From: Altererythrobacter sp. TH136
Lineage (GTDB): Bacteria; Pseudomonadota; Alphaproteobacteria; Sphingomonadales; Sphingomonadaceae
Length of the DNA: 64,000 nt
Assembly (NCBI RefSeq): GCF_007065885.1
Contig: NZ_CP041409.1
Coordinates: 558,001-622,000, forward strand
Direction: 5' to 3'
In this document: one piece after another, positions 1 to 64,000 of the stretch
Layout of the letters: each line of letters starts with the position of its first letter
How positions within the stretch are numbered: position 1 is the stretch's first letter
The notes under the pieces: generated by a model
The model's database searches: none
Told to the model about the DNA's origin: nothing
Seen by the model: only the letters and a program-made list of their open reading frames with translations
Program-made: the position numbers and the translations under genes

Positions 1-526
1 CATCTCGGCTGGATCGCTGGGGCTGCCTGAACCGGCGGAGACCGGCACCACGTTTGTCCAGAACGCGCTGATCAAGGCGCGAGCGGCGGCGGAGGCGTCA
101 GGGCTCGCCACGCTGGCGGACGACAGCGGGTTGTCAGTGGCGGCGCTGGACGGGCGCCCGGGGGTCTATACCGCCGACTGGGCCGAACGGCAGTGGTTCG
201 AAGGAGAGCCGGGCCGGGACTGGTACATGGCGATGGGCAAGGTCGAAGGCCTCCTCGCGGCCAAGGGTGCCTCTACCCCGCGCGACGCATGGTTCAGCTG
301 CGTTCTCGCGATTGCCTGGCCCGATGGCGAAAGCGCGGTTTACAAAGGGCGTGTCGACGGTGCACTCACCTGGCCGCCGCGGGGCACGCTGGGGTTTGGC
401 TACGACCCGGTGTTCGTTCCTCAGGGGCGCGAGGTCACCTTCGCCGAGCTCGATCCGGAGGAAAAGCACCGCATCAGTCACCGCGCAGATGCGTTCGAGA
501 AGCTGGTTGCCGATCAGTTCGGCTGA
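1..526 (+). CDS. rdgB: Non-canonical purine NTP pyrophosphatase RdgB/HAM1 (5' end outside window)
   Basis: Hydrolyses dITP, XTP and similar deaminated purine nucleotides to the monophosphate, keeping them out of DNA and RNA. The reading frame is open from the first bases of the window, so the start lies upstream and roughly the first 35 residues are missing. Visible family marks are the active-site segment LADDSGL, followed by the [11 protein letters not shown] stretch, a central GFGYDPVF segment, and the C-terminal ISHRADAF segment that matches the SHR motif of this family. hemW starts 43 bases downstream on the same strand; rdgB next to hemW is a widespread pairing, also seen in E. coli (yggV-yggW). 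Confidence 0.95.
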
Positions 527-569
527 TGTGCTAGAGTGCAGCGGCACTAGCGAAACCTGAAAGCACCCG

Positions 570-1721
570 ATGGCGCGCGCGCTTTACATTCACTGGCCGT
601 TCTGCGCGCGCAAATGCCCGTATTGCGACTTCAACAGCCATGTCCGCGAAAGCGTCGACCATGCCGCGTGGCAGGCGGTCTTGATCGCTGACATGCGCCA
701 CGAGGCGCAGATCGCCGGTGGGAAGCCGCTGCAGTCGGTGTTCTTCGGCGGCGGCACGCCCAGCCTGATGCCTCCGGCGTTGGTGGCGGCGCTGCTCGCG
801 GAGGCGGAGCGGTGGTGGGGCTTCGCGCCGGACGTGGAGATCACGCTGGAGGCCAATCCGTCATCGGTCGAAGCGGCGCGGTTCGAAGGGTTGGCCGCGG
901 CGGGTGTGAACCGCGTGTCGCTGGGGCTGCAATCACTCGAAGATTCCGCGCTCAAGTTCTTGGGAAGGCTGCATAATTCCGCCGAAGCCCTGGCCGCCCT
1001 CAAGTTGGCGCACAAGAGGTTCAACCTGGTCAATGCGGACCTGATCTATGCCCGTCCGGGGCAGACTCCGGCCGATTGGCGCGATGAACTGTCGCGCGCG
1101 CTGGACCTTGGCACCGGACACCTCTCGCTTTACCAGCTCACGATCGAGCCCGGCACCCGCTTCGCGACCGATGTGCGACTGGGTGCCTTCGCCCCGCTGG
1201 AGGACGATCCGGCGGCCGACCTGTTCGCGCTGACCCGCGAACTCACGGCAGCGGCGGGGTTGCCGGCATATGAAATCTCCAACCACGCCCGCCCGGGCGA
1301 GGAGAGCCGGCACAACCTCGCTTACTGGCGCTACCAGGATTACGTCGGGATCGGACCGGGAGCTCACGGCCGGCGGAGGGGCAGCGCGACGGTGCGGCAC
1401 AAGAAGCCGGAGAACTGGCTGGCCGCGGTGGCGGAGCGAGGACACGGGATCGCCGAGGAACGATCGCTCGCGGCCAGAGAGCAGGCCTCCGAGGCGCTGC
1501 TGATGGGTTTGCGGCTGGCCGAGGGGGTGGACCTGGCCCGGCTGTCGGAGCGGCTAGCCGTCCCGGCGGAGGAGCTGGTCGATCCGGCACGGCTGCAGTT
1601 CCACATCTCGCTCGGGCTCGTGCGGCAGGCAGGGACGCGGGTCTTCGTGACCGACGCGGGGATGCCGCTGCTCGATGCGCTGCTGGGCGAGCTGGTTCCG
1701 GCGGAACTGGTCGCCGCGTGA
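570..1721 (+). CDS. hemW: Radical SAM protein HemW (coproporphyrinogen III oxidase-like, heme chaperone)
   Basis: 383 residues, normal for HemW. The N-terminus carries the radical SAM iron-sulfur motif CARKCPYC (C12, C16, C19), preceded by the YIHWPF segment typical of HemW and HemN. HemW proteins bind heme and deliver it to apoproteins; they lack the extra N-terminal part that oxygen-independent coproporphyrinogen oxidases use, and this protein likewise starts almost at the cluster motif. A GGGTPS motif and a C-terminal HemN_C-like region follow. The stop codon overlaps the GTG start of xerC by four bases (GTGA), implying coupled translation. Older annotations would call it HemN; the short N-terminus favours HemW. 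Confidence 0.93.
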   Translation: MARALYIHWPFCARKCPYCDFNSHVRESVDHAAWQAVLIADMRHEAQIAGGKPLQSVFFGGGTPSLMPPALVAALLAEAERWWGFAPDVEITLEANPSSVEAARFEGLAAAGVNRVSLGLQSLEDSALKFLGRLHNSAEALAALKLAHKRFNLVNADLIYARPGQTPADWRDELSRALDLGTGHLSLYQLTIEPGTRFATDVRLGAFAPLEDDPAADLFALTRELTAAAGLPAYEISNHARPGEESRHNLAYWRYQDYVGIGPGAHGRRRGSATVRHKKPENWLAAVAERGHGIAEERSLAAREQASEALLMGLRLAEGVDLARLSERLAVPAEELVDPARLQFHISLGLVRQAGTRVFVTDAGMPLLDALLGELVPAELVAA

Positions 1722-2605
1722 GCAAGGCCGACCTGCTGGAGGCGTGGGGCGAGCATCTGCGCAACGGCCGGCGCCGATCCCCCCATACGGTCCGCGCCTA
1801 TCTCGCGACCGCGGACAGGTTGTTGACCGAGGAACAGATCTGCGACTGGCCGCGCGCCGCCGCGCTCGATGCCGCCGCCCTGCGCCGCCAACTGGCGCTG
1901 CGCCGGGCCGACGGACTCGTGAACACCTCGGCCGCGCGCGAACTGTCGGCGCTGAAGGGCTTCGTCGCATTTGCCCGGACGCAAGCCGGGGACGAGAGTA
2001 CCGCGCCCCGCCTGCGCGGCCCGCGGATCAAGAAGGGCTTGCCCCGCCCGATCACCTCGGACGAAGCGGTGAACCTGGCCGAACTGGTCGACCACAATGC
2101 CGCCGAAGACTGGATCGGAGAGCGCGACCGCGCAGTGCTGCTGCTGATGTACGGTGCCGGCTTGCGGATTGCGGAGGCTCTATCGCTGACGGGCGGCAGC
2201 CTGCCGCTGAGCGAGACGCTGACCGTGACCGGCAAGGGTGGCAAGCAGCGGATCGTGCCGCTGATCCCGCTGGTGCGGGAGGCGGTGGCCGCCTACGCCG
2301 CGAAATGTCCCTGGCCGCTGGCGAAGGAACAGCCCCTGTTCCGCGGCGCCAAGGGTGGACCGCTGGGCCAGGGCATGGTGCAAAAGGCGGTCGCGCGGGC
2401 GCGCATCGCGCTGGGCCTGCCGGCAACCGCCACGCCTCACGCCCTGCGCCACAGCTTTGCCACCCACCTGCTCAGCGCCGGAGCGGACTTGCGATCGTTG
2501 CAGGAACTGCTCGGCCACGCGAGCCTCGGGTCGACGCAGATCTACACCCGCGTCGATGCCGCCACCCTGCTCGACACATACCGGCGGGCGCACCCGCGCG
2601 GCTAG
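1718..2605 (+). CDS. xerC: Tyrosine recombinase XerC
   Basis: 295 residues, the size of chromosome-dimer-resolving Xer recombinases. Acts with XerD at dif near the terminus. An N-terminal SAM-like core-binding domain (about residues 1-95) is followed by the catalytic domain with all expected residues: R150 (GAGLRIAE), K173 (TGKGGKQR), H241 and R244 (HALRHSFATH), H267 (LLGHASL) and Tyr nucleophile Y276 (IYTRV). The start is GTG, overlapping the hemW stop. The stop TAG shares the palindrome CTAG at 2602-2605 with the stop of the convergent dedA gene. XerC rather than XerD is inferred from overall resemblance; a distinct XerD should exist elsewhere. Confidence 0.9.
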   Translation: MSKADLLEAWGEHLRNGRRRSPHTVRAYLATADRLLTEEQICDWPRAAALDAAALRRQLALRRADGLVNTSAARELSALKGFVAFARTQAGDESTAPRLRGPRIKKGLPRPITSDEAVNLAELVDHNAAEDWIGERDRAVLLLMYGAGLRIAEALSLTGGSLPLSETLTVTGKGGKQRIVPLIPLVREAVAAYAAKCPWPLAKEQPLFRGAKGGPLGQGMVQKAVARARIALGLPATATPHALRHSFATHLLSAGADLRSLQELLGHASLGSTQIYTRVDAATLLDTYRRAHPRG

Positions 2606-3222
2606 TCGCCCGTGCGGTCCGCAGCGGGGCGCGGCTTCCAGGTGAGCACGCGGTACGCATAGCCCAGCACCGCCAGCGCGATCAGACCCACGATGATCCA
2701 CCCCATCGCGGATTCGTATTCCTCCAGATACCGGGCAAGGAACGTGCCGCCAAGGATCAGCAGCGCGTTCCAGATCGCCGACCCGGCGGTGGTGAACAGC
2801 AGGAAGCGCCACACGCTCATGTGCGCAAGGCCGGCCGGCAGCGAGATCATCGTGCGCATGAACGGACTGAAGCGGAGGAAGAACACCACCCATTGGCCGT
2901 GTTTCTGGAAAAAGGCCGTCGCGCGTTCGACGTGTTCGAAATCGATCGTCAGCCACCGGCCCCACCGCTCCACGAACGGTTGGGTCCGCTCATATCCCCA
3001 GCGGTCCCCGATCCAGTACCAGGCGTAATTGCCCGCCACCGTGCCGAGCGTGCCCCACACCATCAGCGGCCAGAACGCCATGTCACCGCGCGCGACCAGC
3101 ACCCCGCCGATGCCCATGATCACTTCGGACGGGATCGGCGGGAAGATGTTTTCCAGCGCCATCAGCACGAAGATGCCGAAATAGCCGCCCTTCGCGATCG
3201 CTTCGATGATGATTGAATGCAT
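2602..3222 (-). CDS. DedA family membrane protein
   Basis: 206 residues with several hydrophobic segments. Features typical of the DedA/VTT family are the early ENIFPPIPSE segment and the conserved FLRFSPFMRT...LPAGLAHM region, which matches the family's F-x-R-x-x-P-x-x-R plus glycine signature. DedA proteins act in the inner membrane, and several are linked to lipid carrier (undecaprenyl phosphate) or phospholipid flipping and to membrane-potential maintenance; the specific substrate here is not readable. It is transcribed toward xerC, sharing overlapping stop codons, and diverges from the LOV-HTH gene across a palindrome-containing 130-base region. Confidence 0.9.
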   Translation of the reverse strand: MHSIIIEAIAKGGYFGIFVLMALENIFPPIPSEVIMGIGGVLVARGDMAFWPLMVWGTLGTVAGNYAWYWIGDRWGYERTQPFVERWGRWLTIDFEHVERATAFFQKHGQWVVFFLRFSPFMRTMISLPAGLAHMSVWRFLLFTTAGSAIWNALLILGGTFLARYLEEYESAMGWIIVGLIALAVLGYAYRVLTWKPRPAADRTGD

Positions 3223-3263
3223 GGGGCTGATAACGACAGGGTGGCGATTGTTATCCCTGCCCC
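3223..3263. promoter_or_regulatory. Imperfect palindrome in the dedA / LOV-HTH divergent region
   Basis: GGGGC and GATAAC on the left (3223-3234) are mirrored by GTTATC and GCCCC on the right (3250-3263), giving an inverted repeat with a central spacer of 15 bases. It abuts the dedA start codon and lies about 90 bases upstream of the LOV-HTH start. The symmetry suggests a dimeric regulator site or an RNA hairpin in the dedA leader. No specific binding protein is recognised. Confidence 0.35.
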
Positions 3264-3352
3264 ATTACTCGACCTGCGAGCGATCGCCCTTCCCGGCGCC
3301 GCTGCGCCCTGCGGCCTAGGCTTGCCGGGCGAGAACAGGTAATGCGAACGCG

Positions 3353-3991
3353 ATGGAGGAAAAACCACCCGTTCCCCCCGCCCCGCTTCCCGCCTCGGAG
3401 CGCGAGCTGTTCGCTTCGATTGCCCTCAGCCCGATCGCGACCGTCATCACCGATCCACGGCTGCACGACAATCCGGTGGTCGCGGCGAACGACGCCTTCT
3501 GCGCGCTCACCGGCTATCGTCATTCGGAGATCATCGGGCGAAACTGCCGGTTCCTGGCCGGGCCGACCACCGAACCCCACCTGACCGAGCGGATTCGCGC
3601 CGCGATCCGCTCGCCCGCGGCCACGCTCACCGAACTGGTCAACTATCGCAAGGACGGCACGCGCTTCCGCAATGCGGTGCTGATCGCCCCGATCCTGGAC
3701 GGGGACGGCTCGCCCGCGTGGTTCCTGGGGTCGCAGGTGGACGTCAGCACGGCAGAGGATGCCGCGGACGTGCTCCGGCGGCAGCGGGCCCGCGACGCGG
3801 TGGAGGCGCTGTCCCCCCGCCAAAAGCAGGTCCTGACCGAAATGGCGCATGGTTATCGCAACAAGCAGATCGCATGGCGGCTCTCGATCAGCGAACGAAC
3901 GGTCAAGATGCACCGCGGCCTGATGCTGGAGAAGCTGGGCCTGCCCACGTCTGCCGACGCGATCCGGCTGGCGATCGAGGCGGGACTGTAG
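3353..3991 (+). CDS. LOV-HTH blue-light-responsive transcription factor (EL222-like)
   Basis: 212 residues with the architecture of EL222 from Erythrobacter litoralis: a single LOV domain (about 17-132) then a LuxR/GerE-type helix-turn-helix (about 152-212). The photoactive cysteine is in GRNCRFLAG (C65), which forms the flavin C4a adduct in blue light. Flavin-contacting residues N97, N107 and Q128 are all present in their usual contexts (ELVNYRKDG, FRNAVLIAP, FLGSQVDV). The HTH contains SPRQKQVL and TVKMHRGLMLEKLG, close to EL222. In that protein light releases the HTH from the LOV surface, allowing dimerisation and DNA binding. A near-consensus EL222-type site lies just downstream in front of a fasciclin gene. 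Regulated genes are inferred only from position. Confidence 0.93.
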   Translation: MEEKPPVPPAPLPASERELFASIALSPIATVITDPRLHDNPVVAANDAFCALTGYRHSEIIGRNCRFLAGPTTEPHLTERIRAAIRSPAATLTELVNYRKDGTRFRNAVLIAPILDGDGSPAWFLGSQVDVSTAEDAADVLRRQRARDAVEALSPRQKQVLTEMAHGYRNKQIAWRLSISERTVKMHRGLMLEKLGLPTSADAIRLAIEAGL

Positions 3992-4004
3992 CCCTTCGAG
4001 ATAC

Positions 4005-4016
4005 GGTACAAAGTCC
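4005..4016 (+). promoter_or_regulatory. Candidate binding site for the LOV-HTH regulator
   Basis: GGTACAAAGTCC fits the two-half-site EL222 consensus as I recall it (RGNCYWWRGNCY) at 11 of 12 positions; the only mismatch is A for C at 4008. The overlapping 8-mer AGTCCATG at 4012-4019 is identical to the end of the well-known C120 EL222 site as I remember it. It lies between the LOV-HTH stop and the first fasciclin gene, about 65 bases upstream of that start, a sensible position for an activator. Confidence 0.45.
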
Positions 4017-4080
4017 ATGTAACCAGCCCCAGGACGGGTTCCTATCTTTGCGTCACACAGACGCCATCGAGGACCCGCCC

Positions 4081-4650
4081 ATGAAGCTTTCCGTCGCCGC
4101 CGCACTGGCACTTTCCGTCGCCCCGCTTGCCGCCTGCACCACGATGATGGACGGCGGCATGGCGACGCAGACCGCGTTCGTCGGTGGGGCCGAGATGTTC
4201 CCATCGCGCAATATCGTCGAAAACGCCGTCAATTCGCCGATCCACACCACGCTCGTCGCAGCGGTCAAGGCTGCCGGGCTGGTCGACACTTTGTCCGGGC
4301 CCGGTCCGTTCACCGTGTTCGCGCCGACCAATGATGCGTTTGCGAAGCTGCCCTCCGGCACGGTCGACACCCTGCTCCAGCCCGCCAACCGCACCCAGTT
4401 GCAATCGGTGTTGACGTACCACGTGGTCCCTGGCCGCGTGAGCGCAGCCGAACTGGTCGAGATGATCCGGGCCGGCGGCGGCACGGCGCGGCTGACCACG
4501 GTGCAAGGCGGCGTGCTGACCGCCAGCATGATGGGCAACCGGGTGATGCTGACCGATGCCGCCGGCGGCATGGCCCACGTCACCCAGGCCGACGTGTTCC
4601 AGTCGAACGGCGTGATCCACGTGACCGACGCCGTTTCGCTCCCCGGCTGA
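4081..4650 (+). CDS. Fasciclin (FAS1) domain lipoprotein, first of a tandem pair
   Basis: 189 residues. The start at 4081 gives a clean lipoprotein signal (MKLSVAAALALS...) with lipobox PLAAC, predicting a lipid-anchored envelope protein. One FAS1 domain (about 45-188) is recognised by GPFTVFAPTNDAFAKLP (H1 box), LTYHVVPGRV and the C-terminal SNGVIHVTDAV (H2 box). FAS1 domains mediate adhesion or surface interactions; no enzymatic role is expected. The paralogue 40 bases downstream shares the same blocks, so the pair looks like a tandem duplication. Position directly after the LOV-HTH gene, behind a candidate site for it, suggests light-dependent expression, which is inference. Confidence 0.9.
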   Translation: MKLSVAAALALSVAPLAACTTMMDGGMATQTAFVGGAEMFPSRNIVENAVNSPIHTTLVAAVKAAGLVDTLSGPGPFTVFAPTNDAFAKLPSGTVDTLLQPANRTQLQSVLTYHVVPGRVSAAELVEMIRAGGGTARLTTVQGGVLTASMMGNRVMLTDAAGGMAHVTQADVFQSNGVIHVTDAVSLPG

Positions 4651-4696
4651 GCCGCCAGTTGTTCTCAAAAGTAGTAGTGAACTGAAAGGAATGTCG

Positions 4697-5287
4697 ATGA
4701 AGACCCTCATGACCGGCGCGGCGCTTGCCGCCGCCCTGACTCTGGCCGCGTGCGATGCCCCGGCTGAAACCACCACCCCCGCCGCCACCGATGACATGGC
4801 GATGGCCGAAGAGACCGCCGGCGATACCGCACCGGCCGGTGGCGCAATCGTGGAACTGGCGCAGAGCAACGCCGACCTGTCCACGCTGGTTTCGGCGGTT
4901 CAGGCAGCGGACCTTGGCACCACGCTTTCCGGGGCGGGACCGTTCACCGTGTTCGCGCCGACCAACGCCGCGTTCGAGGCCGTGCCGCAGGCCGCACGTG
5001 ACCAGCTGATGAGCCCCGCCGGCAAGCAGGACCTGACCGGCATCCTCACCTACCACGTGGTCGCCGGCGAAACGATGAGCCCCGCGCTGATCACCGCCAT
5101 CGAAGGCGCCGGTGACGCAGGCTACACCATCAAGACCGTCAATGGCGCGAACCTCACCGCCACCCTCGAAGGCGGCAAGGTCGTCCTGACCGACGCCGCC
5201 GGCAACAAGGCGACCGTCACCCAGACGGACGTCGATGCCTCCAACGGCGTCGTGCACGTCATCGACAAGGTGCTGATGCCCGAATGA
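4697..5287 (+). CDS. Fasciclin (FAS1) domain lipoprotein, second of a tandem pair
   Basis: 196 residues from the second of two nearby ATGs. The ribosome-binding sequence AAAGGA at 4685-4690 touches the upstream ATG at 4691 but sits six bases before 4697, so 4697 is preferred. Lipobox LTLAAC is followed by a Thr/Ala/Asp/Glu-rich linker of about 30 residues and one FAS1 domain with GPFTVFAPTNAAFEAVP, LTYHVVAGE and SNGVVHVIDKV. The longer acidic linker is the main difference from the upstream paralogue. It is probably cotranscribed with that gene, with the transcript ending at the hairpin 5320-5349. Confidence 0.9.
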   Translation: MKTLMTGAALAAALTLAACDAPAETTTPAATDDMAMAEETAGDTAPAGGAIVELAQSNADLSTLVSAVQAADLGTTLSGAGPFTVFAPTNAAFEAVPQAARDQLMSPAGKQDLTGILTYHVVAGETMSPALITAIEGAGDAGYTIKTVNGANLTATLEGGKVVLTDAAGNKATVTQTDVDASNGVVHVIDKVLMPE

Positions 5288-5319
5288 GTTAACAGAGGCT
5301 GTCGCCCTTTGCAGCCTCG

Positions 5320-5349
5320 CGGCGGCGGGTCCTTCGGGGTCCGCCGCCG
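5320..5349 (+). terminator. Intrinsic terminator after the fasciclin pair
   Basis: A 13-base stem (5320-5332 with 5337-5349, two G-U wobbles, otherwise G-C) is closed by a UUCG tetraloop at 5333-5336 in the especially stable C(UUCG)G context, followed by the T-rich run TTCTCTT. It lies between convergent fasciclin and gshB genes. The stem is almost symmetric, so it could also stop transcription from the gshB side, although no T-run is evident in that direction. Confidence 0.75.
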
Positions 5350-5375
5350 TTCTCTTGTGCCCAGTGCAGCCAGCG

Positions 5376-6329
5376 TCAGGCGGACAGGCGCGCCTCGATC
5401 GCGTCCCAGATCCGGCCAGCGGTGTCGGTGCCGTTGAAGCGGTCTATGGCGACGATGCCGGTGGGGCTGGTGACGTTTATCTCGGTCAGCCACTGGCCGC
5501 CGATCACGTCGATGCCGACGAAGATCAGGCCCAGCTCCTTCAACCGCGGGCCCATCGCGGCGCAGATTTCCTCCTCGCGCGGGGTCAGCCCCGTCGCCTC
5601 GGCGCTGCCGCCCACGGCTAGGTTGGACCGGAACTCCCCCTCCCCCGGCTTGCGGTTGATCGCGCCGGCCACCTCGCCGTCGATCAGGACGATGCGCTTG
5701 TCGCCCTGCGCGACCTCGGGCAGGAACGGCTGGACCATGTGCGGTTCGGGCCAGGTCTGGTTGAACACCTCGAACAGGGCCGAAAGGTTGTCGCCATCGG
5801 CCGGCACGCGGAAGATCGCCTTGCCGCCGTTGCCGTGGATCGGCTTTACCACCACCGCGCCGTGCTGGCGTTGAAAGGCGCGGACTTCCTCGGCCGAACG
5901 GGTGACCAGCGTCGGCGGCATGAATTGCCGGTAATCGAGCACCATGACCTTTTCGGGCGCGTTGCGGACGCTGACCGGGTTGTTCACCACCAGCGTCTCG
6001 CCCGCGATCCGTTCGAGCAGGTGCGTGGCGGTGATGTAACCCATGTGGAACGGCGGGTCCTGCCGCATCAGCACCACGTCGATGTCGCGCCCCAGGTCGA
6101 GCCGCCGCGCCTCGCCGGCGGTGAAATGGTCGCCCGTCACCGGCTGCACCCGCACGGGACGCGCCGGTGCGGTCAGGCGGTCGTCGGCGTCGAGCGTGAG
6201 GTCCCCGGCGTCGTAGTGGAACAGCTCATGCCCGCGCGCCTGTGCGCTCAGCATCAGCGCGAAGCTGGAATCGCCGGCGATGTTGATGCTTTCAAGCGGG
6301 TCCATCTGGACCGCGACGCGCAGGGTCAT
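5376..6329 (-). CDS. gshB: Glutathione synthetase
   Basis: 317 residues, typical for prokaryotic ATP-grasp GshB, which joins gamma-glutamylcysteine and glycine. It begins with RVAVQMDPLESINIAGDSSF, characteristic of the family, and shows the MRQDPPFHMGYI segment, the PIHGNGGKAIFR glycine-rich loop, RIVLIDGEVAGAINRKP and the C-terminal GIDVIGGQWLTEINVTSPTG metal-binding region. It is transcribed toward the fasciclin terminator. The yraN gene ends 12 bases upstream on the same strand, so rsmI-yraN-gshB is likely one transcript. A glutathione peroxidase is encoded at 32632-33111, consistent with a glutathione-based thiol system. Confidence 0.96.
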   Translation of the reverse strand: MTLRVAVQMDPLESINIAGDSSFALMLSAQARGHELFHYDAGDLTLDADDRLTAPARPVRVQPVTGDHFTAGEARRLDLGRDIDVVLMRQDPPFHMGYITATHLLERIAGETLVVNNPVSVRNAPEKVMVLDYRQFMPPTLVTRSAEEVRAFQRQHGAVVVKPIHGNGGKAIFRVPADGDNLSALFEVFNQTWPEPHMVQPFLPEVAQGDKRIVLIDGEVAGAINRKPGEGEFRSNLAVGGSAEATGLTPREEEICAAMGPRLKELGLIFVGIDVIGGQWLTEINVTSPTGIVAIDRFNGTDTAGRIWDAIEARLSA

Positions 6330-6341
6330 CCGTTTTCCTTT

Positions 6342-6692
6342 TCAGGGCTGCCAGGCGTTGACGATGTGCTGCGGCGGGCAGTCTGGCGCAAGCAGGATCA
6401 CGTCGATCCGCAGGTCTTCTCCGCCGCTCGCGTATTCGTGCGCGACCGCTTCCACCGCGGCGGCGACGCGGCGAAGGCGGTATTCGTCGATCGCGAGCGC
6501 AAGCTCTTGCGCGTTCCTGCGCCACTTCACCTCGACGAACGCGACCACGCCGGCGCGGCGCGCGATGAGGTCGATTTCGCCCAGCGGCGTCTTGCGCCGG
6601 CGGTCGAGGATCGCCCAGCCCTTGGCCTGCAGATACAGCTCCGCCGCCACCTCGCCCTTGCGCCCGGCGGCTTCGGCGCGCTGGCGCTTCAC
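6342..6692 (-). CDS. yraN: YraN family (UPF0102) nuclease-fold protein
   Basis: 116 residues with the endonuclease-like fold markers of UPF0102: GRKGEVAAELYL near the N-terminus, then TPLGEIDLIARR and VAFVEVKWRR, which resemble the D...ExK metal site of restriction-like nucleases. The biochemical role is not established. The start is GTG at 6692, overlapping the rsmI stop by four bases. Adjacency to rsmI and the LppC-like gene repeats the E. coli yraL-yraM-yraN neighbourhood, although here the LppC-like gene is divergent. Confidence 0.9.
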   Translation of the reverse strand: MKRQRAEAAGRKGEVAAELYLQAKGWAILDRRRKTPLGEIDLIARRAGVVAFVEVKWRRNAQELALAIDEYRLRRVAAAVEAVAHEYASGGEDLRIDVILLAPDCPPQHIVNAWQP

Positions 6693-7546
6693 CCGGCTTT
6701 CAGCTCGAGCGCGCGGGCGTAGAGATTCTTGCGGTCCAGCCCCGTCGCCTTGGCCACCTGCGCGGCAGCCTGCGACGGCTTGAGTGTCTCCAGCGCCTCG
6801 ACCAGGAGCGCCTCGGCATCGGACGCATTCGGCGCGTTTTCGCCAGGCGGGCCGATCAGCAGGACGATCTCGCCCTTCGGCGGATGCGCGGCATAGTGGG
6901 CGATCAGCTCTTCAGGAGAGCCGGTGCGGCATTCCTCGTGCAGCTTGGTCAGTTCGCGCGCGACCGCGACCTCGCGCGCCGGCAGGACTTCGGCGATGGC
7001 GGCGAGCGCCTTTAGCAGGCGCGGCGCGGTTTCGTAGAACACCAGCGTCGCGGGCACCGCCGCCAGATCGCGCAAGGCATCGGCGCGCGCCTTGTCCTTG
7101 ACTGGCAGGAAGCCGGCGAACAGGAACTTGTCGTTGGGCAGGCCCGACAGCGTCAGCCCCGCCACCGCCGCGCACGGGCCGGGCAGCGTCACGATCGCAA
7201 TCCCCGCCGCGCGCGCCTCGCGCACCAGGCGGTATCCCGGGTCGGACACCAGCGGAGTGCCCGCATCGCTGACCAGCGCGACCGAGCGGGTGTGCATCGA
7301 TTCCACCAGCCGCGCGCGGTCCTTGTCGCTCGCGTGATCGTCGTATCGCCACAGCGGCTTCGATGCGCCGAGGTGCTTCATCAGCTTGCCGGTGACGCGG
7401 GTATCCTCGCACGCGACCCCGTCGCACGCCCGCAGCACCTCGGCCGCGCGCAGGGTGATGTCGCCAAGATTGCCAATCGGCGTCGCCACGATGTAGAGGC
7501 CGGGAGACAGAGTTGCGGGCGCGCGGGTGGACACGGCCGGCCTCAT
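6689..7546 (-). CDS. rsmI: 16S rRNA 2'-O-ribose C1402 methyltransferase RsmI
   Basis: 285 residues from the ATG at 7546; longer in-frame extensions cross into the promoter region of the divergent gene and lack family sequence. The N-terminal GLYIVATPIGNLGDITLRA motif is diagnostic of RsmI, followed by CEDTRVTGKL, VSDAGTPLVSDPGYRLV and LPGPCAAVAGLTLSGLP, which build the SAM-binding site of this tetrapyrrole-methylase fold. RsmI modifies C1402 in the decoding centre of the 30S subunit. The stop overlaps the yraN start (GTGA). Confidence 0.95.
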   Translation of the reverse strand: MRPAVSTRAPATLSPGLYIVATPIGNLGDITLRAAEVLRACDGVACEDTRVTGKLMKHLGASKPLWRYDDHASDKDRARLVESMHTRSVALVSDAGTPLVSDPGYRLVREARAAGIAIVTLPGPCAAVAGLTLSGLPNDKFLFAGFLPVKDKARADALRDLAAVPATLVFYETAPRLLKALAAIAEVLPAREVAVARELTKLHEECRTGSPEELIAHYAAHPPKGEIVLLIGPPGENAPNASDAEALLVEALETLKPSQAAAQVAKATGLDRKNLYARALELKAG

Positions 7547-7573
7547 GAACCAGCGATACGGGGAGCGGCAAGC

Positions 7574-8758
7574 ATGAACGTTGCCAAGACAGGCGGATTG
7601 ATCGATCGGCGCAAGCTGCTCGCGGTGGGCGGAGCGATGCTGCTGGCCGGGTGCAAGATCATCCCCGGCGGCGGCGTTTCCACAAGTCCGGACCCGGTCC
7701 CGACCCCCACGCCGAGCGCCAGTGTCCCCAGCCCGCTGCCAACCGACACCGCGCGCCACCGGGTGGCGCTGCTGGTGCCGATGTCGGGCACCAACGGCGC
7801 GGTCGGCCAGTCGATCGCCAACGCCACCACGATGGCGCTGCTCGACACCAGTGCCGAAAGCCTGCGCATCACCACCTACGACACCGCCGGCGGCGCCCGC
7901 GCGGCAGCACAGCGCGCGGTGGCCGAGGGTAACAAGCTGATCCTGGGGCCGCTGTTGTCCGAAGATGTCGGCCAGGTGCTGGCGGAAGCGCGCCCCGCCA
8001 ACGTGCCGCTGATCACCCTGTCAAACGATACCGCGGTCGCCGGTCCGGACGTGTTCGTGATGGGCCAGGCACCCGAACAGTCGATCCAGCGCACGGTGGA
8101 TTACGCCCGCTCGCGCGGCTCCAGCCGGTTTGCCGCCATCGTCCCCGAAGGCGAATATGGCCAGCGCGCCGCTGCCGCGCTGCGCGCCTCGGTCATCACC
8201 GCCGGCGGCACAGTGGGCGCGGTCGAGACCTATGCGCGGGGCAACACGTCGGTGGTCAGCGCCGCCAGCCGCCTGGCGGCGAAGGGCGGCTACGATGCGG
8301 TGCTGATCGCCGACGGCGCGCGGTTCGCCGCGCAGGCCGCCACGGTGCTGAAGCCGCGGGCCACGGCCGGCGTGCAACTGCTCGGCACCGAGCTGTGGAG
8401 CGGCGAGAGCGAAGTCACCCGCGCGGCCGGGCTGCGGGGTGCGTGGTTCTCGGCCATGTCCGACGCGCGGTTCAAGCGGTTCTCCGACAGCTACAAGGCC
8501 CGCTTCGGCGGTGCGCCCTACCGCGTCTCCACGCTGGGGTATGACGGGGTGCTGCTTGCGCTCAGGATCGCGCGCGACTGGAAACCGGGGCGCAGCTTCC
8601 CGGTCGCCCGCCTGCGTGACGAAGGGGGGTTTCTGGGCCTCGACGGCGCGTTCCGCTTCGGCCGCAATGGCGTCGTCGAACGGACGATGGAAGTGCGCGA
8701 GGTCCGAAACGGCCAGGTGGTGATCGTCGATCCCGCGCCCGCCGCCTTCGGCAACTGA
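7574..8758 (+). CDS. LppC/LpoA-like penicillin-binding protein activator lipoprotein
   Basis: 394 residues. An ATG at 7574 gives a twin-arginine-like start (DRRKLLAVGGAMLLAGC) in which LLAGC is a lipobox, so the product is probably a lipoprotein. A Pro/Thr/Ser-rich linker follows, then a periplasmic-binding-protein type I fold recognisable by RVALLVPMSGTNGAVGQSI, LILGPLLSEDVGQVL and VPLITLSNDTAVAG. In E. coli the equivalent fold is the C-terminal half of LpoA, which activates PBP1A; the N-terminal TPR half of LpoA is missing here, as in many alphaproteobacteria. The neighbourhood (rsmI, yraN) supports the LppC/YraM assignment. Direct PBP activation is inference. Confidence 0.85.
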   Translation: MNVAKTGGLIDRRKLLAVGGAMLLAGCKIIPGGGVSTSPDPVPTPTPSASVPSPLPTDTARHRVALLVPMSGTNGAVGQSIANATTMALLDTSAESLRITTYDTAGGARAAAQRAVAEGNKLILGPLLSEDVGQVLAEARPANVPLITLSNDTAVAGPDVFVMGQAPEQSIQRTVDYARSRGSSRFAAIVPEGEYGQRAAAALRASVITAGGTVGAVETYARGNTSVVSAASRLAAKGGYDAVLIADGARFAAQAATVLKPRATAGVQLLGTELWSGESEVTRAAGLRGAWFSAMSDARFKRFSDSYKARFGGAPYRVSTLGYDGVLLALRIARDWKPGRSFPVARLRDEGGFLGLDGAFRFGRNGVVERTMEVREVRNGQVVIVDPAPAAFGN

Positions 8759-8814
8759 CGATAACCCCGTGGCCTGCTTGAAGCGCGCAGCTCCCGCTGC
8801 GTATAGCTGAACCC

Positions 8815-10806
8815 ATGTCCGACGATCTGTTCGCCAACACCCCCGCCACCAGCGGCGACTACGATGCATCCTCGATCGAGGTGCTCGAAGGGCTGGAGCC
8901 GGTGCGCCGCCGGCCGGGCATGTACATCGGCGGGACCGATGACCGCGCGCTGCATCACCTCGCCGCCGAAGTGCTCGACAACGCGATGGACGAAGCGGTC
9001 GCGGGGCACGCTTCGCGGATCGAGGTCGCGCTCGATGAAAACAACCGCCTGACCATTTCCGACAATGGCCGCGGGATGCCGGTGGCCGAACACCCCAAGT
9101 TTCCGGGCAAGTCGACGCTGGAAGTGATCATGTCGATGCTGCATTCGGGCGGCAAGTTCTCGGGCAAGGCGTATGCCACCAGCGGCGGCCTGCACGGCGT
9201 GGGCGTGAGCGTGGTCAACGCGCTGTCCAGCCACACCCGGGTGGAAGTCGCGCGCGACCGGCAGCTCTACGCGCAGGAATTCTCGCGCGGGGTGACGCAG
9301 GGACCGCTGCAGGAACTGGGGCCGACCCCGAACCGGCGCGGCACCACCGTCAGCTTCACGCCGGATACCGAGATCTTCGGCGACCGCGACTTCAGCCCCA
9401 AGCGCCTGTTCAAGCTCGCCCGGTCGAAGGCGTATCTCTACGCCGGCGTCGAAATCCGCTGGAAGTGCGCCGCCGCGCTCGCCACCGACGATGTTCCAGC
9501 CGAAGCGGTGTTCAAGTTTCCAGGCGGCCTGTCGGATCACCTTGCCGAACAGATCGGCGGGCGCGAGTGCGTGACCGCGCAACCGTTTGCCGGCACGCAG
9601 GACTTCCCCTCAGACGAAACCGGTGGCTCACAGGGCCGCGTAGAATGGGCGATCGCCTGGCCGCTGTGGTCGGACGGATCGTATTCCTGGTACTGCAACA
9701 CCGTGCCGACGCCCGATGGCGGCACCCACGAACAGGGCCTGCGCGCGGCGCTGACCAAGGGCTTGCGCGCCTTTGCCGACCTGATCGGGCAGAAAAAAGC
9801 CAAGGACCTGAGCGCAGACGACGTGATCACGGGTTCCGAGATCATGCTCAGCGTGTTTATCCGCGACCCGCAATTCCAGAGCCAGACCAAGGACCGTCTG
9901 ACCAGCCCCGAGGCCGCGCGGCTCGTCGAGAACGCGGTCCGCGATCATTTCGACCATTATCTGACCGACAACATGGAGCGCGGGCGCGCGCTGCTTGGTT
10001 CCGTCATGGAGCGGATGGACGAACGACTGAAGCGCAAGGCCGAACGCGAGATCAAGCGCAAGACCGCGACCAATTCGAAGAAGGTCCGCCTGCCCGGCAA
10101 GCTGACCGACTGCACCGGCGAAGGCAGCGGCGAGACCGAACTGTTCATCGTGGAAGGCGACAGCGCCGGCGGCAGCGCCAAGCAGGCGCGCGACCGCAAG
10201 ACGCAGGCGATCCTGCCGATCCGCGGCAAGATCCTCAACGTCGCGTCCGCCAGCGCCGACAAGATCCGCGCCAACAGCGAAATCGCGGACCTGACCCTGG
10301 CGATGGGCTGCGGCACCCGGAAGGACTGCAACGCCGATCAGCTGCGGTACGACCGGATCGTGATCATGACCGATGCCGATGTCGATGGCGCGCACATTGC
10401 GACGCTCCTGATGACGTTCTTCTTCCAGGAAATGCCCGACGTCGTGAAGCGCGGTCACCTGTTCCTGGCCCAGCCGCCGCTGTACCGCCTGACCGCGGGC
10501 AAGGAGAGCGCCTATGCCCGCGACGACGCGCACCGCGCCGAGCTGGAGGCGACCCGGTTCAAGGGCAAGAAGGTCGAGGTCAGCCGCTTCAAGGGCTTGG
10601 GCGAGATGAACCCACAGCAGCTGCGCGAAACGACGATGAATCCCGCCAGCCGCAGCCTGATCCGCATCACCCTGCCGCCTGAACATGAGCAGCGCTTCGC
10701 GGTCCAGGAACTGGTCGACCAGCTGATGGGCCGCAACCCGGAACACCGGTTCAACTTCATCCAGAACAACGCCGCCGAATTCGACCGCGAGCTGATCGAT
10801 GCCTGA
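8815..10806 (+). CDS. parE: DNA topoisomerase IV subunit B
   Basis: 663 residues. The GHKL ATPase domain shows DNAMDEAVAG, SDNGRGMPV and the lid glycines in SGGLHGVGVSVVNAL; the TOPRIM domain shows VEGDSAGGSAKQARDRK and MTDADVDGAHI. Unlike GyrB there is no long insertion near the C-terminus, and the sequence runs straight to the short GRNPEHRFNFIQNNAAEF tail. With ParC it decatenates replicated chromosomes. The stop codon overlaps the downstream histidine kinase by eight bases, an unexpected coupling of a housekeeping gene to a signalling operon. Confidence 0.93.
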   Translation: MSDDLFANTPATSGDYDASSIEVLEGLEPVRRRPGMYIGGTDDRALHHLAAEVLDNAMDEAVAGHASRIEVALDENNRLTISDNGRGMPVAEHPKFPGKSTLEVIMSMLHSGGKFSGKAYATSGGLHGVGVSVVNALSSHTRVEVARDRQLYAQEFSRGVTQGPLQELGPTPNRRGTTVSFTPDTEIFGDRDFSPKRLFKLARSKAYLYAGVEIRWKCAAALATDDVPAEAVFKFPGGLSDHLAEQIGGRECVTAQPFAGTQDFPSDETGGSQGRVEWAIAWPLWSDGSYSWYCNTVPTPDGGTHEQGLRAALTKGLRAFADLIGQKKAKDLSADDVITGSEIMLSVFIRDPQFQSQTKDRLTSPEAARLVENAVRDHFDHYLTDNMERGRALLGSVMERMDERLKRKAEREIKRKTATNSKKVRLPGKLTDCTGEGSGETELFIVEGDSAGGSAKQARDRKTQAILPIRGKILNVASASADKIRANSEIADLTLAMGCGTRKDCNADQLRYDRIVIMTDADVDGAHIATLLMTFFFQEMPDVVKRGHLFLAQPPLYRLTAGKESAYARDDAHRAELEATRFKGKKVEVSRFKGLGEMNPQQLRETTMNPASRSLIRITLPPEHEQRFAVQELVDQLMGRNPEHRFNFIQNNAAEFDRELIDA

Positions 10807-12307
10807 GCGCCGCCAGGGCCTCCGCGGGCTGTTGCGGTTCGAAGGCAATCGCCCGGTCGTGGTGCTGCTGGCTGCCGGGCTGGCGCTGCTGGTCATCGCG
10901 ATCCTGGTGTCGATTCAGGCGTTGTCACAGGTGACCGCCACCGGCGAGCGCGTCGAACAAAGCCTGCGCGTCCAGGCCGAGCTCAATCGGCTGATCAGCA
11001 TCAACGAGCGGGTCGAGACGGCGCGCCGCGGTTACCTGTTGTCCACCCAGTCCGACATGATCGACATCCTGCAGGAGAGCCAGAAGCAGTTCACCGCCTC
11101 GGTGGCAGAGCTGCGCGGCCTGGCGGGCGAAAGCAGCGACCAGATTGCCGGGATCGAGGAAATCGAGCGCCTGCGCGCCGCCCGCGAGGAAGCGATCAGC
11201 CAGAGCATCCTCAGCCCCTATACAGTCGCCGCCTCCGCCCGGGAGAACGGGCTTGCGCAGGAGGCCGGGACGGTGATCACCCGGCGCATTCGCACGATCA
11301 CTGATGCGATGCGGGAGCGCGAGGCGGCGCTGCTGTTCAACAACGCGCGCGCGCAGGCCGCCTCGCAAAGCCGGTTCTACGTCATCAGCGGCGGGGCCAC
11401 CGCCCTACTGCTGCTGACGCTGATCGCGGTGATCGTGCTCATGCTGCGCTTCAACCGCGATCTCGGGATCGCGCAGGTCCGGTTGCGCCAGGCCAACGAG
11501 GGGCTGGAAGCCGCAGTCAACGCGCGAACCCTGGAACTGACCCGCGCCAACGAGGAAATCCAGCGCTTCGCCTACATCGTCAGCCATGACCTGCGGTCGC
11601 CGCTGGTCAATGTGCTCGGCTTCACGTCGGAGCTGGACGAGGCGCGCAAGATCATCCGAAAGTTCCTGGCCGAACTGTTCGAACGCGATCCCGACCTGCG
11701 CGACCAGGCGGTCTGGCTGGCCGCTGACGAGGATCTGCCCGAGGCGCTCGATTTCATCCGCAAGTCGACCGAGAAGATGGATCGGCTGATCAATTCGATC
11801 CTGGAGCTGTCGCGCCAGGGGCGGCGTCCGCTGACCCCCGAACTGCTCGACATGGACGCGGTCGCGGATGGCGTGGCCGCCTCGCTCTATCAACGGGCCG
11901 AAACCGCGGGGGCCGAGATCGTGATCGAGCCGCTGCCAGACGTTCACAGCGACCGGATCGCGGTGGAGCAGATTCTGTCCAATCTGACCGAGAACGCGCT
12001 CAAGTACCTCAGCCCCAAGCGTCCCGGGCGGGTCGAGATAAGCGGCCGCAAGGTCGGCCCGCTGGTGGAGATCGCGGTCAAGGACAACGGCCGCGGGATC
12101 GATCCGGCCGATCACGAACGGGTGTTCGAACTGTTCCGCCGCGCCGGCACGCAGGATCAGCCGGGCGAAGGGATCGGCCTCGCCAACGTGCGCGCGCTCG
12201 CGTACCGGCTCGGCGGGACGATCCGGATCGAGTCTCAACTTGACGAAGGCGCAACATTCACGCTTTCGTTGCCGCTACGGTTCACGGCAGGGGAAACAGT
12301 CACATGA
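10799..12307 (+). CDS. CHASE3-domain sensor histidine kinase (KipF-like)
   Basis: 502 residues. A first membrane helix (about 20-42) and a second (about 193-217) bracket a periplasmic helical CHASE3 domain containing the ETARRGYLLS segment typical of that domain. A coiled linker leads to HisKA with phosphoacceptor H263 in YIVSHDLRSPL, and a HATPase domain with NLTENALKY, DNGRGID and GEGIGLANV. The next two genes overlap or abut: a single-domain response regulator and a receiver-HRXXN kinase. That set matches what is known of KipF, a CHASE3 kinase of Sphingomonas melonis that senses salts and phosphorylates the receiver of PakF to start the general stress response. The assignment is by architecture and operon, not alignment. 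Confidence 0.88.
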   Translation: MPERRQGLRGLLRFEGNRPVVVLLAAGLALLVIAILVSIQALSQVTATGERVEQSLRVQAELNRLISINERVETARRGYLLSTQSDMIDILQESQKQFTASVAELRGLAGESSDQIAGIEEIERLRAAREEAISQSILSPYTVAASARENGLAQEAGTVITRRIRTITDAMREREAALLFNNARAQAASQSRFYVISGGATALLLLTLIAVIVLMLRFNRDLGIAQVRLRQANEGLEAAVNARTLELTRANEEIQRFAYIVSHDLRSPLVNVLGFTSELDEARKIIRKFLAELFERDPDLRDQAVWLAADEDLPEALDFIRKSTEKMDRLINSILELSRQGRRPLTPELLDMDAVADGVAASLYQRAETAGAEIVIEPLPDVHSDRIAVEQILSNLTENALKYLSPKRPGRVEISGRKVGPLVEIAVKDNGRGIDPADHERVFELFRRAGTQDQPGEGIGLANVRALAYRLGGTIRIESQLDEGATFTLSLPLRFTAGETVT

Positions 12308-12741
12308 ACGCGCATCAACCGGTCGGCATCGTGATGATCGAAGACGATGAAGGCCATGCCCGCCTGATCGAGAAGAACATCCGCCGCGCCGGTATCTCGA
12401 ACGACATCAAGCATTTCGCCGATGGCACCAGCGCGCTCGAATACCTGTTCAACGACACGACGGGCCCGGTCCACAACGGGCCGTGCATGGTCCTGCTCGA
12501 CCTCAATCTGCCGGACATGAGCGGCACGTCGATCCTGGAAAAGATCAAAAGCAACGACAAGCTGCACCGCACCCCGGTGGTCGTGCTGACCACGACCGAC
12601 GACAAGGTCGAGATCCAGCGCTGTTATGATCTTGGCTGCAACGTCTACATCACCAAGCCGGTGAACTACGAAAGCTTCGCCGACGCGATCCGCCAGCTGG
12701 GCCTGTTCCTGGCGGTGATCCAGGTGCCCGAGGTCGAGTAA
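12304..12741 (+). CDS. Single-domain response regulator
   Basis: 145 residues, a lone receiver domain with no output domain. The acidic pocket is IEDDEGH (residues 12-18), the phosphoacceptor is D66 in VLLDLNLPDMSG, the conserved Thr is in VVVLTTTDD and the Lys is in YITKPVNY. This Rcp1-like group often works with CHASE3 or phytochrome-type kinases. The start overlaps the kinase stop by four bases (ATGA). Between a KipF-like and a PakF-like protein it could be a competing phosphate acceptor or a shuttle; which one is not readable. Its stop TAA lies exactly where a GTGA start for the next gene would be expected. Confidence 0.92.
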   Translation: MNAHQPVGIVMIEDDEGHARLIEKNIRRAGISNDIKHFADGTSALEYLFNDTTGPVHNGPCMVLLDLNLPDMSGTSILEKIKSNDKLHRTPVVVLTTTDDKVEIQRCYDLGCNVYITKPVNYESFADAIRQLGLFLAVIQVPEVE

Positions 12742-13790
12742 CCATCACCGCGCCGCGGATCCTCTACGTCGATGACGACGACGGCCTGCGCCGTCTGACC
12801 CAGCGCGCGCTCGGCCGCCGCGGGTTCGAGGTAGAGGTCGCCGACAGCGCCGACGCAGGCCTGGCGCGCCTGAAAGAGAGCGCGTTCGACCTCGTCGCGA
12901 TCGACCACTACATGCCCGGGAAGAGCGGGCTGCAGCTGCTGGACGAAATCGTCGCCCTGCCCGATCACCCGCCGGTGGTGTTCGTCACCGGCAACGATGA
13001 CACCGCCGTGGCGGTCAAGGCGATCCACGCCGGCGCGCTCGATTTCGTGGTCAAGATCGTGGGCGAGAGCTTCTTCGACGTGCTCGACAGCCGCTTCCGC
13101 CAGGCGCTTTCGCGCGCCGAGCTGGAGCGCGCCAAGCGGCAGTCCGAAGCCGATCTGATCGTCGCGAACGAGCGGCTGGAGCTTCTGGTCCGCGAGGTGC
13201 ACCACCGGGTGTCCAACAGCCTGCAGATGGTGCTGGGCTTCGTGTCGATGCAGGGCAGCCAGTCGACCGAGCCAGCGGTGCGTGCCGCGCTGGACGAGAT
13301 CCAGAACCGGATCAAGGCGATCAGCAAGGTCCACCAGCGGCTCTATACCCGCGAGGACCTGTCCTCGATCGACCTCGATGCCTACCTCACCAACCTGGTC
13401 GATGATCTGCGCGACAGCATTCCAAGCCATTCAGCCAACATCCGCCTGGAACTCCAGACCGAGCCGGTTACGGTGCCGCCGGACACCGGCGTGTCGATCG
13501 GAGTGATCGTCAACGAACTGGTGAGCAACGCGGTCAAGTATGCCTTTCCCGATGGCGCGGACGGGGTCATCGCCGTGCGCCTGGAAGCGCAGGACAAGGG
13601 CGGCTTCAGCCTGACGGTGACGGACAATGGCCAGGGGATCGACCGCGCGGGCTCGCCCACGGGAACCGGCATGGGCACCCGCATCGTCGATGCCATCGCC
13701 CGCAGCCTGCACACCGCGCTGGAGGCGATCGACCAGGCTTCCGGCACCGCGCTCAGGCTGACCGTCGCCGGGCCTCCCTCAAGCAGCTGA
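12738..13790 (+). CDS. Receiver-HRXXN histidine kinase (hybrid response regulator, PakF-like), start codon unresolved
   Basis: About 350 residues if read from just after the response regulator. A full receiver comes first (RILYVDDDDGLRR acidic pocket, phosphoacceptor Asp in LVAIDHYMPGKSG, TGNDD), then an HRXXN-type kinase core: EVHHRVSNSLQ, in which H-R-V-S-N fits the HRXXN motif of PhyR-activating kinases, and a HATPase with NELVSNAVKYAF, DNGQGID and GTGMGTRI. In frame there is no ATG, GTG or TTG between the upstream stop at 12627 and ATG 12912, which falls inside the receiver after the phosphoacceptor. GTA at 12738 sits where GTG would be. Either a non-canonical start is used or a truncated kinase is made from 12912. 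Confidence 0.8.
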   Translation, partial: VTITAPRILYVDDDDGLRRLTQRALGRRGFEVEVADSADAGLARLKESAFDLVAIDHYMPGKSGLQLLDEIVALPDHPPVVFVTGNDDTAVAVKAIHAGALDFVVKIVGESFFDVLDSRFRQALSRAELERAKRQSEADLIVANERLELLVREVHHRVSNSLQMVLGFVSMQGSQSTEPAVRAALDEIQNRIKAISKVHQRLYTREDLSSIDLDAYLTNLVDDLRDSIPSHSANIRLELQTEPVTVPPDTGVSIGVIVNELVSNAVKYAFPDGADGVIAVRLEAQDKGGFSLTVTDNGQGIDRAGSPTGTGMGTRIVDAIARSLHTALEAIDQASGTALRLTVAGPPSSS

Positions 13791-13858
13791 CGCTCGCACC
13801 CGATCCCTGTTGCAACGACCGCGGCAGCCAGCCAAGAGCGGCTTCGGGAGGATCTTTC

Positions 13859-15127
13859 ATGCTTGCTCGTTTCGCGCTGCCGCTTGCCCTGTTCAGCGTG
13901 CCGGCCATCGCTCAGCCCGCGCCGCAGTCAATCCCGCCGGCTGTGCAAGCCGCGGCGGACGGCGTGGCCGAGGTGCTGCTGGGCAAGCGAGCGGCGGCCG
14001 AGGTATTCTCCCCCGCGTTCCTGGCCGCGGTGCCGGCGGACAAGCTGGCGGCGCTGACGGCGCAGATCGCAGGTCAGTTCGGGCCATTGGAAGGCCTTGA
14101 AGGCGTCACGGCAACTGGTCCTGCCAGCGGCGTGATCGCCTTGCGGTTCGGCCGTGCCATCTACAGCGGCCCGTTCGCGGTGGACGCCGAAGGCAAGGTC
14201 GCAAACCTGCTGCTCAACGATTACAAGCCGGTGGGCGACGACGCCGCGACGATCCTGCGCGACGTCGCGGCGCTGCCCGGCGCGGCGGGCGTTCTCTATG
14301 CGCCGCTTGACGGCGGTGAACCGCTGCTGGCGCTGAACGCGGATCGCCAGCTCGCGATCGGTTCGACCTTCAAGCTGTTTGTGCTGGCCGCGCTGGCGCG
14401 GCAGGTCGAGCAAGGCACGCGCAAGTGGGATGAGGTCGTGAAGCTCGACGACCTGCGCTCGCTGCCGAGCGGGCAGATGCAGGACTGGCCGCAGGGCGCG
14501 CCAGTCACGCTGCAAACGCTGGCGACGATGATGATCTCCATCAGCGACAACACCGCGACCGACCAGCTGATCCGGCTGGTGGGACGCGATGCGATCGCGG
14601 AAGAACTGCGGGCAAGCGGCCATTCGGCCCCCGCCCGGACCCTGCCGTTCCTCACCACGCGTGAGGCGTTCGCGCTGAAGGCCGATCTCGCGCGCGGAAC
14701 GCGGTACGCCGAAATGAGCGAGCCCGAGCAAACAGGCGCGCTGGCAGCGCTGGGGCGCGAATTCGCCGCCGACCCGGCGACGGTCGCCGCGCCAACTTTC
14801 ACCGCGCCGACCCTGATCGACGGCGTGGAATGGTTCGCCAGCCCCGATGACTTGCGCAAGCTGCTTGGCCGGATCGTCGCGCTGAAGGATCCGACCGCGC
14901 GGAAGATTCTTGCGGTCAGCCCCTCGATGCCCTCGGCCCAGCGCAAGAACTGGGCGTTCACCGGCTTCAAGGGCGGATCGGAACCGGGCGTGATCAACGG
15001 CACCTGGCTGCTGCAGAAGCCAGACGGCCAGTGGCGCATCCTGACGATGAGTTGGAACAATCCCGCCGCGGCGGTCGACCAGGCGACGCTCGAATTGATC
15101 GCGCAACGTATCCTGGCCTTGCCCTGA
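13859..15127 (+). CDS. Two-domain class A beta-lactamase-related serine hydrolase
   Basis: 422 residues with a signal peptide (MLARFALPLALFSVPAIAQ). An N-terminal domain of about 100 residues (roughly 28-125) with a single beta-rich stretch precedes a class A-like fold carrying STFK (S169, K172), SDN (229-231) and a KGG-type triad in GFKGGSEPGV. This order resembles ORF12-type proteins, where an NTF2-like domain precedes a class A-like domain with weak or no beta-lactamase activity. A canonical Glu166-bearing omega loop is not evident to me, so true beta-lactamase activity is doubtful; an esterase or peptidase role is equally possible. Periplasmic location is expected. Confidence 0.82.
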   Translation: MLARFALPLALFSVPAIAQPAPQSIPPAVQAAADGVAEVLLGKRAAAEVFSPAFLAAVPADKLAALTAQIAGQFGPLEGLEGVTATGPASGVIALRFGRAIYSGPFAVDAEGKVANLLLNDYKPVGDDAATILRDVAALPGAAGVLYAPLDGGEPLLALNADRQLAIGSTFKLFVLAALARQVEQGTRKWDEVVKLDDLRSLPSGQMQDWPQGAPVTLQTLATMMISISDNTATDQLIRLVGRDAIAEELRASGHSAPARTLPFLTTREAFALKADLARGTRYAEMSEPEQTGALAALGREFAADPATVAAPTFTAPTLIDGVEWFASPDDLRKLLGRIVALKDPTARKILAVSPSMPSAQRKNWAFTGFKGGSEPGVINGTWLLQKPDGQWRILTMSWNNPAAAVDQATLELIAQRILALP

Positions 15128-15147
15128 CAGGTTCACCCGCTTACCGC

Positions 15148-15155
15148 TTACGTAA
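15148..15155. promoter_or_regulatory. TTACGTAA palindrome upstream of the MoxR gene
   Basis: A perfect 8-base palindrome, TTACGTAA, in the context GCTTACGTAAAC, lies 22 bases before the moxR start in an otherwise GC-rich 50-base gap. It could be an operator overlapping a promoter; it is also short enough to be chance. Confidence 0.25.
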
Positions 15156-15177
15156 ACTGGCAAGGGAAGATTCCGGT

Positions 15178-16026
15178 ATGGTCGAGCGTTTCGAGGGCAC
15201 CAGCAACTACATCGCGACCGAAGACCTGAAGGTCGCGGTCAACGCGGCGGTGACCTTGCGCCGGCCGCTGTTGGTGAAGGGCGAACCAGGCACCGGCAAG
15301 ACAGTGCTGGCGTACGAGATCGCCAAGGCGGTGGGCGCGCCGCTGATCGAATGGAACGTGAAGTCCACCACCAAGGCGCATCAGGGCCTGTACGAATACG
15401 ACGCCGTGGCCCGCCTGCGCGATGGCCAGTTGGGTGACGAGCGGGTCCACGACATCCGCAACTACATCAAGCGCGGGAAGCTGTGGGACGCGTTCACCTC
15501 CCCCACCCTGCCCGTGCTGCTGATCGACGAGATCGACAAGGCCGACATCGAGTTTCCCAACGACCTGTTGCAGGAACTCGATCGCATGAGTTTCGACGTG
15601 TACGAAACGCAGGAAACGATCGCGGCCAAGGAACGGCCGATCGTGGTGATCACCTCGAACAACGAAAAGGAACTGCCCGACGCGTTCCTGCGCCGGTGCT
15701 TCTTCCATTACATCAAGTTTCCCGACCGCGACACGATGCGCGAGATCATCGAAGTCCACTTCCCCAACATCCAGAAGATCCTGGTGACCAAGGCGATGGA
15801 CGTGTTCTACGAAATCCGCGACGTGCCGGGTCTGAAGAAGAAGCCTTCGACCAGCGAGCTGCTCGACTGGCTCAAGCTGCTGCTGAACGAAGACATGCCG
15901 CTAGACGTGCTGCAGGACCGCGACCCGACCAAGGCGATCCCGCCCCTTCACGGCGCGCTGCTGAAGAACGAGCAGGACGTGATGCTGTTCGAACGGCTCG
16001 CCTTCATGGCGCGCCGGGGCGCCTGA
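15178..16026 (+). CDS. MoxR family AAA+ ATPase
   Basis: 282 residues from the ATG at 15178. Walker A is GEPGTGKT (35-42), Walker B is LLIDEIDKAD, and the sensor 1 region is IVVITSNNEKELPDAFLRRC. MoxR ATPases act as chaperones or complex-remodelling factors and almost always work with a VWA-domain partner, which binds a metal or substrate. A VWA protein of the CoxE type is encoded 1.9 kb downstream (17980-19161), separated here by a PilZ and a chemoreceptor gene. The actual client is unknown. The start is preferred over longer forms because those overlap the upstream gene. Confidence 0.92.
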   Translation: MVERFEGTSNYIATEDLKVAVNAAVTLRRPLLVKGEPGTGKTVLAYEIAKAVGAPLIEWNVKSTTKAHQGLYEYDAVARLRDGQLGDERVHDIRNYIKRGKLWDAFTSPTLPVLLIDEIDKADIEFPNDLLQELDRMSFDVYETQETIAAKERPIVVITSNNEKELPDAFLRRCFFHYIKFPDRDTMREIIEVHFPNIQKILVTKAMDVFYEIRDVPGLKKKPSTSELLDWLKLLLNEDMPLDVLQDRDPTKAIPPLHGALLKNEQDVMLFERLAFMARRGA

Positions 16027-16156
16027 CAGCACCGGCACCCTTCCCGGGGGTCGGCTCCATCGGCCACTAGGTAATAGCCCGCGCCCGGTTTTCTTCGCGC
16101 GCCAAGCCCGTTATCACCCCTGCAAAAGGGATCGCAGAGGTGACGGAAATTCGGTG

Positions 16157-16450
16157 ATGGGGGAAGAACGCAGGGACGACCGCCACGATATCGAGGTGTG
16201 GGGGCATTACCGCACACCCAACGGGCTCAAGCGTGATGTGCCGGTCAAGGATTTGTCGGAGACCGGCTGCCGGTTCTTCGACAAGTTTTCGAGCTTGCTG
16301 CCGGGGGCCGAGATCACCCTGCGGATCGAATCGCTCGGGCCATTCCAGGCGACCGTGCGGTGGCAAGAAGCGGGCTATGTCGGGGTCGAATTCCAGAACC
16401 GGCTATACGGTCCGATGTTCGATCACATCCGCCTGCGCCTGAGCCGGTAG
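16157..16450 (+). CDS. Small PilZ domain protein
   Basis: 97 residues, a lone PilZ domain. An arginine-rich start (ERRDDRHDIEVWGHY) provides the RxxxR-type element and DLSETG the DxSxxG element, the two parts that wrap intercalated c-di-GMP. A tandem GTG-ATG at 16154-16159 leaves the start uncertain by one codon; the ATG is used here. It lies between moxR and a convergent chemoreceptor gene and is one of three single-domain PilZ genes in the window. Binding of c-di-GMP is predicted from the motifs; the target is unknown. Confidence 0.85.
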   Translation: MGEERRDDRHDIEVWGHYRTPNGLKRDVPVKDLSETGCRFFDKFSSLLPGAEITLRIESLGPFQATVRWQEAGYVGVEFQNRLYGPMFDHIRLRLSR

Positions 16451-16459
16451 GGGGTCCGC

Positions 16460-17857
16460 CTACAGGACGTAGGCAAGCTCGAAATCACCCCACCGGCGGC
16501 CTTCGATCACCAGCGGCACATAGACGTTGCGGACCACTTCATAAGTCCGCCCGTCCCCCTCCTGGCGATAGACCGCCATCATGTAGGGATCGCTGCTCGC
16601 CTTGGCCTTGCGATCGATCGCGTCGAGGATGATCCGCCCGTTGCGGCAGAACTTCGTATCGTGCGCCAGATCGCCGGTCGGCGCGCGTGAGCGGTCGGTG
16701 ATGTGGGTCGGCAGGAACCCTTGCATGTCGGCCTGGCTGCACATCTTCACCGCCCCGCCTTCTGACACGACGCGGTCGTTCACCGGGCGCCAGTTGGCAT
16801 CGGCCCAGTCGCTGAGGGACGTGCGGAAGCGCTTCGGGTTGCTGCCCGGCACCTCGCGATAACCCTGGTCGAACAGCACTGCGGAGGTGAGCTTGCCTTC
16901 GCGCACGGCGGTCTCCGCCCGCTCGACGATCTCGCGCGCGAAGCCTTGCGCCTTGTCGACCATCGCGCTGTCGACGGGGGAGAGCCCCGCCTTGACGATC
17001 TCGTCGAACATCGCGCTGGCGGTCAGTTCAAGCTCTTCGATGCGATTGTGCGCGGCCGACAGCTTGCTCTCGTTTTCGATCGCGGCGCGGTCGAACGAAT
17101 CGAGCACCGTCTGCACGGCATGGACATGGTTGCTGATCGTGGCGGTCGCCCGCGTGATCTGGTCGTTCTGGCCGTCGACCTCAACGATGAGTTCGTTGAC
17201 GACGCGCATGGTGTGGTGGATCTGCCCGACCGAAGTCTTGGCGGTGCCGCTTTCCCTGGCCCCGCGCTCGATCTTGGCGATCACCTCGTCCGCTTCCTTG
17301 CCCAGCGTGTCGATCGTGCGGCCGATTTCCTCGGTCGCGCGGCGGGTGTCGTTGGCGAGGCTCTTCACCTCGCTCGCCACCACTGCAAAGGTGCGGCCCG
17401 CGTCGCCTGCGCGCATCGCCTCGATCGTGGCGTTGAGCGCGAGGATGTTCGTCGTTTCGGCGATCTGGTCGATCTCCTGCGCGCTGCGGCGCACCTGCGC
17501 CATCGCGGCGGCGAAGCCGGTGACGTGGACCGTCAGGGTTTCGACCAGTTCGAGCAGGCCGGTGATCTGATCGAGCGACGACTGGATCAGGCTGGAGCCC
17601 TCCCCCAACCGGTCGATCGCCCGTTCGGACAGCAGGCGCGCCTCGTCACTGGCCTGCGCGACCTTCATCTGATCGGTTTCCAGCCCGGCCACGGTTTCCT
17701 GCAGCGCGGCGTGTTCGGCGCGCAGTTTCTCCGACGAGACCATCACCGCATGGATGATTCCCGCCACATCGGTGCAACCCACCGTCACTTCGCCGCACGA
17801 GGCGGAAATGCGGTCGATGCCGCGCGCAGAGGTCACGTCGATTGCCTGGTGTTCCAT
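16460..17857 (-). CDS. Soluble methyl-accepting chemotaxis-type receptor
   Basis: 465 residues without a membrane segment or signal peptide. The signalling hairpin is unmistakable: IAETTNILALNATIEAMRAG followed by FAVVASEVKSLANDTRRAT (about residues 135-180), flanked by long coiled coil (to about 295). The order is inverted relative to most receptors: the hairpin is near the N-terminus and a C-terminal segment of about 165 residues, ending WGDFELAYVL, is probably the sensory domain (PAS or Cache-like, containing Cys residues). It is a cytoplasmic energy or redox-type sensor by architecture. It is transcribed against the PilZ gene with only nine bases between stops. No other chemotaxis genes are in the window. 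Confidence 0.88.
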   Translation of the reverse strand: MEHQAIDVTSARGIDRISASCGEVTVGCTDVAGIIHAVMVSSEKLRAEHAALQETVAGLETDQMKVAQASDEARLLSERAIDRLGEGSSLIQSSLDQITGLLELVETLTVHVTGFAAAMAQVRRSAQEIDQIAETTNILALNATIEAMRAGDAGRTFAVVASEVKSLANDTRRATEEIGRTIDTLGKEADEVIAKIERGARESGTAKTSVGQIHHTMRVVNELIVEVDGQNDQITRATATISNHVHAVQTVLDSFDRAAIENESKLSAAHNRIEELELTASAMFDEIVKAGLSPVDSAMVDKAQGFAREIVERAETAVREGKLTSAVLFDQGYREVPGSNPKRFRTSLSDWADANWRPVNDRVVSEGGAVKMCSQADMQGFLPTHITDRSRAPTGDLAHDTKFCRNGRIILDAIDRKAKASSDPYMMAVYRQEGDGRTYEVVRNVYVPLVIEGRRWGDFELAYVL

Positions 17858-17979
17858 GTTCGCCCGAGAGCCCCCGTTATTCGTTGCCGCGGGATTAAGC
17901 GCCGATGGTTAGCAACTCTTTAAGCAGCCCCTCAGCGCAGCGCTGGCGCGCCGCCTGAAGACGCGGTATGCCCCGGCCC

Positions 17980-19161
17980 ATGTTCTTCAATTTCGTCGAC
18001 GAGCTGCGCAGCGCCGGCATTCCGGCCAGCTTCAAGGAACACCTCACGCTTCTCGAAGCGCTGGACAAGGACGTGATCGAGCAGACGCCCGAGGCGTTCT
18101 ATTACCTCAGCCGCGCGACGTTCGTGAAGGACGAAGGGCTGATCGACCGGTTTGACCAGGTATTCCAGAAGGTCTTCAAGGGCATCCTGACCGATTACGG
18201 CCAGCAGCAGGTCGACATACCCGAAGACTGGCTGAAGGCGGTCGCCGAGAAGTTTCTCACCGCAGAGGAGATGGAGGCGATCAAGTCCCTCGGGTCGTGG
18301 GACGAGATCATGGAGACGCTGAAAAAGCGGCTCGAGGAACAGGAAAAGCGCCACCAGGGCGGCAACAAGTGGGTCGGCACCGGCGGCACCAGCCCGTTCG
18401 GCAATGGCGGCTACAATCCCGAAGGCGTGCGCATCGGCGGCGAAGGCAAGCACGGCAAGGCGCTGAAGGTGTGGGAGAAGCGCGAGTTCAAGAACCTCGA
18501 CAACACCCGCGAGCTCGGCACCCGCAACATCAAGATGGCGCTGCGCCGCCTGCGCCGGTTCGCCCGCGAAGGCGCGGCGGACGAACTCGATATCGACGCG
18601 ACGATCGAAGGCACCGCGAAACAGGGCTGGCTCGACATCCAGATGCGCGCCGAGCGGCGCAACGCGATCAAGCTGCTGCTGTTTCTCGACGTCGGCGGGT
18701 CGATGGATCCGTTCATCAAGCTGGTCGAGGAGCTGTTCAGCGCCGCGACCGCCGAATTCAAGAACCTGGAGTTCTTCTACTTTCACAACTGCCTGTACGA
18801 AGGCGTGTGGAAGGACAACCGCCGCCGCTGGGCCGAACGGACCAAGACTTGGGACATCCTCCACAAATACGGCCACGACTACAAGATCGTGTTCGTGGGC
18901 GACGCGGCGATGAGCCCGTACGAGATCACTCACCCCGGCGGCAGCGTGGAGCACATGAACGAGGAAGCCGGCGCAAGTTGGCTGCAGCGGGTCAATACCA
19001 CCTACCCCGCGACCGTGTGGCTCAACCCCGTGCCTGAGCAGCAGTGGGGCTATTCGCAGTCGACCAAGATCATCAAGCAGTTGCTGAACGACCGGATGTA
19101 CCCCCTGACCCTCGACGGGCTGGACGATGCCATGCGCGAGTTGAGCCGCAAACAGGGTTAA
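17980..19161 (+). CDS. VWA (CoxE-like) domain protein, MoxR partner
   Basis: About 393 residues from ATG 17980 (MFFNFVDELRSAGI, the usual family start); a second ATG at 17968 adds four residues. After an N-terminal helical part and a Gly-rich linker, the VWA domain begins at KLLLFLDVGGSMD. The MIDAS reads DxGGS instead of the classical DxSxS, as in many CoxE-like VWA proteins. Later segments such as YKIVFVGDAAMSPYEI and the RVNTTYPATVWLNP region are typical of the group. It presumably works with the MoxR ATPase at 15178-16026 in metal insertion or protein remodelling. The target complex is not in the window. Confidence 0.88.
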   Translation: MFFNFVDELRSAGIPASFKEHLTLLEALDKDVIEQTPEAFYYLSRATFVKDEGLIDRFDQVFQKVFKGILTDYGQQQVDIPEDWLKAVAEKFLTAEEMEAIKSLGSWDEIMETLKKRLEEQEKRHQGGNKWVGTGGTSPFGNGGYNPEGVRIGGEGKHGKALKVWEKREFKNLDNTRELGTRNIKMALRRLRRFAREGAADELDIDATIEGTAKQGWLDIQMRAERRNAIKLLLFLDVGGSMDPFIKLVEELFSAATAEFKNLEFFYFHNCLYEGVWKDNRRRWAERTKTWDILHKYGHDYKIVFVGDAAMSPYEITHPGGSVEHMNEEAGASWLQRVNTTYPATVWLNPVPEQQWGYSQSTKIIKQLLNDRMYPLTLDGLDDAMRELSRKQG

Positions 19162-19188
19162 GGTAAACCAGCGGCAGGAGCGTACCCC

Positions 19189-19566
19189 ATGCGAGTCATC
19201 CTGTTGCCCCTGCTCGCCGCAGCCGTGCCCGCTCTTGCAGCCGTGCCTGGGTCCGTGGCGCTACCGGCTCCAGTCGCCTCGCCCGACGCGATGATGCCGG
19301 CATACTCCCAGCCGCCGCAAGCATGGACCGACATCGACGAAGCTGTCGCCAGCCAGACCTGCGGCGACCGCATCGAGCAGGTTCGCGCGGCGGCGGGCCA
19401 GCCCCGGCTCGACAAGACACCTGCCGCTCCGCAGGAGGGTCTGCTGATCGCGGCAGTCGACAAGCGGATCGACGGCTGCGCGGTGATGCAGATGCACCGC
19501 GATGTGAACGACGTGCGGCCGTTGCCCGCTGCCAGCGGAAGCGCGAAGTTGCAGCCAGCCGAATAG
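19189..19566 (+). CDS. Small exported protein of unknown function
   Basis: 125 residues with a signal peptide (MRVILLPLLAAAVPALAAV). The mature part is short and has two cysteines (SQTCGDR and DGCAVMQM) that could form a disulfide. I do not recognise a domain. It starts 27 bases after the VWA gene on the same strand and probably shares its transcript, and it precedes the Amj-like gene by 51 bases. Confidence 0.7.
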   Translation: MRVILLPLLAAAVPALAAVPGSVALPAPVASPDAMMPAYSQPPQAWTDIDEAVASQTCGDRIEQVRAAAGQPRLDKTPAAPQEGLLIAAVDKRIDGCAVMQMHRDVNDVRPLPAASGSAKLQPAE

Positions 19567-19617
19567 GGCACGATTGGCGTAGCGCGGAACCTCGCCGCAG
19601 CTTAAGGGCCGCGCCCG

Positions 19618-20421
19618 ATGGACATCCAGCTTATCGTCATTTGCGTGCTGACCTTCGGGATCAACCTGATCGGCACGCTCGCCTACGCCGCGCGCATCGC
19701 GGGCGTGCGCACCCGCCGGATCGCCATGAGCTTTGCGCTCTTCAACGTGCTGGTGCTGGTCAGCCGCACCGCCAACGGCTTCCTCGGCCCGTTCCTCGCC
19801 AAGCGGATCGAGGGGCGTCTGCTGGAAGGGGGCGGTGGCGCGCTGGCGGGCGATTTCCGGCTGGTGCTGGCAAGCGCCTCCGTCGCGGTGTTCGTCGGCA
19901 TCCTGCTCGTGCCCACGGGCCAGCGGCTGTTCGCGCGCGCGATCGCGCACTTCCAGCGGCACCGTTCGACCGGCAAGCTGATCCTGCGTTCCGCCACCCC
20001 GTCGGGGCTCAGAACCGTGCGCGAGGAGGTATCGCTGCCGGGCCGCGCGCATCTCGGCGCGCTGCGCAAGCCGCTCGGCGTGTCGTGGACCGTGCTGGCG
20101 GGCAATGCATTGGCCCAGGCACTGCTGACGGTGGGCGTGGTCGCCTCGCTTTATGCCGGGTATCTCGCGCCGGAATTCCGCGTCACCGCCAGCCAGTTGT
20201 CGGCGGTGATCAACGGATTTGCCACCATCCTGCTGTTCGCGTTGATCGACCCCCAACTGTCGGTGATGACCGACGATGTCGTCGAAGGCCGGATCGACGA
20301 GCCGCTGTTTCGCCGCACGATCGTGTGGATCAGCTTCAGCCGTCTGTTCGGCACGCTGCTCGCGCAGGCGTTCTTCATTCCGTCAGCCGCTTTGGTCGCG
20401 TGGATCGCGGTCCACGCATAG
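19618..20421 (+). CDS. amj: Amj-family (YdaH) lipid II flippase
   Basis: 267 residues with about six hydrophobic segments. The N-terminal block, FGINLIGTLAYAARIAGVRT then SFALFNVLVLVSRTANGFLGP, is characteristic of the Amj/DUF2837 family. In Bacillus subtilis Amj is an alternative lipid II flippase that can replace MurJ. The start ATG at 19618 follows a 51-base gap. It converges on the NamZ-like gene with only 15 bases between stops, placing two peptidoglycan-related genes side by side. Flippase activity is inferred from the family. Confidence 0.8.
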   Translation: MDIQLIVICVLTFGINLIGTLAYAARIAGVRTRRIAMSFALFNVLVLVSRTANGFLGPFLAKRIEGRLLEGGGGALAGDFRLVLASASVAVFVGILLVPTGQRLFARAIAHFQRHRSTGKLILRSATPSGLRTVREEVSLPGRAHLGALRKPLGVSWTVLAGNALAQALLTVGVVASLYAGYLAPEFRVTASQLSAVINGFATILLFALIDPQLSVMTDDVVEGRIDEPLFRRTIVWISFSRLFGTLLAQAFFIPSAALVAWIAVHA

Positions 20422-20436
20422 CGCCGCGGCGGGGCG

Positions 20437-21636
20437 TCAGTAGAGCAGCAGATCGGCCACTTCCGCACGCCAGCGTTCCTCATCGGAACCGGCCTTGGTT
20501 TCCAGATCGAGCGGCTCGGCGCTTTCGTCGTCCACCCATTCGCGCAAGGCGGGCCCGCCGTTGATCACGTCGATCGCCAGGCGCTTGAATTCGTATTCGT
20601 AGGGGAAATCGCGCCACAGGTCGTAATCCGGCCGCAGCCGCCGGATCGCCTTGAACGCGAGCGCCTGCAGCCGCCACGGCCGGAAGGCGTGGTGATCGTA
20701 GAACCCCTGCTCTGCGTGGATCATCAGCCCGCTGTTGAGCTGCTTGGCGTGCTTGTGAAATGTCGGTTCGAAGAAGCACGGACGGATCGCGCAGCCGTCC
20801 AGCCAGCGGGGCGCAATCCGCCGCATTTCGCCGAGCACGTCCGTGCCGTCGAGATCGGGCGCGCCGAACAGCACTTCCAGCGGACGGGTCGTGCCGCGGC
20901 CTTCCGACAGGGTGGTCCCTTCGAGCATCACCGTGCCGGCGTATGCGCGCGCCATGTTGAGGCTGGCGGCGTTCGGGCTGGGGTTGATCCATACCCGGTC
21001 CTCCGGCCAGCCGAAGCCGGGACCCTCTTCCGGCAGCCATCGATCCATCCCGATCACGCGGTAATCGACGTCGAGCTTGAAGTGGCGGATGAACCAGTGG
21101 CCCATCTCCCCCATGGTCAGCCCGTGGCGCATCGGCATCGGCCCCGCGCCCACGAAGCTCTCCTGCCCCGGCAGCAACAGCGTACCCTCGATCGGGCGGC
21201 CGGCGGGATTGGGCCGGTCGAGCACCCACACCGTCTTGCCGGCCTTGCTCGCCGCCTGCAGCAAATAGAGCAGCGTCGTGACGAACGTGTAGATCCGGCA
21301 GCCGAGGTCCTGCAGGTCGAACAGGTACACATCCGCCGTGCTCATCATCTGCCCGGTGGGTTTGCGGACCTCACCATACAGGCTGAACACCGGAATGCCG
21401 TATGCCGGGTCCACCTCGTCGGCGGTCTCGACCATGTTGTCCTGCTTGTCCCCCTTCAGGCCATGCTGCGGCCCGAATGCGCTGGTGACGTTCACACCGG
21501 CGGCGATCAGCGCGTCGAGGCTGTGCGTCAGGTCCTGGGTCACCGAAGCTGGATGCGCCACCAGCGCGACGCGGCGGCCGTGCAGTTGCTGGAGAAGCTC
21601 CGGCTCGCTCAGCAGCCGGTCGATGCCGAATTTCAT
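20437..21636 (-). CDS. DUF1343 (NamZ-like exo-beta-N-acetylmuramidase family) protein
   Basis: 399 residues from ATG 21636. Signature segments include VALVAHPASVTQDLTHSLDAL, TSAFGPQHGLKGD, PVFSLYGEVRKPT, VYLFDLQDLGCRIYTF and VLDRPNPAGR, which define DUF1343. The characterised member NamZ removes terminal MurNAc from peptidoglycan fragments. No signal peptide is obvious, whereas many relatives are exported, so this one may act on recycled muropeptides in the cytoplasm or use another export route. The start overlaps the stop of the DOMON-like gene by four bases. Confidence 0.88.
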   Translation of the reverse strand: MKFGIDRLLSEPELLQQLHGRRVALVAHPASVTQDLTHSLDALIAAGVNVTSAFGPQHGLKGDKQDNMVETADEVDPAYGIPVFSLYGEVRKPTGQMMSTADVYLFDLQDLGCRIYTFVTTLLYLLQAASKAGKTVWVLDRPNPAGRPIEGTLLLPGQESFVGAGPMPMRHGLTMGEMGHWFIRHFKLDVDYRVIGMDRWLPEEGPGFGWPEDRVWINPSPNAASLNMARAYAGTVMLEGTTLSEGRGTTRPLEVLFGAPDLDGTDVLGEMRRIAPRWLDGCAIRPCFFEPTFHKHAKQLNSGLMIHAEQGFYDHHAFRPWRLQALAFKAIRRLRPDYDLWRDFPYEYEFKRLAIDVINGGPALREWVDDESAEPLDLETKAGSDEERWRAEVADLLLY

Positions 21637-22175
21637 GGCTGCGCAGGTGGCGTAAGCTCGGCGGTGAAGCAAGCGGGGTCATGGAAATCGGGCTTCGCCG
21701 CCGGGTGCGCGAGTGCCCAGAAGCTCTTCACCCCGCCCTGCTCCTCGATCACCGCCGCGAAGTTTGCCGCCGCTGGCAGCACGGGCAGGACATCGCGCGG
21801 GATCGCCGCATCGAAGATGGCGAAGCTGCTGCCCTGCCGCATCGTGCAGTCGGGTTCGCGCGATGCGCGCCGTTCGGCCATGCCGTCCCGGTAGCCTGAG
21901 AAATCATACGCCGCCCACCGCTCTGACGGCGAGAGGTTCAGCTCGACATAGGCATCGCAGCCAGCGGGGCGCAGGAACAGTTCGAAGCAGGTGGTCTGCC
22001 ACAACTCGTCCGCGCGGCCGCGCCCGGCGAAGGGCGGGATCACCAGCCCTTGCGCGCCCTCGACCCGCCAGCGCACGCGCAGCCAGTCGGCATCGAAGCC
22101 GATCACCCGCGCCTCGATGCCCGAGACCCGCGCCGGCGGATGCGCGGGATGCGCGCTCAGTTGATGCGTTTGCAT
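21633..22175 (-). CDS. DOMON-like domain protein
   Basis: 180 residues without a signal peptide. Segments WQTTCFELFLRPAG, YVELNLSPSERWAAYDFSGYR and the C-terminal SFWALAHPAAKPDFHDPACF are those of the DOMON-like (carbohydrate-binding-like) proteins commonly found in alphaproteobacteria next to DUF1343 genes. A sugar-binding role is plausible but unproven. It is translationally coupled to the NamZ-like gene (ATGA overlap), which suggests the two act on the same cell-wall sugar. It diverges from tyrS with 31 bases between starts. Confidence 0.75.
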   Translation of the reverse strand: MQTHQLSAHPAHPPARVSGIEARVIGFDADWLRVRWRVEGAQGLVIPPFAGRGRADELWQTTCFELFLRPAGCDAYVELNLSPSERWAAYDFSGYRDGMAERRASREPDCTMRQGSSFAIFDAAIPRDVLPVLPAAANFAAVIEEQGGVKSFWALAHPAAKPDFHDPACFTAELTPPAQP

Positions 22176-22206
22176 GTGTCGGCCCTCGTGCTAACCGCCC
22201 GCCGCG

Positions 22207-23412
22207 ATGAGCGACTACCAATCCGATCTGCTGCGCCTGCTCGAACAGCGGGGCTATGTCCACCAGATGACCGACGCCGCGGGGCTGGACGCCCTTGCCG
22301 CGCGCCAGATCGTGCCGGGCTATATCGGGTTCGACGCCACCGCGCCCAGCCTGCACATCGGCAGCCTGGTGCAGATCATGATGCTGCGCCGCCTGCAGCA
22401 GACCGGGCACAAGCCGATCGTCCTGATGGGCGGCGGCACCACCCGGATCGGCGACCCCACCGGGCGCGACGAAAGCCGCAAGATGCTGACCGATCAGGCG
22501 ATCGCGGACAACATCGCGGGCATCTTCACGGTGTTCGACAAGCTGCTGACGTTCGGCGACGGGCCGACCGACGCGGTGATGGTCGACAATCACGATTGGC
22601 TCGGCCAGCTCGGTTATATCGAGCTGCTGCAGGAAGTCGGCACGCACTTCACCGTCAACCGGATGCTGACGTTTGATTCGGTGCGGTTGCGGCTGGAGCG
22701 AGAGCAGCCGATGACGTTCCTCGAATTCAACTACATGATCCTGCAGGGGTATGACTTCCGCCATCTGTCTCGCGAGATGGGCGTGCGGCTGCAGATGGGC
22801 GGCAGTGACCAGTGGGGCAACATCGTCAACGGGGTGGAACTGGGCCGCCGGATGGACGGGGCGGAGCTGTTCGGCCTTACCACCCCGCTGCTGACCACCG
22901 CCGATGGCGCCAAGATGGGCAAGACCGCCGCGGGCGCGGTGTGGCTGAACGAGGCGCAGCTGCCGGCCTACGACTTCTGGCAGTTCTGGCGCAACGTGGA
23001 CGACCGCGACGTGGGCCGGTTCCTGAAGCTGTTTACCGACCTGCCGCTGGACGAGATCGCCCGGCTGGAAGGCCTTCAGGGAGCCGAGATCAACGCCGCC
23101 AAGGTCGTGCTCGCCAATGAGGTCACGCGCCTGGTGCGCGGCGACGAGGCCGCCCGCACTGCCGAGGCGACCGCATCGACGACCTTTGCCGGCGGCGCTG
23201 GCGAAGACTTGCCGACGCTGGCGCTGCAGCCGGACATGACCTTTGCCGCCGCGCTCACCGCGCTGGGCTTCACCGCGTCGAACGGCGAAGCCAAGCGCAA
23301 GGTGGCGGAAGGCGCTGTGAAGCTTGACGGGGAGCCGGTGACCGATCCTGCCGCCCCGGCACGGGCGGGACGCATCAGCCTGGGCAAGAAGCGCCACGGC
23401 GTGCTGACCTGA
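22207..23412 (+). CDS. tyrS: Tyrosyl-tRNA synthetase
   Basis: 401 residues, class Ic synthetase. The HIGH-equivalent is HIGS (50-53) within [16 protein letters not shown]; the KMSKS-equivalent is AKMGKT. The tyrosine-specific segment [26 protein letters not shown] is present, here with DFRHL where many bacteria have DFLYL. A C-terminal S4-like RNA-binding domain ends the protein ([19 protein letters not shown]). The short divergent region to the DOMON-like gene leaves little space for a leader, and I see no T-box. Confidence 0.96.
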
Positions 23413-23494
23413 AGCGTCGCGCCGCGGCTTAACCCAAAATCAGCGATTGGCCGCTATCCGAGCCGTTCCAGATCAACGGAAGGGCGGTGTCATA

Positions 23495-23833
23495 GTGTCT
23501 GTCGGAGCTCAGCTATCGGTCACCGACCTGCGCCGCGCCGCGCGGCATCCGGTCGATTTCCCGGTGATCGCGGAGCACCATGAGCGCGGCGACCTGAAGC
23601 TGCACATCGCCAACCTGTCGGCACACGGCTTCATGATCGACGACGCCAGCGGGATTGCCCGCGGCGACCGGGTGATCATCCGCCTGCCCGAGATCGGCCG
23701 GATCGAGGCCTACGTCATTTGGGTGCGCGAGGAGCGCGCGGGCTTCCAGTTCGAGCGGATCATCCGGCTGGACGATTTCATGCGCATCATCGAGGCGCTG
23801 CAGCCCAATCCCCGCCTGCGCCGCGCGCGCTGA
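23495..23833 (+). CDS. Small PilZ domain protein
   Basis: 112 residues from GTG 23495, chosen because a purine-rich GGAAGGG element lies just upstream and because the longer frame from TTG 23447 adds no family sequence. RRAAR gives the RxxxR motif and NLSAHG the NxSxxG motif for c-di-GMP binding. IRLPEIGRIEAYVIWVREERAGFQF is the usual PilZ beta-barrel. Second of three single-domain PilZ genes in the window; the neighbours tyrS and an MFS transporter give no hint of a target. Confidence 0.83.
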   Translation: MSVGAQLSVTDLRRAARHPVDFPVIAEHHERGDLKLHIANLSAHGFMIDDASGIARGDRVIIRLPEIGRIEAYVIWVREERAGFQFERIIRLDDFMRIIEALQPNPRLRRAR

Positions 23834-23897
23834 GCGCAAAGTTATGCCAACCGGCTGAATAGCAAAGGCTTGGTTGGCAAGCCGCCGGGCCACTGTC

Positions 23898-25157
23898 ATG
23901 GGCGTGGAGGTGAGCGTCGCCGCCCCCCACCCCCTCACCATTCCGGCATTCCGCGCGTATTTCGTGTCCCGCCTGTTCGCCACCGTCGCGATCAGCGCGC
24001 AGGCGATCATCATCGGCTGGCAAGTCTATGGCATCGCCCGCGAAACCCTGGACATCCGGGAGTCGGCCTTCCTGCTCGGCATGATCGGCCTGGTGCAGTT
24101 CGTGCCGCTGTTCCTGCTGACCCCGATGGTGGGCCTGTTCGCCGATACGTATGACCGGCGCTGGATCGTGCGCGGGACCAACGCGCTGCTGACGGTCAAC
24201 GCGGCCGCCTTGGGCTTCCAGACGTTTGCCGGCCAGCTGACCTTGCCGTTCCTGTTTGGCGCTGCCGCGATCATCGGCATCGCGCGGGCGTTTTCGGGCC
24301 CCGCATTCTCCGCGCTCGCCCCCAACCTGGTGCCGCGCGAAAGCCTGCCGACCGCCATCGCGGTCAGCTCCATCGCGTGGCAGGTGGGGATGATCGCCGG
24401 CCCGAGCATCGGCGGGGTGTTGTATGCGATCCATCCCGACATCGCCTATGCAGCGATTTCGGGGATGCTGTTCGCGGCACTGCTGGCGGTGTTCCTGATT
24501 CCCAAGGTCCCGCAGCCTCCGCTGCAAAAGGATCGCCGGCCGATCCACCGGGTGGTCGACGGGTTCCGCTATGTGCGCAACAACCGCCTGGTGTTGGCGA
24601 CGATCACGCTGGACCTGTTCGTGGTGCTGCTGGCGGGCGCGACCGCGCTGCTGCCGGTGTTCGCGCGCGACATCCTGCACGTCGGGGCCGACGGGTTCGG
24701 CATCCTCGCCGCAGGGATGGGCATCGGCGCCACCGCCGCTTCGGTGTGGTTCTCGGTGCGCCCGATGCGGACCAACGTCGGGGTCAAAATGCTCGGCGCG
24801 GTGCTGATCTTTGCCCTCTCCGTGCTGACGTTTGGCCTGTCGAAGTGGTTCTGGCTCAGTTTCGGCGCGCTGACCGTGGCGGGAGCGGCGGACATGGTGT
24901 CGGTCTACGTCCGCCAGTCGCTGATCCAGTTGCACACCCCTGACGAGATGCGCGGCCGTGTGGGAGCGGTATCGGCGCTCACGATCTCCGCTTCGAACGA
25001 ACTGGGAGAGGCGGAGAGCGGCATGCTCGCCGCGCTGATCGGCCCGGTCGGCGCGGTCGTGTTCGGCGGGGTGGCCGCGATCGGGATCACACTGGCGTGG
25101 TCGCGGTTGTTTCCAGAGTTGCGCCTTGCCAAGACCTTCGACCCGCCTGCACATTGA
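23898..25157 (+). CDS. Major facilitator superfamily transporter (MFS_3/EntS-like)
   Basis: About 419 residues with roughly 12 membrane helices. [18 protein letters not shown], the loop [17 protein letters not shown] and [22 protein letters not shown] are typical of the MFS_3 group that includes the enterobactin exporter EntS and macrolide exporters. The start is ambiguous: ATG 23898 lacks a good ribosome site, while TTG 23874 has AAAGG five bases upstream and adds eight residues. No siderophore genes are nearby, so the substrate is unknown. cysK follows after 28 bases. Confidence 0.87.
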
Positions 25158-25185
25158 CCACGGCAACGCCATCAGGAGTAACACG

Positions 25186-26106
25186 ATGAAAGCCGACAGC
25201 GTCCTTGCCGTAATCGGCAACACCCCGCACATTCGCCTCTCGCGCATGTTTCCCACTCACGACGTGTGGGTGAAGAGCGAACGCGGCAATCCGGGCGGCT
25301 CGATCAAGGACCGCATCGCGCTGGCGATGATCGAGGATGCCGAAGCATCCGGCGCGCTCAGCCCCGGGGGAACGATCATCGAGCCGACCAGCGGCAACAC
25401 CGGCATCGGCCTTGCCATGGTGGCCGCGGTGAAAGGCTACAAGCTGATCCTCGTGATGCCCGAAAGCATGAGCATCGAACGGCGGCGGCTGATGCTGGCC
25501 TATGGGGCGAAGTTCGATCTGACGCCAAAGGAAGGCGGCATGAAGGCAGCCATCGCACGCGCGCAGGAACTGACCGAGCAGACGCCGGGCGGGTGGATGG
25601 CGCAGCAGTTCGACAATCCGGCCAATATCGCGGTTCATGCGCGCACCACGGCGCAGGAAATCCTGGCCGATTTTCGCGATACGCCCATCGACGTGCTGAT
25701 CACCGGCGTCGGCACCGGCGGGCACCTGACGGCTTGTGCCGAAGTGCTCAAGCAGACCTGGAGCGGGCTGAAGGCGTTCGCGGTGGAGCCCACCCTGTCG
25801 CCGGTCATCAGCGGCGGCCAGCCGGGGCCCCACCCGATCCAGGGAATCGGCGCGGGCTTCATTCCGACAAACCTGCACACCCAGTCGATCGACGGCGCGA
25901 TCCAGGTTGACCCGGAAGACGCCCGCGAGATGGCCCGCCGCTGCGCGCGCGAGGAGGGCATCCTGGTCGGCATCTCGAGCGGCGCGACTCTGGCGGCCAT
26001 TGCCAGGAAGCTGCCTGAACTCGATCCCGGCGCTCGTGTGCTCGGGTTCAACTACGACACCGGAGAGCGCTATCTCTCGGTGCCGGACTTCCTGCCCGAA
26101 TCGTGA
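25186..26106 (+). CDS. cysK: Cysteine synthase A
   Basis: 306 residues. Forms cysteine from O-acetylserine and sulfide with PLP. K41 in NPGGSIKDR is the PLP lysine; [13 protein letters not shown] is the substrate-binding loop and [18 protein letters not shown] the phosphate-binding loop. The C-terminal [16 protein letters not shown] segment is normal for CysK. Start ATG 25186 follows a strong AGGAG. The stop region overlaps a possible GTG start of the next gene. No serine acetyltransferase gene is in the window. Confidence 0.95.
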
Positions 26107-26108
26107 TC

Positions 26109-26795
26109 ATGGAGACCGTCGCCTACCGCGAGGGCGGCACCGCGCTCTCTGCCCTGGTGGTGCGCCCGGCGGTTCCGCCGCGCGCGGCGGTGGCGGTGTT
26201 TCCGACGATCTTCAATCCCACTCCGGGGGTGATGGCGAAAGCCCATGCCCTGGCGGACGCGGATTATCTGGCGGTCGTGTGCGATTTTTATGGCGAGGCG
26301 CCCGCCGACATGGCGGATGCCTTCGCTCGTGCCGAGCGGTTGCGCGCCGACACCGATGGATACCGGTCACGCCTTCGTGCCGGTTTGACGGTGCTGGCCG
26401 AACAGGCCGGGCCATTGCCCTTGCTGGCGATCGGCTTCTGTATGGGCGGCCAGGCCGTGCTCGAACTGGCCCGCGACGGAGCGGACCTGGCTGCGGTGGT
26501 GAGCTTTCACGGCCTGCTCGATACAGCGCGTCCGGCGGCGGTGCCCATCAAACCGCGCATCCTGGTGTGCCACGGCGATGCCGATACGCTGGTGCCCCGC
26601 GCGCAAGTGATGGCGTTCTGGGAGGAGATGGACGCCGTCGGCGCCAACTGGCACTTCCACAGCTATGCCGGCGTGGCGCACGGGTTCACCAACCCCGCCA
26701 TGCTGGATGGTGCCGCCAATCCGGCTTACGACGCCAGCGCCGACCGGCAAAGCTGGGCGGCGATGCTGTCGATATTTGACGAAGTGCTCGGCTAG
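26109..26795 (+). CDS. Dienelactone hydrolase family protein
   Basis: 228 residues from ATG 26109 (GTG 26103, overlapping the cysK stop, is an alternative). The fold is alpha/beta hydrolase with the Cys nucleophile in GFCMGG, Asp in CHGDADTLVP and His in AGVAHGFTN, the Cys-Asp-His triad of dienelactone hydrolases. It starts directly after cysK. No aromatic catabolic genes are nearby, so the true substrate is unlikely to be dienelactone. Its TAG stop overlaps the TAG stop of the convergent DUF1330 gene in the palindrome CTAG at 26792-26795. Confidence 0.88.
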   Translation: METVAYREGGTALSALVVRPAVPPRAAVAVFPTIFNPTPGVMAKAHALADADYLAVVCDFYGEAPADMADAFARAERLRADTDGYRSRLRAGLTVLAEQAGPLPLLAIGFCMGGQAVLELARDGADLAAVVSFHGLLDTARPAAVPIKPRILVCHGDADTLVPRAQVMAFWEEMDAVGANWHFHSYAGVAHGFTNPAMLDGAANPAYDASADRQSWAAMLSIFDEVLG

Positions 26796-27220
26796 AAGCC
26801 ATCCCCCGCCGGCTCCGGTGCGAACCGTATCAGCCGGCTGTCGGCCAGCGCCGCCGTGCGGTTGACCACCGCGCGCTGGTAGTCCGGGTCCTTGATCATC
26901 TCCAGGAATGCCGCGGCGCTGGGGTACTGCGCGATGAAGCCGTCATCCCAGCGCATGTCGTCAGGACCGGTGACCACCGTCTGGAACGCGCCGCGCCACA
27001 CCAGGGTGCCGCCCACCCGGCGGAAGATCGCGCCGCTGGTGGCGCCGTACTCCGCGTATGCGCGCCGCCCGCTCCAACCTTCGCCGGCATGCTCGTTGCC
27101 ATCGGGATATTCCGCCTGATCACGGTAGCGCAGCAGGTTGAGCATCTGGATCGCCTGGTCGCGCGGCAGGTTCTTGAACGCGTCGAAGTTGGCGCGCGAG
27201 GGATCGATGTAGACCGTCAT
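26792..27220 (-). CDS. DUF1330 family protein
   Basis: 142 residues from ATG 27220. The N-terminal LPRDQAIQMLNLLRYRDQAEYP and the central VWRGAFQTVVTGPDDMRWDDGFIAQYPSAAAFLEMI follow the ferredoxin-like DUF1330 pattern. No catalytic role is established for the family. It overlaps the zinc-ribbon gene upstream by four bases, and that gene overlaps the acyl-CoA synthetase, so all three are one translationally coupled unit. Confidence 0.82.
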   Translation of the reverse strand: MTVYIDPSRANFDAFKNLPRDQAIQMLNLLRYRDQAEYPDGNEHAGEGWSGRRAYAEYGATSGAIFRRVGGTLVWRGAFQTVVTGPDDMRWDDGFIAQYPSAAAFLEMIKDPDYQRAVVNRTAALADSRLIRFAPEPAGDGF

Positions 27221-27426
27221 GGGGCATAACTCTCCAGGTAGCCACATCCCGCGCAGCGCCAGGTCGCGATCTCACGCCTCTGCCGCTTATCGACTTTGAG
27301 GCCCCACCACCTGCGGGCGGGTTTGCCGGGATGCCAGTGACCCACCATCGCCATGTTCCCGTCACCGAGCTCGATCGAAAATCCCTCTTCCATCAAGCGG
27401 CCGCAACGGGCGCAGTTGAGGATCAA
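27217..27426 (-). CDS. Small zinc-ribbon protein
   Basis: 69 residues. Two cysteine pairs, CARC near the N-terminus and CAGC near the C-terminus, bracket a short beta-rich middle, as in DUF6487-type zinc ribbons. The start is TTG at 27426, overlapping the synthetase stop as TTGA; no ATG is available. It therefore depends on translational coupling from the synthetase gene. Function unknown. Confidence 0.72.
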   Translation of the reverse strand: MILNCARCGRLMEEGFSIELGDGNMAMVGHWHPGKPARRWWGLKVDKRQRREIATWRCAGCGYLESYAP

Positions 27427-29054
27427 GCCACGTCCTCGGCCACCAGCCGGTAGTCGCGGAACTGCTCGCGCAGATCTTTCTTGCTGATCTTGCCGGTGCC
27501 GGTGTGAGGGATCTCGTCAACGAACTCGATCGCATCGGGCAGCCACCACTTGGCGACCTTGTCCGACAAATGCGCCAGCACTTCCGCCGGGGTGACGCTC
27601 GCGCCCTGCTTGGCGACGCAGACCAGGATCGGGCGTTCATCCCACCGGGGATGCGCGATGCCGATCGCGGCCGCCTCGGCGATTGCCGGGTGCCCCACCG
27701 CGGCGTTCTCCAGTTCGACCGAACTGATCCACTCCCCGCCCGACTTGATTACGTCCTTGGTCCGGTCGGTCAGCTGCAGCGTGCCGTCAGGATGGATGAC
27801 CGCCACGTCGCCGGTGTCGAACCACCGCTCGGCGTTGGCCGCGTCCTCCTCCGCCTTGAAGTAGCGCTGGATGACCCACGGCCCGCGCACCTGCAGCGCG
27901 CCGGAGGTCTGCCCGTCGCGCGGCAGCTCCCGGGTGGCATCGTCGAGGTCGACGCAGCGCAGCTCCACCCCGAACGCGGGCCGCCCCTGCTTCTGGACCA
28001 ACGCGACCTGTTCGGCGAAGCTCATCTCGTCCCACGAGGACGGATACGCGCCGGTGGTGCCGATCGGGCTGGTCTCGGTCATGCCCCAGGCATGAGCCAC
28101 CCGCACGCCGTTGTTCATCAGCCGCTCGATCATGAACTTGGGCGCAGCCGAACCGCCGATGATCGCGGTTTCCAGCTTGCCGATGTCGCGCACATCCTTG
28201 CCGATCGAATCGAGGTGCTGGAACATGCCCAGCCACACCGTCGGCACGCCGGCCGAGTGGGTCACGCGCTCCCGGTCGAACAGCTCGCACAGCACGGCGG
28301 GATCGTTGACCGCCGAATAGACGAACTTGATCCCCGGAATCGCCCCGGCCCAGGGCAGGCCCCAGCTGGCCGCATGGAACATCGGCACGATCGGCAGCAT
28401 GACCGCCCGCGAATCCAGATCAAACAGGTTGGGCTGAACGCCCGCCATGGCGTGCAGCATGGTCGAGCGATGCTCGTACAGCACGCCTTTGGGGTGTCCC
28501 GTGGTGCCGCTGGTGTAGCACAGCATGCACGGATCGCGCTCGGCGACCTCGGCCCACGCGGTGTCACCGTCGTGCGCTCCAATCCAATCCTCGAAGCCGA
28601 GCACATCCGACCCGGTCGGGGGATCGAAGCAGACGTATGTGGTGACGGTCGGCCAGCGATCCCGCATCCGGTCGACGATCGGCTGGAACACCGCGTCGTA
28701 CAGCAGCACCCGGTCCTCGGCATGGTTGACGATGTATTCGAGCTGGTCGTCAAACAACCGAGGGTTGATGGTGTGCAGCACGCCGCCCACGCCCACCGCG
28801 CCGTACCAGGTCACCAAGTGGCGCGCGTGGTTCATCGCCAGGGTGGCGACGCGATCACCCTTGCCCACGCCGGCAGCGCGCAGAGCCTGCGTCATCTTCA
28901 GCGCATCGCGCCGGACGTTCGCCCACGTCGTGCGCGTTTCGCTGCCATCGGCCCAATGAGTGACGTGCTCGCGCTCTCCGTATTCACGCGCGGCATGATC
29001 GATCAGGTGAGTGACCACGAGGTCCCAGTCCTGCATCGCTCCCAGCATTGGCAT
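27423..29054 (-). CDS. Medium/long-chain acyl-CoA synthetase (AlkK/FadD type)
   Basis: 543 residues. The AMP-binding P-loop is YTSGTTGHPKGV, followed by HAWGMTETSP and the hinge segment WFDTGDVAVIHPDGTLQLTDRTKDVIKSGGEWIS. The terminal Lys region TGKISKKDLRE is intact, so it should make acyl-adenylate and then acyl-CoA. Closest in style to AlkK-type medium-chain ligases. Second gene of a likely beta-oxidation feed is absent; the gene heads a three-gene overlapping unit with a zinc ribbon and DUF1330. An internal start at ATG 29048 would shorten it by two residues. Confidence 0.92.
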   Translation of the reverse strand: MPMLGAMQDWDLVVTHLIDHAAREYGEREHVTHWADGSETRTTWANVRRDALKMTQALRAAGVGKGDRVATLAMNHARHLVTWYGAVGVGGVLHTINPRLFDDQLEYIVNHAEDRVLLYDAVFQPIVDRMRDRWPTVTTYVCFDPPTGSDVLGFEDWIGAHDGDTAWAEVAERDPCMLCYTSGTTGHPKGVLYEHRSTMLHAMAGVQPNLFDLDSRAVMLPIVPMFHAASWGLPWAGAIPGIKFVYSAVNDPAVLCELFDRERVTHSAGVPTVWLGMFQHLDSIGKDVRDIGKLETAIIGGSAAPKFMIERLMNNGVRVAHAWGMTETSPIGTTGAYPSSWDEMSFAEQVALVQKQGRPAFGVELRCVDLDDATRELPRDGQTSGALQVRGPWVIQRYFKAEEDAANAERWFDTGDVAVIHPDGTLQLTDRTKDVIKSGGEWISSVELENAAVGHPAIAEAAAIGIAHPRWDERPILVCVAKQGASVTPAEVLAHLSDKVAKWWLPDAIEFVDEIPHTGTGKISKKDLREQFRDYRLVAEDVA

Positions 29055-29089
29055 TCTCTCCCTGTGGCGCCCTCTCGTGCAGGAGGGCC

Positions 29090-32000
29090 TCAGGCCACCA
29101 GACGCAAGCTCGGCGCGCGCTGGGTGCCAAGCTGCACATTGGCAAGTCCGTCGAGGCTTGCCAAGCGCTCGGCGAGATCGCCGTCGAGCTGGAAGTTGTG
29201 ACCCAGGATCATCTCCGGCTCGTGCTCGCCGCCGGTGCGCAGCTTGACCCGCACCTCGCCCCGGCCATCCGCGCCCGTTTCCAGCAGGTTGCGCAGTGTG
29301 GCAAACCCGTCGGGCGCGGTTACATCGAGGGTGAGCACCATCCGTGCACCCGCCTTCACGTCGCGCAACGGCCGTGCGCCGCGCACGGTGATCCGCGGCG
29401 GCTCGTCCGGGGTGGGGCTGTCGAGTTCAACGTTGAGGAGGATCGACGTGCCGTCTTCCGCCCACTTCACGAAGCTGGCGACCAGCGTTTCTTCGAAACA
29501 CGCGGCCGAAAACTGCCCGCTGCTGTCGGAGAAGTCCGCGCGCACGAAGTCCTTGCCCCGCTTGGTCCGCCCGCGATTCACCTTTTCCACCATCGCCGCC
29601 ATGACCGCGGTGGCGCGCCCCCCCGCGGGAGCGCCCCCACCCATCAGCGAGGCATAGCTGCGCGCGCCATTGGCGGACGCGATCGCGCGATACTGCTCCA
29701 CCGGATGGGCGGAGAAATAGAATCCAAAGTTGTCGCGCTCCTTGGCCATGCGCTCGGTGCGCGGCCAGTCCTCCGCCTCCTTCAGGCGCAGGGTGCTGTC
29801 CGCCTGCGCTTCGCCACCGAACAGGCCGCCCTGCCCGCTCTCGCGTTCGCGGTTGGCAGCCTCCGTCACCGCCAGCAGCAGATCGACGTTGGCGTAGAGC
29901 TTGCCGCGGTTCGGCTCCAGCGCATCGAGTGCGCCGGCCGCGATCAGCCCTTCGAGCTGGCGCGAATTCATCGATCCCTTGGGCAAGCGCTGGAACAAGT
30001 CCTCGACGCTCTCGAACGCTCCGCTCGCCTCGCGCTCCGCGACGAGCGCTTCCATCGCTTTTTCGCCCACGTTGCGGATGCCGGCGAGGGCGTAGCGCAC
30101 CGCGTAGCCATCCTCCGTCCGCTCGACGGTGAATTCAGCCTCGGAACGGTTCACATCGGGCGGTGCGATGACCGTTCCGCCGCGCCGCGCGTCATCCACG
30201 AATACCGCCAGCTTTTCCGACTGATGCATGTCGAAGCACATCGAGGCGGCGTAGAATTCTTCCGGGTAGTGGGCCTTCAGCCACGCGGTCTGGTACGACA
30301 GCAGCGCATAGGCGGCGGCGTGGCTCTTGTTGAAGCCGTAACCGGCAAACTTGTCGATCAAGTCGAACAGTTCGTTCGCCTTCGCTTGCTCGATGCCGGA
30401 GTGAGTCTTGCACCCTTCCACGAAACGCTGGCGCTGGGCGTCCATCTCGGCCTGCACCTTCTTGCCCATCGCGCGGCGCAGCAGGTCGGCGTCGCCCAGC
30501 GAATAGCCGGCGAGGATCTGCGCGGCCTGCATCACCTGTTCCTGGTACACGATGATGCCGTACGTTTCGGCGAGGATGGCCTCAAGCTTCGGGTGCGGAT
30601 ACTCAATCACCTCCAGCCCGTTCTTGCGCCGCCCGAACAGCGGAATGTTGTCCATCGGGCCGGGGCGATAGAGCGCGCCGATGGCGATGATGTCGCCGAA
30701 GTTGCTGGGCTTCACGGCAGACAGCGCACGGCGCATGCCTTCGGATTCGAGCTGGAAGACGCCGACGGTGTCGCCTTTCTGCAGCAGCGCGTAGACCGCC
30801 GGATCGTCCCACTCGAGCGCGCTCAGGTCGATGTCGATCCCGCGCCTGGCCAGCAGCTCGACTGCCTTTTGCAGCACCGACAGGGTCTTCAGACCCAGGA
30901 AGTCGAATTTGACCAGGCCCGCACTCTCGACATGCTTCATGTCGAACTGGGTGACCGGCATGTCCGAACGGGGATCGCGGTAGAGCGGCACCAGCTTGGC
31001 CAGCGGCCGGTCCCCGATGACCACGCCGGCGGCGTGCGTGGAGCTGTTGCGCGGGAAACCTTCGAGCTGCATCGCAAGGTCGAGCAGGCGCTTGACCTCG
31101 TCGTGGTTCTCGTACTCGCGCTTGAACTCGGCCACGCCGTTCAGCGCGCGCGGCAGGGTCCACGGGTCGGTCGGATGGTTGGGCACCATCTTGCACAACC
31201 GGTCCACGTGCCCGTAGCTCATCTGCAGGATGCGTCCGCAGTCGCGCAGCACGGCGCGCGCCTTGAGCTTGCCGAAGGTGATGATCTGCGCGACGTGATC
31301 GTGCCCGTATTTGGCCTGCACATAGCGGATCACCTCGCCGCGCCGCGTTTCGCAGAAGTCGATGTCGAAGTCCGGCATGGACACGCGTTCCGGGTTTAGG
31401 AAGCGTTCGAACAGCAGGCCCAGGCGAATGGGATCGAGGTCGGTGATGGTCAGCGACCATGCCACCAGCGAACCCGCGCCCGAACCACGGCCCGGGCCCA
31501 CCGGGATGCCCTGCTCCTTGGCCCACTTGATGAAGTCGGCGACGATCAGGAAGTAGCCGGGAAAGCCCATCTGGTTGATGACGTCGATCTCGAACTCAAG
31601 CCGGTCGCGATAGACCCTGAGCTCGTCGTCCGAGAGCGCGTCATATTTTTCCAGGCGCGCCGCAAGGCCGCGGCGGGAGTCCTCAGCCAGCAGGCGCTTC
31701 TCGCCCTCGATATCGCCGGCCAGGCTGGGCAGGATCGGGTCGCGCCTGGGCGGCGCGTAAGCGCAGCGGCGAGCGATCACGAGTGTGTTTGCCAACGCCT
31801 CGGGCAAGTCGGGAAACAGCTCCTGCATCATCGGCGCCGACTTGATGAACGCTTCCGGGTTCGACCTCGGACGCTCGGCGGCATCGATATGCGTGCTCGC
31901 CGCGATGCACAGCATGGCGTCGTGCGCGGCGTAGAAATGGGGGTCGCCGAACTGGGCCGGGTTCGTCGCGACCAGCGGCAGATCGCGCGCATAGGCAAGA

Positions 32001-32560
32001 TCGATCAGCGCATCCTCGGCCGCCTCGCACAGCGGATGACTGCGGCGGGCGATCTCGATGTACAGCCGGTCGGGAAACAGGGCCTGGAGGCGGCCGCAGA
32101 GCATTTCAGCTTCATCAGCCTTACCGTCCGCCAGCAGCCGGGTCAGCGCGCCCTCGCCCGCGCCGGAAAGCGCGATCAGCCCGTCAGTCCGCCCTTCAAG
32201 ATCGCTGAAATGGACATGCGCTTCGAGTTCGACCGGCCGGGCCAGATGCGCCTTGCTGACCAGGTGGCAAAGGTTTTCGTACCCCGCCTCGTCCTGCGCA
32301 AACAACGGCAGGTGGTCGATCGTCTCCCCGCTCGCGTCGCGCGCAACGCCCAGCAGCGCGCCGACGATCGGCTGGATGCCTTTTTCAAAGCAGGCGGCAG
32401 CGAACGGGATCGCGCCGTAGAGACCGTTGCGATCGCAAATCGCGGTCGCCGGGAAGCCACGCTCCTTCGCGAGACGCGCAATGGTCTTGGGATCAATCGC
32501 CCCCTCGAGCATCGAATAGCTCGACATGACGCGCAACGGGACGAAGGGGGCGAAGGCCAT
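29090..32560 (-). CDS. dnaE: DNA polymerase III alpha subunit
   Basis: 1156 residues, the normal size of DnaE1. The replicative polymerase core is marked by the catalytic-site segment MPDFDIDFCE, GPGRGSGAGSLVAW and NKSHAAAYALLSYQTAWLK. The C-terminus has an OB-fold region (GRATAVMAAMVEKVNRGRT) and a tau/clamp-binding tail. At the N-terminal PHP domain the segment reads VPLRVMSSYSMLEGAI, so the histidines of the HLRVHS metal motif are replaced and this PHP site is probably inactive. Proofreading would rely on DnaQ. It is separated from the glutathione peroxidase gene by 70 bases. Confidence 0.97.
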   Translation of the reverse strand: MAFAPFVPLRVMSSYSMLEGAIDPKTIARLAKERGFPATAICDRNGLYGAIPFAAACFEKGIQPIVGALLGVARDASGETIDHLPLFAQDEAGYENLCHLVSKAHLARPVELEAHVHFSDLEGRTDGLIALSGAGEGALTRLLADGKADEAEMLCGRLQALFPDRLYIEIARRSHPLCEAAEDALIDLAYARDLPLVATNPAQFGDPHFYAAHDAMLCIAASTHIDAAERPRSNPEAFIKSAPMMQELFPDLPEALANTLVIARRCAYAPPRRDPILPSLAGDIEGEKRLLAEDSRRGLAARLEKYDALSDDELRVYRDRLEFEIDVINQMGFPGYFLIVADFIKWAKEQGIPVGPGRGSGAGSLVAWSLTITDLDPIRLGLLFERFLNPERVSMPDFDIDFCETRRGEVIRYVQAKYGHDHVAQIITFGKLKARAVLRDCGRILQMSYGHVDRLCKMVPNHPTDPWTLPRALNGVAEFKREYENHDEVKRLLDLAMQLEGFPRNSSTHAAGVVIGDRPLAKLVPLYRDPRSDMPVTQFDMKHVESAGLVKFDFLGLKTLSVLQKAVELLARRGIDIDLSALEWDDPAVYALLQKGDTVGVFQLESEGMRRALSAVKPSNFGDIIAIGALYRPGPMDNIPLFGRRKNGLEVIEYPHPKLEAILAETYGIIVYQEQVMQAAQILAGYSLGDADLLRRAMGKKVQAEMDAQRQRFVEGCKTHSGIEQAKANELFDLIDKFAGYGFNKSHAAAYALLSYQTAWLKAHYPEEFYAASMCFDMHQSEKLAVFVDDARRGGTVIAPPDVNRSEAEFTVERTEDGYAVRYALAGIRNVGEKAMEALVAEREASGAFESVEDLFQRLPKGSMNSRQLEGLIAAGALDALEPNRGKLYANVDLLLAVTEAANRERESGQGGLFGGEAQADSTLRLKEAEDWPRTERMAKERDNFGFYFSAHPVEQYRAIASANGARSYASLMGGGAPAGGRATAVMAAMVEKVNRGRTKRGKDFVRADFSDSSGQFSAACFEETLVASFVKWAEDGTSILLNVELDSPTPDEPPRITVRGARPLRDVKAGARMVLTLDVTAPDGFATLRNLLETGADGRGEVRVKLRTGGEHEPEMILGHNFQLDGDLAERLASLDGLANVQLGTQRAPSLRLVA

Positions 32561-32631
32561 CAGGACAGATTAGGGATTAGCGCCAGAATCGGAAGGACCG
32601 CGGAACTGCATTTCTCCACAGCTGACGGAGG

Positions 32632-33111
32632 CTAGAGCAGCTTCTCGATGTCTTGTTCAATGCTCGCCGGCGTGTCAGTCGGGGCGTACCGCCGCACGAC
32701 TTTGCCGTCCCGGTCGATCAGGAACTTGGTGAAGTTCCACTTGACCGACTTGGAGCCCATCAGCCCCGGCGCCTCGCGCTTCATCCAGTCGTACAACGGA
32801 CTGGCGGCGGCGCCGTTGACGTCCACCTTCTTCAGCACCGGAAAGGTGACGTCATAGGTCAGCTTGCAGAAGCTGGCGATTTCCTCCGCATTGCCGGGCT
32901 CCTGCGCGCCGAACTGATTGCAGGGGAAGCCCAGCACCTCTAACCCACGCTCGGCATATTTGCGCTGCAGCGCTTCCAGCCCTTCGTACTGCGGGGTGAA
33001 GCCGCACCGCGAAGCGACATTGACCACCAGCAGGACCTTGCCGAGCTTCTCGGACAGGTCGAGCGGTGCGCCATCGGGCGTTTCGACGGTGAAATCGGCG
33101 ATCGTGGTCAT
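32632..33111 (-). CDS. Glutathione peroxidase family thiol peroxidase
   Basis: 159 residues. The peroxidatic residue is C36 in [14 protein letters not shown] (Cys, not selenocysteine), with Q66 in [12 protein letters not shown] and W in VKWNFTKFL completing the active site. C82 (SFCKLTY) sits where resolving cysteines occur, so it may use thioredoxin rather than glutathione. Cytoplasmic, no signal peptide. It overlaps the lolD stop by four bases (ATGA), making it the last gene of the lolCD-like unit. Confidence 0.92.
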
Positions 33112-33782
33112 TCGAGCACTCCCTCGTGCAAGCGTACCACGCGGTCCATCTTCGCCGCCAGCCGCTCATTATGCGTGGCGACCAGCGCGGCGCTGCCTTC
33201 TCCGCGAACGAGCTCGAGGAACTCCGCGAACACCTTGTCCGCGGTATGCTCGTCCAGGTTCCCGGTCGGCTCGTCCGCCAGCACCAGCTGCGGTCGGTTG
33301 GCGAGTGCACGGGCGACCGCTACTCGCTGCTGTTCGCCGCCGGAGAGCTGGCTCGGCCGGTGTGTCAGTCGGTGCTCCAGGCCCAGCGCGGTCAGGATCT
33401 CGCGCGCCCGGTGCTCAGCCGCGGCGCGCGACCGGCCGGACACCAGTTGCGGCATGATCACGTTTTCGGTCGCGTTGAAATCGGGCAGCAAGTGGTGGAA
33501 CTGGTATACGAAGCCAAGGTGATCGCGGCGCAGCTTGGTGCGGCCGTCGGTCGGCAGCGCGCTCGCATCGGCCCCGACGATCTCAATCTTGCCGCCGAAG
33601 CCGCCTTCCAGCAGCCCGACCGCCTGTAACATGGTCGACTTGCCCGACCCCGAAGGGCCCAGCAGCGCCACGATCTCCCCCGGAAGGATCGACAGGTTGA
33701 CCCCGCGCAGCACGTCGATACGCACGCCGCCCTGCTCGAACGAGCGGGTCAGGTTGGTCAGACGAACGACGGCATCACTCAT
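33108..33782 (-). CDS. lolD: Lipoprotein-releasing ABC transporter ATPase LolD
   Basis: 224 residues. Walker A is GPSGSGKST, the Q-loop is [18 protein letters not shown] (a LolD-typical stretch), the signature is [15 protein letters not shown] and Walker B is [12 protein letters not shown]. With the permease it extracts outer-membrane lipoproteins from the inner membrane and hands them to LolA. It overlaps the permease stop by eight bases and is followed by the peroxidase gene. The window encodes at least seven predicted lipoproteins that would be clients. Confidence 0.93.
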
Positions 33783-35016
33783 AGCGCAGCACCTGAACAG
33801 GGTCGGTGCTCGACGCCTTCAGCGAGGGATAAAGCGTCGCCAGGAAGCTGAGGATCAGCGCCAGCGAGGCGATGCCGATGATCTCGACCGGATCAGCCCG
33901 TGCGGGCAGCGTCGAGAGGAACCGAACCGAGGGATCCCACAGGTTCTGGCCCGTCAACCGCTGGATCGCCTCGACGATATTCTGCCGGAAATAGAGGATG
34001 ATGAAGCCGAGCACCAAGCCGGCCATGGTGCCGACCGCCCCGATGGTGAAGCCGGTGGTCACGAAGATCTTCAGCAGGCTGCGACGGGTCGCGCCCATGG
34101 TCCGCATGATCGCGATATCGCGGGTCTTGGCGCGCACCAGCATGACCAGGCTAGACAGGATGTTGAACGCCGCCACCAGCACGATCATCGACAGGGCGAA
34201 GAACATCGCCACCCGCTCCACCTCCAGCGCTTCGAACAGCGAAGAGTTGATCTGCCGCCAGTCGGACACAACCGCCCGGCCCGACAGTTTGCGCGCCAGC
34301 GGCGCTAGGTACTCGCCGACCTTGTCCGCGTCCTGGGTCTTCACCTCGATCATGCCGATCGTGTCGCCGGTCAGCATCAGCGTCTGGGCATCGGCGATCG
34401 GCATGACGACGAACTTCTCGTCGTAATCGTACACCCCGATCTCGAATATCGCGGCGACCCGGTAGCCCACCTGGCGGGGCACCGTGCCGAAGGGCGTCGA
34501 CCGGCCCGCAGGGTTGATGACGGTGATCGTGTCCCCGACCTGCGCGCCGATGTTTTCGGCCAACCGGGCGCCGATCGCGACGTTGCTTGCATCGGGCCGC
34601 AGCGCGCCGAGATCCCCCTGGATCACATTGGGCTGCATGCGCTGGATGTCCTGCGCGGTATTGCCGCGCACCAGCACGCCTTCGACCCGGCCGTTGAAGG
34701 TCACCAGCAGGGGCTGTTCGATCAACGGGCTCGCACTGACGACACCGGGCGTCTTTCGCACGTCCTGCAGCACGTCCTGCCAGTTATCCAGCCGACCGCC
34801 GTATGCCTGGATGATGGCATGCCCGTTGAGGCCCACGATCTTGTCCAGCAGTTCGGCCCGGAAGCCGTTCATCACGCTCATCACGACGACGAGCAGGGCG
34901 ACCGACAACATGACCACGCCAACGCTGATTCCGGCGACGAGCGCGATGAAGCCCTCGCCCTTGCCGGGCAGCATGTAGCGCTTGGCCACGGTCCATTCGA
35001 AAGGGGAGAGGATCAA
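33775..35016 (-). CDS. lolC: Lipoprotein-releasing ABC transporter permease (LolC/LolE/LolF type)
   Basis: About 413 residues from a TTG at 35016, giving the standard N-terminus [23 protein letters not shown]; longer frames from upstream ATGs run through the divergent purF promoter region and lack family sequence. Four membrane helices and a large periplasmic domain (about 45-265) are expected. Signature segments are [23 protein letters not shown] and [14 protein letters not shown]. Only one permease gene is present, as in LolFD systems where a single permease forms a homodimer; LolF is therefore a likely identity. lolD overlaps it. Confidence 0.9.
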
Positions 35017-35164
35017 GCGGTTCGTTTCGTTAAGCGGGGGTTTCGCGGCGGCGGTGTAGGGGCCGAGTGGCCGGCGCGCAACGGGTGATGGTGAGCAGCC
35101 TGCCCTTGTCATCATGCCGCACAATCGCCATTAGCCCCACGAGCAGCGAGGCAACGCCCAGCCG

Positions 35165-36637
35165 ATGATCATATCTCATCCGTTCTACGACGCGGACGGC
35201 GACAAGCTCCGCGAGGAATGCGGCGTATTCGGTGCGATTGGCGCGCCCGATGCCTCGGCAATGACCGCGCTGGGCCTTCACGCGCTGCAGCACCGCGGCC
35301 AGGAAGCGGCCGGCATCACCAGCTTCGACGGACAGGAATTCTATTCGCGGCGCGGCACCGGCCACGTGGCGGAGAACTTCTCCACTTCGGAAGCGCTGGC
35401 CGAATTGCCCGGGATCATGGCCGCCGGGCACGTCCGGTATTCCACCACCGGGGGCGCGGGTCTGCGCAACGTGCAGCCGCTGTACGCGGATCTTGCCGCC
35501 GGCGGCTTTGCGGTGGCGCACAACGGCAACATCTCCAATGCGAAGACCCTGCGCGACGAGCTGGTTCGCAAGGGCGCGATCTTCCAATCGACTTCAGACA
35601 CCGAGGTGATCATCCACCTCGTCGCGACCAGCCGCTATCCGACAACGATAGACCGTCTGATCGATGCGCTGCGCCTGGTCGAGGGCGCATATTCCCTGAT
35701 CGTGATGACTCCCGAAGGCATGATCGCCTGCCGCGATCCGCTGGGTATCCGACCGCTTGTGATGGGCAAGCTGGGCGACGCCACCGTGTTCGCCAGTGAA
35801 ACGGTCGCGTTCGACGTCATCGGCGCAGAGTTCGTGCGCCAGGTCGATCCGGGCGAGATCGTGCGGGTGGACTTTGACGGCAAGGTCACCTCGCTGCAGC
35901 CGTTCGGTCAGGTGCGGTCGCGTCCGTGCATCTTCGAACATGTCTATTTCAGCCGACCCGATTCGATCTTCGACGGGCGGAGCGTGTATGAAGCGCGCAA
36001 GTCGATCGGGCGCGAGCTTGCGCTCGAAGCGCCGGTAGAGGCCGACCTGGTGGTGCCGGTGCCGGACAGCGGGGTGCCCGCCGCCATCGGCTATGCCCAG
36101 GCGTCGGGGGTTCCGTTCGAACTGGGCATCATCCGTTCGCACTACGTCGGACGCACCTTCATCCAGCCTGGCGAAGGCGCGCGCCACTCCAGCGTGAAGC
36201 GCAAGCACAACGCCAACCGCGGACTGGTGGAAGGCAAGCGGATCATCCTGATCGACGATTCGATCGTCCGCGGCACAACCTCGATGAAGATCGTCGAGAT
36301 GATGCGCGATGCCGGCGCCACCGAAGTCCACTTTCGCGTCGCCAGCCCGCCCACGGCGCATTCATGCTTCTATGGCGTCGATACGCCGGAGCGATCCAAG
36401 CTGCTCGCGGCGCGTATGGACATCGAGCCGATGCGCGAATTTATCAAGGCCGACAGCCTGGCGTTCGTGACCATCGACGGGCTTTATCGCGCGGTCGCCG
36501 GGGAAAGCCGCGATCCGGTGCGGCCGCAGTATTGCGATGCCTGCTTCACCGGGGATTACCCCACCACGCTGACCGATCTCGCCCAACGCGAGATACGCGA
36601 AACGCAGCTACCCTTCCCCATTCACAAGGTTGCCTGA
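35165..36637 (+). CDS. purF: Amidophosphoribosyltransferase
   Basis: 490 residues; first step of purine synthesis, transferring glutamine amide nitrogen to PRPP. The Ntn nucleophile is C19 (REECGVFGAIG), so an 18-residue propeptide is expected to be removed. The PRPP loop is ILIDDSIVRGTTS. Cysteines in RPCIFEHVYF, HSCFYG and QYCDACFTGDYPT are those of the iron-sulfur, Bacillus-type enzymes rather than the E. coli type. The downstream SDR ATG starts immediately after the TGA. Start ATG 35165 is supported by the fixed spacing to C19. Confidence 0.96.
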   Translation: MIISHPFYDADGDKLREECGVFGAIGAPDASAMTALGLHALQHRGQEAAGITSFDGQEFYSRRGTGHVAENFSTSEALAELPGIMAAGHVRYSTTGGAGLRNVQPLYADLAAGGFAVAHNGNISNAKTLRDELVRKGAIFQSTSDTEVIIHLVATSRYPTTIDRLIDALRLVEGAYSLIVMTPEGMIACRDPLGIRPLVMGKLGDATVFASETVAFDVIGAEFVRQVDPGEIVRVDFDGKVTSLQPFGQVRSRPCIFEHVYFSRPDSIFDGRSVYEARKSIGRELALEAPVEADLVVPVPDSGVPAAIGYAQASGVPFELGIIRSHYVGRTFIQPGEGARHSSVKRKHNANRGLVEGKRIILIDDSIVRGTTSMKIVEMMRDAGATEVHFRVASPPTAHSCFYGVDTPERSKLLAARMDIEPMREFIKADSLAFVTIDGLYRAVAGESRDPVRPQYCDACFTGDYPTTLTDLAQREIRETQLPFPIHKVA

Positions 36638-37360
36638 ATGAACTCCGATTTGCCGCTCGCCGGGCGCGTTGCGCTCGTCACTGGTGCGAGCAAGGGGATC
36701 GGCGCGGCCACCGCCAAGGCGCTGGGTGCGGCGGGTGCGCACGTTGTGTTGACCGCCCGCGACGTCAAGGCGCTGGAAGGGGTCGAGGACGCGATCCACG
36801 CCGCCGGAGGGACCGCGACCATCGCGCCGCTCGACCTGTCCGAACAGGACGGCGTGTCGCGCTTGGCCGCCGCGCTGGCGCAGCGTTGGGACAAGCTCGA
36901 TATCCTGGTGATCAACGCGGCGTACCTGCCGTCGCTGACCCCCGTGACGCAGATGGAGCCCAAGCAGTTGGGGCAAGCGCTGACAGTCAACGTGCTGGCA
37001 ACTCAAGCGCTGATCGCCGCGTTCGATCCGCTGATGAAGCGCGCAGGCAACGCCCGGGTCATTGGGGTGACCAGCTCGGTCGGCAGCGTCCCGCGCGCTT
37101 TCTGGGGCGCGTACGGCGCGAGCAAGGCGGCGTTCGAGGTGATCCTCGATTGCTACGCCGCCGAGGTCGAGAAGCTGGGCGGGACGCGCGTGGCGATCGT
37201 CGATCCAGGCGCCACCCGCACCGCGATGCGCGCGCGCGCCTATCCGGGAGAGGACCCTGCGAGCGTGAAGCCGCCCGAGGATGTCGCGGCCGGGATCGTC
37301 GCGCTGGTGCAGAGGGACTTTCCCACGCGGCACCGTGAACGGATCGGCGCAACCGGTTAA
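36638..37360 (+). CDS. Short-chain dehydrogenase/reductase
   Basis: 240 residues, classical SDR. The nucleotide-binding motif is TGASKGIGAAT, followed by NAAYLPS in place of NNAG, catalytic Ser in GVTSSVGSV and the YGASKAAFE Tyr-Lys pair. An Arg-rich segment after the second strand (LTARDVK) suggests NADP preference. It is coupled directly to purF (TGA ATG with no gap), a common arrangement in Sphingomonadales, but the substrate is unknown. Confidence 0.88.
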   Translation: MNSDLPLAGRVALVTGASKGIGAATAKALGAAGAHVVLTARDVKALEGVEDAIHAAGGTATIAPLDLSEQDGVSRLAAALAQRWDKLDILVINAAYLPSLTPVTQMEPKQLGQALTVNVLATQALIAAFDPLMKRAGNARVIGVTSSVGSVPRAFWGAYGASKAAFEVILDCYAAEVEKLGGTRVAIVDPGATRTAMRARAYPGEDPASVKPPEDVAAGIVALVQRDFPTRHRERIGATG

Positions 37361-37464
37361 CCACTTCCGCCAGCAAAGCGGAAACCATCCTTCGGCAGAA
37401 GTTACAAAGCCTGGCCGCGAACCGTGCGGTGAGGCTGTTGGTTACGTGCACCGAGGGTACTGGG

Positions 37465-37812
37465 ATGATCCATACGCAAGACCCCTATTCGCTGGCAGCG
37501 CAGGAAGACCGCTGCTCACCCCGCACCAAACTGTCGATCCCGGCGCAGTTGCGCGCTTCCGGCGGGCGCCCGGTCCGCACGGTGGTGCATGACCTGTCGA
37601 TCTCCGGATTTTCCGCGGCGGCCATCAACCGGATGCACCTGGGTCAGCTGTGCTGGCTGACGCTCCCCGGTCTGGAATCGCTGCAGGCCGAGGTGGTCTG
37701 GTGGGACAACAGCATCGCCGGTTGCGCTTTCGCCGAGCTGCTGAGCCCGATCGTGCACGACAACATCCTCGCCCGTTATTCCACCGGCGGAGTGTTCCGG
37801 CCGATCGCCTGA
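37465..37812 (+). CDS. Small PilZ domain protein
   Basis: 115 residues from ATG 37465. RCSPR supplies the RxxxR motif and DLSISG the DxSxxG motif, both in the expected order for c-di-GMP binding; LPGLESLQAEVVWWDNSIAGCAF is the barrel. Third single-domain PilZ gene in the window. It is probably monocistronic, with a 104-base gap upstream, and it converges on the serine hydrolase gene with two bases between stops. Confidence 0.83.
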   Translation: MIHTQDPYSLAAQEDRCSPRTKLSIPAQLRASGGRPVRTVVHDLSISGFSAAAINRMHLGQLCWLTLPGLESLQAEVVWWDNSIAGCAFAELLSPIVHDNILARYSTGGVFRPIA

Positions 37813-37814
37813 GC

Positions 37815-38978
37815 CTAGCGGCCGCTGGCGGCGATGACCTGATCCAGGAGCGCGCGGCGGCTGGCCGATAGCGGCTTGCCGGTCGCCGCCGGCCAGTTCG
37901 ACACGATCGCGATCACCAGCCGCCGGTCAGGCACGATGGTGATCGACTGGCCGAAGATGCCCTGCGCGCCGAAGCTTGCGCCGGGGTAGGTCCACCACTG
38001 GAAGCCGTATCCGTTGCCGTCGCCGAATTCGACCTGCGGCGCGCCCGCGCTGGCGAACCAGCCGACGGGAACCGCCGACTGTCCGCCCTCCAGCGCGAAC
38101 TGTCCCATGCGCGCGTAATCCGACAGGCGGATCGACAGGCAGCACCCGCCGATGTTGTTTCCGGTGAGATCGGTCATCCAGAACAGCGGCCCGGCAAAGC
38201 CTGCCGGGTCGACGATCTTCTTCTTGGAATAAGCGGCCAGCGACTGTCCCGTCGCGGCGGTGACCAGATCGCCCAGAAGGTTGGTCTCCAGCGTCTTGTA
38301 GACCCACTTGCGCCCCGCCGGCGCTTCACGGGTGAGCTGCCGGGCATAGGTGATCGCCTGCGATTCTCCCGCCACCGGCGCGACCAGCAACATCCGGGCA
38401 ACGTCGCTGGCGGCATCGGTGTAATCCTCGTTCCACTTCACCCCCGACGTCATCGTGGCCAGCTGCTCGACACTGACGCCGTCATATGCGGTGCCCGCCA
38501 GCTTGGGCAGATACTTGGTCACGGGATCGTCCATGCTGGCGATGAAGCCGTCTTTCACCGCCGCCCCCAACAACGTCGAGGTGAAGCTTTTCGCGACCGA
38601 GAAACTGGTCCAGCGCCCCTGCGGTCCGAACCCAAGCCCGTACTTTTCGTACCGCACCCGGCCATCCTGCAGCACCATGATGCCCGCAGCGTCGGAACTG
38701 GCGAGGTATGCGTCCAATGCAGCCGTGGTGGCAGCATCGTACGGGCTACCCGCGGGCAAGTTGCGCACGTCAGCGGCCGCGGCGACTTCGTGCCCGGCGA
38801 AAAAGTCCTCCATCCTGCGGAAGCGATCGGACCGGGTCGCGTCGTTCCAGAACAGCACCTGCTGATCCTGCAACGGCACCTCTGCCGCCGGCTGGGTCAT
38901 CCGCACAGGTGCGTCTGTCGGCACGGTCGCACAGGCGCTGAGCATTGCTGCTGCCAGCAAGGGGACAAAACGCCGCAT
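37815..38978 (-). CDS. Serine hydrolase of the class C beta-lactamase family (lipoprotein)
   Basis: 387 residues. A start at 38978 gives a short lipoprotein signal (MRRFVPLLAAAMLSAC, lipobox at C16). The SxxK nucleophile pair is S127-V-A-K130 in WTSFSVAKSFTS. The rest, including MTSGVKWNEDYTD and NNIGGCCLSIRLSDYARMG, follows the Beta-lactamase (PF00144) fold used by esterases, peptidases and AmpC-like enzymes alike. Its ATG overlaps the cfa stop by one base, so it is the third gene of the photolyase-cfa operon. Substrate unknown. Confidence 0.86.
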   Translation of the reverse strand: MRRFVPLLAAAMLSACATVPTDAPVRMTQPAAEVPLQDQQVLFWNDATRSDRFRRMEDFFAGHEVAAAADVRNLPAGSPYDAATTAALDAYLASSDAAGIMVLQDGRVRYEKYGLGFGPQGRWTSFSVAKSFTSTLLGAAVKDGFIASMDDPVTKYLPKLAGTAYDGVSVEQLATMTSGVKWNEDYTDAASDVARMLLVAPVAGESQAITYARQLTREAPAGRKWVYKTLETNLLGDLVTAATGQSLAAYSKKKIVDPAGFAGPLFWMTDLTGNNIGGCCLSIRLSDYARMGQFALEGGQSAVPVGWFASAGAPQVEFGDGNGYGFQWWTYPGASFGAQGIFGQSITIVPDRRLVIAIVSNWPAATGKPLSASRRALLDQVIAASGR

Positions 38979-40261
38979 CACAATTCCTTCACAAGGGTGA
39001 TCTGGTGGACATCGATGCCGCCGCCGCGGAACCCGCCCTCGCAGTACATTAGATAATAGCGCCACAAGCGCACGAAGCGATCGTCGAACCCGGCAGGCAG
39101 CCGCCCTTCCGTCACCGCGAGGTCGAACTGGTCGCGCCAGATGCGCAGGGTGTCTGCGTAATCCAGCCCGAAATCGTTCTGGTCGGTCCAGGCGAGTCCC
39201 CGCTCCTCGGCCAGGCGGCGGAACTCGCTGGTCCGGATCAGCAGTCCGCCTGGGAAAACATACGCCTGAATGAAATCGGCGCTGCTGGCATAGGCATCGA
39301 ACAGCGAATCCTTCATCGAGATGAACTGGATCGCCGCCCGTCCCCCCGGCTTCAGGTTGCGCGCCATGCAGTCCATGAACGTGGGCCAGTATTCCCGGCC
39401 CAGCGCCTCGACCATTTCGACGCTGACGATCGCATTGTACTGCCCGTGCGCGTCGCGGTAATCCTGCTTCAGGAACCGGGGGTTGGCCGGATCGATGCTT
39501 TTCGTGCGACAGAATGCGAGTTGCTCGTCCGACAGGCTGATCGCATCGACCCGCGCGCCCATCGCCGCCGCGGCGTGCGCCAGCATTCCCCAACCGCAGC
39601 CGATTTCGAGCAGGCTGCCGGCCTGGTCCGCGCGCACCCGGTTGAGCATCGCGGTGACCTTGGTCAGTTGCGCGTAATCGAGCTCGGTCAGGAACTGCTC
39701 AGCCTGCGACGGCCCCTCACGCTCGCCGAACAGCGCGCTTGAATAACACATCGATTGGCCGAGCCACTGGGCGTAGAAGTCGTTGCCCAGATCGTAGTGC
39801 GCGTGGATGTTCCGCTCCGCCCCGGCATGGGTGTTACGGTTGAGCCAGTGCGCGAACCTGGCCGCAAGCCGGAACGGCCCCCGCGCCCGCGCAGTTTCTC
39901 CCAGCGCATCTCCGTTGGCCATGAACAGCGCGAACAGCGGAACGGGATCGGGGCTGGTCCATTCGCCCGCCTCCCATGCCTGGTACCAGCCGATCGATCC
40001 ATTGGTCGCCAACCGGACGAGCGCACGCCAGTCACGCAGGTCCACTTCCGCGACGAACCCCGGCGCGCGTCCGCCCAGCATCCGCGTGCTGCCGTCGGGC
40101 AGCCGGCCCATGATGGTGCCGCTCTCCAGCCCGGCGTCGATCCGGTCGAGTACCTTGTGGAAGCCCGGCGCGATCAGGCGCGCGACCCAGCCCGGGCTGC
40201 GCTCAAACCGCGCACCCGCCGACAACAGGCTTGCGCCCCGGCCTATCCCCTCTGCCCTCAT
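38978..40261 (-). CDS. cfa: Cyclopropane-fatty-acyl-phospholipid synthase family methyltransferase
   Basis: 427 residues from ATG 40261 (TTG 40297 adds 12). The SAM-binding core is SLLEIGCGWGMLAHAAAAMGA; upstream lies the typical NIHAHYDLGNDFYAQWLGQSMCYSSALF block, and VSVEMVEALGREYWPTFMD follows. These enzymes add a methylene bridge to unsaturated membrane acyl chains, raising resistance to acid, oxidation and singlet oxygen. It follows the photolyase gene, with 37 bases between stop and start, a pairing seen in light-stress regulons of other alphaproteobacteria. Confidence 0.92.
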   Translation of the reverse strand: MRAEGIGRGASLLSAGARFERSPGWVARLIAPGFHKVLDRIDAGLESGTIMGRLPDGSTRMLGGRAPGFVAEVDLRDWRALVRLATNGSIGWYQAWEAGEWTSPDPVPLFALFMANGDALGETARARGPFRLAARFAHWLNRNTHAGAERNIHAHYDLGNDFYAQWLGQSMCYSSALFGEREGPSQAEQFLTELDYAQLTKVTAMLNRVRADQAGSLLEIGCGWGMLAHAAAAMGARVDAISLSDEQLAFCRTKSIDPANPRFLKQDYRDAHGQYNAIVSVEMVEALGREYWPTFMDCMARNLKPGGRAAIQFISMKDSLFDAYASSADFIQAYVFPGGLLIRTSEFRRLAEERGLAWTDQNDFGLDYADTLRIWRDQFDLAVTEGRLPAGFDDRFVRLWRYYLMYCEGGFRGGGIDVHQITLVKEL

Positions 40262-40298
40262 GCCGCTGTTTATGAACCGTATCCTGCGTGCGGGCAAC

Positions 40299-41669
40299 CT
40301 AGGACCGGCTCGTGCGATACGCCGCCAGCGCGCGTTCGCGGGCCTCGCGGTGGCCGATCAACTTGGCGGGATAGGCGCCCCGCAGCAGATCGGGCGGATC
40401 GTGGATCTCCGCGTCATCCAGGTGCGCCAGTTCGGGCACGTAGGCGCGGATGTAGTCGGCGGCGGCGAACTTTTCGCTTTGTGTCAGCGGCGCCATGATC
40501 CGCACGAACATGTTGCTGTCCACCCCGGTCCCGGCGACCCACTGCCAGTTGACCGCGTTGTTGCCGTAATCAGCATCGACCAGCGTATCCCAGAACCACC
40601 GTTCGCCTGCGCGCCAGTCGATCAGCAGGTGTTTCACCAGGAAACTGGCGGTGATCATCCGCACCCGGTTGTGCATCCACCCGGTCTGCCACAACTGCCG
40701 CATGCCGGCATCGACGATGGGGTACCCCGTGCGCCCGCGCTGCCAGGCGGCGAGATCGCGCCGCGCCTCCGCACCGGTCCGCCACAGGCCGTCGTAACCG
40801 TTTCGATGGCTGCGCGTGCCGTAATCGGGGAACTGGTCGATCATGTTCTGAGCATAGTCGCGCCAGACCAGCTCCTTGGCGAAGGTGCTCCACCCGTCGG
40901 ATGTCCGACCGGAAAGCGTGAGCCACACCTGCGCGGGCGAGATTTCTCCCCAGTGGAGATGCGGCGACAGCCGGGACGATCCGTCCGTCGATGGCAGGTT
41001 GCGCGTGTCGGTATAGTCGGCGACCGAATCAGCCCATTCGGCCAGCCGGTCGTGTGCCGCCGCTTCGCCGACCTGCCAGAACTCCCCCAGCCCGCCCGAC
41101 CAATCGGGCGCGGAAGGGAGCAGGTCCCAGCTGCGAAGCTCGTCGCCCGCCGGCCAGTGGGCCGGAGCCGCCAGGCGTGCCGGAGTCGGCAGCGGTTCGT
41201 GCGGCGGCATCTGCGCCAGCACAGCTTTGGCGAACGGCGTGTATATCTTGTACGGCTCGCCCGACCCGGTCCGCACCGCGCCCGGCGGCAGCAGATAGTT
41301 GCCGTCGTACAGCGTAAGATCCAGCCGCTCCCCGAGTTCGGCCTCGGCCTGCTGCCACCATGGTTCGTAATGGCGGACAGCGTGCACCTGGACCGCGCCG
41401 GTCTCCTCGGCCAGCCGCGCTATCTGTTCGGCGGCGTTTCCGCGTCGCAGGACCAAGCGGGAACCGAGCGCCTCCAGATCCCGTGCCAGGCTGGTCAGCG
41501 AATGGTGCAGCCACCAGCGCGACGCCCCGCCCAGGGCGAACTCGCCCGCGGCGTCATCATCCAGTACATAGACCGGCACCACCGGCCCAGCCCTCGCTGC
41601 GGCGCATAGCGCGGGTTGGTCCGCCAGGCGCAAGTCGCGGCGAAACAAGACGATCTGAGGCAAACTCAT
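40299..41669 (-). CDS. phrB: Deoxyribodipyrimidine photolyase (class I CPD photolyase)
   Basis: 456 residues. The N-terminal Rossmann-like antenna domain starts with IVLFRRDLRLADQPAL. The FAD-binding half shows RLSPHLHWGEISPAQV, DAGMRQLWQTGWMHNRVRMITASFLVKHL and NAAVNWQWVAGTG-like NNAVNWQWVAGTG, all conserved in class I photolyases that repair cyclobutane dimers with blue light. The antenna cofactor (MTHF or 8-HDF) cannot be told by eye. First gene of the phrB-cfa-serine hydrolase operon. A symmetric GGAACC/GGTTCC element lies 8 bases upstream of the start. Confidence 0.94.
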   Translation of the reverse strand: MSLPQIVLFRRDLRLADQPALCAAARAGPVVPVYVLDDDAAGEFALGGASRWWLHHSLTSLARDLEALGSRLVLRRGNAAEQIARLAEETGAVQVHAVRHYEPWWQQAEAELGERLDLTLYDGNYLLPPGAVRTGSGEPYKIYTPFAKAVLAQMPPHEPLPTPARLAAPAHWPAGDELRSWDLLPSAPDWSGGLGEFWQVGEAAAHDRLAEWADSVADYTDTRNLPSTDGSSRLSPHLHWGEISPAQVWLTLSGRTSDGWSTFAKELVWRDYAQNMIDQFPDYGTRSHRNGYDGLWRTGAEARRDLAAWQRGRTGYPIVDAGMRQLWQTGWMHNRVRMITASFLVKHLLIDWRAGERWFWDTLVDADYGNNAVNWQWVAGTGVDSNMFVRIMAPLTQSEKFAAADYIRAYVPELAHLDDAEIHDPPDLLRGAYPAKLIGHREARERALAAYRTSRS

Positions 41670-41676
41670 GCTGACC

Positions 41677-41704
41677 GGAACCGCGCGTGCTTGCTGCTGG
41701 TTCC
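41677..41704. promoter_or_regulatory. Symmetric GGAACC-N16-GGTTCC element between phrB and the PAP2 gene
   Basis: Perfect 6-base arms at 41677-41682 and 41699-41704. Because of the symmetry each strand reads GGAAC-N17-GGTT, one base off the alphaproteobacterial EcfG (general stress sigma factor) consensus GGAAC-N16/17-CGTT. Each reading points toward one of the divergent genes, but the -10-like element would be within 10 bases of either start codon, so transcripts would be nearly leaderless. It could instead be an operator for a dimeric repressor. Confidence 0.35.
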
Positions 41705-41710
41705 TCCGCC

Positions 41711-42505
41711 ATGTCCAATCCCGACACCGTGCACCCGCAAGAGCATCCGATCCCGGCCCAGGCGATCCGACTGCCGCAGCGAGGGTTCACGATCAATCGC
41801 CGTAAGGCGCTGCTGGCCGCCGGCATTCTGTGGCTCGGCTTCGCGGTCATGGTCTGGCTGGTGCTGGCCGGCCGGACGGGGGCGTTCGACGAGATGGGTC
41901 TGCTGGCGGCGCGGCGCGAAGGCAACCTGGACTTTGCCGGATCGCACCTGATGCTGGAGATCGTCCGCGACACGACCGCGCTGGGCGGGGTCTTTCTGCG
42001 CAACCTGTTCGCCGTCGGAGCGGTGGTGGCGCTGCTGTTTCTCGGCCTGCGGCGCGAGGCGGTGCTGTTCGCCATGACGGTGACCGGCGGATGGATCGCC
42101 AACACGGCGCTGAAAGGCATCGTCGGCCGCGATCGGCCCCAGATCGTGCCTCACCTGATGGAAGCCGGCGGCGAAAGCTTTCCGAGCGGACACAGCTTCA
42201 ACGCGGCAGTCGTATACATTGCGATGGCGCTGGCTTTCGCATCGATGAGTTCGCGGCACTCGGTACGCTATACGATCGTCGGCAGCGCGATGGTGCTCTC
42301 CGCGATGATCGCGTGGAGCCGGGTCATGCTCGGCGTCCACTTCCCGAGCGACGTCACCGCGGGCTGGCTTGGCGGCGCCGGCTGGGCCTTTCTGGCTGCG
42401 GCGCTGCTGTACAAGCCGGCCAAGGCCGCAGCGGACAGGCAGGTGGCCGGAACGCTCGATCCGGCTACAGCGGCTCACAGCGGACATTCGGCAGCGCAAC
42501 GGTGA
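41711..42505 (+). CDS. PAP2 family membrane phosphatase
   Basis: 264 residues from ATG 41711. Five to six membrane helices. The three PAP2 motifs are present: KGIVGRDRP, SFPSGHSF and SRVMLGVHFPSDVTAG. Such enzymes dephosphorylate undecaprenyl diphosphate, phosphatidic acid or lipid A; the substrate here is not specified by the sequence. It diverges from the photolyase gene. Its last 41 bases overlap the 3' end of the convergent DUF457-type gene. Confidence 0.9.
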   Translation: MSNPDTVHPQEHPIPAQAIRLPQRGFTINRRKALLAAGILWLGFAVMVWLVLAGRTGAFDEMGLLAARREGNLDFAGSHLMLEIVRDTTALGGVFLRNLFAVGAVVALLFLGLRREAVLFAMTVTGGWIANTALKGIVGRDRPQIVPHLMEAGGESFPSGHSFNAAVVYIAMALAFASMSSRHSVRYTIVGSAMVLSAMIAWSRVMLGVHFPSDVTAGWLGGAGWAFLAAALLYKPAKAAADRQVAGTLDPATAAHSGHSAAQR

Positions 42506-43418
42506 ACCGGTCACGGGCGTGCGGGTCGTAGTAGCGCGCGTCGCGGATGAGCACCGAGCCGTCGGGGGCGCGTTCGGCGAAGGGTGTCCGCGACCAGAAG
42601 AGGAAGGCGTCGAGGTCACTGTCTGTCTGCCTTAGTCCCGCGGTGTCAGGCCATGCACATTGAAGCGAAGGAACTACAAGTTCGTGACGCTCGGCTGGCT
42701 CACTCTCGAGCAGAGCCCCATCGAATGTGAACCAAACATCCCGGTCACGGCCAACAATCTGTTCTCGCTGCCAAAAAGCAAACGGCAGCGGGCTTGATAT
42801 GTACTCCGCACCTGCCACAAGTTGATCGCCATACTTGGCGCGGTCGTACGCTGTAATGGCTGCGTTAACAGCGATGTAAGCCAACCCCACTGCAATCGCG
42901 ATCCGCGCCGGGCGCATCCACTCCCCGCCCCGCCGCTCCCGCCGCAGCGAAAACCACATCGCACCGCCCATCAGCGCCCACAGCCACACGTCGATGATGA
43001 ACAGCACGTCGCCATAAAACCACCGGCTGGAGAACGGTTCGAGCAGGCGGATACCGTAGACGTTGAGCCAGTCGAGCGCGGGGTGCGTCAGCGTGGCGAG
43101 CAGGCTGAGGGCATAGAGCCAGCCGAAGTGCACCGGCAGCCGCTTCTCCGGCCGCCTGCCCCGCTTCGCCTGCCAGCGGTCCCACCACCACAGCGCTCCC
43201 GCCAGCAGCAGAGGCAACAGCACCCAGGCGATCGGGCCGTGAGTGATCCCGCGGCGGAAGGCGAGGTGCTGCACCCCGTCGAGCCACAGGAAGCAGGCGG
43301 CGTCGATGTCGGGAATGTTGGCGCCGATGATCAGCGCCGGCATCGCCAGCCCGGTCTTCCGCTTGAGCCCCGCCTGCCCGATCAGCGCGCCGACCAGGCT
43401 GTGCGTGAGGTTATCCAT
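42465..43418 (-). CDS. YdjM/DUF457-type membrane-bound metal-dependent hydrolase
   Basis: 317 residues. The N-terminus MDNLTHSLVGALIGQAGLKRKTG and the NIPDIDA, RGITHGPIAW and THPALDWLNVYG segments carry the conserved His/Asp residues of the PF04307 family, with about four membrane helices. A C-terminal soluble part of about 110 residues follows. A patch at 42671-42880 is clearly lower in GC (115 of 210 bases by hand count) than its surroundings, yet the frame is intact. A 9-base tandem repeat lies 25 bases upstream of the start. Hydrolase activity has not been shown for the family to my knowledge. Confidence 0.86.
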   Translation of the reverse strand: MDNLTHSLVGALIGQAGLKRKTGLAMPALIIGANIPDIDAACFLWLDGVQHLAFRRGITHGPIAWVLLPLLLAGALWWWDRWQAKRGRRPEKRLPVHFGWLYALSLLATLTHPALDWLNVYGIRLLEPFSSRWFYGDVLFIIDVWLWALMGGAMWFSLRRERRGGEWMRPARIAIAVGLAYIAVNAAITAYDRAKYGDQLVAGAEYISSPLPFAFWQREQIVGRDRDVWFTFDGALLESEPAERHELVVPSLQCAWPDTAGLRQTDSDLDAFLFWSRTPFAERAPDGSVLIRDARYYDPHARDRFTVALPNVRCEPL

Positions 43419-43442
43419 CAGCGCCCGCCGTGGCAGTGGGAA

Positions 43443-43460
43443 GTGTCACACGTGTCACAC
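43443..43460. repeat. Tandem 9-base repeat GTGTCACAC x2, near-palindromic
   Basis: Two perfect copies of GTGTCACAC are joined head to tail, and the 18-base whole is a palindrome except at two symmetric positions. It sits 25 bases upstream of the DUF457-type gene (minus strand) and 129 bases after the korB stop. Both symmetry and position suggest an operator; no regulator gene is adjacent. Confidence 0.45.
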
Positions 43461-43589
43461 TGTTCTGACGCGAAAATCCCGCCGACCTGCCGCGCACATG
43501 AAAGGAGGCGGAAAGGGGCGCGGCTGGGCATGACGGCACCCTTAGCGGCGCATGGTCGTGTAGGAAAATGCCTGTGTGCAGCGCACCGA

Positions 43590-44687
43590 TCAGCGCGGAT
43601 CAGCCGCGTCCGGCGCGCCCTGCCCCGGCGGGCGGCTGTCGAACGGTTCGGGTCCGTTGCCCTCGACCGTCCAGCTCTGGCCCTTGCCGAGCAGCTTGGC
43701 GAGGTTGGCGTCCTTGCCCGCGCTCGCCTGCTCCCGTTCCAAGGCCACAGCCGCTTCGAAGGTCGGCATAGGATCGTCGTAGAGCACGCCCAGCGCCATC
43801 GGGAACGGGCCGAACGGCATTTCGACCAGCATGTGGGCGATCGAACGGTTGGTGACATCGTGAACGAGCACGCCGGCCGACTGCCAGTCGCCATCGACGA
43901 CCGGCACCACCATCAGCCGCAACCGATCGCGGTCGAGCGCGATGCCTTGCATGCCGCCCGGCGACTTGTCCGAACCGAACAGCATCGGCTCCCCGTCCTG
44001 CAGCCAGAGCTGGCGGTCCTCCGCGCCTTTTGGCTGGGCGAAGTCGTCGAACACGTCCTTGTTATAGACGACGCAATTCTGGAAAATCTCGATGAACGCG
44101 GCGCCCTGGTGCGCGTGTGCGGCCTTGAGTACCTCCGGCAGGTTCTTCGACACGTCGAATCCGCGTCCGACGAACCGCGCGCCCGATCCCAGCGCGAACG
44201 CAGCGGGACGTGCGGGGTGATCGTAGCTGCCGAGCGGGGTCGAAGGGCTCTTGGTCCCCTCGCGGCTGGTGGGTGAGGACTGCCCCTTGGTGAGGCCGTA
44301 GATCTCGTTGTTGAACAGCATGATCTGCATGTTCACGTTGCGCCGCAGCACGTGCATCAGGTGATTGCCGCCGATGCTGAGGCCGTCGCCGTCGCCGGTC
44401 ACCAGCCAGATGTCGAGTTCTGGATTCGCAAGCTTCACCCCCGTCGCCACCGCGGGCGCGCGCCCGTGGATGGTGTGGAAGCCATAGCTTTCCATGTAGT
44501 ACGGGAACCGGCTGGAGCAGCCGATGCCGCTGATGAACACGGTGGTCGCGGGATTGGCGCCGATCTGCGGCAGGGTGCGCTGCACCGCCTTCAGGATCGC
44601 ATAGTCGCCGCAGCCGGGGCACCAGCGAACTTCCTGATCGGTCTCCCAGTCCTTCAGCGTGGTCTGGAACGGGGTCATGTCGTTCAT
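43590..44687 (-). CDS. korB: 2-oxoacid:ferredoxin oxidoreductase beta subunit
   Basis: 365 residues from ATG 44687, one base after the korA stop. The N-terminus has WCPGCGDYAILKAVQ, and the TPP site shows GIGCSSRFPYYMESYGFHTIHGRA and VTGDGDGLSIGGNHLMHVLRRN. This is the thiamine-diphosphate subunit that, with KorA, oxidises 2-oxoglutarate (or another 2-oxoacid) using ferredoxin. The C-terminal 30 residues are Gly/Pro-rich and unlike the family core. A frame extension upstream lies in korA and is not coding. Confidence 0.92.
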   Translation of the reverse strand: MNDMTPFQTTLKDWETDQEVRWCPGCGDYAILKAVQRTLPQIGANPATTVFISGIGCSSRFPYYMESYGFHTIHGRAPAVATGVKLANPELDIWLVTGDGDGLSIGGNHLMHVLRRNVNMQIMLFNNEIYGLTKGQSSPTSREGTKSPSTPLGSYDHPARPAAFALGSGARFVGRGFDVSKNLPEVLKAAHAHQGAAFIEIFQNCVVYNKDVFDDFAQPKGAEDRQLWLQDGEPMLFGSDKSPGGMQGIALDRDRLRLMVVPVVDGDWQSAGVLVHDVTNRSIAHMLVEMPFGPFPMALGVLYDDPMPTFEAAVALEREQASAGKDANLAKLLGKGQSWTVEGNGPEPFDSRPPGQGAPDAADPR

Positions 44688-44688
44688 G

Positions 44689-46707
44689 TCAGTTGTCCCG
44701 GTCGTGGTGCAGGCGCAGGTCGCGCGGCAGGGTGCCGTCGTCGTGCCCGCTTTCGGGGGTCGGCAGCTGCTGGAGATTGGCGGCGACTTCCCCGCCCTCG
44801 TTGCCGGGGATGCCGTCGAAGTACTTCCCGATCGCGTCTTCCAGTTCGGCGATCTGGAACGGCTGGCCGCTGGTCTTGGTGAGCGGAGTGGCATCGACCA
44901 GATACTGGTCGCGCAGCACCGTCTTGAACTGGCCGGTATTCATTTCGGGCACCAGCACGTTATCGAACCCACGCAGCAACTCGCCCAGGTTCGCGGGCAG
45001 CGGCCAGATGTGGCGCACATGGATGTGGCTGACGGAAAGCCCCTTGCGGCGCGCGCGGCGCACGGCCTGATGGATCGGGCCGAACGTGCTGCCCCAGCCC
45101 ACCACCGCCAGCGTGCCGCTGGTCTCGCCCAGGCACACGTCCTGGTCAGGCACCGCCACGCCGTCGATCTTGTTCTTGCGCGCGTCGGTCATCGCCTGGT
45201 GATTGGCCGGCGAATAATCGATGTGACCGGTGTCGACCGCTTTCTCGATCCCGCCGATGCGGTGCATCAGGCCGGGCGTGCCCGGCTTGATCCACGGGCG
45301 CGCGCCCTTCTCGTCGCGCTTGTACGGGAGGATCTCCCCGGTGCCTTCGCCGTCGACCGCATTGCTGGTCGTCATGAAGGTCTTGGGGAACGCGGTGAAG
45401 GTGGCCGGGTCGGGCACCTTCCACGGCTCGGCCGCATTGGCGATGTAGCCATCGGTCAGCAGCATGACGGGGGTCATGTACTCGGTCGCGATCCGGCACG
45501 CCTCGATCGCGCATTCGAACGAATCGCCGGGGCTGCGCGCGGCGATCACCGGCATGGGCGCATCGCCGTTACGGCCATAGACCGCCTGGTAAAGATCGCT
45601 CTGCTCGGTCTTGGTGGGCAGGCCGGTCGAAGGCCCGCCGCGCTGCGAATTGACGATCACCAGCGGTAGCTCGGACATGATGGCAAGACCCATCGCCTCG
45701 CCCTTCAGCGCGATGCCGGGACCCGATGAGCTGGTGACGCCCAGGCTGCCGGCATAGCTCGCGCCGATGGCGGCGCAGATCGCCGCGATCTCGTCTTCCG
45801 CCTGGAAGGTGGTGACGCCGAATTCCTTGAGCCGCGCCAGGTGATGCAGGATCGCCGAAGCTGGCGTGATCGGATAGCCGCCGAAGAACATCGGCAGGTC
45901 AGCGAGCTGCGCACCGGCGACCAGGCCAAGGCTGACCGCCTCGGCCCCGGTGATCGTGCGGTAGAGCCCGGGATCGCTCGCCACCGGCTCCACGTGAAGC
46001 TGCTGGAGTGGTCCTGCGAGCTCGGCGGTCTCGCCATAGGCATGGCCGGCGTCCAGCGCCGCGCTGTTCGCCTCTGCCAGTTCCGGCTTGGTGCGGAACT
46101 TCGCTTTCAGCCAGTCATGGATGGGCTCGCGCGGGCGGTCGAACATCCAGAGCGCGAGGCCCAGCGTCCACATGTTCTTGCAGCGCAGCGCGTCCTTGTT
46201 GCCGAGGCCGAAGGGCTTCACAGCCTCGACCGTCTGGGCGCTGATGTCGAACGCCAGCACCTGCCACTTGGCGAGACTGTCATCGTCCAGCGGACTGGTT
46301 GCGTACTTGGCCTTTTCCAGGTTACGCTTGGTAAATTCGCCGGTGTCGATGATGACCAGCCCACCCGGCTTCAGCGCCTGGAGGTTGGTCTTCAGCGCCG
46401 CCGGGTTCATCGCCACCAGCACATCCGGCGCGTCGCCGGCAGTCTCGATCGCGGTCGATCCGAAGTTGATCTGGAACGCGCTGACCCCAAACAGCGTCCC
46501 CTGCGGAGCGCGGATTTCCGCCGGGAAATCGGGAAAGGTCGCCAGGTCGTTGCCGGCGAGCGCGGTGGAGAGCGTGAACTGCCCGCCGGTAAGCTGCATC
46601 CCGTCCCCCGAATCGCCGGCAAAGCGCACGACGACGGCTTCGGGATTGGCGGCGGCGGCCGGTTGTGACGTGTCGCCGGAAGTCTGGGCAGCGGCTTGGG
46701 AAGCCAT
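44689..46707 (-). CDS. korA: 2-oxoacid:acceptor oxidoreductase fused gamma/alpha subunit
   Basis: 672 residues. The first part (about 25-215) is the gamma domain (VRFAGDSGDGMQLTGGQF); the second is the pyrimidine-binding alpha domain (MFFGGYPITPASAILHHL, FQAEDEIAAICAAIGASYAG, VNSQRGGPSTGLPTKTEQSDL). This fusion is typical of bacterial KorA. A Gln/Ala/Ser-rich start of 20 residues precedes the domain. The enzyme offers a ferredoxin-linked route parallel to 2-oxoglutarate dehydrogenase. No ferredoxin gene is in the window. Confidence 0.93.
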   Translation of the reverse strand: MASQAAAQTSGDTSQPAAAANPEAVVVRFAGDSGDGMQLTGGQFTLSTALAGNDLATFPDFPAEIRAPQGTLFGVSAFQINFGSTAIETAGDAPDVLVAMNPAALKTNLQALKPGGLVIIDTGEFTKRNLEKAKYATSPLDDDSLAKWQVLAFDISAQTVEAVKPFGLGNKDALRCKNMWTLGLALWMFDRPREPIHDWLKAKFRTKPELAEANSAALDAGHAYGETAELAGPLQQLHVEPVASDPGLYRTITGAEAVSLGLVAGAQLADLPMFFGGYPITPASAILHHLARLKEFGVTTFQAEDEIAAICAAIGASYAGSLGVTSSSGPGIALKGEAMGLAIMSELPLVIVNSQRGGPSTGLPTKTEQSDLYQAVYGRNGDAPMPVIAARSPGDSFECAIEACRIATEYMTPVMLLTDGYIANAAEPWKVPDPATFTAFPKTFMTTSNAVDGEGTGEILPYKRDEKGARPWIKPGTPGLMHRIGGIEKAVDTGHIDYSPANHQAMTDARKNKIDGVAVPDQDVCLGETSGTLAVVGWGSTFGPIHQAVRRARRKGLSVSHIHVRHIWPLPANLGELLRGFDNVLVPEMNTGQFKTVLRDQYLVDATPLTKTSGQPFQIAELEDAIGKYFDGIPGNEGGEVAANLQQLPTPESGHDDGTLPRDLRLHHDRDN

Positions 46708-46879
46708 GGGGTATCCTTGTCACGGCGCCACGCGGCGCTCTTGTCGGCTGGCAGCTAGGCAGCGACCAACTCTCCCACAACCAAGTTTTTCTCCTCCCAC
46801 GGGAAAATGTCGAGTGGAAAAGCGGGCGGCCAGCGCTAATCATCCTCCAACGCAACCGATTGCATAAAGGGACCCGAGG

Positions 46880-47836
46880 ATGGCCGATACCGAACACTAC
46901 GTGCGCGATGACGTCCGCGGCTTCCTGGCGATGCTCGAACAGCTCGGCGGTCCGCAGATGGACGAAATCCCGGTCGACCAGGCGCGCGCGGGCTACGTCG
47001 CGATGAAATCGCTGGCGGAAGTCGATCCGCGCGAATTGCCGGTGAAGCGCGACCTGTCGTGCCCCGGACCCGCCGGTGAAATCCCGCTGCGGCTGTATGA
47101 CGCGCGCGACAATCGCGAGGCCGGGCCGGTGGTCATGTTCTTTCACGGCGGCGGCTTCGTGATCGGCGATCTGGAAACGCACGATGCGTTCTGCACCGAG
47201 CTTGCGATCGGCCTCGACCTGCCGGTGGTGGCGGTCGATTATCGTCTCGCGCCCGAGGCGCCCTTCCCCGCGGCGCCGGAGGATTGCGAAGCGGCGACCC
47301 GCTGGGTGGCATCCAACCCGGCCGAGCTCGGCCGGCAAGCCACCGGCCTCATCACCACCGGTGACAGCGCGGGCGGCAACCTCGCGATCGTGATCGCGCA
47401 GGCGCTGTCCGATCGCCCGGCCGAGGTCCCGGTAATCCTGCAGGCCCCGATCTACCCGGTGGCGAGCGCCGTGGAAGAGACCGGCAGCTTCAAGAGCTTT
47501 GGCGAAGGCTTCCTGCTGACCGCGCGGACGATGGGGTTCTTCTCGAGCAGCTACGCCGCCGACCCGCAGGACAAGCGCAACTATCCCATCCTGCACGACA
47601 ACCATGCGGCTAGCCCGCCGACTGTGCTGATCACCGCGGGGCTCGATCCGCTGCGCGATTCGGGCCGCGAGTATGCCGCGCACCTGATCCAGCACGGGGT
47701 CGACGTGATCTACCTGGAGGCGAAGGGCAACGTCCACGGCTTCATCACCATCCGCAAGGCGGTGCCGAGCGCGCAGGGCGACGTCGAATCGTTCGTGGCG
47801 GCGGTCAAGCTGATGCTGGAACGACACCGTGGCTGA
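46880..47836 (+). CDS. Alpha/beta hydrolase, HSL-like (family IV) esterase
   Basis: 318 residues. The oxyanion-hole motif is FFHGGGFVIGD, the nucleophile elbow is TTGDSAGGNLA, the Asp lies in ITAGLDPLRD and the His in GNVHGFITI. This is the hormone-sensitive-lipase group, active on short-chain esters. No signal peptide. It overlaps rppH by eight bases. The 172-base region between it and the divergent korA contains only a small GC hairpin (GCGCC/GGCGC, 46725-46738) in the korA leader. Confidence 0.92.
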   Translation: MADTEHYVRDDVRGFLAMLEQLGGPQMDEIPVDQARAGYVAMKSLAEVDPRELPVKRDLSCPGPAGEIPLRLYDARDNREAGPVVMFFHGGGFVIGDLETHDAFCTELAIGLDLPVVAVDYRLAPEAPFPAAPEDCEAATRWVASNPAELGRQATGLITTGDSAGGNLAIVIAQALSDRPAEVPVILQAPIYPVASAVEETGSFKSFGEGFLLTARTMGFFSSSYAADPQDKRNYPILHDNHAASPPTVLITAGLDPLRDSGREYAAHLIQHGVDVIYLEAKGNVHGFITIRKAVPSAQGDVESFVAAVKLMLERHRG

Positions 47837-48302
47837 GCTCGGTTACCGCCTGTGCGTCGGGGTGATGATGGTCAATCCTGACGGCAAGGTGTTCGTCGGC
47901 AAGCGGATCGACACCAAGGAAGGCGACTGGTGGCAGATGCCCCAGGGCGGCGTCGATCCGGGCGAGGATCTCGCCGACGCGGCCTTGCGGGAACTGGCCG
48001 AGGAGACCGGTGCCAGCGCGGAGTCGGTGTCACTGATTGGGCGGCTCGACGAGCCGATGCGCTATGACTTGCCCGAAGAACTGATCGGCAAGCTATGGGG
48101 CGGCCAGTATCGCGGGCAGGAGCAGGTGTGGTTCCTGGCCCGGTTCAACGGCGCTGAAGAGGAGCTTGACCTCAATCTTCATAGCGAACCGGAATTCTCC
48201 GAGTATCGCTGGGTCGATCTTGAAGACCTGCCGGACTTGATCGTGCCGTTCAAGAAGCGCGTTTATCGCGCGGTGGTCGAAGGGTTTCGCGCGCTCGTCT
48301 GA
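47829..48302 (+). CDS. rppH: RNA pyrophosphohydrolase RppH
   Basis: 157 residues. The Nudix box is GGVDPGEDLADAALRELAEE, matching the Gx5Ex7REUxEExGU pattern. The N-terminal YRLCVGVMMVNPDGKVFVGKR and WQMPQGGVD are characteristic of RppH, which removes 5' pyrophosphate from mRNA to start decay. The start is GTG at 47829 inside the esterase gene, suggesting coupling. Compact form without the extra C-terminal residues of E. coli RppH. Confidence 0.92.
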   Translation: MAELGYRLCVGVMMVNPDGKVFVGKRIDTKEGDWWQMPQGGVDPGEDLADAALRELAEETGASAESVSLIGRLDEPMRYDLPEELIGKLWGGQYRGQEQVWFLARFNGAEEELDLNLHSEPEFSEYRWVDLEDLPDLIVPFKKRVYRAVVEGFRALV

Positions 48303-48318
48303 CCTGGCGCGGACATGC

Positions 48319-48825
48319 TCAATTCTGCTGAGTCACCACCGCGTCGGGCATCACCGCTTCGGCGGTGAGGACGCGCTGCTGCGGCCCCTTGGCGATGGCG
48401 GCGGCAAGTTCCGCGGTTTCCGCGCACCGATCGCCGCAGATCGACTGCAGCTTGGCGAGGTTGCGGCGCGCTTTTTCGACCGCGCCCTTCTCCACCAGCG
48501 CGGCTCCTTCGCCCGACAGCGCGGCAAGGTTGTCCGGTTCCCGTTCCAGCGCGAGGCGATAGTAACGGATCGCCTTGCCCTGCAATCCATTGAGCCGCGC
48601 GGCTTCCGCCAGGTTGAGGAAGATCGGGGTCGCGGCCGGGTCGATCGTCAGCGCCGCTTCGAAGGCGTCGACTGCTTTCTCAGGCTCACCCGCCGCCAGG
48701 TTCGCGCGTCCTTGCGCCACCAGCGCGGCGGCACGCGGATCGGTTACGTGGTCGTTCCCCTGCCCGACGCTGGCGGTCACCGCGAGAACGGCAGCAAGGG
48801 CGGCGGCGGGAACGGCGTAACGCAT
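48319..48825 (-). CDS. Exported tetratricopeptide-repeat protein
   Basis: 168 residues from ATG 48825; longer frames are not convincing. A signal peptide (RYAVPAAALAAVLAVTASVGQ) is followed by about three TPR units, e.g. LVAQGRANLAAGEPEKAVDAFEAAL and KAIRYYRLALEREPDNL, and two cysteines in SICGDRCAE. Likely a periplasmic scaffold protein; partner unknown. It converges on rppH with 16 bases between stops. Confidence 0.8.
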   Translation of the reverse strand: MRYAVPAAALAAVLAVTASVGQGNDHVTDPRAAALVAQGRANLAAGEPEKAVDAFEAALTIDPAATPIFLNLAEAARLNGLQGKAIRYYRLALEREPDNLAALSGEGAALVEKGAVEKARRNLAKLQSICGDRCAETAELAAAIAKGPQQRVLTAEAVMPDAVVTQQN

Positions 48826-48896
48826 CAGCAACTCCTTCAGGCCCGTCCTTTGATCACGCATCCGGTGTTCAGCGGGCCTGGCCATCGGCGGCATTG

Positions 48897-50078
48897 TTAC
48901 CACGGGCGAGTGAGACGTGCGATGAAAAAGCCGTCCGTGCCATCTGCAAACGGTGCCAGCCGCCATCCTTTCCTGCGCGGGCTACCAAGCGGGAGATCGA
49001 GCGAGTCGGGCACCCACCCGGGGTGCCGCGCCAGGAAGCTTTCGGCCTGATCCGCTCCCTCGGCGTCGAGCAGCGAGCAGGTCACGAACACCAGCCTTCC
49101 GCCCGGCCGCACCAGCTGCGCGCCGATGTCGAGCAGCCGCTCCTGCACCGTAACGAACCGGGCGAGGCGTTCGGGGGTCAGCCGCCAGCGCGCTTCCGGA
49201 TTGCGCCGCCAGGTGCCGGTGCCCGAGCACGGCGCATCGACGAGCACCGCGTCGGCTGTGCCGGCAAACTCGGCCAGCATGGCGAGTTCCTTGCCGGGAT
49301 CGATCAAGCGCGTCTCGATCATGCCGGCGCCGGCCCGCTCGGCCCGGGGGCCAAGCCGGGACAGGCGATTGCGGTCGCTGTCGGAGGCGATCAGCACCCC
49401 GCGATTGTCCATCATCGCCGCCAGCGCCAACGTCTTGCCGCCCGCCCCGGCGCAAAGGTCGATTACCGTTTCACCCGGCTGCGCGGCCACGGCCAGACAG
49501 GCAAACTGGGAGCCGGTGTCCTGCACTTCCACCAGTCCATCGCGGAAGGCGTCCCAGCTTTCGACCGGCGCGCCCGGTTCCACGCGGAGACCGTTCGGCG
49601 CGTCGGTGACGTGCGCGGGAACGGGCAGTTGCACCGTCTCGCGCGCTGCTTTGAGCGTGTTCACCCGCAGATCAAGCGGCGCGCGATCTAGCAAAGCGGC
49701 GGCATCCTTCCCGTCGACTCCCGACGCGGCCAACAGCGCGGCAAGCCAGTCCGGCGCCAGACCGCCCCGGGCAACCGGCTCTCCTTCACGGATCGGTGCC
49801 GGCCCATGCGCCGAGCCGTCGAACAAACCCGCGATCGCCTCGTCATCGCTAGCCAGCGCGAGCATCGCGGCGCGGCCGCTGTCAGGAACGGGACCGGACA
49901 CCCGGATCGCGCGGTATACGAGCTCGCGCACCGCCCGGCGGTCCTTGGATCCGGCGTAGCGGCGGGTGCGAAAGTATTCCGCGATCAGGCGGTCGGCAGG
50001 GGCCCCATCGGATCGCGCCGCCTCGATCACCGCGTCGAGCAACTCGATCGCCGCCTGAACGCGGGCAGCAGGAGTCAT
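48897..50078 (-). CDS. RsmB/NOP-family RNA m5C methyltransferase
   Basis: 393 residues from ATG 50078. The SAM site is VIDLCAGAGGKTLALAA; the catalytic cysteines are in DAPCSGTGTWRRNPEARW and FVTCSLLDAEG. An N-terminal NusB-like region (AAIELLDAVIEAARS...RRAVRELVYRA) supports relation to RsmB, which makes m5C967 in 16S rRNA, although the N-terminal part is shorter than in E. coli. The specific target base is therefore not certain. It lies 19 bases downstream of guaB on the same strand. Confidence 0.88.
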   Translation of the reverse strand: MTPAARVQAAIELLDAVIEAARSDGAPADRLIAEYFRTRRYAGSKDRRAVRELVYRAIRVSGPVPDSGRAAMLALASDDEAIAGLFDGSAHGPAPIREGEPVARGGLAPDWLAALLAASGVDGKDAAALLDRAPLDLRVNTLKAARETVQLPVPAHVTDAPNGLRVEPGAPVESWDAFRDGLVEVQDTGSQFACLAVAAQPGETVIDLCAGAGGKTLALAAMMDNRGVLIASDSDRNRLSRLGPRAERAGAGMIETRLIDPGKELAMLAEFAGTADAVLVDAPCSGTGTWRRNPEARWRLTPERLARFVTVQERLLDIGAQLVRPGGRLVFVTCSLLDAEGADQAESFLARHPGWVPDSLDLPLGSPRRKGWRLAPFADGTDGFFIARLTRPW

Positions 50079-50097
50079 TGGCCGGGCTCGCGCACGG

Positions 50098-51621
<1,524 letters not shown>

Positions 51622-53121
51622 CTAGGGGGCGGCGGGAGTTTTTCCCGCAACGCCCGGCCAGCGTGCCGGATCGGCGAAATGCCGCACCAGCGCTGCGGTC
51701 AGCAACAGGTCGTCGGCCGCTCCGCCCAGTTCCACGCCCGCGGGCTCGTCACTCGGCTGGTGATAGTGCTCGGCGGTATAGCGACCGAGCGGGCCCGGCA
51801 GAGCGAACGCGCTGGTGACCGACACCGCGGGCACATCGCGCTGCAACAGCGCCCAGCCGTCCTGCCGGCGGACATAATCCTGCGCCAGCCGCTCGTCGCT
51901 TTCGCTGCGCCCCATCTGGGCGATCACTTGGAGGATACCGGGATCGAGGCGGGTCAACCCCTTGCCCACGATCGCCACCGGGCTTCCCGCAGGCGCGACC
52001 GCGACCGTATCGAGGTTGAAGGCCGCCACGATCGTGTCGAGCGGGATCGGGGGGTTCTCGGCAAACGCCTGCGCGCCAAGCAGGCCCCATTCCTCGGCCG
52101 TGGTGGCGAGGAAATAAACATCGCGCTCCAGCCGGGGACCGGCGGCAAGGCGCCGGGCGAGTTCCGTCATGACCGCAAGCCCGCTCGCGTTGTCGACCGC
52201 GCCGTTGCAGATGAGATCGGTCGCGGGCGGCTCGGCACAGGTGCCGAAGTGGTCCCAGTGTCCCAGGACCAGCACCGCGCCGGCGCTGGAACGACGGCCC
52301 GGCAACCGCGCGACGAGGTTGTAGGTCCGCACCGTTCCGGGGATGGAGGTGGCCTCGAGCGTGGCCGAAAGATTGAGCGGGGTGGGCCGGAAGTCGTCTT
52401 CGCCAGCCGCCCGCAGCAGGGCCGCCCAGCGCTCTTGTCCCACCAGGGTGCTCATGGCCGCGCGCGACAGGTACCCGTCAATGGCCCCGCCATCGTCCGC
52501 ACCGCCCAGCCGGTAACTGCCACGCCGGCGGTTGGCCGTCAGCCCCGCCAGCTCCCGCTCGTCCATCACCACGGCCAGCACGGCGGAGGCGCCCGCGCTC
52601 AGCAGCGCGTTGCGCTGCTCGACCTGCCCTTCGTGATCCCACAGCATGACCGCAACCCGCCCCGCCAGGACCGACCGGTCGAGTTGTCCGCCCGCCGTGC
52701 CGACAAACACCACGGGCGCACGTTCCACCAGGCCGCGCTGGGCGCTGGTGAACACCGCTGCGTCGCCAGCGGCCAGCGGAATCGCTCGACCCCCGGCAGT
52801 AAACCGCGCAGTGCCGCGCTCCGGCAGGCTAAGCGCCAGCTCCACCGGGGCGAACCACGGGTTGGCGGGATCGTTGGTGCCCGATTCGAGACCCGCCGCC
52901 TGCCACTCGCGCGCCAGGTAGCGGAGCGTCTGCGCCTCACCCTCCGTGCCCGGCCGCCGGCCGCCGAACTCGTCGCTGGCGAGAATGCCGATATGCTTGG
53001 CCAGCGCCGCCTGGATCGCGGCGTTGTCACGCGACAGCGGCGAGGACGCCGGCGACACGGTGGTGCAGCCGGTCACCGCCAGCAGCACCGTCGCCGGGAT
53101 CAGCAGCAACGCGGCGCGCAT
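51622..53121 (-). CDS. M28 family metallopeptidase lipoprotein
   Basis: 499 residues from ATG 53121 with lipobox LLAVTGC, so envelope-anchored. A PA-domain-like insertion (about 105-200) precedes the peptidase core. Two-zinc ligands are visible as GHWDHFG, NGAVDNASG, TTAEEWGLLG, FNLDTVAV and EHYHQPSD in the expected order. This is the aminopeptidase S/Y type that trims N-terminal residues of peptides. Located between guaB and the hydroxybutyrate dehydrogenase-like gene without operon overlap. Confidence 0.9.
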   Translation of the reverse strand: MRAALLLIPATVLLAVTGCTTVSPASSPLSRDNAAIQAALAKHIGILASDEFGGRRPGTEGEAQTLRYLAREWQAAGLESGTNDPANPWFAPVELALSLPERGTARFTAGGRAIPLAAGDAAVFTSAQRGLVERAPVVFVGTAGGQLDRSVLAGRVAVMLWDHEGQVEQRNALLSAGASAVLAVVMDERELAGLTANRRRGSYRLGGADDGGAIDGYLSRAAMSTLVGQERWAALLRAAGEDDFRPTPLNLSATLEATSIPGTVRTYNLVARLPGRRSSAGAVLVLGHWDHFGTCAEPPATDLICNGAVDNASGLAVMTELARRLAAGPRLERDVYFLATTAEEWGLLGAQAFAENPPIPLDTIVAAFNLDTVAVAPAGSPVAIVGKGLTRLDPGILQVIAQMGRSESDERLAQDYVRRQDGWALLQRDVPAVSVTSAFALPGPLGRYTAEHYHQPSDEPAGVELGGAADDLLLTAALVRHFADPARWPGVAGKTPAAP

Positions 53122-53167
53122 CGTTGGCCCCTGTGCGAGTGTGCGAGGGAGAATTCCCGCTGCCAAT

Positions 53168-53923
53168 CTATTCAGTGGTCCAACCGCCGTCGACGCTCCA
53201 GTTGGCGCCGGTGACGTTTTGCGCTTCGTCGCGGCAGAGGAACGTGGCGATCGCCCCGACCTCGTCCGGCTGCACGAACTTCTTGGTCGCCTGTTTCACC
53301 AGCAGGACATCGTTGATGACCTGCTCGCGCGTCATCCCGCGCGCCTCCATCGTGTCGGGAATCTGGTTCTCGACCAGCGAAGTCCAGACATAGCCAGGGC
53401 TGATGCAGTTGGCGGTGATGCCATGCGGCGCGACTTCGAGCGCCACCGTCTTGGTGAACCCGTCGAGCCCGTGCTTGGCGGCGTTGTAGGCGGACTTGAA
53501 CGGCGAGGCGACCTTGGAGTGCGCGCTGGCGGTGTTGATGATCCGCCCCCACCCCTTCGCCTTCATGTGCGGCACCGCGAGCCGGGTGGTGTGAAACGCC
53601 GCCGTCAGGTTCAGCGCGATGATCAGGTTCCACTTGTCGACCGGAAACTCCTCCACCGGCGAGACGTGCTGGATGCCCGCGTTGTTCACCAGGATGTCGA
53701 CCGGCCCCGCGCCGGCCATCAACGCCGCGCACCCGTCTTCGGTGGTGAGGTCAGCCTCCACGTGCGTGGCGTCCAGTTCTGCGCGCAGGTCGGCGATCGC
53801 CTGCTCGTCACCAAAGCCGCTCAGCATCACTTCCGCGCCCTCGGCCCGCAGTGCTCGCGCGATGGCCAGGCCAATGCCCGAAGTGGAGCCGGTGACCAGC
53901 GCGCGCTTGCCGTTCAGGAACAT
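53168..53923 (-). CDS. 3-hydroxybutyrate dehydrogenase-like SDR
   Basis: 251 residues from ATG 53923. Classical SDR with TGSTSGIGLAIA, VNNAGIQHVSPVEEFP, Ser in IINTASAHSKVASPFKSAY and the YNAAKHGLDGFTK pair. The HVSPVEEFP segment, the AHSKVASPFKSAY segment and the LLVKQATKKFVQPDEVG tail are those of D-3-hydroxybutyrate dehydrogenases that interconvert 3-hydroxybutyrate and acetoacetate. This implies use of PHB or ketone-body carbon. No PHB genes are adjacent. Confidence 0.88.
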   Translation of the reverse strand: MFLNGKRALVTGSTSGIGLAIARALRAEGAEVMLSGFGDEQAIADLRAELDATHVEADLTTEDGCAALMAGAGPVDILVNNAGIQHVSPVEEFPVDKWNLIIALNLTAAFHTTRLAVPHMKAKGWGRIINTASAHSKVASPFKSAYNAAKHGLDGFTKTVALEVAPHGITANCISPGYVWTSLVENQIPDTMEARGMTREQVINDVLLVKQATKKFVQPDEVGAIATFLCRDEAQNVTGANWSVDGGWTTE

Positions 53924-54047
53924 TGCACCCCCAGAAGAATTGATCGGCCAACGGCCACGACACGTGCCTTCGCGAAGCGCGTGGGCACTGTCCAGCCATA
54001 TCACGGCTCCGCACGAGAGAACGGGGCGTCACAGCGGGGGAGAGCGC

Positions 54048-54899
54048 ATGCGGCTCAACAGGTTCGATCCATCCAGCATCAACGTCCGCGGTGGCGGCGG
54101 CGGTTTCCCCGGCGGCGTGGGCGGAGGCGCCGGTTGCGGCACTATCGTCATCGCGCTGATCGCGGCACTGGTGTTCGGGGTCGATCCGACATCCATGCTC
54201 GGCGGAATGCAGGGCGATGGCGCGGGCACAGTCCAGCAGGGTGATGGGTCTGCGCAATCGGTCGAGCAGCTGTGCACGCAGAACGCTTACGCTACCGAAG
54301 CGTGCAACGCGCTTCAGTCGCTCGACCAGACCTGGGCGCCTGCGTTCCAGGCCGCCAACATCGAGTTTCGCCAGCCCACGCTCAACTTCTACACCGGGGG
54401 CACCCAATCCGGGTGTGGTGGCGCCTCATCCGCCATGGGCCCGTTCTACTGCCCGGCGGACGAAGGTATCTATATCGACACCGGGTTTTACGACCAGATG
54501 CAGCAGCAACTGGGCGCCGGCGGCGACTTTGCCCGCTATTACGTCATGGCGCACGAGTACGGGCACCACATCCAGAAGCTGACGGGGGTGGCTGACGCAA
54601 TCCGCAGTGCGCAAAGCCAGAACCCGCAAGGTGCAAATCAGCTGCAGGTGCGCATGGAGCTTCAGGCCGATTGTTACGCGGGCGTGTGGGCAGGCAAGAA
54701 CCGCAACCTGATCGAGCCCGGCGATTTCGAAGAGGGCATGACCGCGGCGAGCGCTATCGGCGACGACAGGCTGACAGGCGGCCGGGTAAGCTCCGAAAAC
54801 TTCACCCACGGAACCAGTGCCCAGCGCAGCGCGGCCCTGCGCGCCGGGCTGGAAAGCGGCGACGACACCGTGTGCGACCGCTATGTTCAGGTCGGCTGA
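54048..54899 (+). CDS. ypfJ: YpfJ-family putative neutral zinc metallopeptidase
   Basis: 283 residues. The start MRLNRFDPSSINVRGGGGG with its Gly-rich stretch and a membrane helix (GTIVIALIAALVFGV) is family-typical (PF04228). The zinc motif is MAHEYGHHIQKL, with the third ligand probably E in RMELQADCYAGVW. The catalytic domain should face the periplasm. Function is unproven. A small exported-protein gene begins two bases after its stop. Confidence 0.92.
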   Translation: MRLNRFDPSSINVRGGGGGFPGGVGGGAGCGTIVIALIAALVFGVDPTSMLGGMQGDGAGTVQQGDGSAQSVEQLCTQNAYATEACNALQSLDQTWAPAFQAANIEFRQPTLNFYTGGTQSGCGGASSAMGPFYCPADEGIYIDTGFYDQMQQQLGAGGDFARYYVMAHEYGHHIQKLTGVADAIRSAQSQNPQGANQLQVRMELQADCYAGVWAGKNRNLIEPGDFEEGMTAASAIGDDRLTGGRVSSENFTHGTSAQRSAALRAGLESGDDTVCDRYVQVG

Positions 54900-54900
54900 G

Positions 54901-55518
54901 GTGTTGCGAACGCCAATCCTGGCACTCGCCGCGCTGGCGTCTGCTGCCCCGCTAGCGGCGCGCGAGGCGCAGGAGACGGCAATCGGACGCTCTCCCGATG
55001 TCGAGGACGTCGCCATGACGCCGCTCAACGATCTCAATCTGGCGCGGGAGGAGCTTCCGGCCGTGCTCGAGGCGGCCGCCGTCGATCCGTATGCCAGCAC
55101 CGGCCTGACCGACTGCCGCGCCATCGAGGCGGCGATTGCCGACCTCGACCTGACCTTGGGCCCCGACCTTGATGTCTCACGGGTGCAGGGGGATCGGCTG
55201 AGCACGGGGCGCATCGCCAAGAGCGTGGTCGCCTCGTTCATCCCGTTCCGCGGCATCCTGCGTGAGTTGAGCGGCGCGGCGGACCAGGAACGCGCCCTGC
55301 AATCGGCGATCTATGCGGGAGCCATCCGGCGGGGTTACCTGAAGGGCCTGGGCGAGCAAAAAGGCTGCGCCTATCCCGCCCGCCCCGCCTTCACGCGAAC
55401 GGTCGCCGCCAAGCCGGTACCCCGTGGCAGTTCCGATCCCGGCCCGACGGCTGTCGCGGTCGCAGAGCAGACGTCGTTCGTGTCCGAACCCGTAGTGCAA
55501 GCGGTCGGCAAACGCTGA
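54901..55518 (+). CDS. Exported protein of unknown function
   Basis: 205 residues from GTG 54901, two bases after the YpfJ stop, which places a signal peptide (LRTPILALAALASAAPLAA) at the N-terminus; ATG 54883 adds six residues. The mature part is mostly helical with two cysteines (LTDCRAIE, QKGCAYPA) and a possible amphipathic segment (AKSVVASFIPFRGILREL). I do not recognise a domain. Coupling to ypfJ suggests that the two proteins act in the same compartment. Confidence 0.72.
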   Translation: MLRTPILALAALASAAPLAAREAQETAIGRSPDVEDVAMTPLNDLNLAREELPAVLEAAAVDPYASTGLTDCRAIEAAIADLDLTLGPDLDVSRVQGDRLSTGRIAKSVVASFIPFRGILRELSGAADQERALQSAIYAGAIRRGYLKGLGEQKGCAYPARPAFTRTVAAKPVPRGSSDPGPTAVAVAEQTSFVSEPVVQAVGKR

Positions 55519-55557
55519 CGCGGGTGGAAGGCCGCGCGCACCACGGTCAGGGACGGC

Positions 55558-57171
55558 TCAGCGAGTGGCTTGCAGCCGCTCGATCTCATCGTCCAACTGA
55601 TCGAGAATCGTGTCCCGGGTTTCTTCGCTCATGTCGCGCTGACGGGCGATTTGCGCTCGTGCAGCGCGGAGGCCGCTGACTGCGTGAGCTGTCGCCATCC
55701 GGCGGCACATGCTGGCAGCGCGCGTGCCAACCGCTTCCTGGCTGTCGCATTTCACCGCGACCGCCGTAGCACGCGGAGCGACAGCGGCGGCTCGCGCAGC
55801 GCCGGCGGCGGCGTGTGGAGCAACAGCGGAGGCAACACGCGCAGCGCGGCGCGATTCGGCAGTGATCCGATCAACGTCGATTTCCGGGACCACGATCGAC
55901 TGCTCGATCTCTTTACCCAGATGGCTGAGGCGCGCTGCGAGCCCCTCCAGTTCCTTCAAGGAACGCCCATCCATTCGTGTTTCATGGTCGATGCGCGTGA
56001 CCCGGATCTCGCGCCGACGCTGCTGTGCGTCTGAGCTGCGTTGATCCACGCGAACCACGGCGGGTGCGGACGGGGCGACGGCGGCCGCTGGCAACGGCGC
56101 TGCGGGCGGCTGGGGAGCGTCCGGCACCGGGGGAATAGCGTAGGCCGCGGAAAGCGGGGCCGCGGGAGCGTCGGGTGCTTCCGGCGCGATGGGAGCGTCA
56201 GGTGCAGGCGGCGCGGGCGGAGCTGCCGGCGGCAACGGCGGCGCCAACGCTTCGTCGTGCGCATAGCTGATCGAACCGGTCAACGGCACCAGCAGCACGC
56301 TGGCGCCGACAAGCGCCGCGCCCAGGCGGCGGCGGTTCTGGGAAGGAGTGGTCATCGTCAGGTTCCTCAGGCGTTGGACGATCGATTTGTCGCCCAGGAC
56401 GGGACAGGCCATCGGCGCCGCCAAGGCTCCCCGAGGACCGGCTACAGCGGAGGCGATCAACAGCGCGTAGGCGGCCCGGTCGGATGCGCCCCGGTGTTCC
56501 ACAACCCGCACGTCGCACGCCGCCTCCTGATCGCGGCGCATCGCGCGCCACCCCAGCAGCGACAACGGATTGAACCAGTGCAGCGCGAACAGCGGCAGGG
56601 CGAGAAAATTGAACAGGAGGTCGTGCGCGCGGTGGTGCGCAAGCTCGTGCGATAGCGCCAGGTCGCGCGCGCGGCGGTCGGTCCACGCCATGAATCCGGG
56701 GGGCAGCGCGATAACCTTGCTGAACACGCCGAACGCGAGCGGCGAACGGGTTGCGGGCGTCTCGATCAAGCGAATGGAGCTCGTCTGTCCAACGGTCCGC
56801 GCGTCACGGAACAACTCGCGCCGCAGCCGGATGTACGAGGCCAGCCGCAGCACGATGTAACCAACCGCCCCGGCGAGCCACAGCGCACCGATCAAGGCAC
56901 TCCAGTCGAAAGCGGCCGCGCTGGCGACAGGTTCGGGAACCGCTGGCAGTGCGGCGACCGCCATGCTCGCCGGCATAGTCTCGGCCACCGGGGGCGCCGG
57001 TGCGAGCCAGGCGGGCAGGACGATCGGCGGCAGCGCCAGGCGCAGCAGGGGGAGGAACCACAGCGCATAAGCCGCCTTGGCACCGAACTGCCGGGCCACC
57101 GGCCGGCGGATCAGCAGGACCGCGGCGATCAGCACGCCGGTCCACACGAGGGTGTCGAGCAGCCAGCTCAT
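55558..57171 (-). CDS. BlaR1/MecR1-like M56 membrane metallopeptidase
   Basis: 537 residues. Membrane helices near residues 4-22, 35-58, 90-112 and 286-300 bracket a cytoplasmic M56 domain with HELAHH (175-180) and the third ligand in QEAACD. A Pro/Ala/Asp-rich repeat region of about 60 residues (309-371) and a coiled C-terminal part (about 375-537) follow. No penicillin-binding SxxK/KTG domain exists, unlike BlaR1. It overlaps the blaI gene by four bases, so the peptidase presumably controls BlaI stability in response to a different envelope signal. Confidence 0.88.
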   Translation of the reverse strand: MSWLLDTLVWTGVLIAAVLLIRRPVARQFGAKAAYALWFLPLLRLALPPIVLPAWLAPAPPVAETMPASMAVAALPAVPEPVASAAAFDWSALIGALWLAGAVGYIVLRLASYIRLRRELFRDARTVGQTSSIRLIETPATRSPLAFGVFSKVIALPPGFMAWTDRRARDLALSHELAHHRAHDLLFNFLALPLFALHWFNPLSLLGWRAMRRDQEAACDVRVVEHRGASDRAAYALLIASAVAGPRGALAAPMACPVLGDKSIVQRLRNLTMTTPSQNRRRLGAALVGASVLLVPLTGSISYAHDEALAPPLPPAAPPAPPAPDAPIAPEAPDAPAAPLSAAYAIPPVPDAPQPPAAPLPAAAVAPSAPAVVRVDQRSSDAQQRRREIRVTRIDHETRMDGRSLKELEGLAARLSHLGKEIEQSIVVPEIDVDRITAESRRAARVASAVAPHAAAGAARAAAVAPRATAVAVKCDSQEAVGTRAASMCRRMATAHAVSGLRAARAQIARQRDMSEETRDTILDQLDDEIERLQATR

Positions 57172-57557
57172 CGCCGAAGCTCCTTCAACAGCGCTTCGAT
57201 CTCGGTGAGATCCTCCTCTGTCAGCGCTTCGTTCTCCGCGAGATGCGCGATCAGCGGCGCTGCGCGGCCTCCGAACAGGCGCGTGACGAGGCGCTTCGAT
57301 TCGCTGCCCACGTAATCCGCGCGGGCAATGACCGGGGTGTAGAGGAAGCGGCGGCCATCAGGAGTGGTGTCGATCGCGCCCTTGCCCACCAGGCGACCGA
57401 GCAGCGTCTTGACGGTGGGCATCGACCATCCGCGGTCCTCGCAGACCGCGTCGCACACGTCGGCGGCGCTGAGCGGGCTCTTGTCCCACAACGCTTCCAT
57501 CACGGCATGTTCGGCCTCGCTGATGCGTTCAGGTCTCGGGTCGGTCTCGTCACTCAC
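57168..57557 (-). CDS. BlaI/MecI/CopY-family transcriptional repressor
   Basis: 129 residues from GTG 57557 (MSDETDPRPERISEAEHAVMEALW). The winged helix shows SAADVCDAVCEDRGWSMPTVKTLLGRLVGKG, the DNA-binding part of the BlaI family, and a C-terminal dimerisation helix. BlaI repressors are inactivated by cleavage when the paired M56 peptidase is activated. The stop overlaps the start of the BlaR1-like gene. A TTAC-N4-GTAA dyad lies 35 bases upstream. Confidence 0.92.
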   Translation of the reverse strand: MSDETDPRPERISEAEHAVMEALWDKSPLSAADVCDAVCEDRGWSMPTVKTLLGRLVGKGAIDTTPDGRRFLYTPVIARADYVGSESKRLVTRLFGGRAAPLIAHLAENEALTEEDLTEIEALLKELRR

Positions 57558-57591
57558 GGCTATCCTCCCGGCGCCTCGACTCACTCAACGA

Positions 57592-57603
57592 TTACGTGTG
57601 TAA
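57592..57603. promoter_or_regulatory. TTAC-N4-GTAA dyad, candidate BlaI operator
   Basis: TTACGTGTGTAA lies in a short AT-rich island between the divergent blaI and winged-helix regulator genes. The BlaI/CopY family usually binds TACA-N2-TGTA-type dyads; this one keeps the outer TTA/TAA bases and TGTAA on one arm. A second inverted repeat, GCTTGCC-N11-GGCAAGC, follows at 57609-57633. Confidence 0.35.
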
Positions 57604-57718
57604 ATATTGCTTGCCTTTGGGCCGTTGGCAAGCGGAAATGTGTTCGCGCCCTCGCTGTCGACAGCGCGATCGCAAGAGTGGGTGGCAGCGACGGGTTTTT
57701 GCCCTATCCGCACGTGGC

Positions 57719-58768
57719 ATGACCGAGCCTGCGATTTCCTTCGGACCGTTTGTGCTCGATGCGGCCGATCGCCGCCTGCTGCGCGCCGGCGAACCGGTGG
57801 AGGTGTCCGCCCGCTATTTCGATGCCCTTGCCCTGCTGGTGAGCGAAGGCGGGCGGCTGGTCACCAAGGAACGGTTCCACGAGGAGGTTTGGCGCGGCAT
57901 CCCCGTGACGGATGAGGCGCTGACCCAGTGCATCCGCTCGCTGCGGCGCGCCCTCGATGATGACGCCGCCGCCCCCCGATTCATCGAAACCGTTCCGCGG
58001 CATGGTTATCGGTTCATCGCTCCGCTGACCGGAGCGCCGGCACCGGGGCCTGCCGCGCGACATTCCCCGCCGGTCGTGCATGATATCGCGCAGGACACCG
58101 CGGCTGCTGCTTTGGGAGGAGCCAGCGCGGGGATCGTGGGCGGGCTGCTGTACCTCACGCTGGGTCTGATCAGCCCGTCGATGGGCACGGCCTCCACTCT
58201 GCTCGTGCTGGTCAGCATGAACCTGTTGCTCGGACTGGCTGGAGGCGGCGCGGTCGGTCTTGGCGTGTCCTTGATGCGGCGGGGCGGCGACGCCGTGTGG
58301 CGGGCCGCGCTCGGCGGGACGGCGGGCGGCCTGCTGGTCGGCGCGGTGGCTCACATGATCGGCACCGACCTGTTCGAGCTGCTGTTCGGACGCTCACCCG
58401 GCGCGGTGACTGGCGCTGCGGAAGGAGCTGTCATGGGACTGGCCGTAGGCGTGTCCTTCGCAACCGCCATGGGCCTGGGATACGAGCGGCAGGTTCTGGG
58501 CGCGGCGACCGGCCTGCTGTCTGGTGCGATAGCGGGCGTGGCATTGGTGGCGACGGGGGGCAAGCTCATGGCCGGCAGCCTGGCCGAACTGGCGCAGCAA
58601 TTCCCCGACTCCCGCCTTGGAATGGGCCGCGCGGGGGCGATGTTGGCGTCAGCCGGGGAGCCGCAATGGATGATCGCGCTGGCCACTGTGATCGAAGGCG
58701 CGCTGTTCGCCGGGGGCGTGGTCGGCGCCTTGCTCGTCGTGCGCCGCTTGCGGATTAGCGGCCGCTAA
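57719..58768 (+). CDS. Membrane-embedded OmpR-type winged-helix regulator (CadC-like architecture)
   Basis: 349 residues from ATG 57719. The N-terminal 105 residues form a Trans_reg_C winged helix (LLRAGEPVEVSARYFDALALL...VTDEALTQCIRSLRRALDDD...IETVPRHGYRFIA). Instead of a periplasmic sensor domain, the rest is about six Gly- and Ala-rich membrane helices (roughly 128-345) joined by short loops. The protein would read a membrane signal directly. A small membrane-protein gene follows after 90 bases, and three CGCTCA repeats lie in that gap. Confidence 0.85.
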   Translation: MTEPAISFGPFVLDAADRRLLRAGEPVEVSARYFDALALLVSEGGRLVTKERFHEEVWRGIPVTDEALTQCIRSLRRALDDDAAAPRFIETVPRHGYRFIAPLTGAPAPGPAARHSPPVVHDIAQDTAAAALGGASAGIVGGLLYLTLGLISPSMGTASTLLVLVSMNLLLGLAGGGAVGLGVSLMRRGGDAVWRAALGGTAGGLLVGAVAHMIGTDLFELLFGRSPGAVTGAAEGAVMGLAVGVSFATAMGLGYERQVLGAATGLLSGAIAGVALVATGGKLMAGSLAELAQQFPDSRLGMGRAGAMLASAGEPQWMIALATVIEGALFAGGVVGALLVVRRLRISGR

Positions 58769-58784
58769 AGCGCTTTTCAGCGAG

Positions 58785-58810
58785 CGCTCACCTTCCGCTC
58801 ATGACGCTCA
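58785..58810 (+). repeat. Three CGCTCA direct repeats with near-helical spacing
   Basis: CGCTCA occurs at 58785-58790, 58796-58801 and 58805-58810, with starts 11 and 9 bases apart. OmpR/PhoB-type winged helices bind direct repeats with about one-turn spacing, and such a regulator is encoded immediately upstream, so this is a plausible operator for the downstream gene. The motif is short and chance is possible. Confidence 0.35.
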
Positions 58811-58858
58811 CCCCCGCCGCGGCCGATGGCGGGACCTCTTGAAACGGAGTGAGCTGAC

Positions 58859-59407
58859 ATGACCGAATCCACTTTGATGAGCGACCGCACGACCCGCATC
58901 CTGCGTATTGGCGGCTGGGCGACCGCAGGCCTGCTGCTGACAGTGCCCGCCATCGCCATGCAATTTCCCGATTCTGGTGTGCACTGGACGGTCAGCGACT
59001 TCGTCTTCGCCGCCGTCATCTTCGGCTTGATCGGCGGCCTGTTCGAACTCGCGGCGCGGGCCAGCCGCAACATCGCCTATCGCGCGGCGGTGGTGGTGGC
59101 GGTGGCTTGCGGGTTCCTCCAGCTGTGGATCACGGTTGCGGTGGGCATCATCGGCAGCGAGGACGATCCCGCCAACTGGACTTACATCGCGATGGTGATC
59201 GCGGCTCTCAGCGCGGCGATCGTCGCGGGAAGCGCGCGCAATCTGGCATGGGCGATGCGCTTCATGGCCGTGCTGCAGCTAGCCTTCCTCGCGCTGCATC
59301 TGATCGAGGGACACTTCACCGCGGTCATCGACCTGTTCTTCACCGCGCTGTGGGTGCTGTCGTCCCGCCTGTTCGCCCGCGCTGCGGCGCAAGCCAACGC
59401 AGCCTAG
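58859..59407 (+). CDS. Small integral membrane protein of unknown function
   Basis: 182 residues with about five membrane helices (near 20-37, 45-65, 75-98, 106-124 and 130-170). A GGAG ribosome site lies nine bases before the ATG. No domain is recognised. It is likely cotranscribed with, or controlled by, the preceding winged-helix regulator. Its TAG stop overlaps the TAG stop of the convergent lipoprotein gene in CTAG (59404-59407). Confidence 0.78.
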   Translation: MTESTLMSDRTTRILRIGGWATAGLLLTVPAIAMQFPDSGVHWTVSDFVFAAVIFGLIGGLFELAARASRNIAYRAAVVVAVACGFLQLWITVAVGIIGSEDDPANWTYIAMVIAALSAAIVAGSARNLAWAMRFMAVLQLAFLALHLIEGHFTAVIDLFFTALWVLSSRLFARAAAQANAA

Positions 59408-60276
59408 CATACCTCCGCGGTATGCTGCGGGATCGGCCCGGCTGGCACCCGTGTGGGCGACATCCAGAACGGATCGCCGGCCAGCCGATGCCGATCCCCG
59501 TAAGCCGCGCCGAGTGCCGCGTAGAGCGCCGGGTCGTACTCGGCCAGATCGCTGTGGTTGAGGATGATGCGACCGCCGAACGCCGCCAGCTTGTTGGAAT
59601 TGAACCAGAACTGGGTGCCTTCCGCCCAGTATTCATCGACCGTGGTGGAGGCGTATTCGTCCTTCCACCGCCCCGCCGACCGCGCGTCGGCGAACGCGGC
59701 ATCCACATGCGCGGACAGCACCGGGTCGATCGCGCGAATGGCGGCGAGGACATTGTGCCCAAATTCGTGAACCAGGATCGTCTCGCCGTAATATCGGCTT
59801 GACCGTAGTCCGAGGACATCCTCGGCGGCGGCGCTCGTCAGCGGGCCGGCCATCCCCCGCGCACGCGCGTTCCAGTATTCCCGATCGGTCAGAGCGCCGA
59901 CCCGCGTGTCGTAATGCTTGCGTTCGCACTGGGTCAGCCGCGGGTCGGAGCGGTCGGGGCGGGTCCAGCCCGCCTGCTCCGGCAAGTCGGTCGTCGCCTC
60001 GCTTTCCGCCATGATCGCCACGCGATAGCCGTTGGCCACCAGCCACCGCGCCAGGTCGGGCCGGTGGGCGAGCATCTGCCGGATCAGCCCTGCCGCGCGC
60101 TCGAGCGCCGCTGCCGGCACCGCGTTCGATCCGATCACGGGAATGCCGCCAGCGTCGATGCGCTGGGCATAGAAGGGGTGCAGCCGGACAGACGGCCGCG
60201 GCCCGGTGTCAACCGACGCGCATCCGGTCAACACGGCCAGCGCGCCGCCGAGCAGCCAGCCGGCGCGTCGCCCCAC
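59404..60276 (-). CDS. Zincin-like lipoprotein (putative metallopeptidase)
   Basis: 290 residues from GTG 60276, the first usable start after the sdhA stop. The signal ends in a lipobox (AVLTGC). A zinc motif HEFGHNVLAAI and a later STTVDEYWAEGTQFWFN segment, whose Glu could be the third ligand, suggest a gluzincin-type metallopeptidase. No named family is certain. It occupies the position directly after sdhA where sdhB is usually found. Confidence 0.72.
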   Translation of the reverse strand: MGRRAGWLLGGALAVLTGCASVDTGPRPSVRLHPFYAQRIDAGGIPVIGSNAVPAAALERAAGLIRQMLAHRPDLARWLVANGYRVAIMAESEATTDLPEQAGWTRPDRSDPRLTQCERKHYDTRVGALTDREYWNARARGMAGPLTSAAAEDVLGLRSSRYYGETILVHEFGHNVLAAIRAIDPVLSAHVDAAFADARSAGRWKDEYASTTVDEYWAEGTQFWFNSNKLAAFGGRIILNHSDLAEYDPALYAALGAAYGDRHRLAGDPFWMSPTRVPAGPIPQHTAEVC

Positions 60277-60287
60277 GAAAGGTACCG

Positions 60288-62096
60288 TCAGTACACCCGC
60301 TTCTTGGGCTTGATGTACTCCACGTCGTCGGTGAGGGTGTACTCGTGCACGGGGCGGTAATCGATCCTGACCGAGCCGCCGGTGCCGCCCCAGCCGGTGA
60401 ACCAGCTGGCGGTGTGCTTCATCCAGCCCGCATCGTCGCGCTCGGGGAAATCCTCGTGCGCGTGGGCGCCTCGGCTTTCCTTGCGGTTGTAGGCGCTCGC
60501 CATCGTGACGTTCGCCTGGGCGATCAGGTTGTCGAGTTCCAGCGTCTCGATCAGGTCGCTGTTCCAGATCAGCGACCGGTCGGTGACCGCGATATCCTGC
60601 ATCGAGCGATAAATCGTCTCGAGCTGCTCGACGCCTTCCTTCATCAATTCGTCGGTGCGGAACACCGCGGCATGACGGCTCATCGCCTGCTGCATGTTCT
60701 TGCGGATCGTCGCGGTAGGGGTGCCCCCGCTGGCATTGCGGAAGTGGTCGAGCCGGGTGAGCGCGAGGTCCGCGCTGTCCTTGGGCAGCTCCTCGAACGC
60801 GGTTCCGGGGGTGATCAGCTCCTTCAGCCGGTGCCCGGTCGCACGGCCGAACACCACTAGGTCGATAAGCGAGTTGGAGCCCAAGCGATTGGCGCCGTGC
60901 ACCGAAACGCACGCCGCTTCGCCAACCGCGAACAGTCCGGGGACCACTGTGTCGGCGTTACCGTCGGCGCCGATCGTCACGACCTCCCCGTGATAGTTAC
61001 AGGGGATGCCGCCCATGTTGTAGTGCACCGTCGGCACCACCGGGAGCGGCTGGCGCGTCAGGTCGACACCGGCGAAAATCTTGCCGCTCTCGGTAATGCC
61101 GGGCAGCCGATCGGCCAGGATCTTGGGATCGATGTGGTCGAGGTGGAGATAGATGTGGTCCTTGTTCGGACCCACACCGCGACCTTCGCGGATTTCTAGG
61201 GCCATCGAACGGCTGACGACGTCGCGGCTGGCGAGGTCTTTCGCGCTAGGCGCATAGCGCTCCATGAAGCGCTCGCCCTCGGAATTGGTGAGGTACCCGC
61301 CCTCGCCCCGAGCGCCTTCGGTGATCAGCACGCCCGCGCCGTAGATGCCGGTCGGGTGGAACTGGACGAACTCCATGTCCTGCATCGGCAGGCCGGCGCG
61401 CAGGACCATGCCGCCGCCGTCGCCGGTGCAGGTGTGCGCGCTGGTGGCGGTGTAATAGCAGCGGCCATAGCCCCCGGTCGCCAGCACCACCGCCTTGGCG
61501 CGGAAGCGGTGGATCGAGCCATCGTCCATGCACAGCGCGATGACGCCGACGCACTTGCCGCCGTCCATGATCAGGTCGATCGCGAAGTATTCGATGAAGA
61601 AGTCCGCGTCGTGCTTCAGGCTCTGCTGGTAGAGCGCGTGGAGCATCGCGTGCCCGGTCCGGTCGGCCGCGGCAGCGGTGCGCTGGACCGGCGGACCTTC
61701 GCCCATGTTCTGCATGTGGCCGCCGAACGGGCGCTGGTAGATCGTCCCGTCCTCGTTACGGCTGAACGGCACGCCGGCGTGCTCCAGCTCGTACACCGCC
61801 TGCGGCGCCTCGCGCACCATGTACTCGATCGCGTCCTGGTCGCCGAGCCAGTCGGACCCCTTGACGGTGTCGTACATGTGCCACGTCCAGTGATCCGGCG
61901 TGTTGTTGCCCAGGCTGGCAGCAATGCCGCCCTGCGCCGCCACGGTGTGCGAGCGGGTGGGGAATACCTTGGTGATGCACGCGGTGCGCAGTCCCGCTTC
62001 GCCGGCGCCCATCGTGGCGCGCAGGCCCGATCCGCCGGCACCGACGACGACGACATCGTAGGTGTGGTCAATAATCTTGTAAGCTGCGGTCGCCAT
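60288..62096 (-). CDS. sdhA: Succinate dehydrogenase flavoprotein subunit
   Basis: 602 residues. Begins [28 protein letters not shown] (FAD-binding), with the covalent-FAD histidine in [14 protein letters not shown]. The substrate region includes RRFGG-like [40 protein letters not shown] and [18 protein letters not shown]. Forms the catalytic dimer with SdhB. The start overlaps the sdhD stop by one base. sdhB is not in the window. The C-terminus ends VKKRVY-like, as usual. Confidence 0.96.
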
Positions 62097-62482
62097 CAGG
62101 CGGCTCCTGACAGGGCGAGGCGGATGATGCTGAGGACGCCGAGACCGGCGCCCACGACGGCGAGGATGTTCAGCACGATGGAGATCGCTAGGTGGTTGCC
62201 GGCGTCGTGGACATAATCGTCCACCAGGATCTGCAGGCCGTGGCGCGCGTGCCAGAACACGTTGGGCACCCACAGCGCCAGCACGAGTGCGGGCAGCGGG
62301 CTGGCGACCCAGTCCTTCATCGCCGCAAAGTCATGGCTCGGCAGCAGTGCCAGGCCGAACGCCAGGAACAGGCCGCCGAGAATATTGCCGATCGCGGTGA
62401 AGCGCTGGATCAGCCAGTGGTGCGCGCCGGTCCGCGCGGAGCCCAGTCCGCGTACCCGGCCGAGTTCGGTTCCATCACCCAT
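62096..62482 (-). CDS. sdhD: Succinate dehydrogenase membrane anchor subunit
   Basis: 128 residues with three membrane helices. The segment [20 protein letters not shown] and the [17 protein letters not shown] segment, which holds the heme/quinone-side histidine and Asp-Tyr, are typical for alphaproteobacterial SdhD. It lies between sdhC and sdhA, with 11 bases after the sdhC stop. Anchors the dehydrogenase and helps bind ubiquinone. Confidence 0.92.
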
Positions 62483-62493
62483 CGATCAGTTCC

Positions 62494-62874
62494 TCAGCGG
62501 GTCAAGACCAGGGCCCAGAAGACCACGGTCAGCAGGAGACCGATCGCCGGCGTCAGCCACGACCAGGTCTTGTTGGTGCCAAGTTCGTAACCCGAGCCGA
62601 TGTCGAGCACGAAGTGACGGATGCCGCTCGCCAGGTGGCTGAAGTACGCCCACGACAGGCCGATCAGAATGATCTGGCCGATGATGGAATCGGCCGCGGC
62701 CTGGAAGGTGGCATAGCTTTCGCCGCCGCTCGCCAACGCGGCGAGCCACCACACCAGGATGGGCAGGCCCAGCAGCGCCATGCCGTCGCCGGTGACGCGG
62801 TGGAGGATGGATACCGCCATGTGCGGCCCCCATCTCCAGATCTGCAGGTGCGGTGCTATCGGGCGATTGGCCAT
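62494..62874 (-). CDS. sdhC: Succinate dehydrogenase cytochrome b556 subunit
   Basis: 126 residues, three membrane helices. SILHRVTGDGMALLG is the SdhC signature (quinone-site Ser/Arg), and HLASGIRHFVLDIG holds the heme-ligand histidine. First gene of sdhC-sdhD-sdhA. The divergent SDR begins 98 bases away. Confidence 0.93.
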   Translation of the reverse strand: MANRPIAPHLQIWRWGPHMAVSILHRVTGDGMALLGLPILVWWLAALASGGESYATFQAAADSIIGQIILIGLSWAYFSHLASGIRHFVLDIGSGYELGTNKTWSWLTPAIGLLLTVVFWALVLTR

Positions 62875-62972
62875 CGAGAAGTCCGTCGGTTGAAGTGCGC
62901 CCTCCCCTTAACGTCTTGGCTTGGTCGCGCAAGCGCTCGACATGCAACCGATGATGCGGAAAAGGGGCCGGT

Positions 62973-63680
62973 ATGACGACCATCCTTCTCACCGGCGCGT
63001 CGCGCGGGATCGGCGCGGCGGCCCTCGCCGCTCTCGAAGCACGCGGGTGCCGTGTGATCGGACAGGCAACACGCGCCAGCGAAAGCTTGCTGGCGGCGGA
63101 TTTCGCCGAGCCCCAGGCGCCGCAGGTCCTGTGGGAAACCGCGCTGGCGCAGGCTGGCGGTGCGATCGACGTATTGGTCAACAATGCCGGGCTTTTTGCC
63201 GAGAATCCGCTCGACGGATCCGACATCGCCTGGCTCGACGGATGGGAAGATACGGTGCGGATCAACCTGACCGCAGCGGCCCAGCTCAGCCGGTTCGCCG
63301 TGCGGCACTGGCAGGACCGGGGCACAGGGGGGCGCATCGTCCATGTCGCGAGCCGTGCCGGACACCGGGGCGATTCCCCGGCGCACTGGCACTACGCCGC
63401 GGCCAAGGGCGGGATGTTGGCGCTGCACAAGACGATCGCGCGGCAATACGCAGCGCAAGGGATCCTCAGCTATGCGATCGCGCCCGGCTTCACCGATACC
63501 GGCATGGCGGGAGACTACCTCGCCAGCCGTGGCGGCCCGGCGCTGCTGGCGGACATTCCGCTTGGCCGGGTGGCAACGCCAGAGGAGATCGCGACGATCA
63601 TCGTGTTCTGCGCTCTCGACGCGCCGCCGAGCATGACCGGCGCGACCCTCGACGCCAACGGAGCTAGCTATGTCCGTTAG
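62973..63680 (+). CDS. Short-chain dehydrogenase/reductase
   Basis: 235 residues, SDR with TGASRGIGAA, VNNAGLFAENPL, Ser in VHVASRAGHRGDSP and the HYAAAKGGM Tyr-Lys pair. No substrate clue from sequence. It overlaps the downstream metallo-beta-lactamase-fold gene by 11 bases, suggesting a small operon divergent from sdhCDA. Confidence 0.87.
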   Translation: MTTILLTGASRGIGAAALAALEARGCRVIGQATRASESLLAADFAEPQAPQVLWETALAQAGGAIDVLVNNAGLFAENPLDGSDIAWLDGWEDTVRINLTAAAQLSRFAVRHWQDRGTGGRIVHVASRAGHRGDSPAHWHYAAAKGGMLALHKTIARQYAAQGILSYAIAPGFTDTGMAGDYLASRGGPALLADIPLGRVATPEEIATIIVFCALDAPPSMTGATLDANGASYVR

Positions 63681-64000
63681 ATCAATCGCCGCCGCATTTG
63701 CGCTGCTGGCGGGATGCGCGACGGCTCCAGCGCCGCTGGCCGACGCCGCCATCGGCCAGCGCGCCTGGGCCGCGGCGTGTGCGGACGCTGACGAGTGGGA
63801 CAAGCCCGGCCCGCCCTTCCGCATCCGCGGCAACACCTATTACGTAGGCACTTGCGGCATCACCGCGCTGCTGGTGACGGGGCCCCGCGGCCACACGTTG
63901 ATCGACAGCGGGACCGACAAGGGTGCCGAGGTGGTGCTGGCTAACATCCGCGCGCTCGGCTTCGATCCAGGCGACGTGAAGTACCTGCTGATGAGCCACG
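63670..64000 (+). CDS. Subclass B3-type metallo-beta-lactamase lipoprotein (3' end outside window)
   Basis: 110 residues are visible before the window edge; about two thirds of the protein is missing. A lipobox (ALLAGC) follows MSVRSIAAAFA. The stretch DEWDKPGPPFRIRGNTYYVG then TGPRGHTLIDSGTDKGAEVVLANIRALGFD strongly resembles B3 enzymes such as those from Sphingomonadales and other environmental bacteria. The first zinc histidine, in LLMSH, is the last readable residue, so the HxHxDH motif cannot be confirmed. The start overlaps the SDR gene. Confidence 0.8.
   Translation, partial: MSVRSIAAAFALLAGCATAPAPLADAAIGQRAWAAACADADEWDKPGPPFRIRGNTYYVGTCGITALLVTGPRGHTLIDSGTDKGAEVVLANIRALGFDPGDVKYLLMSH

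Follow-up and report, generated by a model that had tools for sequence, protein, structure and literature searches.

EL222, from Erythrobacter litoralis HTCC2594, is an established tool in optogenetics, and the natural regulation exerted by its family receives little space in the available excerpts of two reviews, of which one (PMC9614035) treats EL222 mainly as a tool and the other gives its role as "Binding to DNA consensus sequences"; both are consistent with the claim of the preliminary description that the natural regulons of this group are poorly known. The DNA consensus of EL222, RGNCYWWRGNCY, and the C120 operator, TAGGTAGCCTTTAGTCCATG, are given in the accessible part of a further paper (PMC10521638), and CCUCCUCCC-loop hairpins have been described as anti-Shine-Dalgarno RNAs in Rhizobiales, SmelA075 and SmelA099 among them (PMC3927594, accessible part). 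In the open-licence literature, no report was found of a LOV-HTH gene arranged with an operator and FAS1 (fasciclin), sRNA or rhodopsin genes, and AN-45 was not found there together with EL222. AN-45 is said to be a DNA name from the work of Rivera-Cancel et al. in 2012 and Nash et al. in 2011 on EL222 DNA sites.

In the window, which is the whole 64,000-nucleotide stretch analyzed here, the ORF at 3353–3991 (+) is intact, has exactly the coordinates noted earlier, and encodes a LOV-HTH protein of 212 aa. Pfam assigned PAS_9 (E 4e-16) and a GerE/LuxR HTH (E 5e-18) to it, each well over the cut-off, and found no match on the opposite strand. In detail, the LOV (PAS) domain covers residues about 22–133 (3416–3751), as defined by Pfam, structural relatives, and the strands and helices of the predicted model; a linker helix follows at residues 135–151 (3755–3805; pLDDT about 60–85 there), and the LuxR/GerE helix-turn-helix occupies residues 152–207 (3806–3973) according to Pfam, the alignment and the model. 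The photoactive Cys65 (codon 3545–3547) lies in a GRNCRFLA motif of the GxNCRF type, and the flavin contacts N97, N107, and Q128 are all in place, so that the cysteine, flavin contacts and HTH, which the preliminary description had read as intact, are borne out residue by residue. All four residues are kept in 131 of 133 aligned LOV-HTH homologues; in the other two (L311 and L321) the flavin-contact Gln is replaced by Leu, and weaker LOV signaling would be expected.

The EL222-type identity proposed earlier was likewise upheld by Pfam, by the best structural relatives and by the fold of the model. The two closest solved structures are both EL222 (8a5r, E 4e-67; 3p7n, E 8e-67; residues 22–212), while the next-best LOV protein of known structure reached only E 1e-27, placing the window protein nearer to EL222. 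Aligned over 191 aa, the two proteins are 56% identical, and the recognition helix (residues 181–195, 3893–3937) shares 12 of its 15 residues with EL222. LOV domains usually carry Gln after RFL; the window protein has Ala (A69) at this position, as EL222 does. An AlphaFold2 model (mean pLDDT 79.8, pTM 0.52) showed a LOV domain, a linker helix, and an HTH of four helices, all as expected, and its best structural match was EL222, but with that pTM and an rmsd of 15.5 after superposition on EL222 it cannot place the domains relative to each other. In the rest of the genome (one contig, 2,608,152 bases), seven other matches were found, none spanning LOV and HTH together in full. Within the genus, 5 of 11 genomes were found to have a LOV-HTH protein, and within the family 115 of 397 do at E 1e-50; a second LOV-HTH gene in Sphingomonas sediminicola (L051) is broken between its LOV and HTH parts, with two frames and an early stop. 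Judged from its sequence, the window protein is thus a typical EL222-group protein, and what is probably new is the likely target adjoining its own gene.

This target and its operator had been missed in the preliminary description. A putative EL222-type operator, TACGGTACAAAGTCCATG (4002–4019, +), recognized by consensus match and comparison among loci, begins 10 bp beyond the LOV-HTH stop codon and sits before the ATG of a FAS1 gene at 4081. Its 12-bp core, GGTACAAAGTCC (4005–4016), is one mismatch from the published consensus and lies near the predicted promoter; a second one-mismatch match (3983–3994, +) overlaps the stop codon and may be a chance occurrence. Because one-mismatch matches are frequent by chance (38 found in the window vs. 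42 expected), the case for the operator has to be made by comparison. A predicted promoter (4020–4048, +), read from the sequence and from the phasing across loci, follows directly, with a -35-like stretch (4020–4025) abutting the operator, a 17-bp spacer, and a TATCTT -10 element (4043–4048), from which transcription would start near 4055. The operator is thus centred about 44 bp before the predicted start, near the class II position of LuxR-type activators, and it is from this geometry that activation, not repression, is predicted.

For the comparison of flanks, 185 LOV-HTH matches in loci were reduced to 133 unique ones. Of these 133 loci, 24 have the exact published consensus in the first 110 bp past the LOV-HTH stop, and 59 have it when up to one mismatch is allowed; the corresponding counts in 2660 random windows drawn from these loci were 5 and 199 (Fisher 2e-28 in both cases, with related loci not being independent). 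An earlier test of 44 loci against the 3′ flanks of other genes gave 11/44 vs. 0/305. Within 110 bp 5′ of the LOV-HTH genes, the exact consensus was found in none of the 133 loci and a one-mismatch form in 11, and autoregulation from the usual 5′ place was rejected on these counts. A directional 18-mer, YAYNGNMCAARGNCCRTR, was matched with at most two mismatches in 45 of 133 flanks, 0–44 bp past the stop, vs. 12 of 2075 random windows; since it was derived from such sites, the window's own included, the literature consensus is the cleaner test.

Further, the operator and the -10 element are phased. Among 63 loci with at most three mismatches to the directional operator, the base right after it is T in 95% and A stands at offset 24 in 89%; TA begins at offset 23 in 32 of them, at offset 25 in 14 and at offset 0 in 8, while other offsets have 0–6. 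Such phasing fits a housekeeping promoter with its -35 directly against the operator and a spacer of 17 bp. The operator combined with A at offset 24 occurs in 56 of the 133 loci, representing 22 of 38 coded genera, vs. 26 of 2075 random windows. The remaining 77 loci are without a phased operator, and in two congeners (L132 and L135, genomes G123 and G124) no operator was found 3′ of the LOV-HTH gene. On a quick tree, many of whose branches are weak, the phased-operator label changes 25 times, a count to which the cut-off may add; the phased operator is therefore not one inherited block.

The genome-wide distribution of sites bears on how large the regulon would be. The protein might be a global light regulator, for which the adjacent site would be one of many operators, most of them too degenerate for a pattern, and FAS1 a minor target. 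The 12-bp consensus is indeed short and permissive and matches this genome exactly at 77 sites, and FAS1 is just one of several gene kinds found behind the operator in relatives; however, the reversed control gave 155 matches, so that the 12-bp consensus is useless alone and a genome-wide regulon drawn from it was rejected. The directional operator has its sole exact genome match at 4002–4019, and its three one-mismatch matches, against eight for the reversed control, all lie within ORFs. Across 119 genomes, 28 exact directional matches were counted, while the control sums to 29; eight of the 28 lie at a LOV-HTH 3′ end, and the other 20 are no more than the control's total. An exact match is present in 11 of 24 LOV-HTH genomes vs. 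10 of 95 others (p 2e-4). These counts make the global reading rather unlikely, and the simplest reading of them is a small, local regulon, although degenerate sites would escape such a pattern test.

Behind the operator lie two genes for FAS1 proteins, each with a lipobox-like LAAC. The first (4081–4650, +; 189 aa; Pfam E 9e-34) is the predicted main target, and the second (4691–5287, +; 198 aa; Pfam E 3e-34) begins after a gap of 40 bp and is probably cotranscribed. The order LOV-HTH, operator, FAS1 was also found in six other loci (L038, L039, L040, L242, L327, and L328). In two congeners (L133 and L134, with FAS1 loci L165 and L166), where FAS1 is convergent to LOV-HTH, the spaced operator and -10 precede FAS1 and are absent behind the LOV-HTH gene. 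Counted against the rhodopsin and EL222 rows alone, with 115 rows left out of the count, the seven FAS1 rows fall into a single group on the tree (1 change, support 88).

A test set of 37 FAS1 loci, a part of all FAS1 matches, was used to ask what precedes FAS1 elsewhere. The spaced operator was found ahead of FAS1 in 4 of 14 loci from genomes with LOV-HTH vs. 0 of 23 from the others (Fisher 0.015, in 37 loci only). In other sphingomonads, FAS1 may instead be driven by an ECF sigma factor, and were this so in the window, the LOV-HTH protein would have another role: an ECF-promoter-like G(C/T)A(A/T)CC...CGTA pair precedes FAS1 in 15 of 23 loci without LOV-HTH (for example, L168, L171, L172, L173, L183, and L186) and in 5 of 14 loci with it. 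This pair was, however, present at none of the four FAS1 genes bearing the spaced operator, and RskA_C had no match in this genome, in a search of low sensitivity (positive in just 2 of 14 control genomes) that says little about ECF factors. We give an ECF-driven FAS1 in the window very little credence.

Other genes occupy the slot behind the operator in other lineages. Reference proteins for the slot, apart from the PAS histidine kinase, were named by Pfam. Of the 63 loci with an operator, 10 have a rhodopsin gene as the next one, 7 a FAS1 gene (in the window, by direct reading), 2 a PAS histidine kinase gene, 2 an FAD oxidoreductase gene, 1 folE, and 1 a DUF378 gene; by reading, DUF378-like small ORFs also follow in L041 and L044. 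A Blh-type dioxygenase lies within the next three genes in 9 of the 10 rhodopsin loci (L138, L144, L147, L150, L267, L272, L303, L310, L329, and L332). The place of the rhodopsin gene behind the operator suggests that rhodopsin is under light control there, although a hairpin intervenes in several of these loci. In five loci (L048, L049, L159, L160, and L317), a PAS-rich kinase-like gene stands in tandem to LOV-HTH, and an operator of another flavor (TATGGACTTTGGTC...) is located about 60–75 bp past the LOV-HTH stop. The gene folE is divergent from LOV-HTH in L132, L133, L134, L143, L156, and L047, with an FAD oxidoreductase gene beside it in all but the last. Frequent as these two neighbors are in relatives, they are not claimed as targets, because the exact consensus was absent before folE in all seven loci scanned. 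In this genome, folE is located elsewhere (G000:C1:653665-653994).

The gene after the operator is convergent in roughly half of the loci that bear one, which leaves the operator with no protein gene to drive. Such loci could mean that the site serves autoregulation, or a roadblock where the LOV-HTH transcript ends, with FAS1 a bystander. What follows the operator in the convergent loci speaks against this, for putative hairpin RNAs lie there: the stretch after the operator folded more stably than shuffled sequences (mean z -3.48, n = 34, vs. -1.17 in 39 convergent loci without operator), and CCTCC was present in 28 of 34 vs. 8 of 39 (p 1e-7). Three of the 34 (the window, L041, and L044) were misfiled as convergent by the simple gene caller, the control class not being hand-corrected; minus those three, CCTCC occurs in 26 of 31, and z is under -2 in 23 of 31 (previously 24 of 34). 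Tandem loci showed less of this: where an operator is present, mean z was -2.22 and 11 of 29 held CCTCC; where it is lacking, the values were -0.6 and 7 of 30. The -10 element at fixed spacing, directed away from LOV-HTH, and the operator at FAS1 in L133 and L134, far from the LOV-HTH 3′ end, also run counter to a roadblock or autoregulatory site, which we regard as highly improbable.

The hairpin stretches have recurrent loops such as AUCCUCCCUCCUCC. For eight of them taken as one set, pairing reaches 96.4% along a 14-bp stem, and five pairs are changed on both sides (slid controls, 19–47%). In another set, of seven, pairing along the outer 9-bp stem is 98.4% and a single pair shows a double change, within the range of shuffles, while RNAalifold found 7 of 20 pairs with double changes. 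Both sets were chosen among well-folding loci. Rfam gave nothing at gathering score in 11 loci and nothing up to E 1 in 8 loci. In a tree-based comparison, the operator and the CCTCC hairpin changed the same way in 3.8 pairs and the other way in 0.1, with 10 of the 14 pairs showing no difference, which is not significant (median p 0.125). These stretches are presumed to be transcribed, and the RNAs may, by their CCUCC loops, block ribosome-binding sites. In the window, the 60 nt after the operator showed neither a fold signal (z +0.8) nor CCTCC, so a CCUCC hairpin RNA is absent there, and no Rfam match came near the gathering score.

One such hairpin lies at what we take as the locus of EL222 itself (L258), whose protein matches EL222 at every one of the 191 aa aligned. 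Its 3′ flank carries the exact consensus, CATGGGCCAAGGTCCATA, 44 nt past the stop and a phased CTAGGC, followed by a hairpin with the loop CUCCUGUCCCUCCC and then a GC-rich hairpin with T's after it. This loop and the terminator-like hairpin are common to three close relatives. The stretch of L258 running from about 2280 back to 1880 on its stored strand is a candidate light-induced sRNA, with counterparts in L136, L137, and L247. For the hairpin at the EL222 locus, ar7 was rejected as its family, the match being at chance level (16.6 bits vs. a gathering score of 60; E 0.45).

Taken together, the window gene likely encodes a blue-light activator of the one-component type that acts mainly on the FAS1 transcription unit right behind it, because of the near-identical recognition helix, the enrichment of the consensus in 3′ flanks, the phasing, the FAS1 order in relatives, the arrangement in L133 and L134, and the sole exact genome match. 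This reading is weakened by the 77 of 133 loci without a phased operator, the one mismatch in the window core, and the size of the FAS1 test (37 loci). By analogy with EL222, blue light would cause the flavin in the LOV domain to form an adduct with C65, and the adduct would release the HTH, allowing the protein to dimerize and bind DNA. The dimer would then bind 4002–4019, in class II position next to the -35 and centred about 44 bp before the predicted start, and the bound activator would switch on the two FAS1 genes (4081–5287), with a light-induced change of cell surface or adhesion as the presumed output.

More broadly, and with somewhat less assurance, we favor the view that EL222-type photoreceptors are largely dedicated switches, each with its operator and promoter behind its own gene, which would drive, in many lineages (that of EL222 included), a hairpin sRNA that is induced by blue light, carries anti-Shine-Dalgarno loops and is as yet undescribed; in the window's lineage, fasciclin lipoprotein genes; and in others, rhodopsin plus a retinal-forming enzyme. 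As the content of the slot differs by lineage, the sensor and promoter would, on this view, have stayed constant while the output was exchanged. The natural job of EL222-type sensors thereby receives a concrete, testable answer, with FAS1 in this genome, the hairpin RNA at the EL222 locus, and rhodopsin in rhodopsin-bearing relatives as predicted targets. The natural promoter geometry, an operator abutting the -35 and a 17-bp spacer, could also guide the design of light-inducible promoters.

Compared with known systems, the window protein shares with EL222 the domain order, photoactive Cys, flavin contacts, Ala after RFL, and recognition helix, and in both loci a putative operator lies behind the protein's own gene. 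The proteins are 56% identical, and the photochemistry of the window protein is predicted from that of EL222; after the operator, the EL222 locus has a putative CCUCC hairpin RNA, whereas the window has FAS1 genes. LuxR/FixJ-type class II activators share with the window the GerE HTH and an operator beside the -35, but have a receiver or autoinducer domain where the window protein has a LOV sensor in the same chain. The CCUCCUCCC-loop sRNAs of Rhizobiales have CCUCC-rich loops in common with the RNAs behind the LOV-HTH operators of relatives; unlike them, the relatives' RNAs mostly consist of a single long hairpin, are associated with a photoreceptor operator, and have no match in Rfam, while the window has no such RNA.
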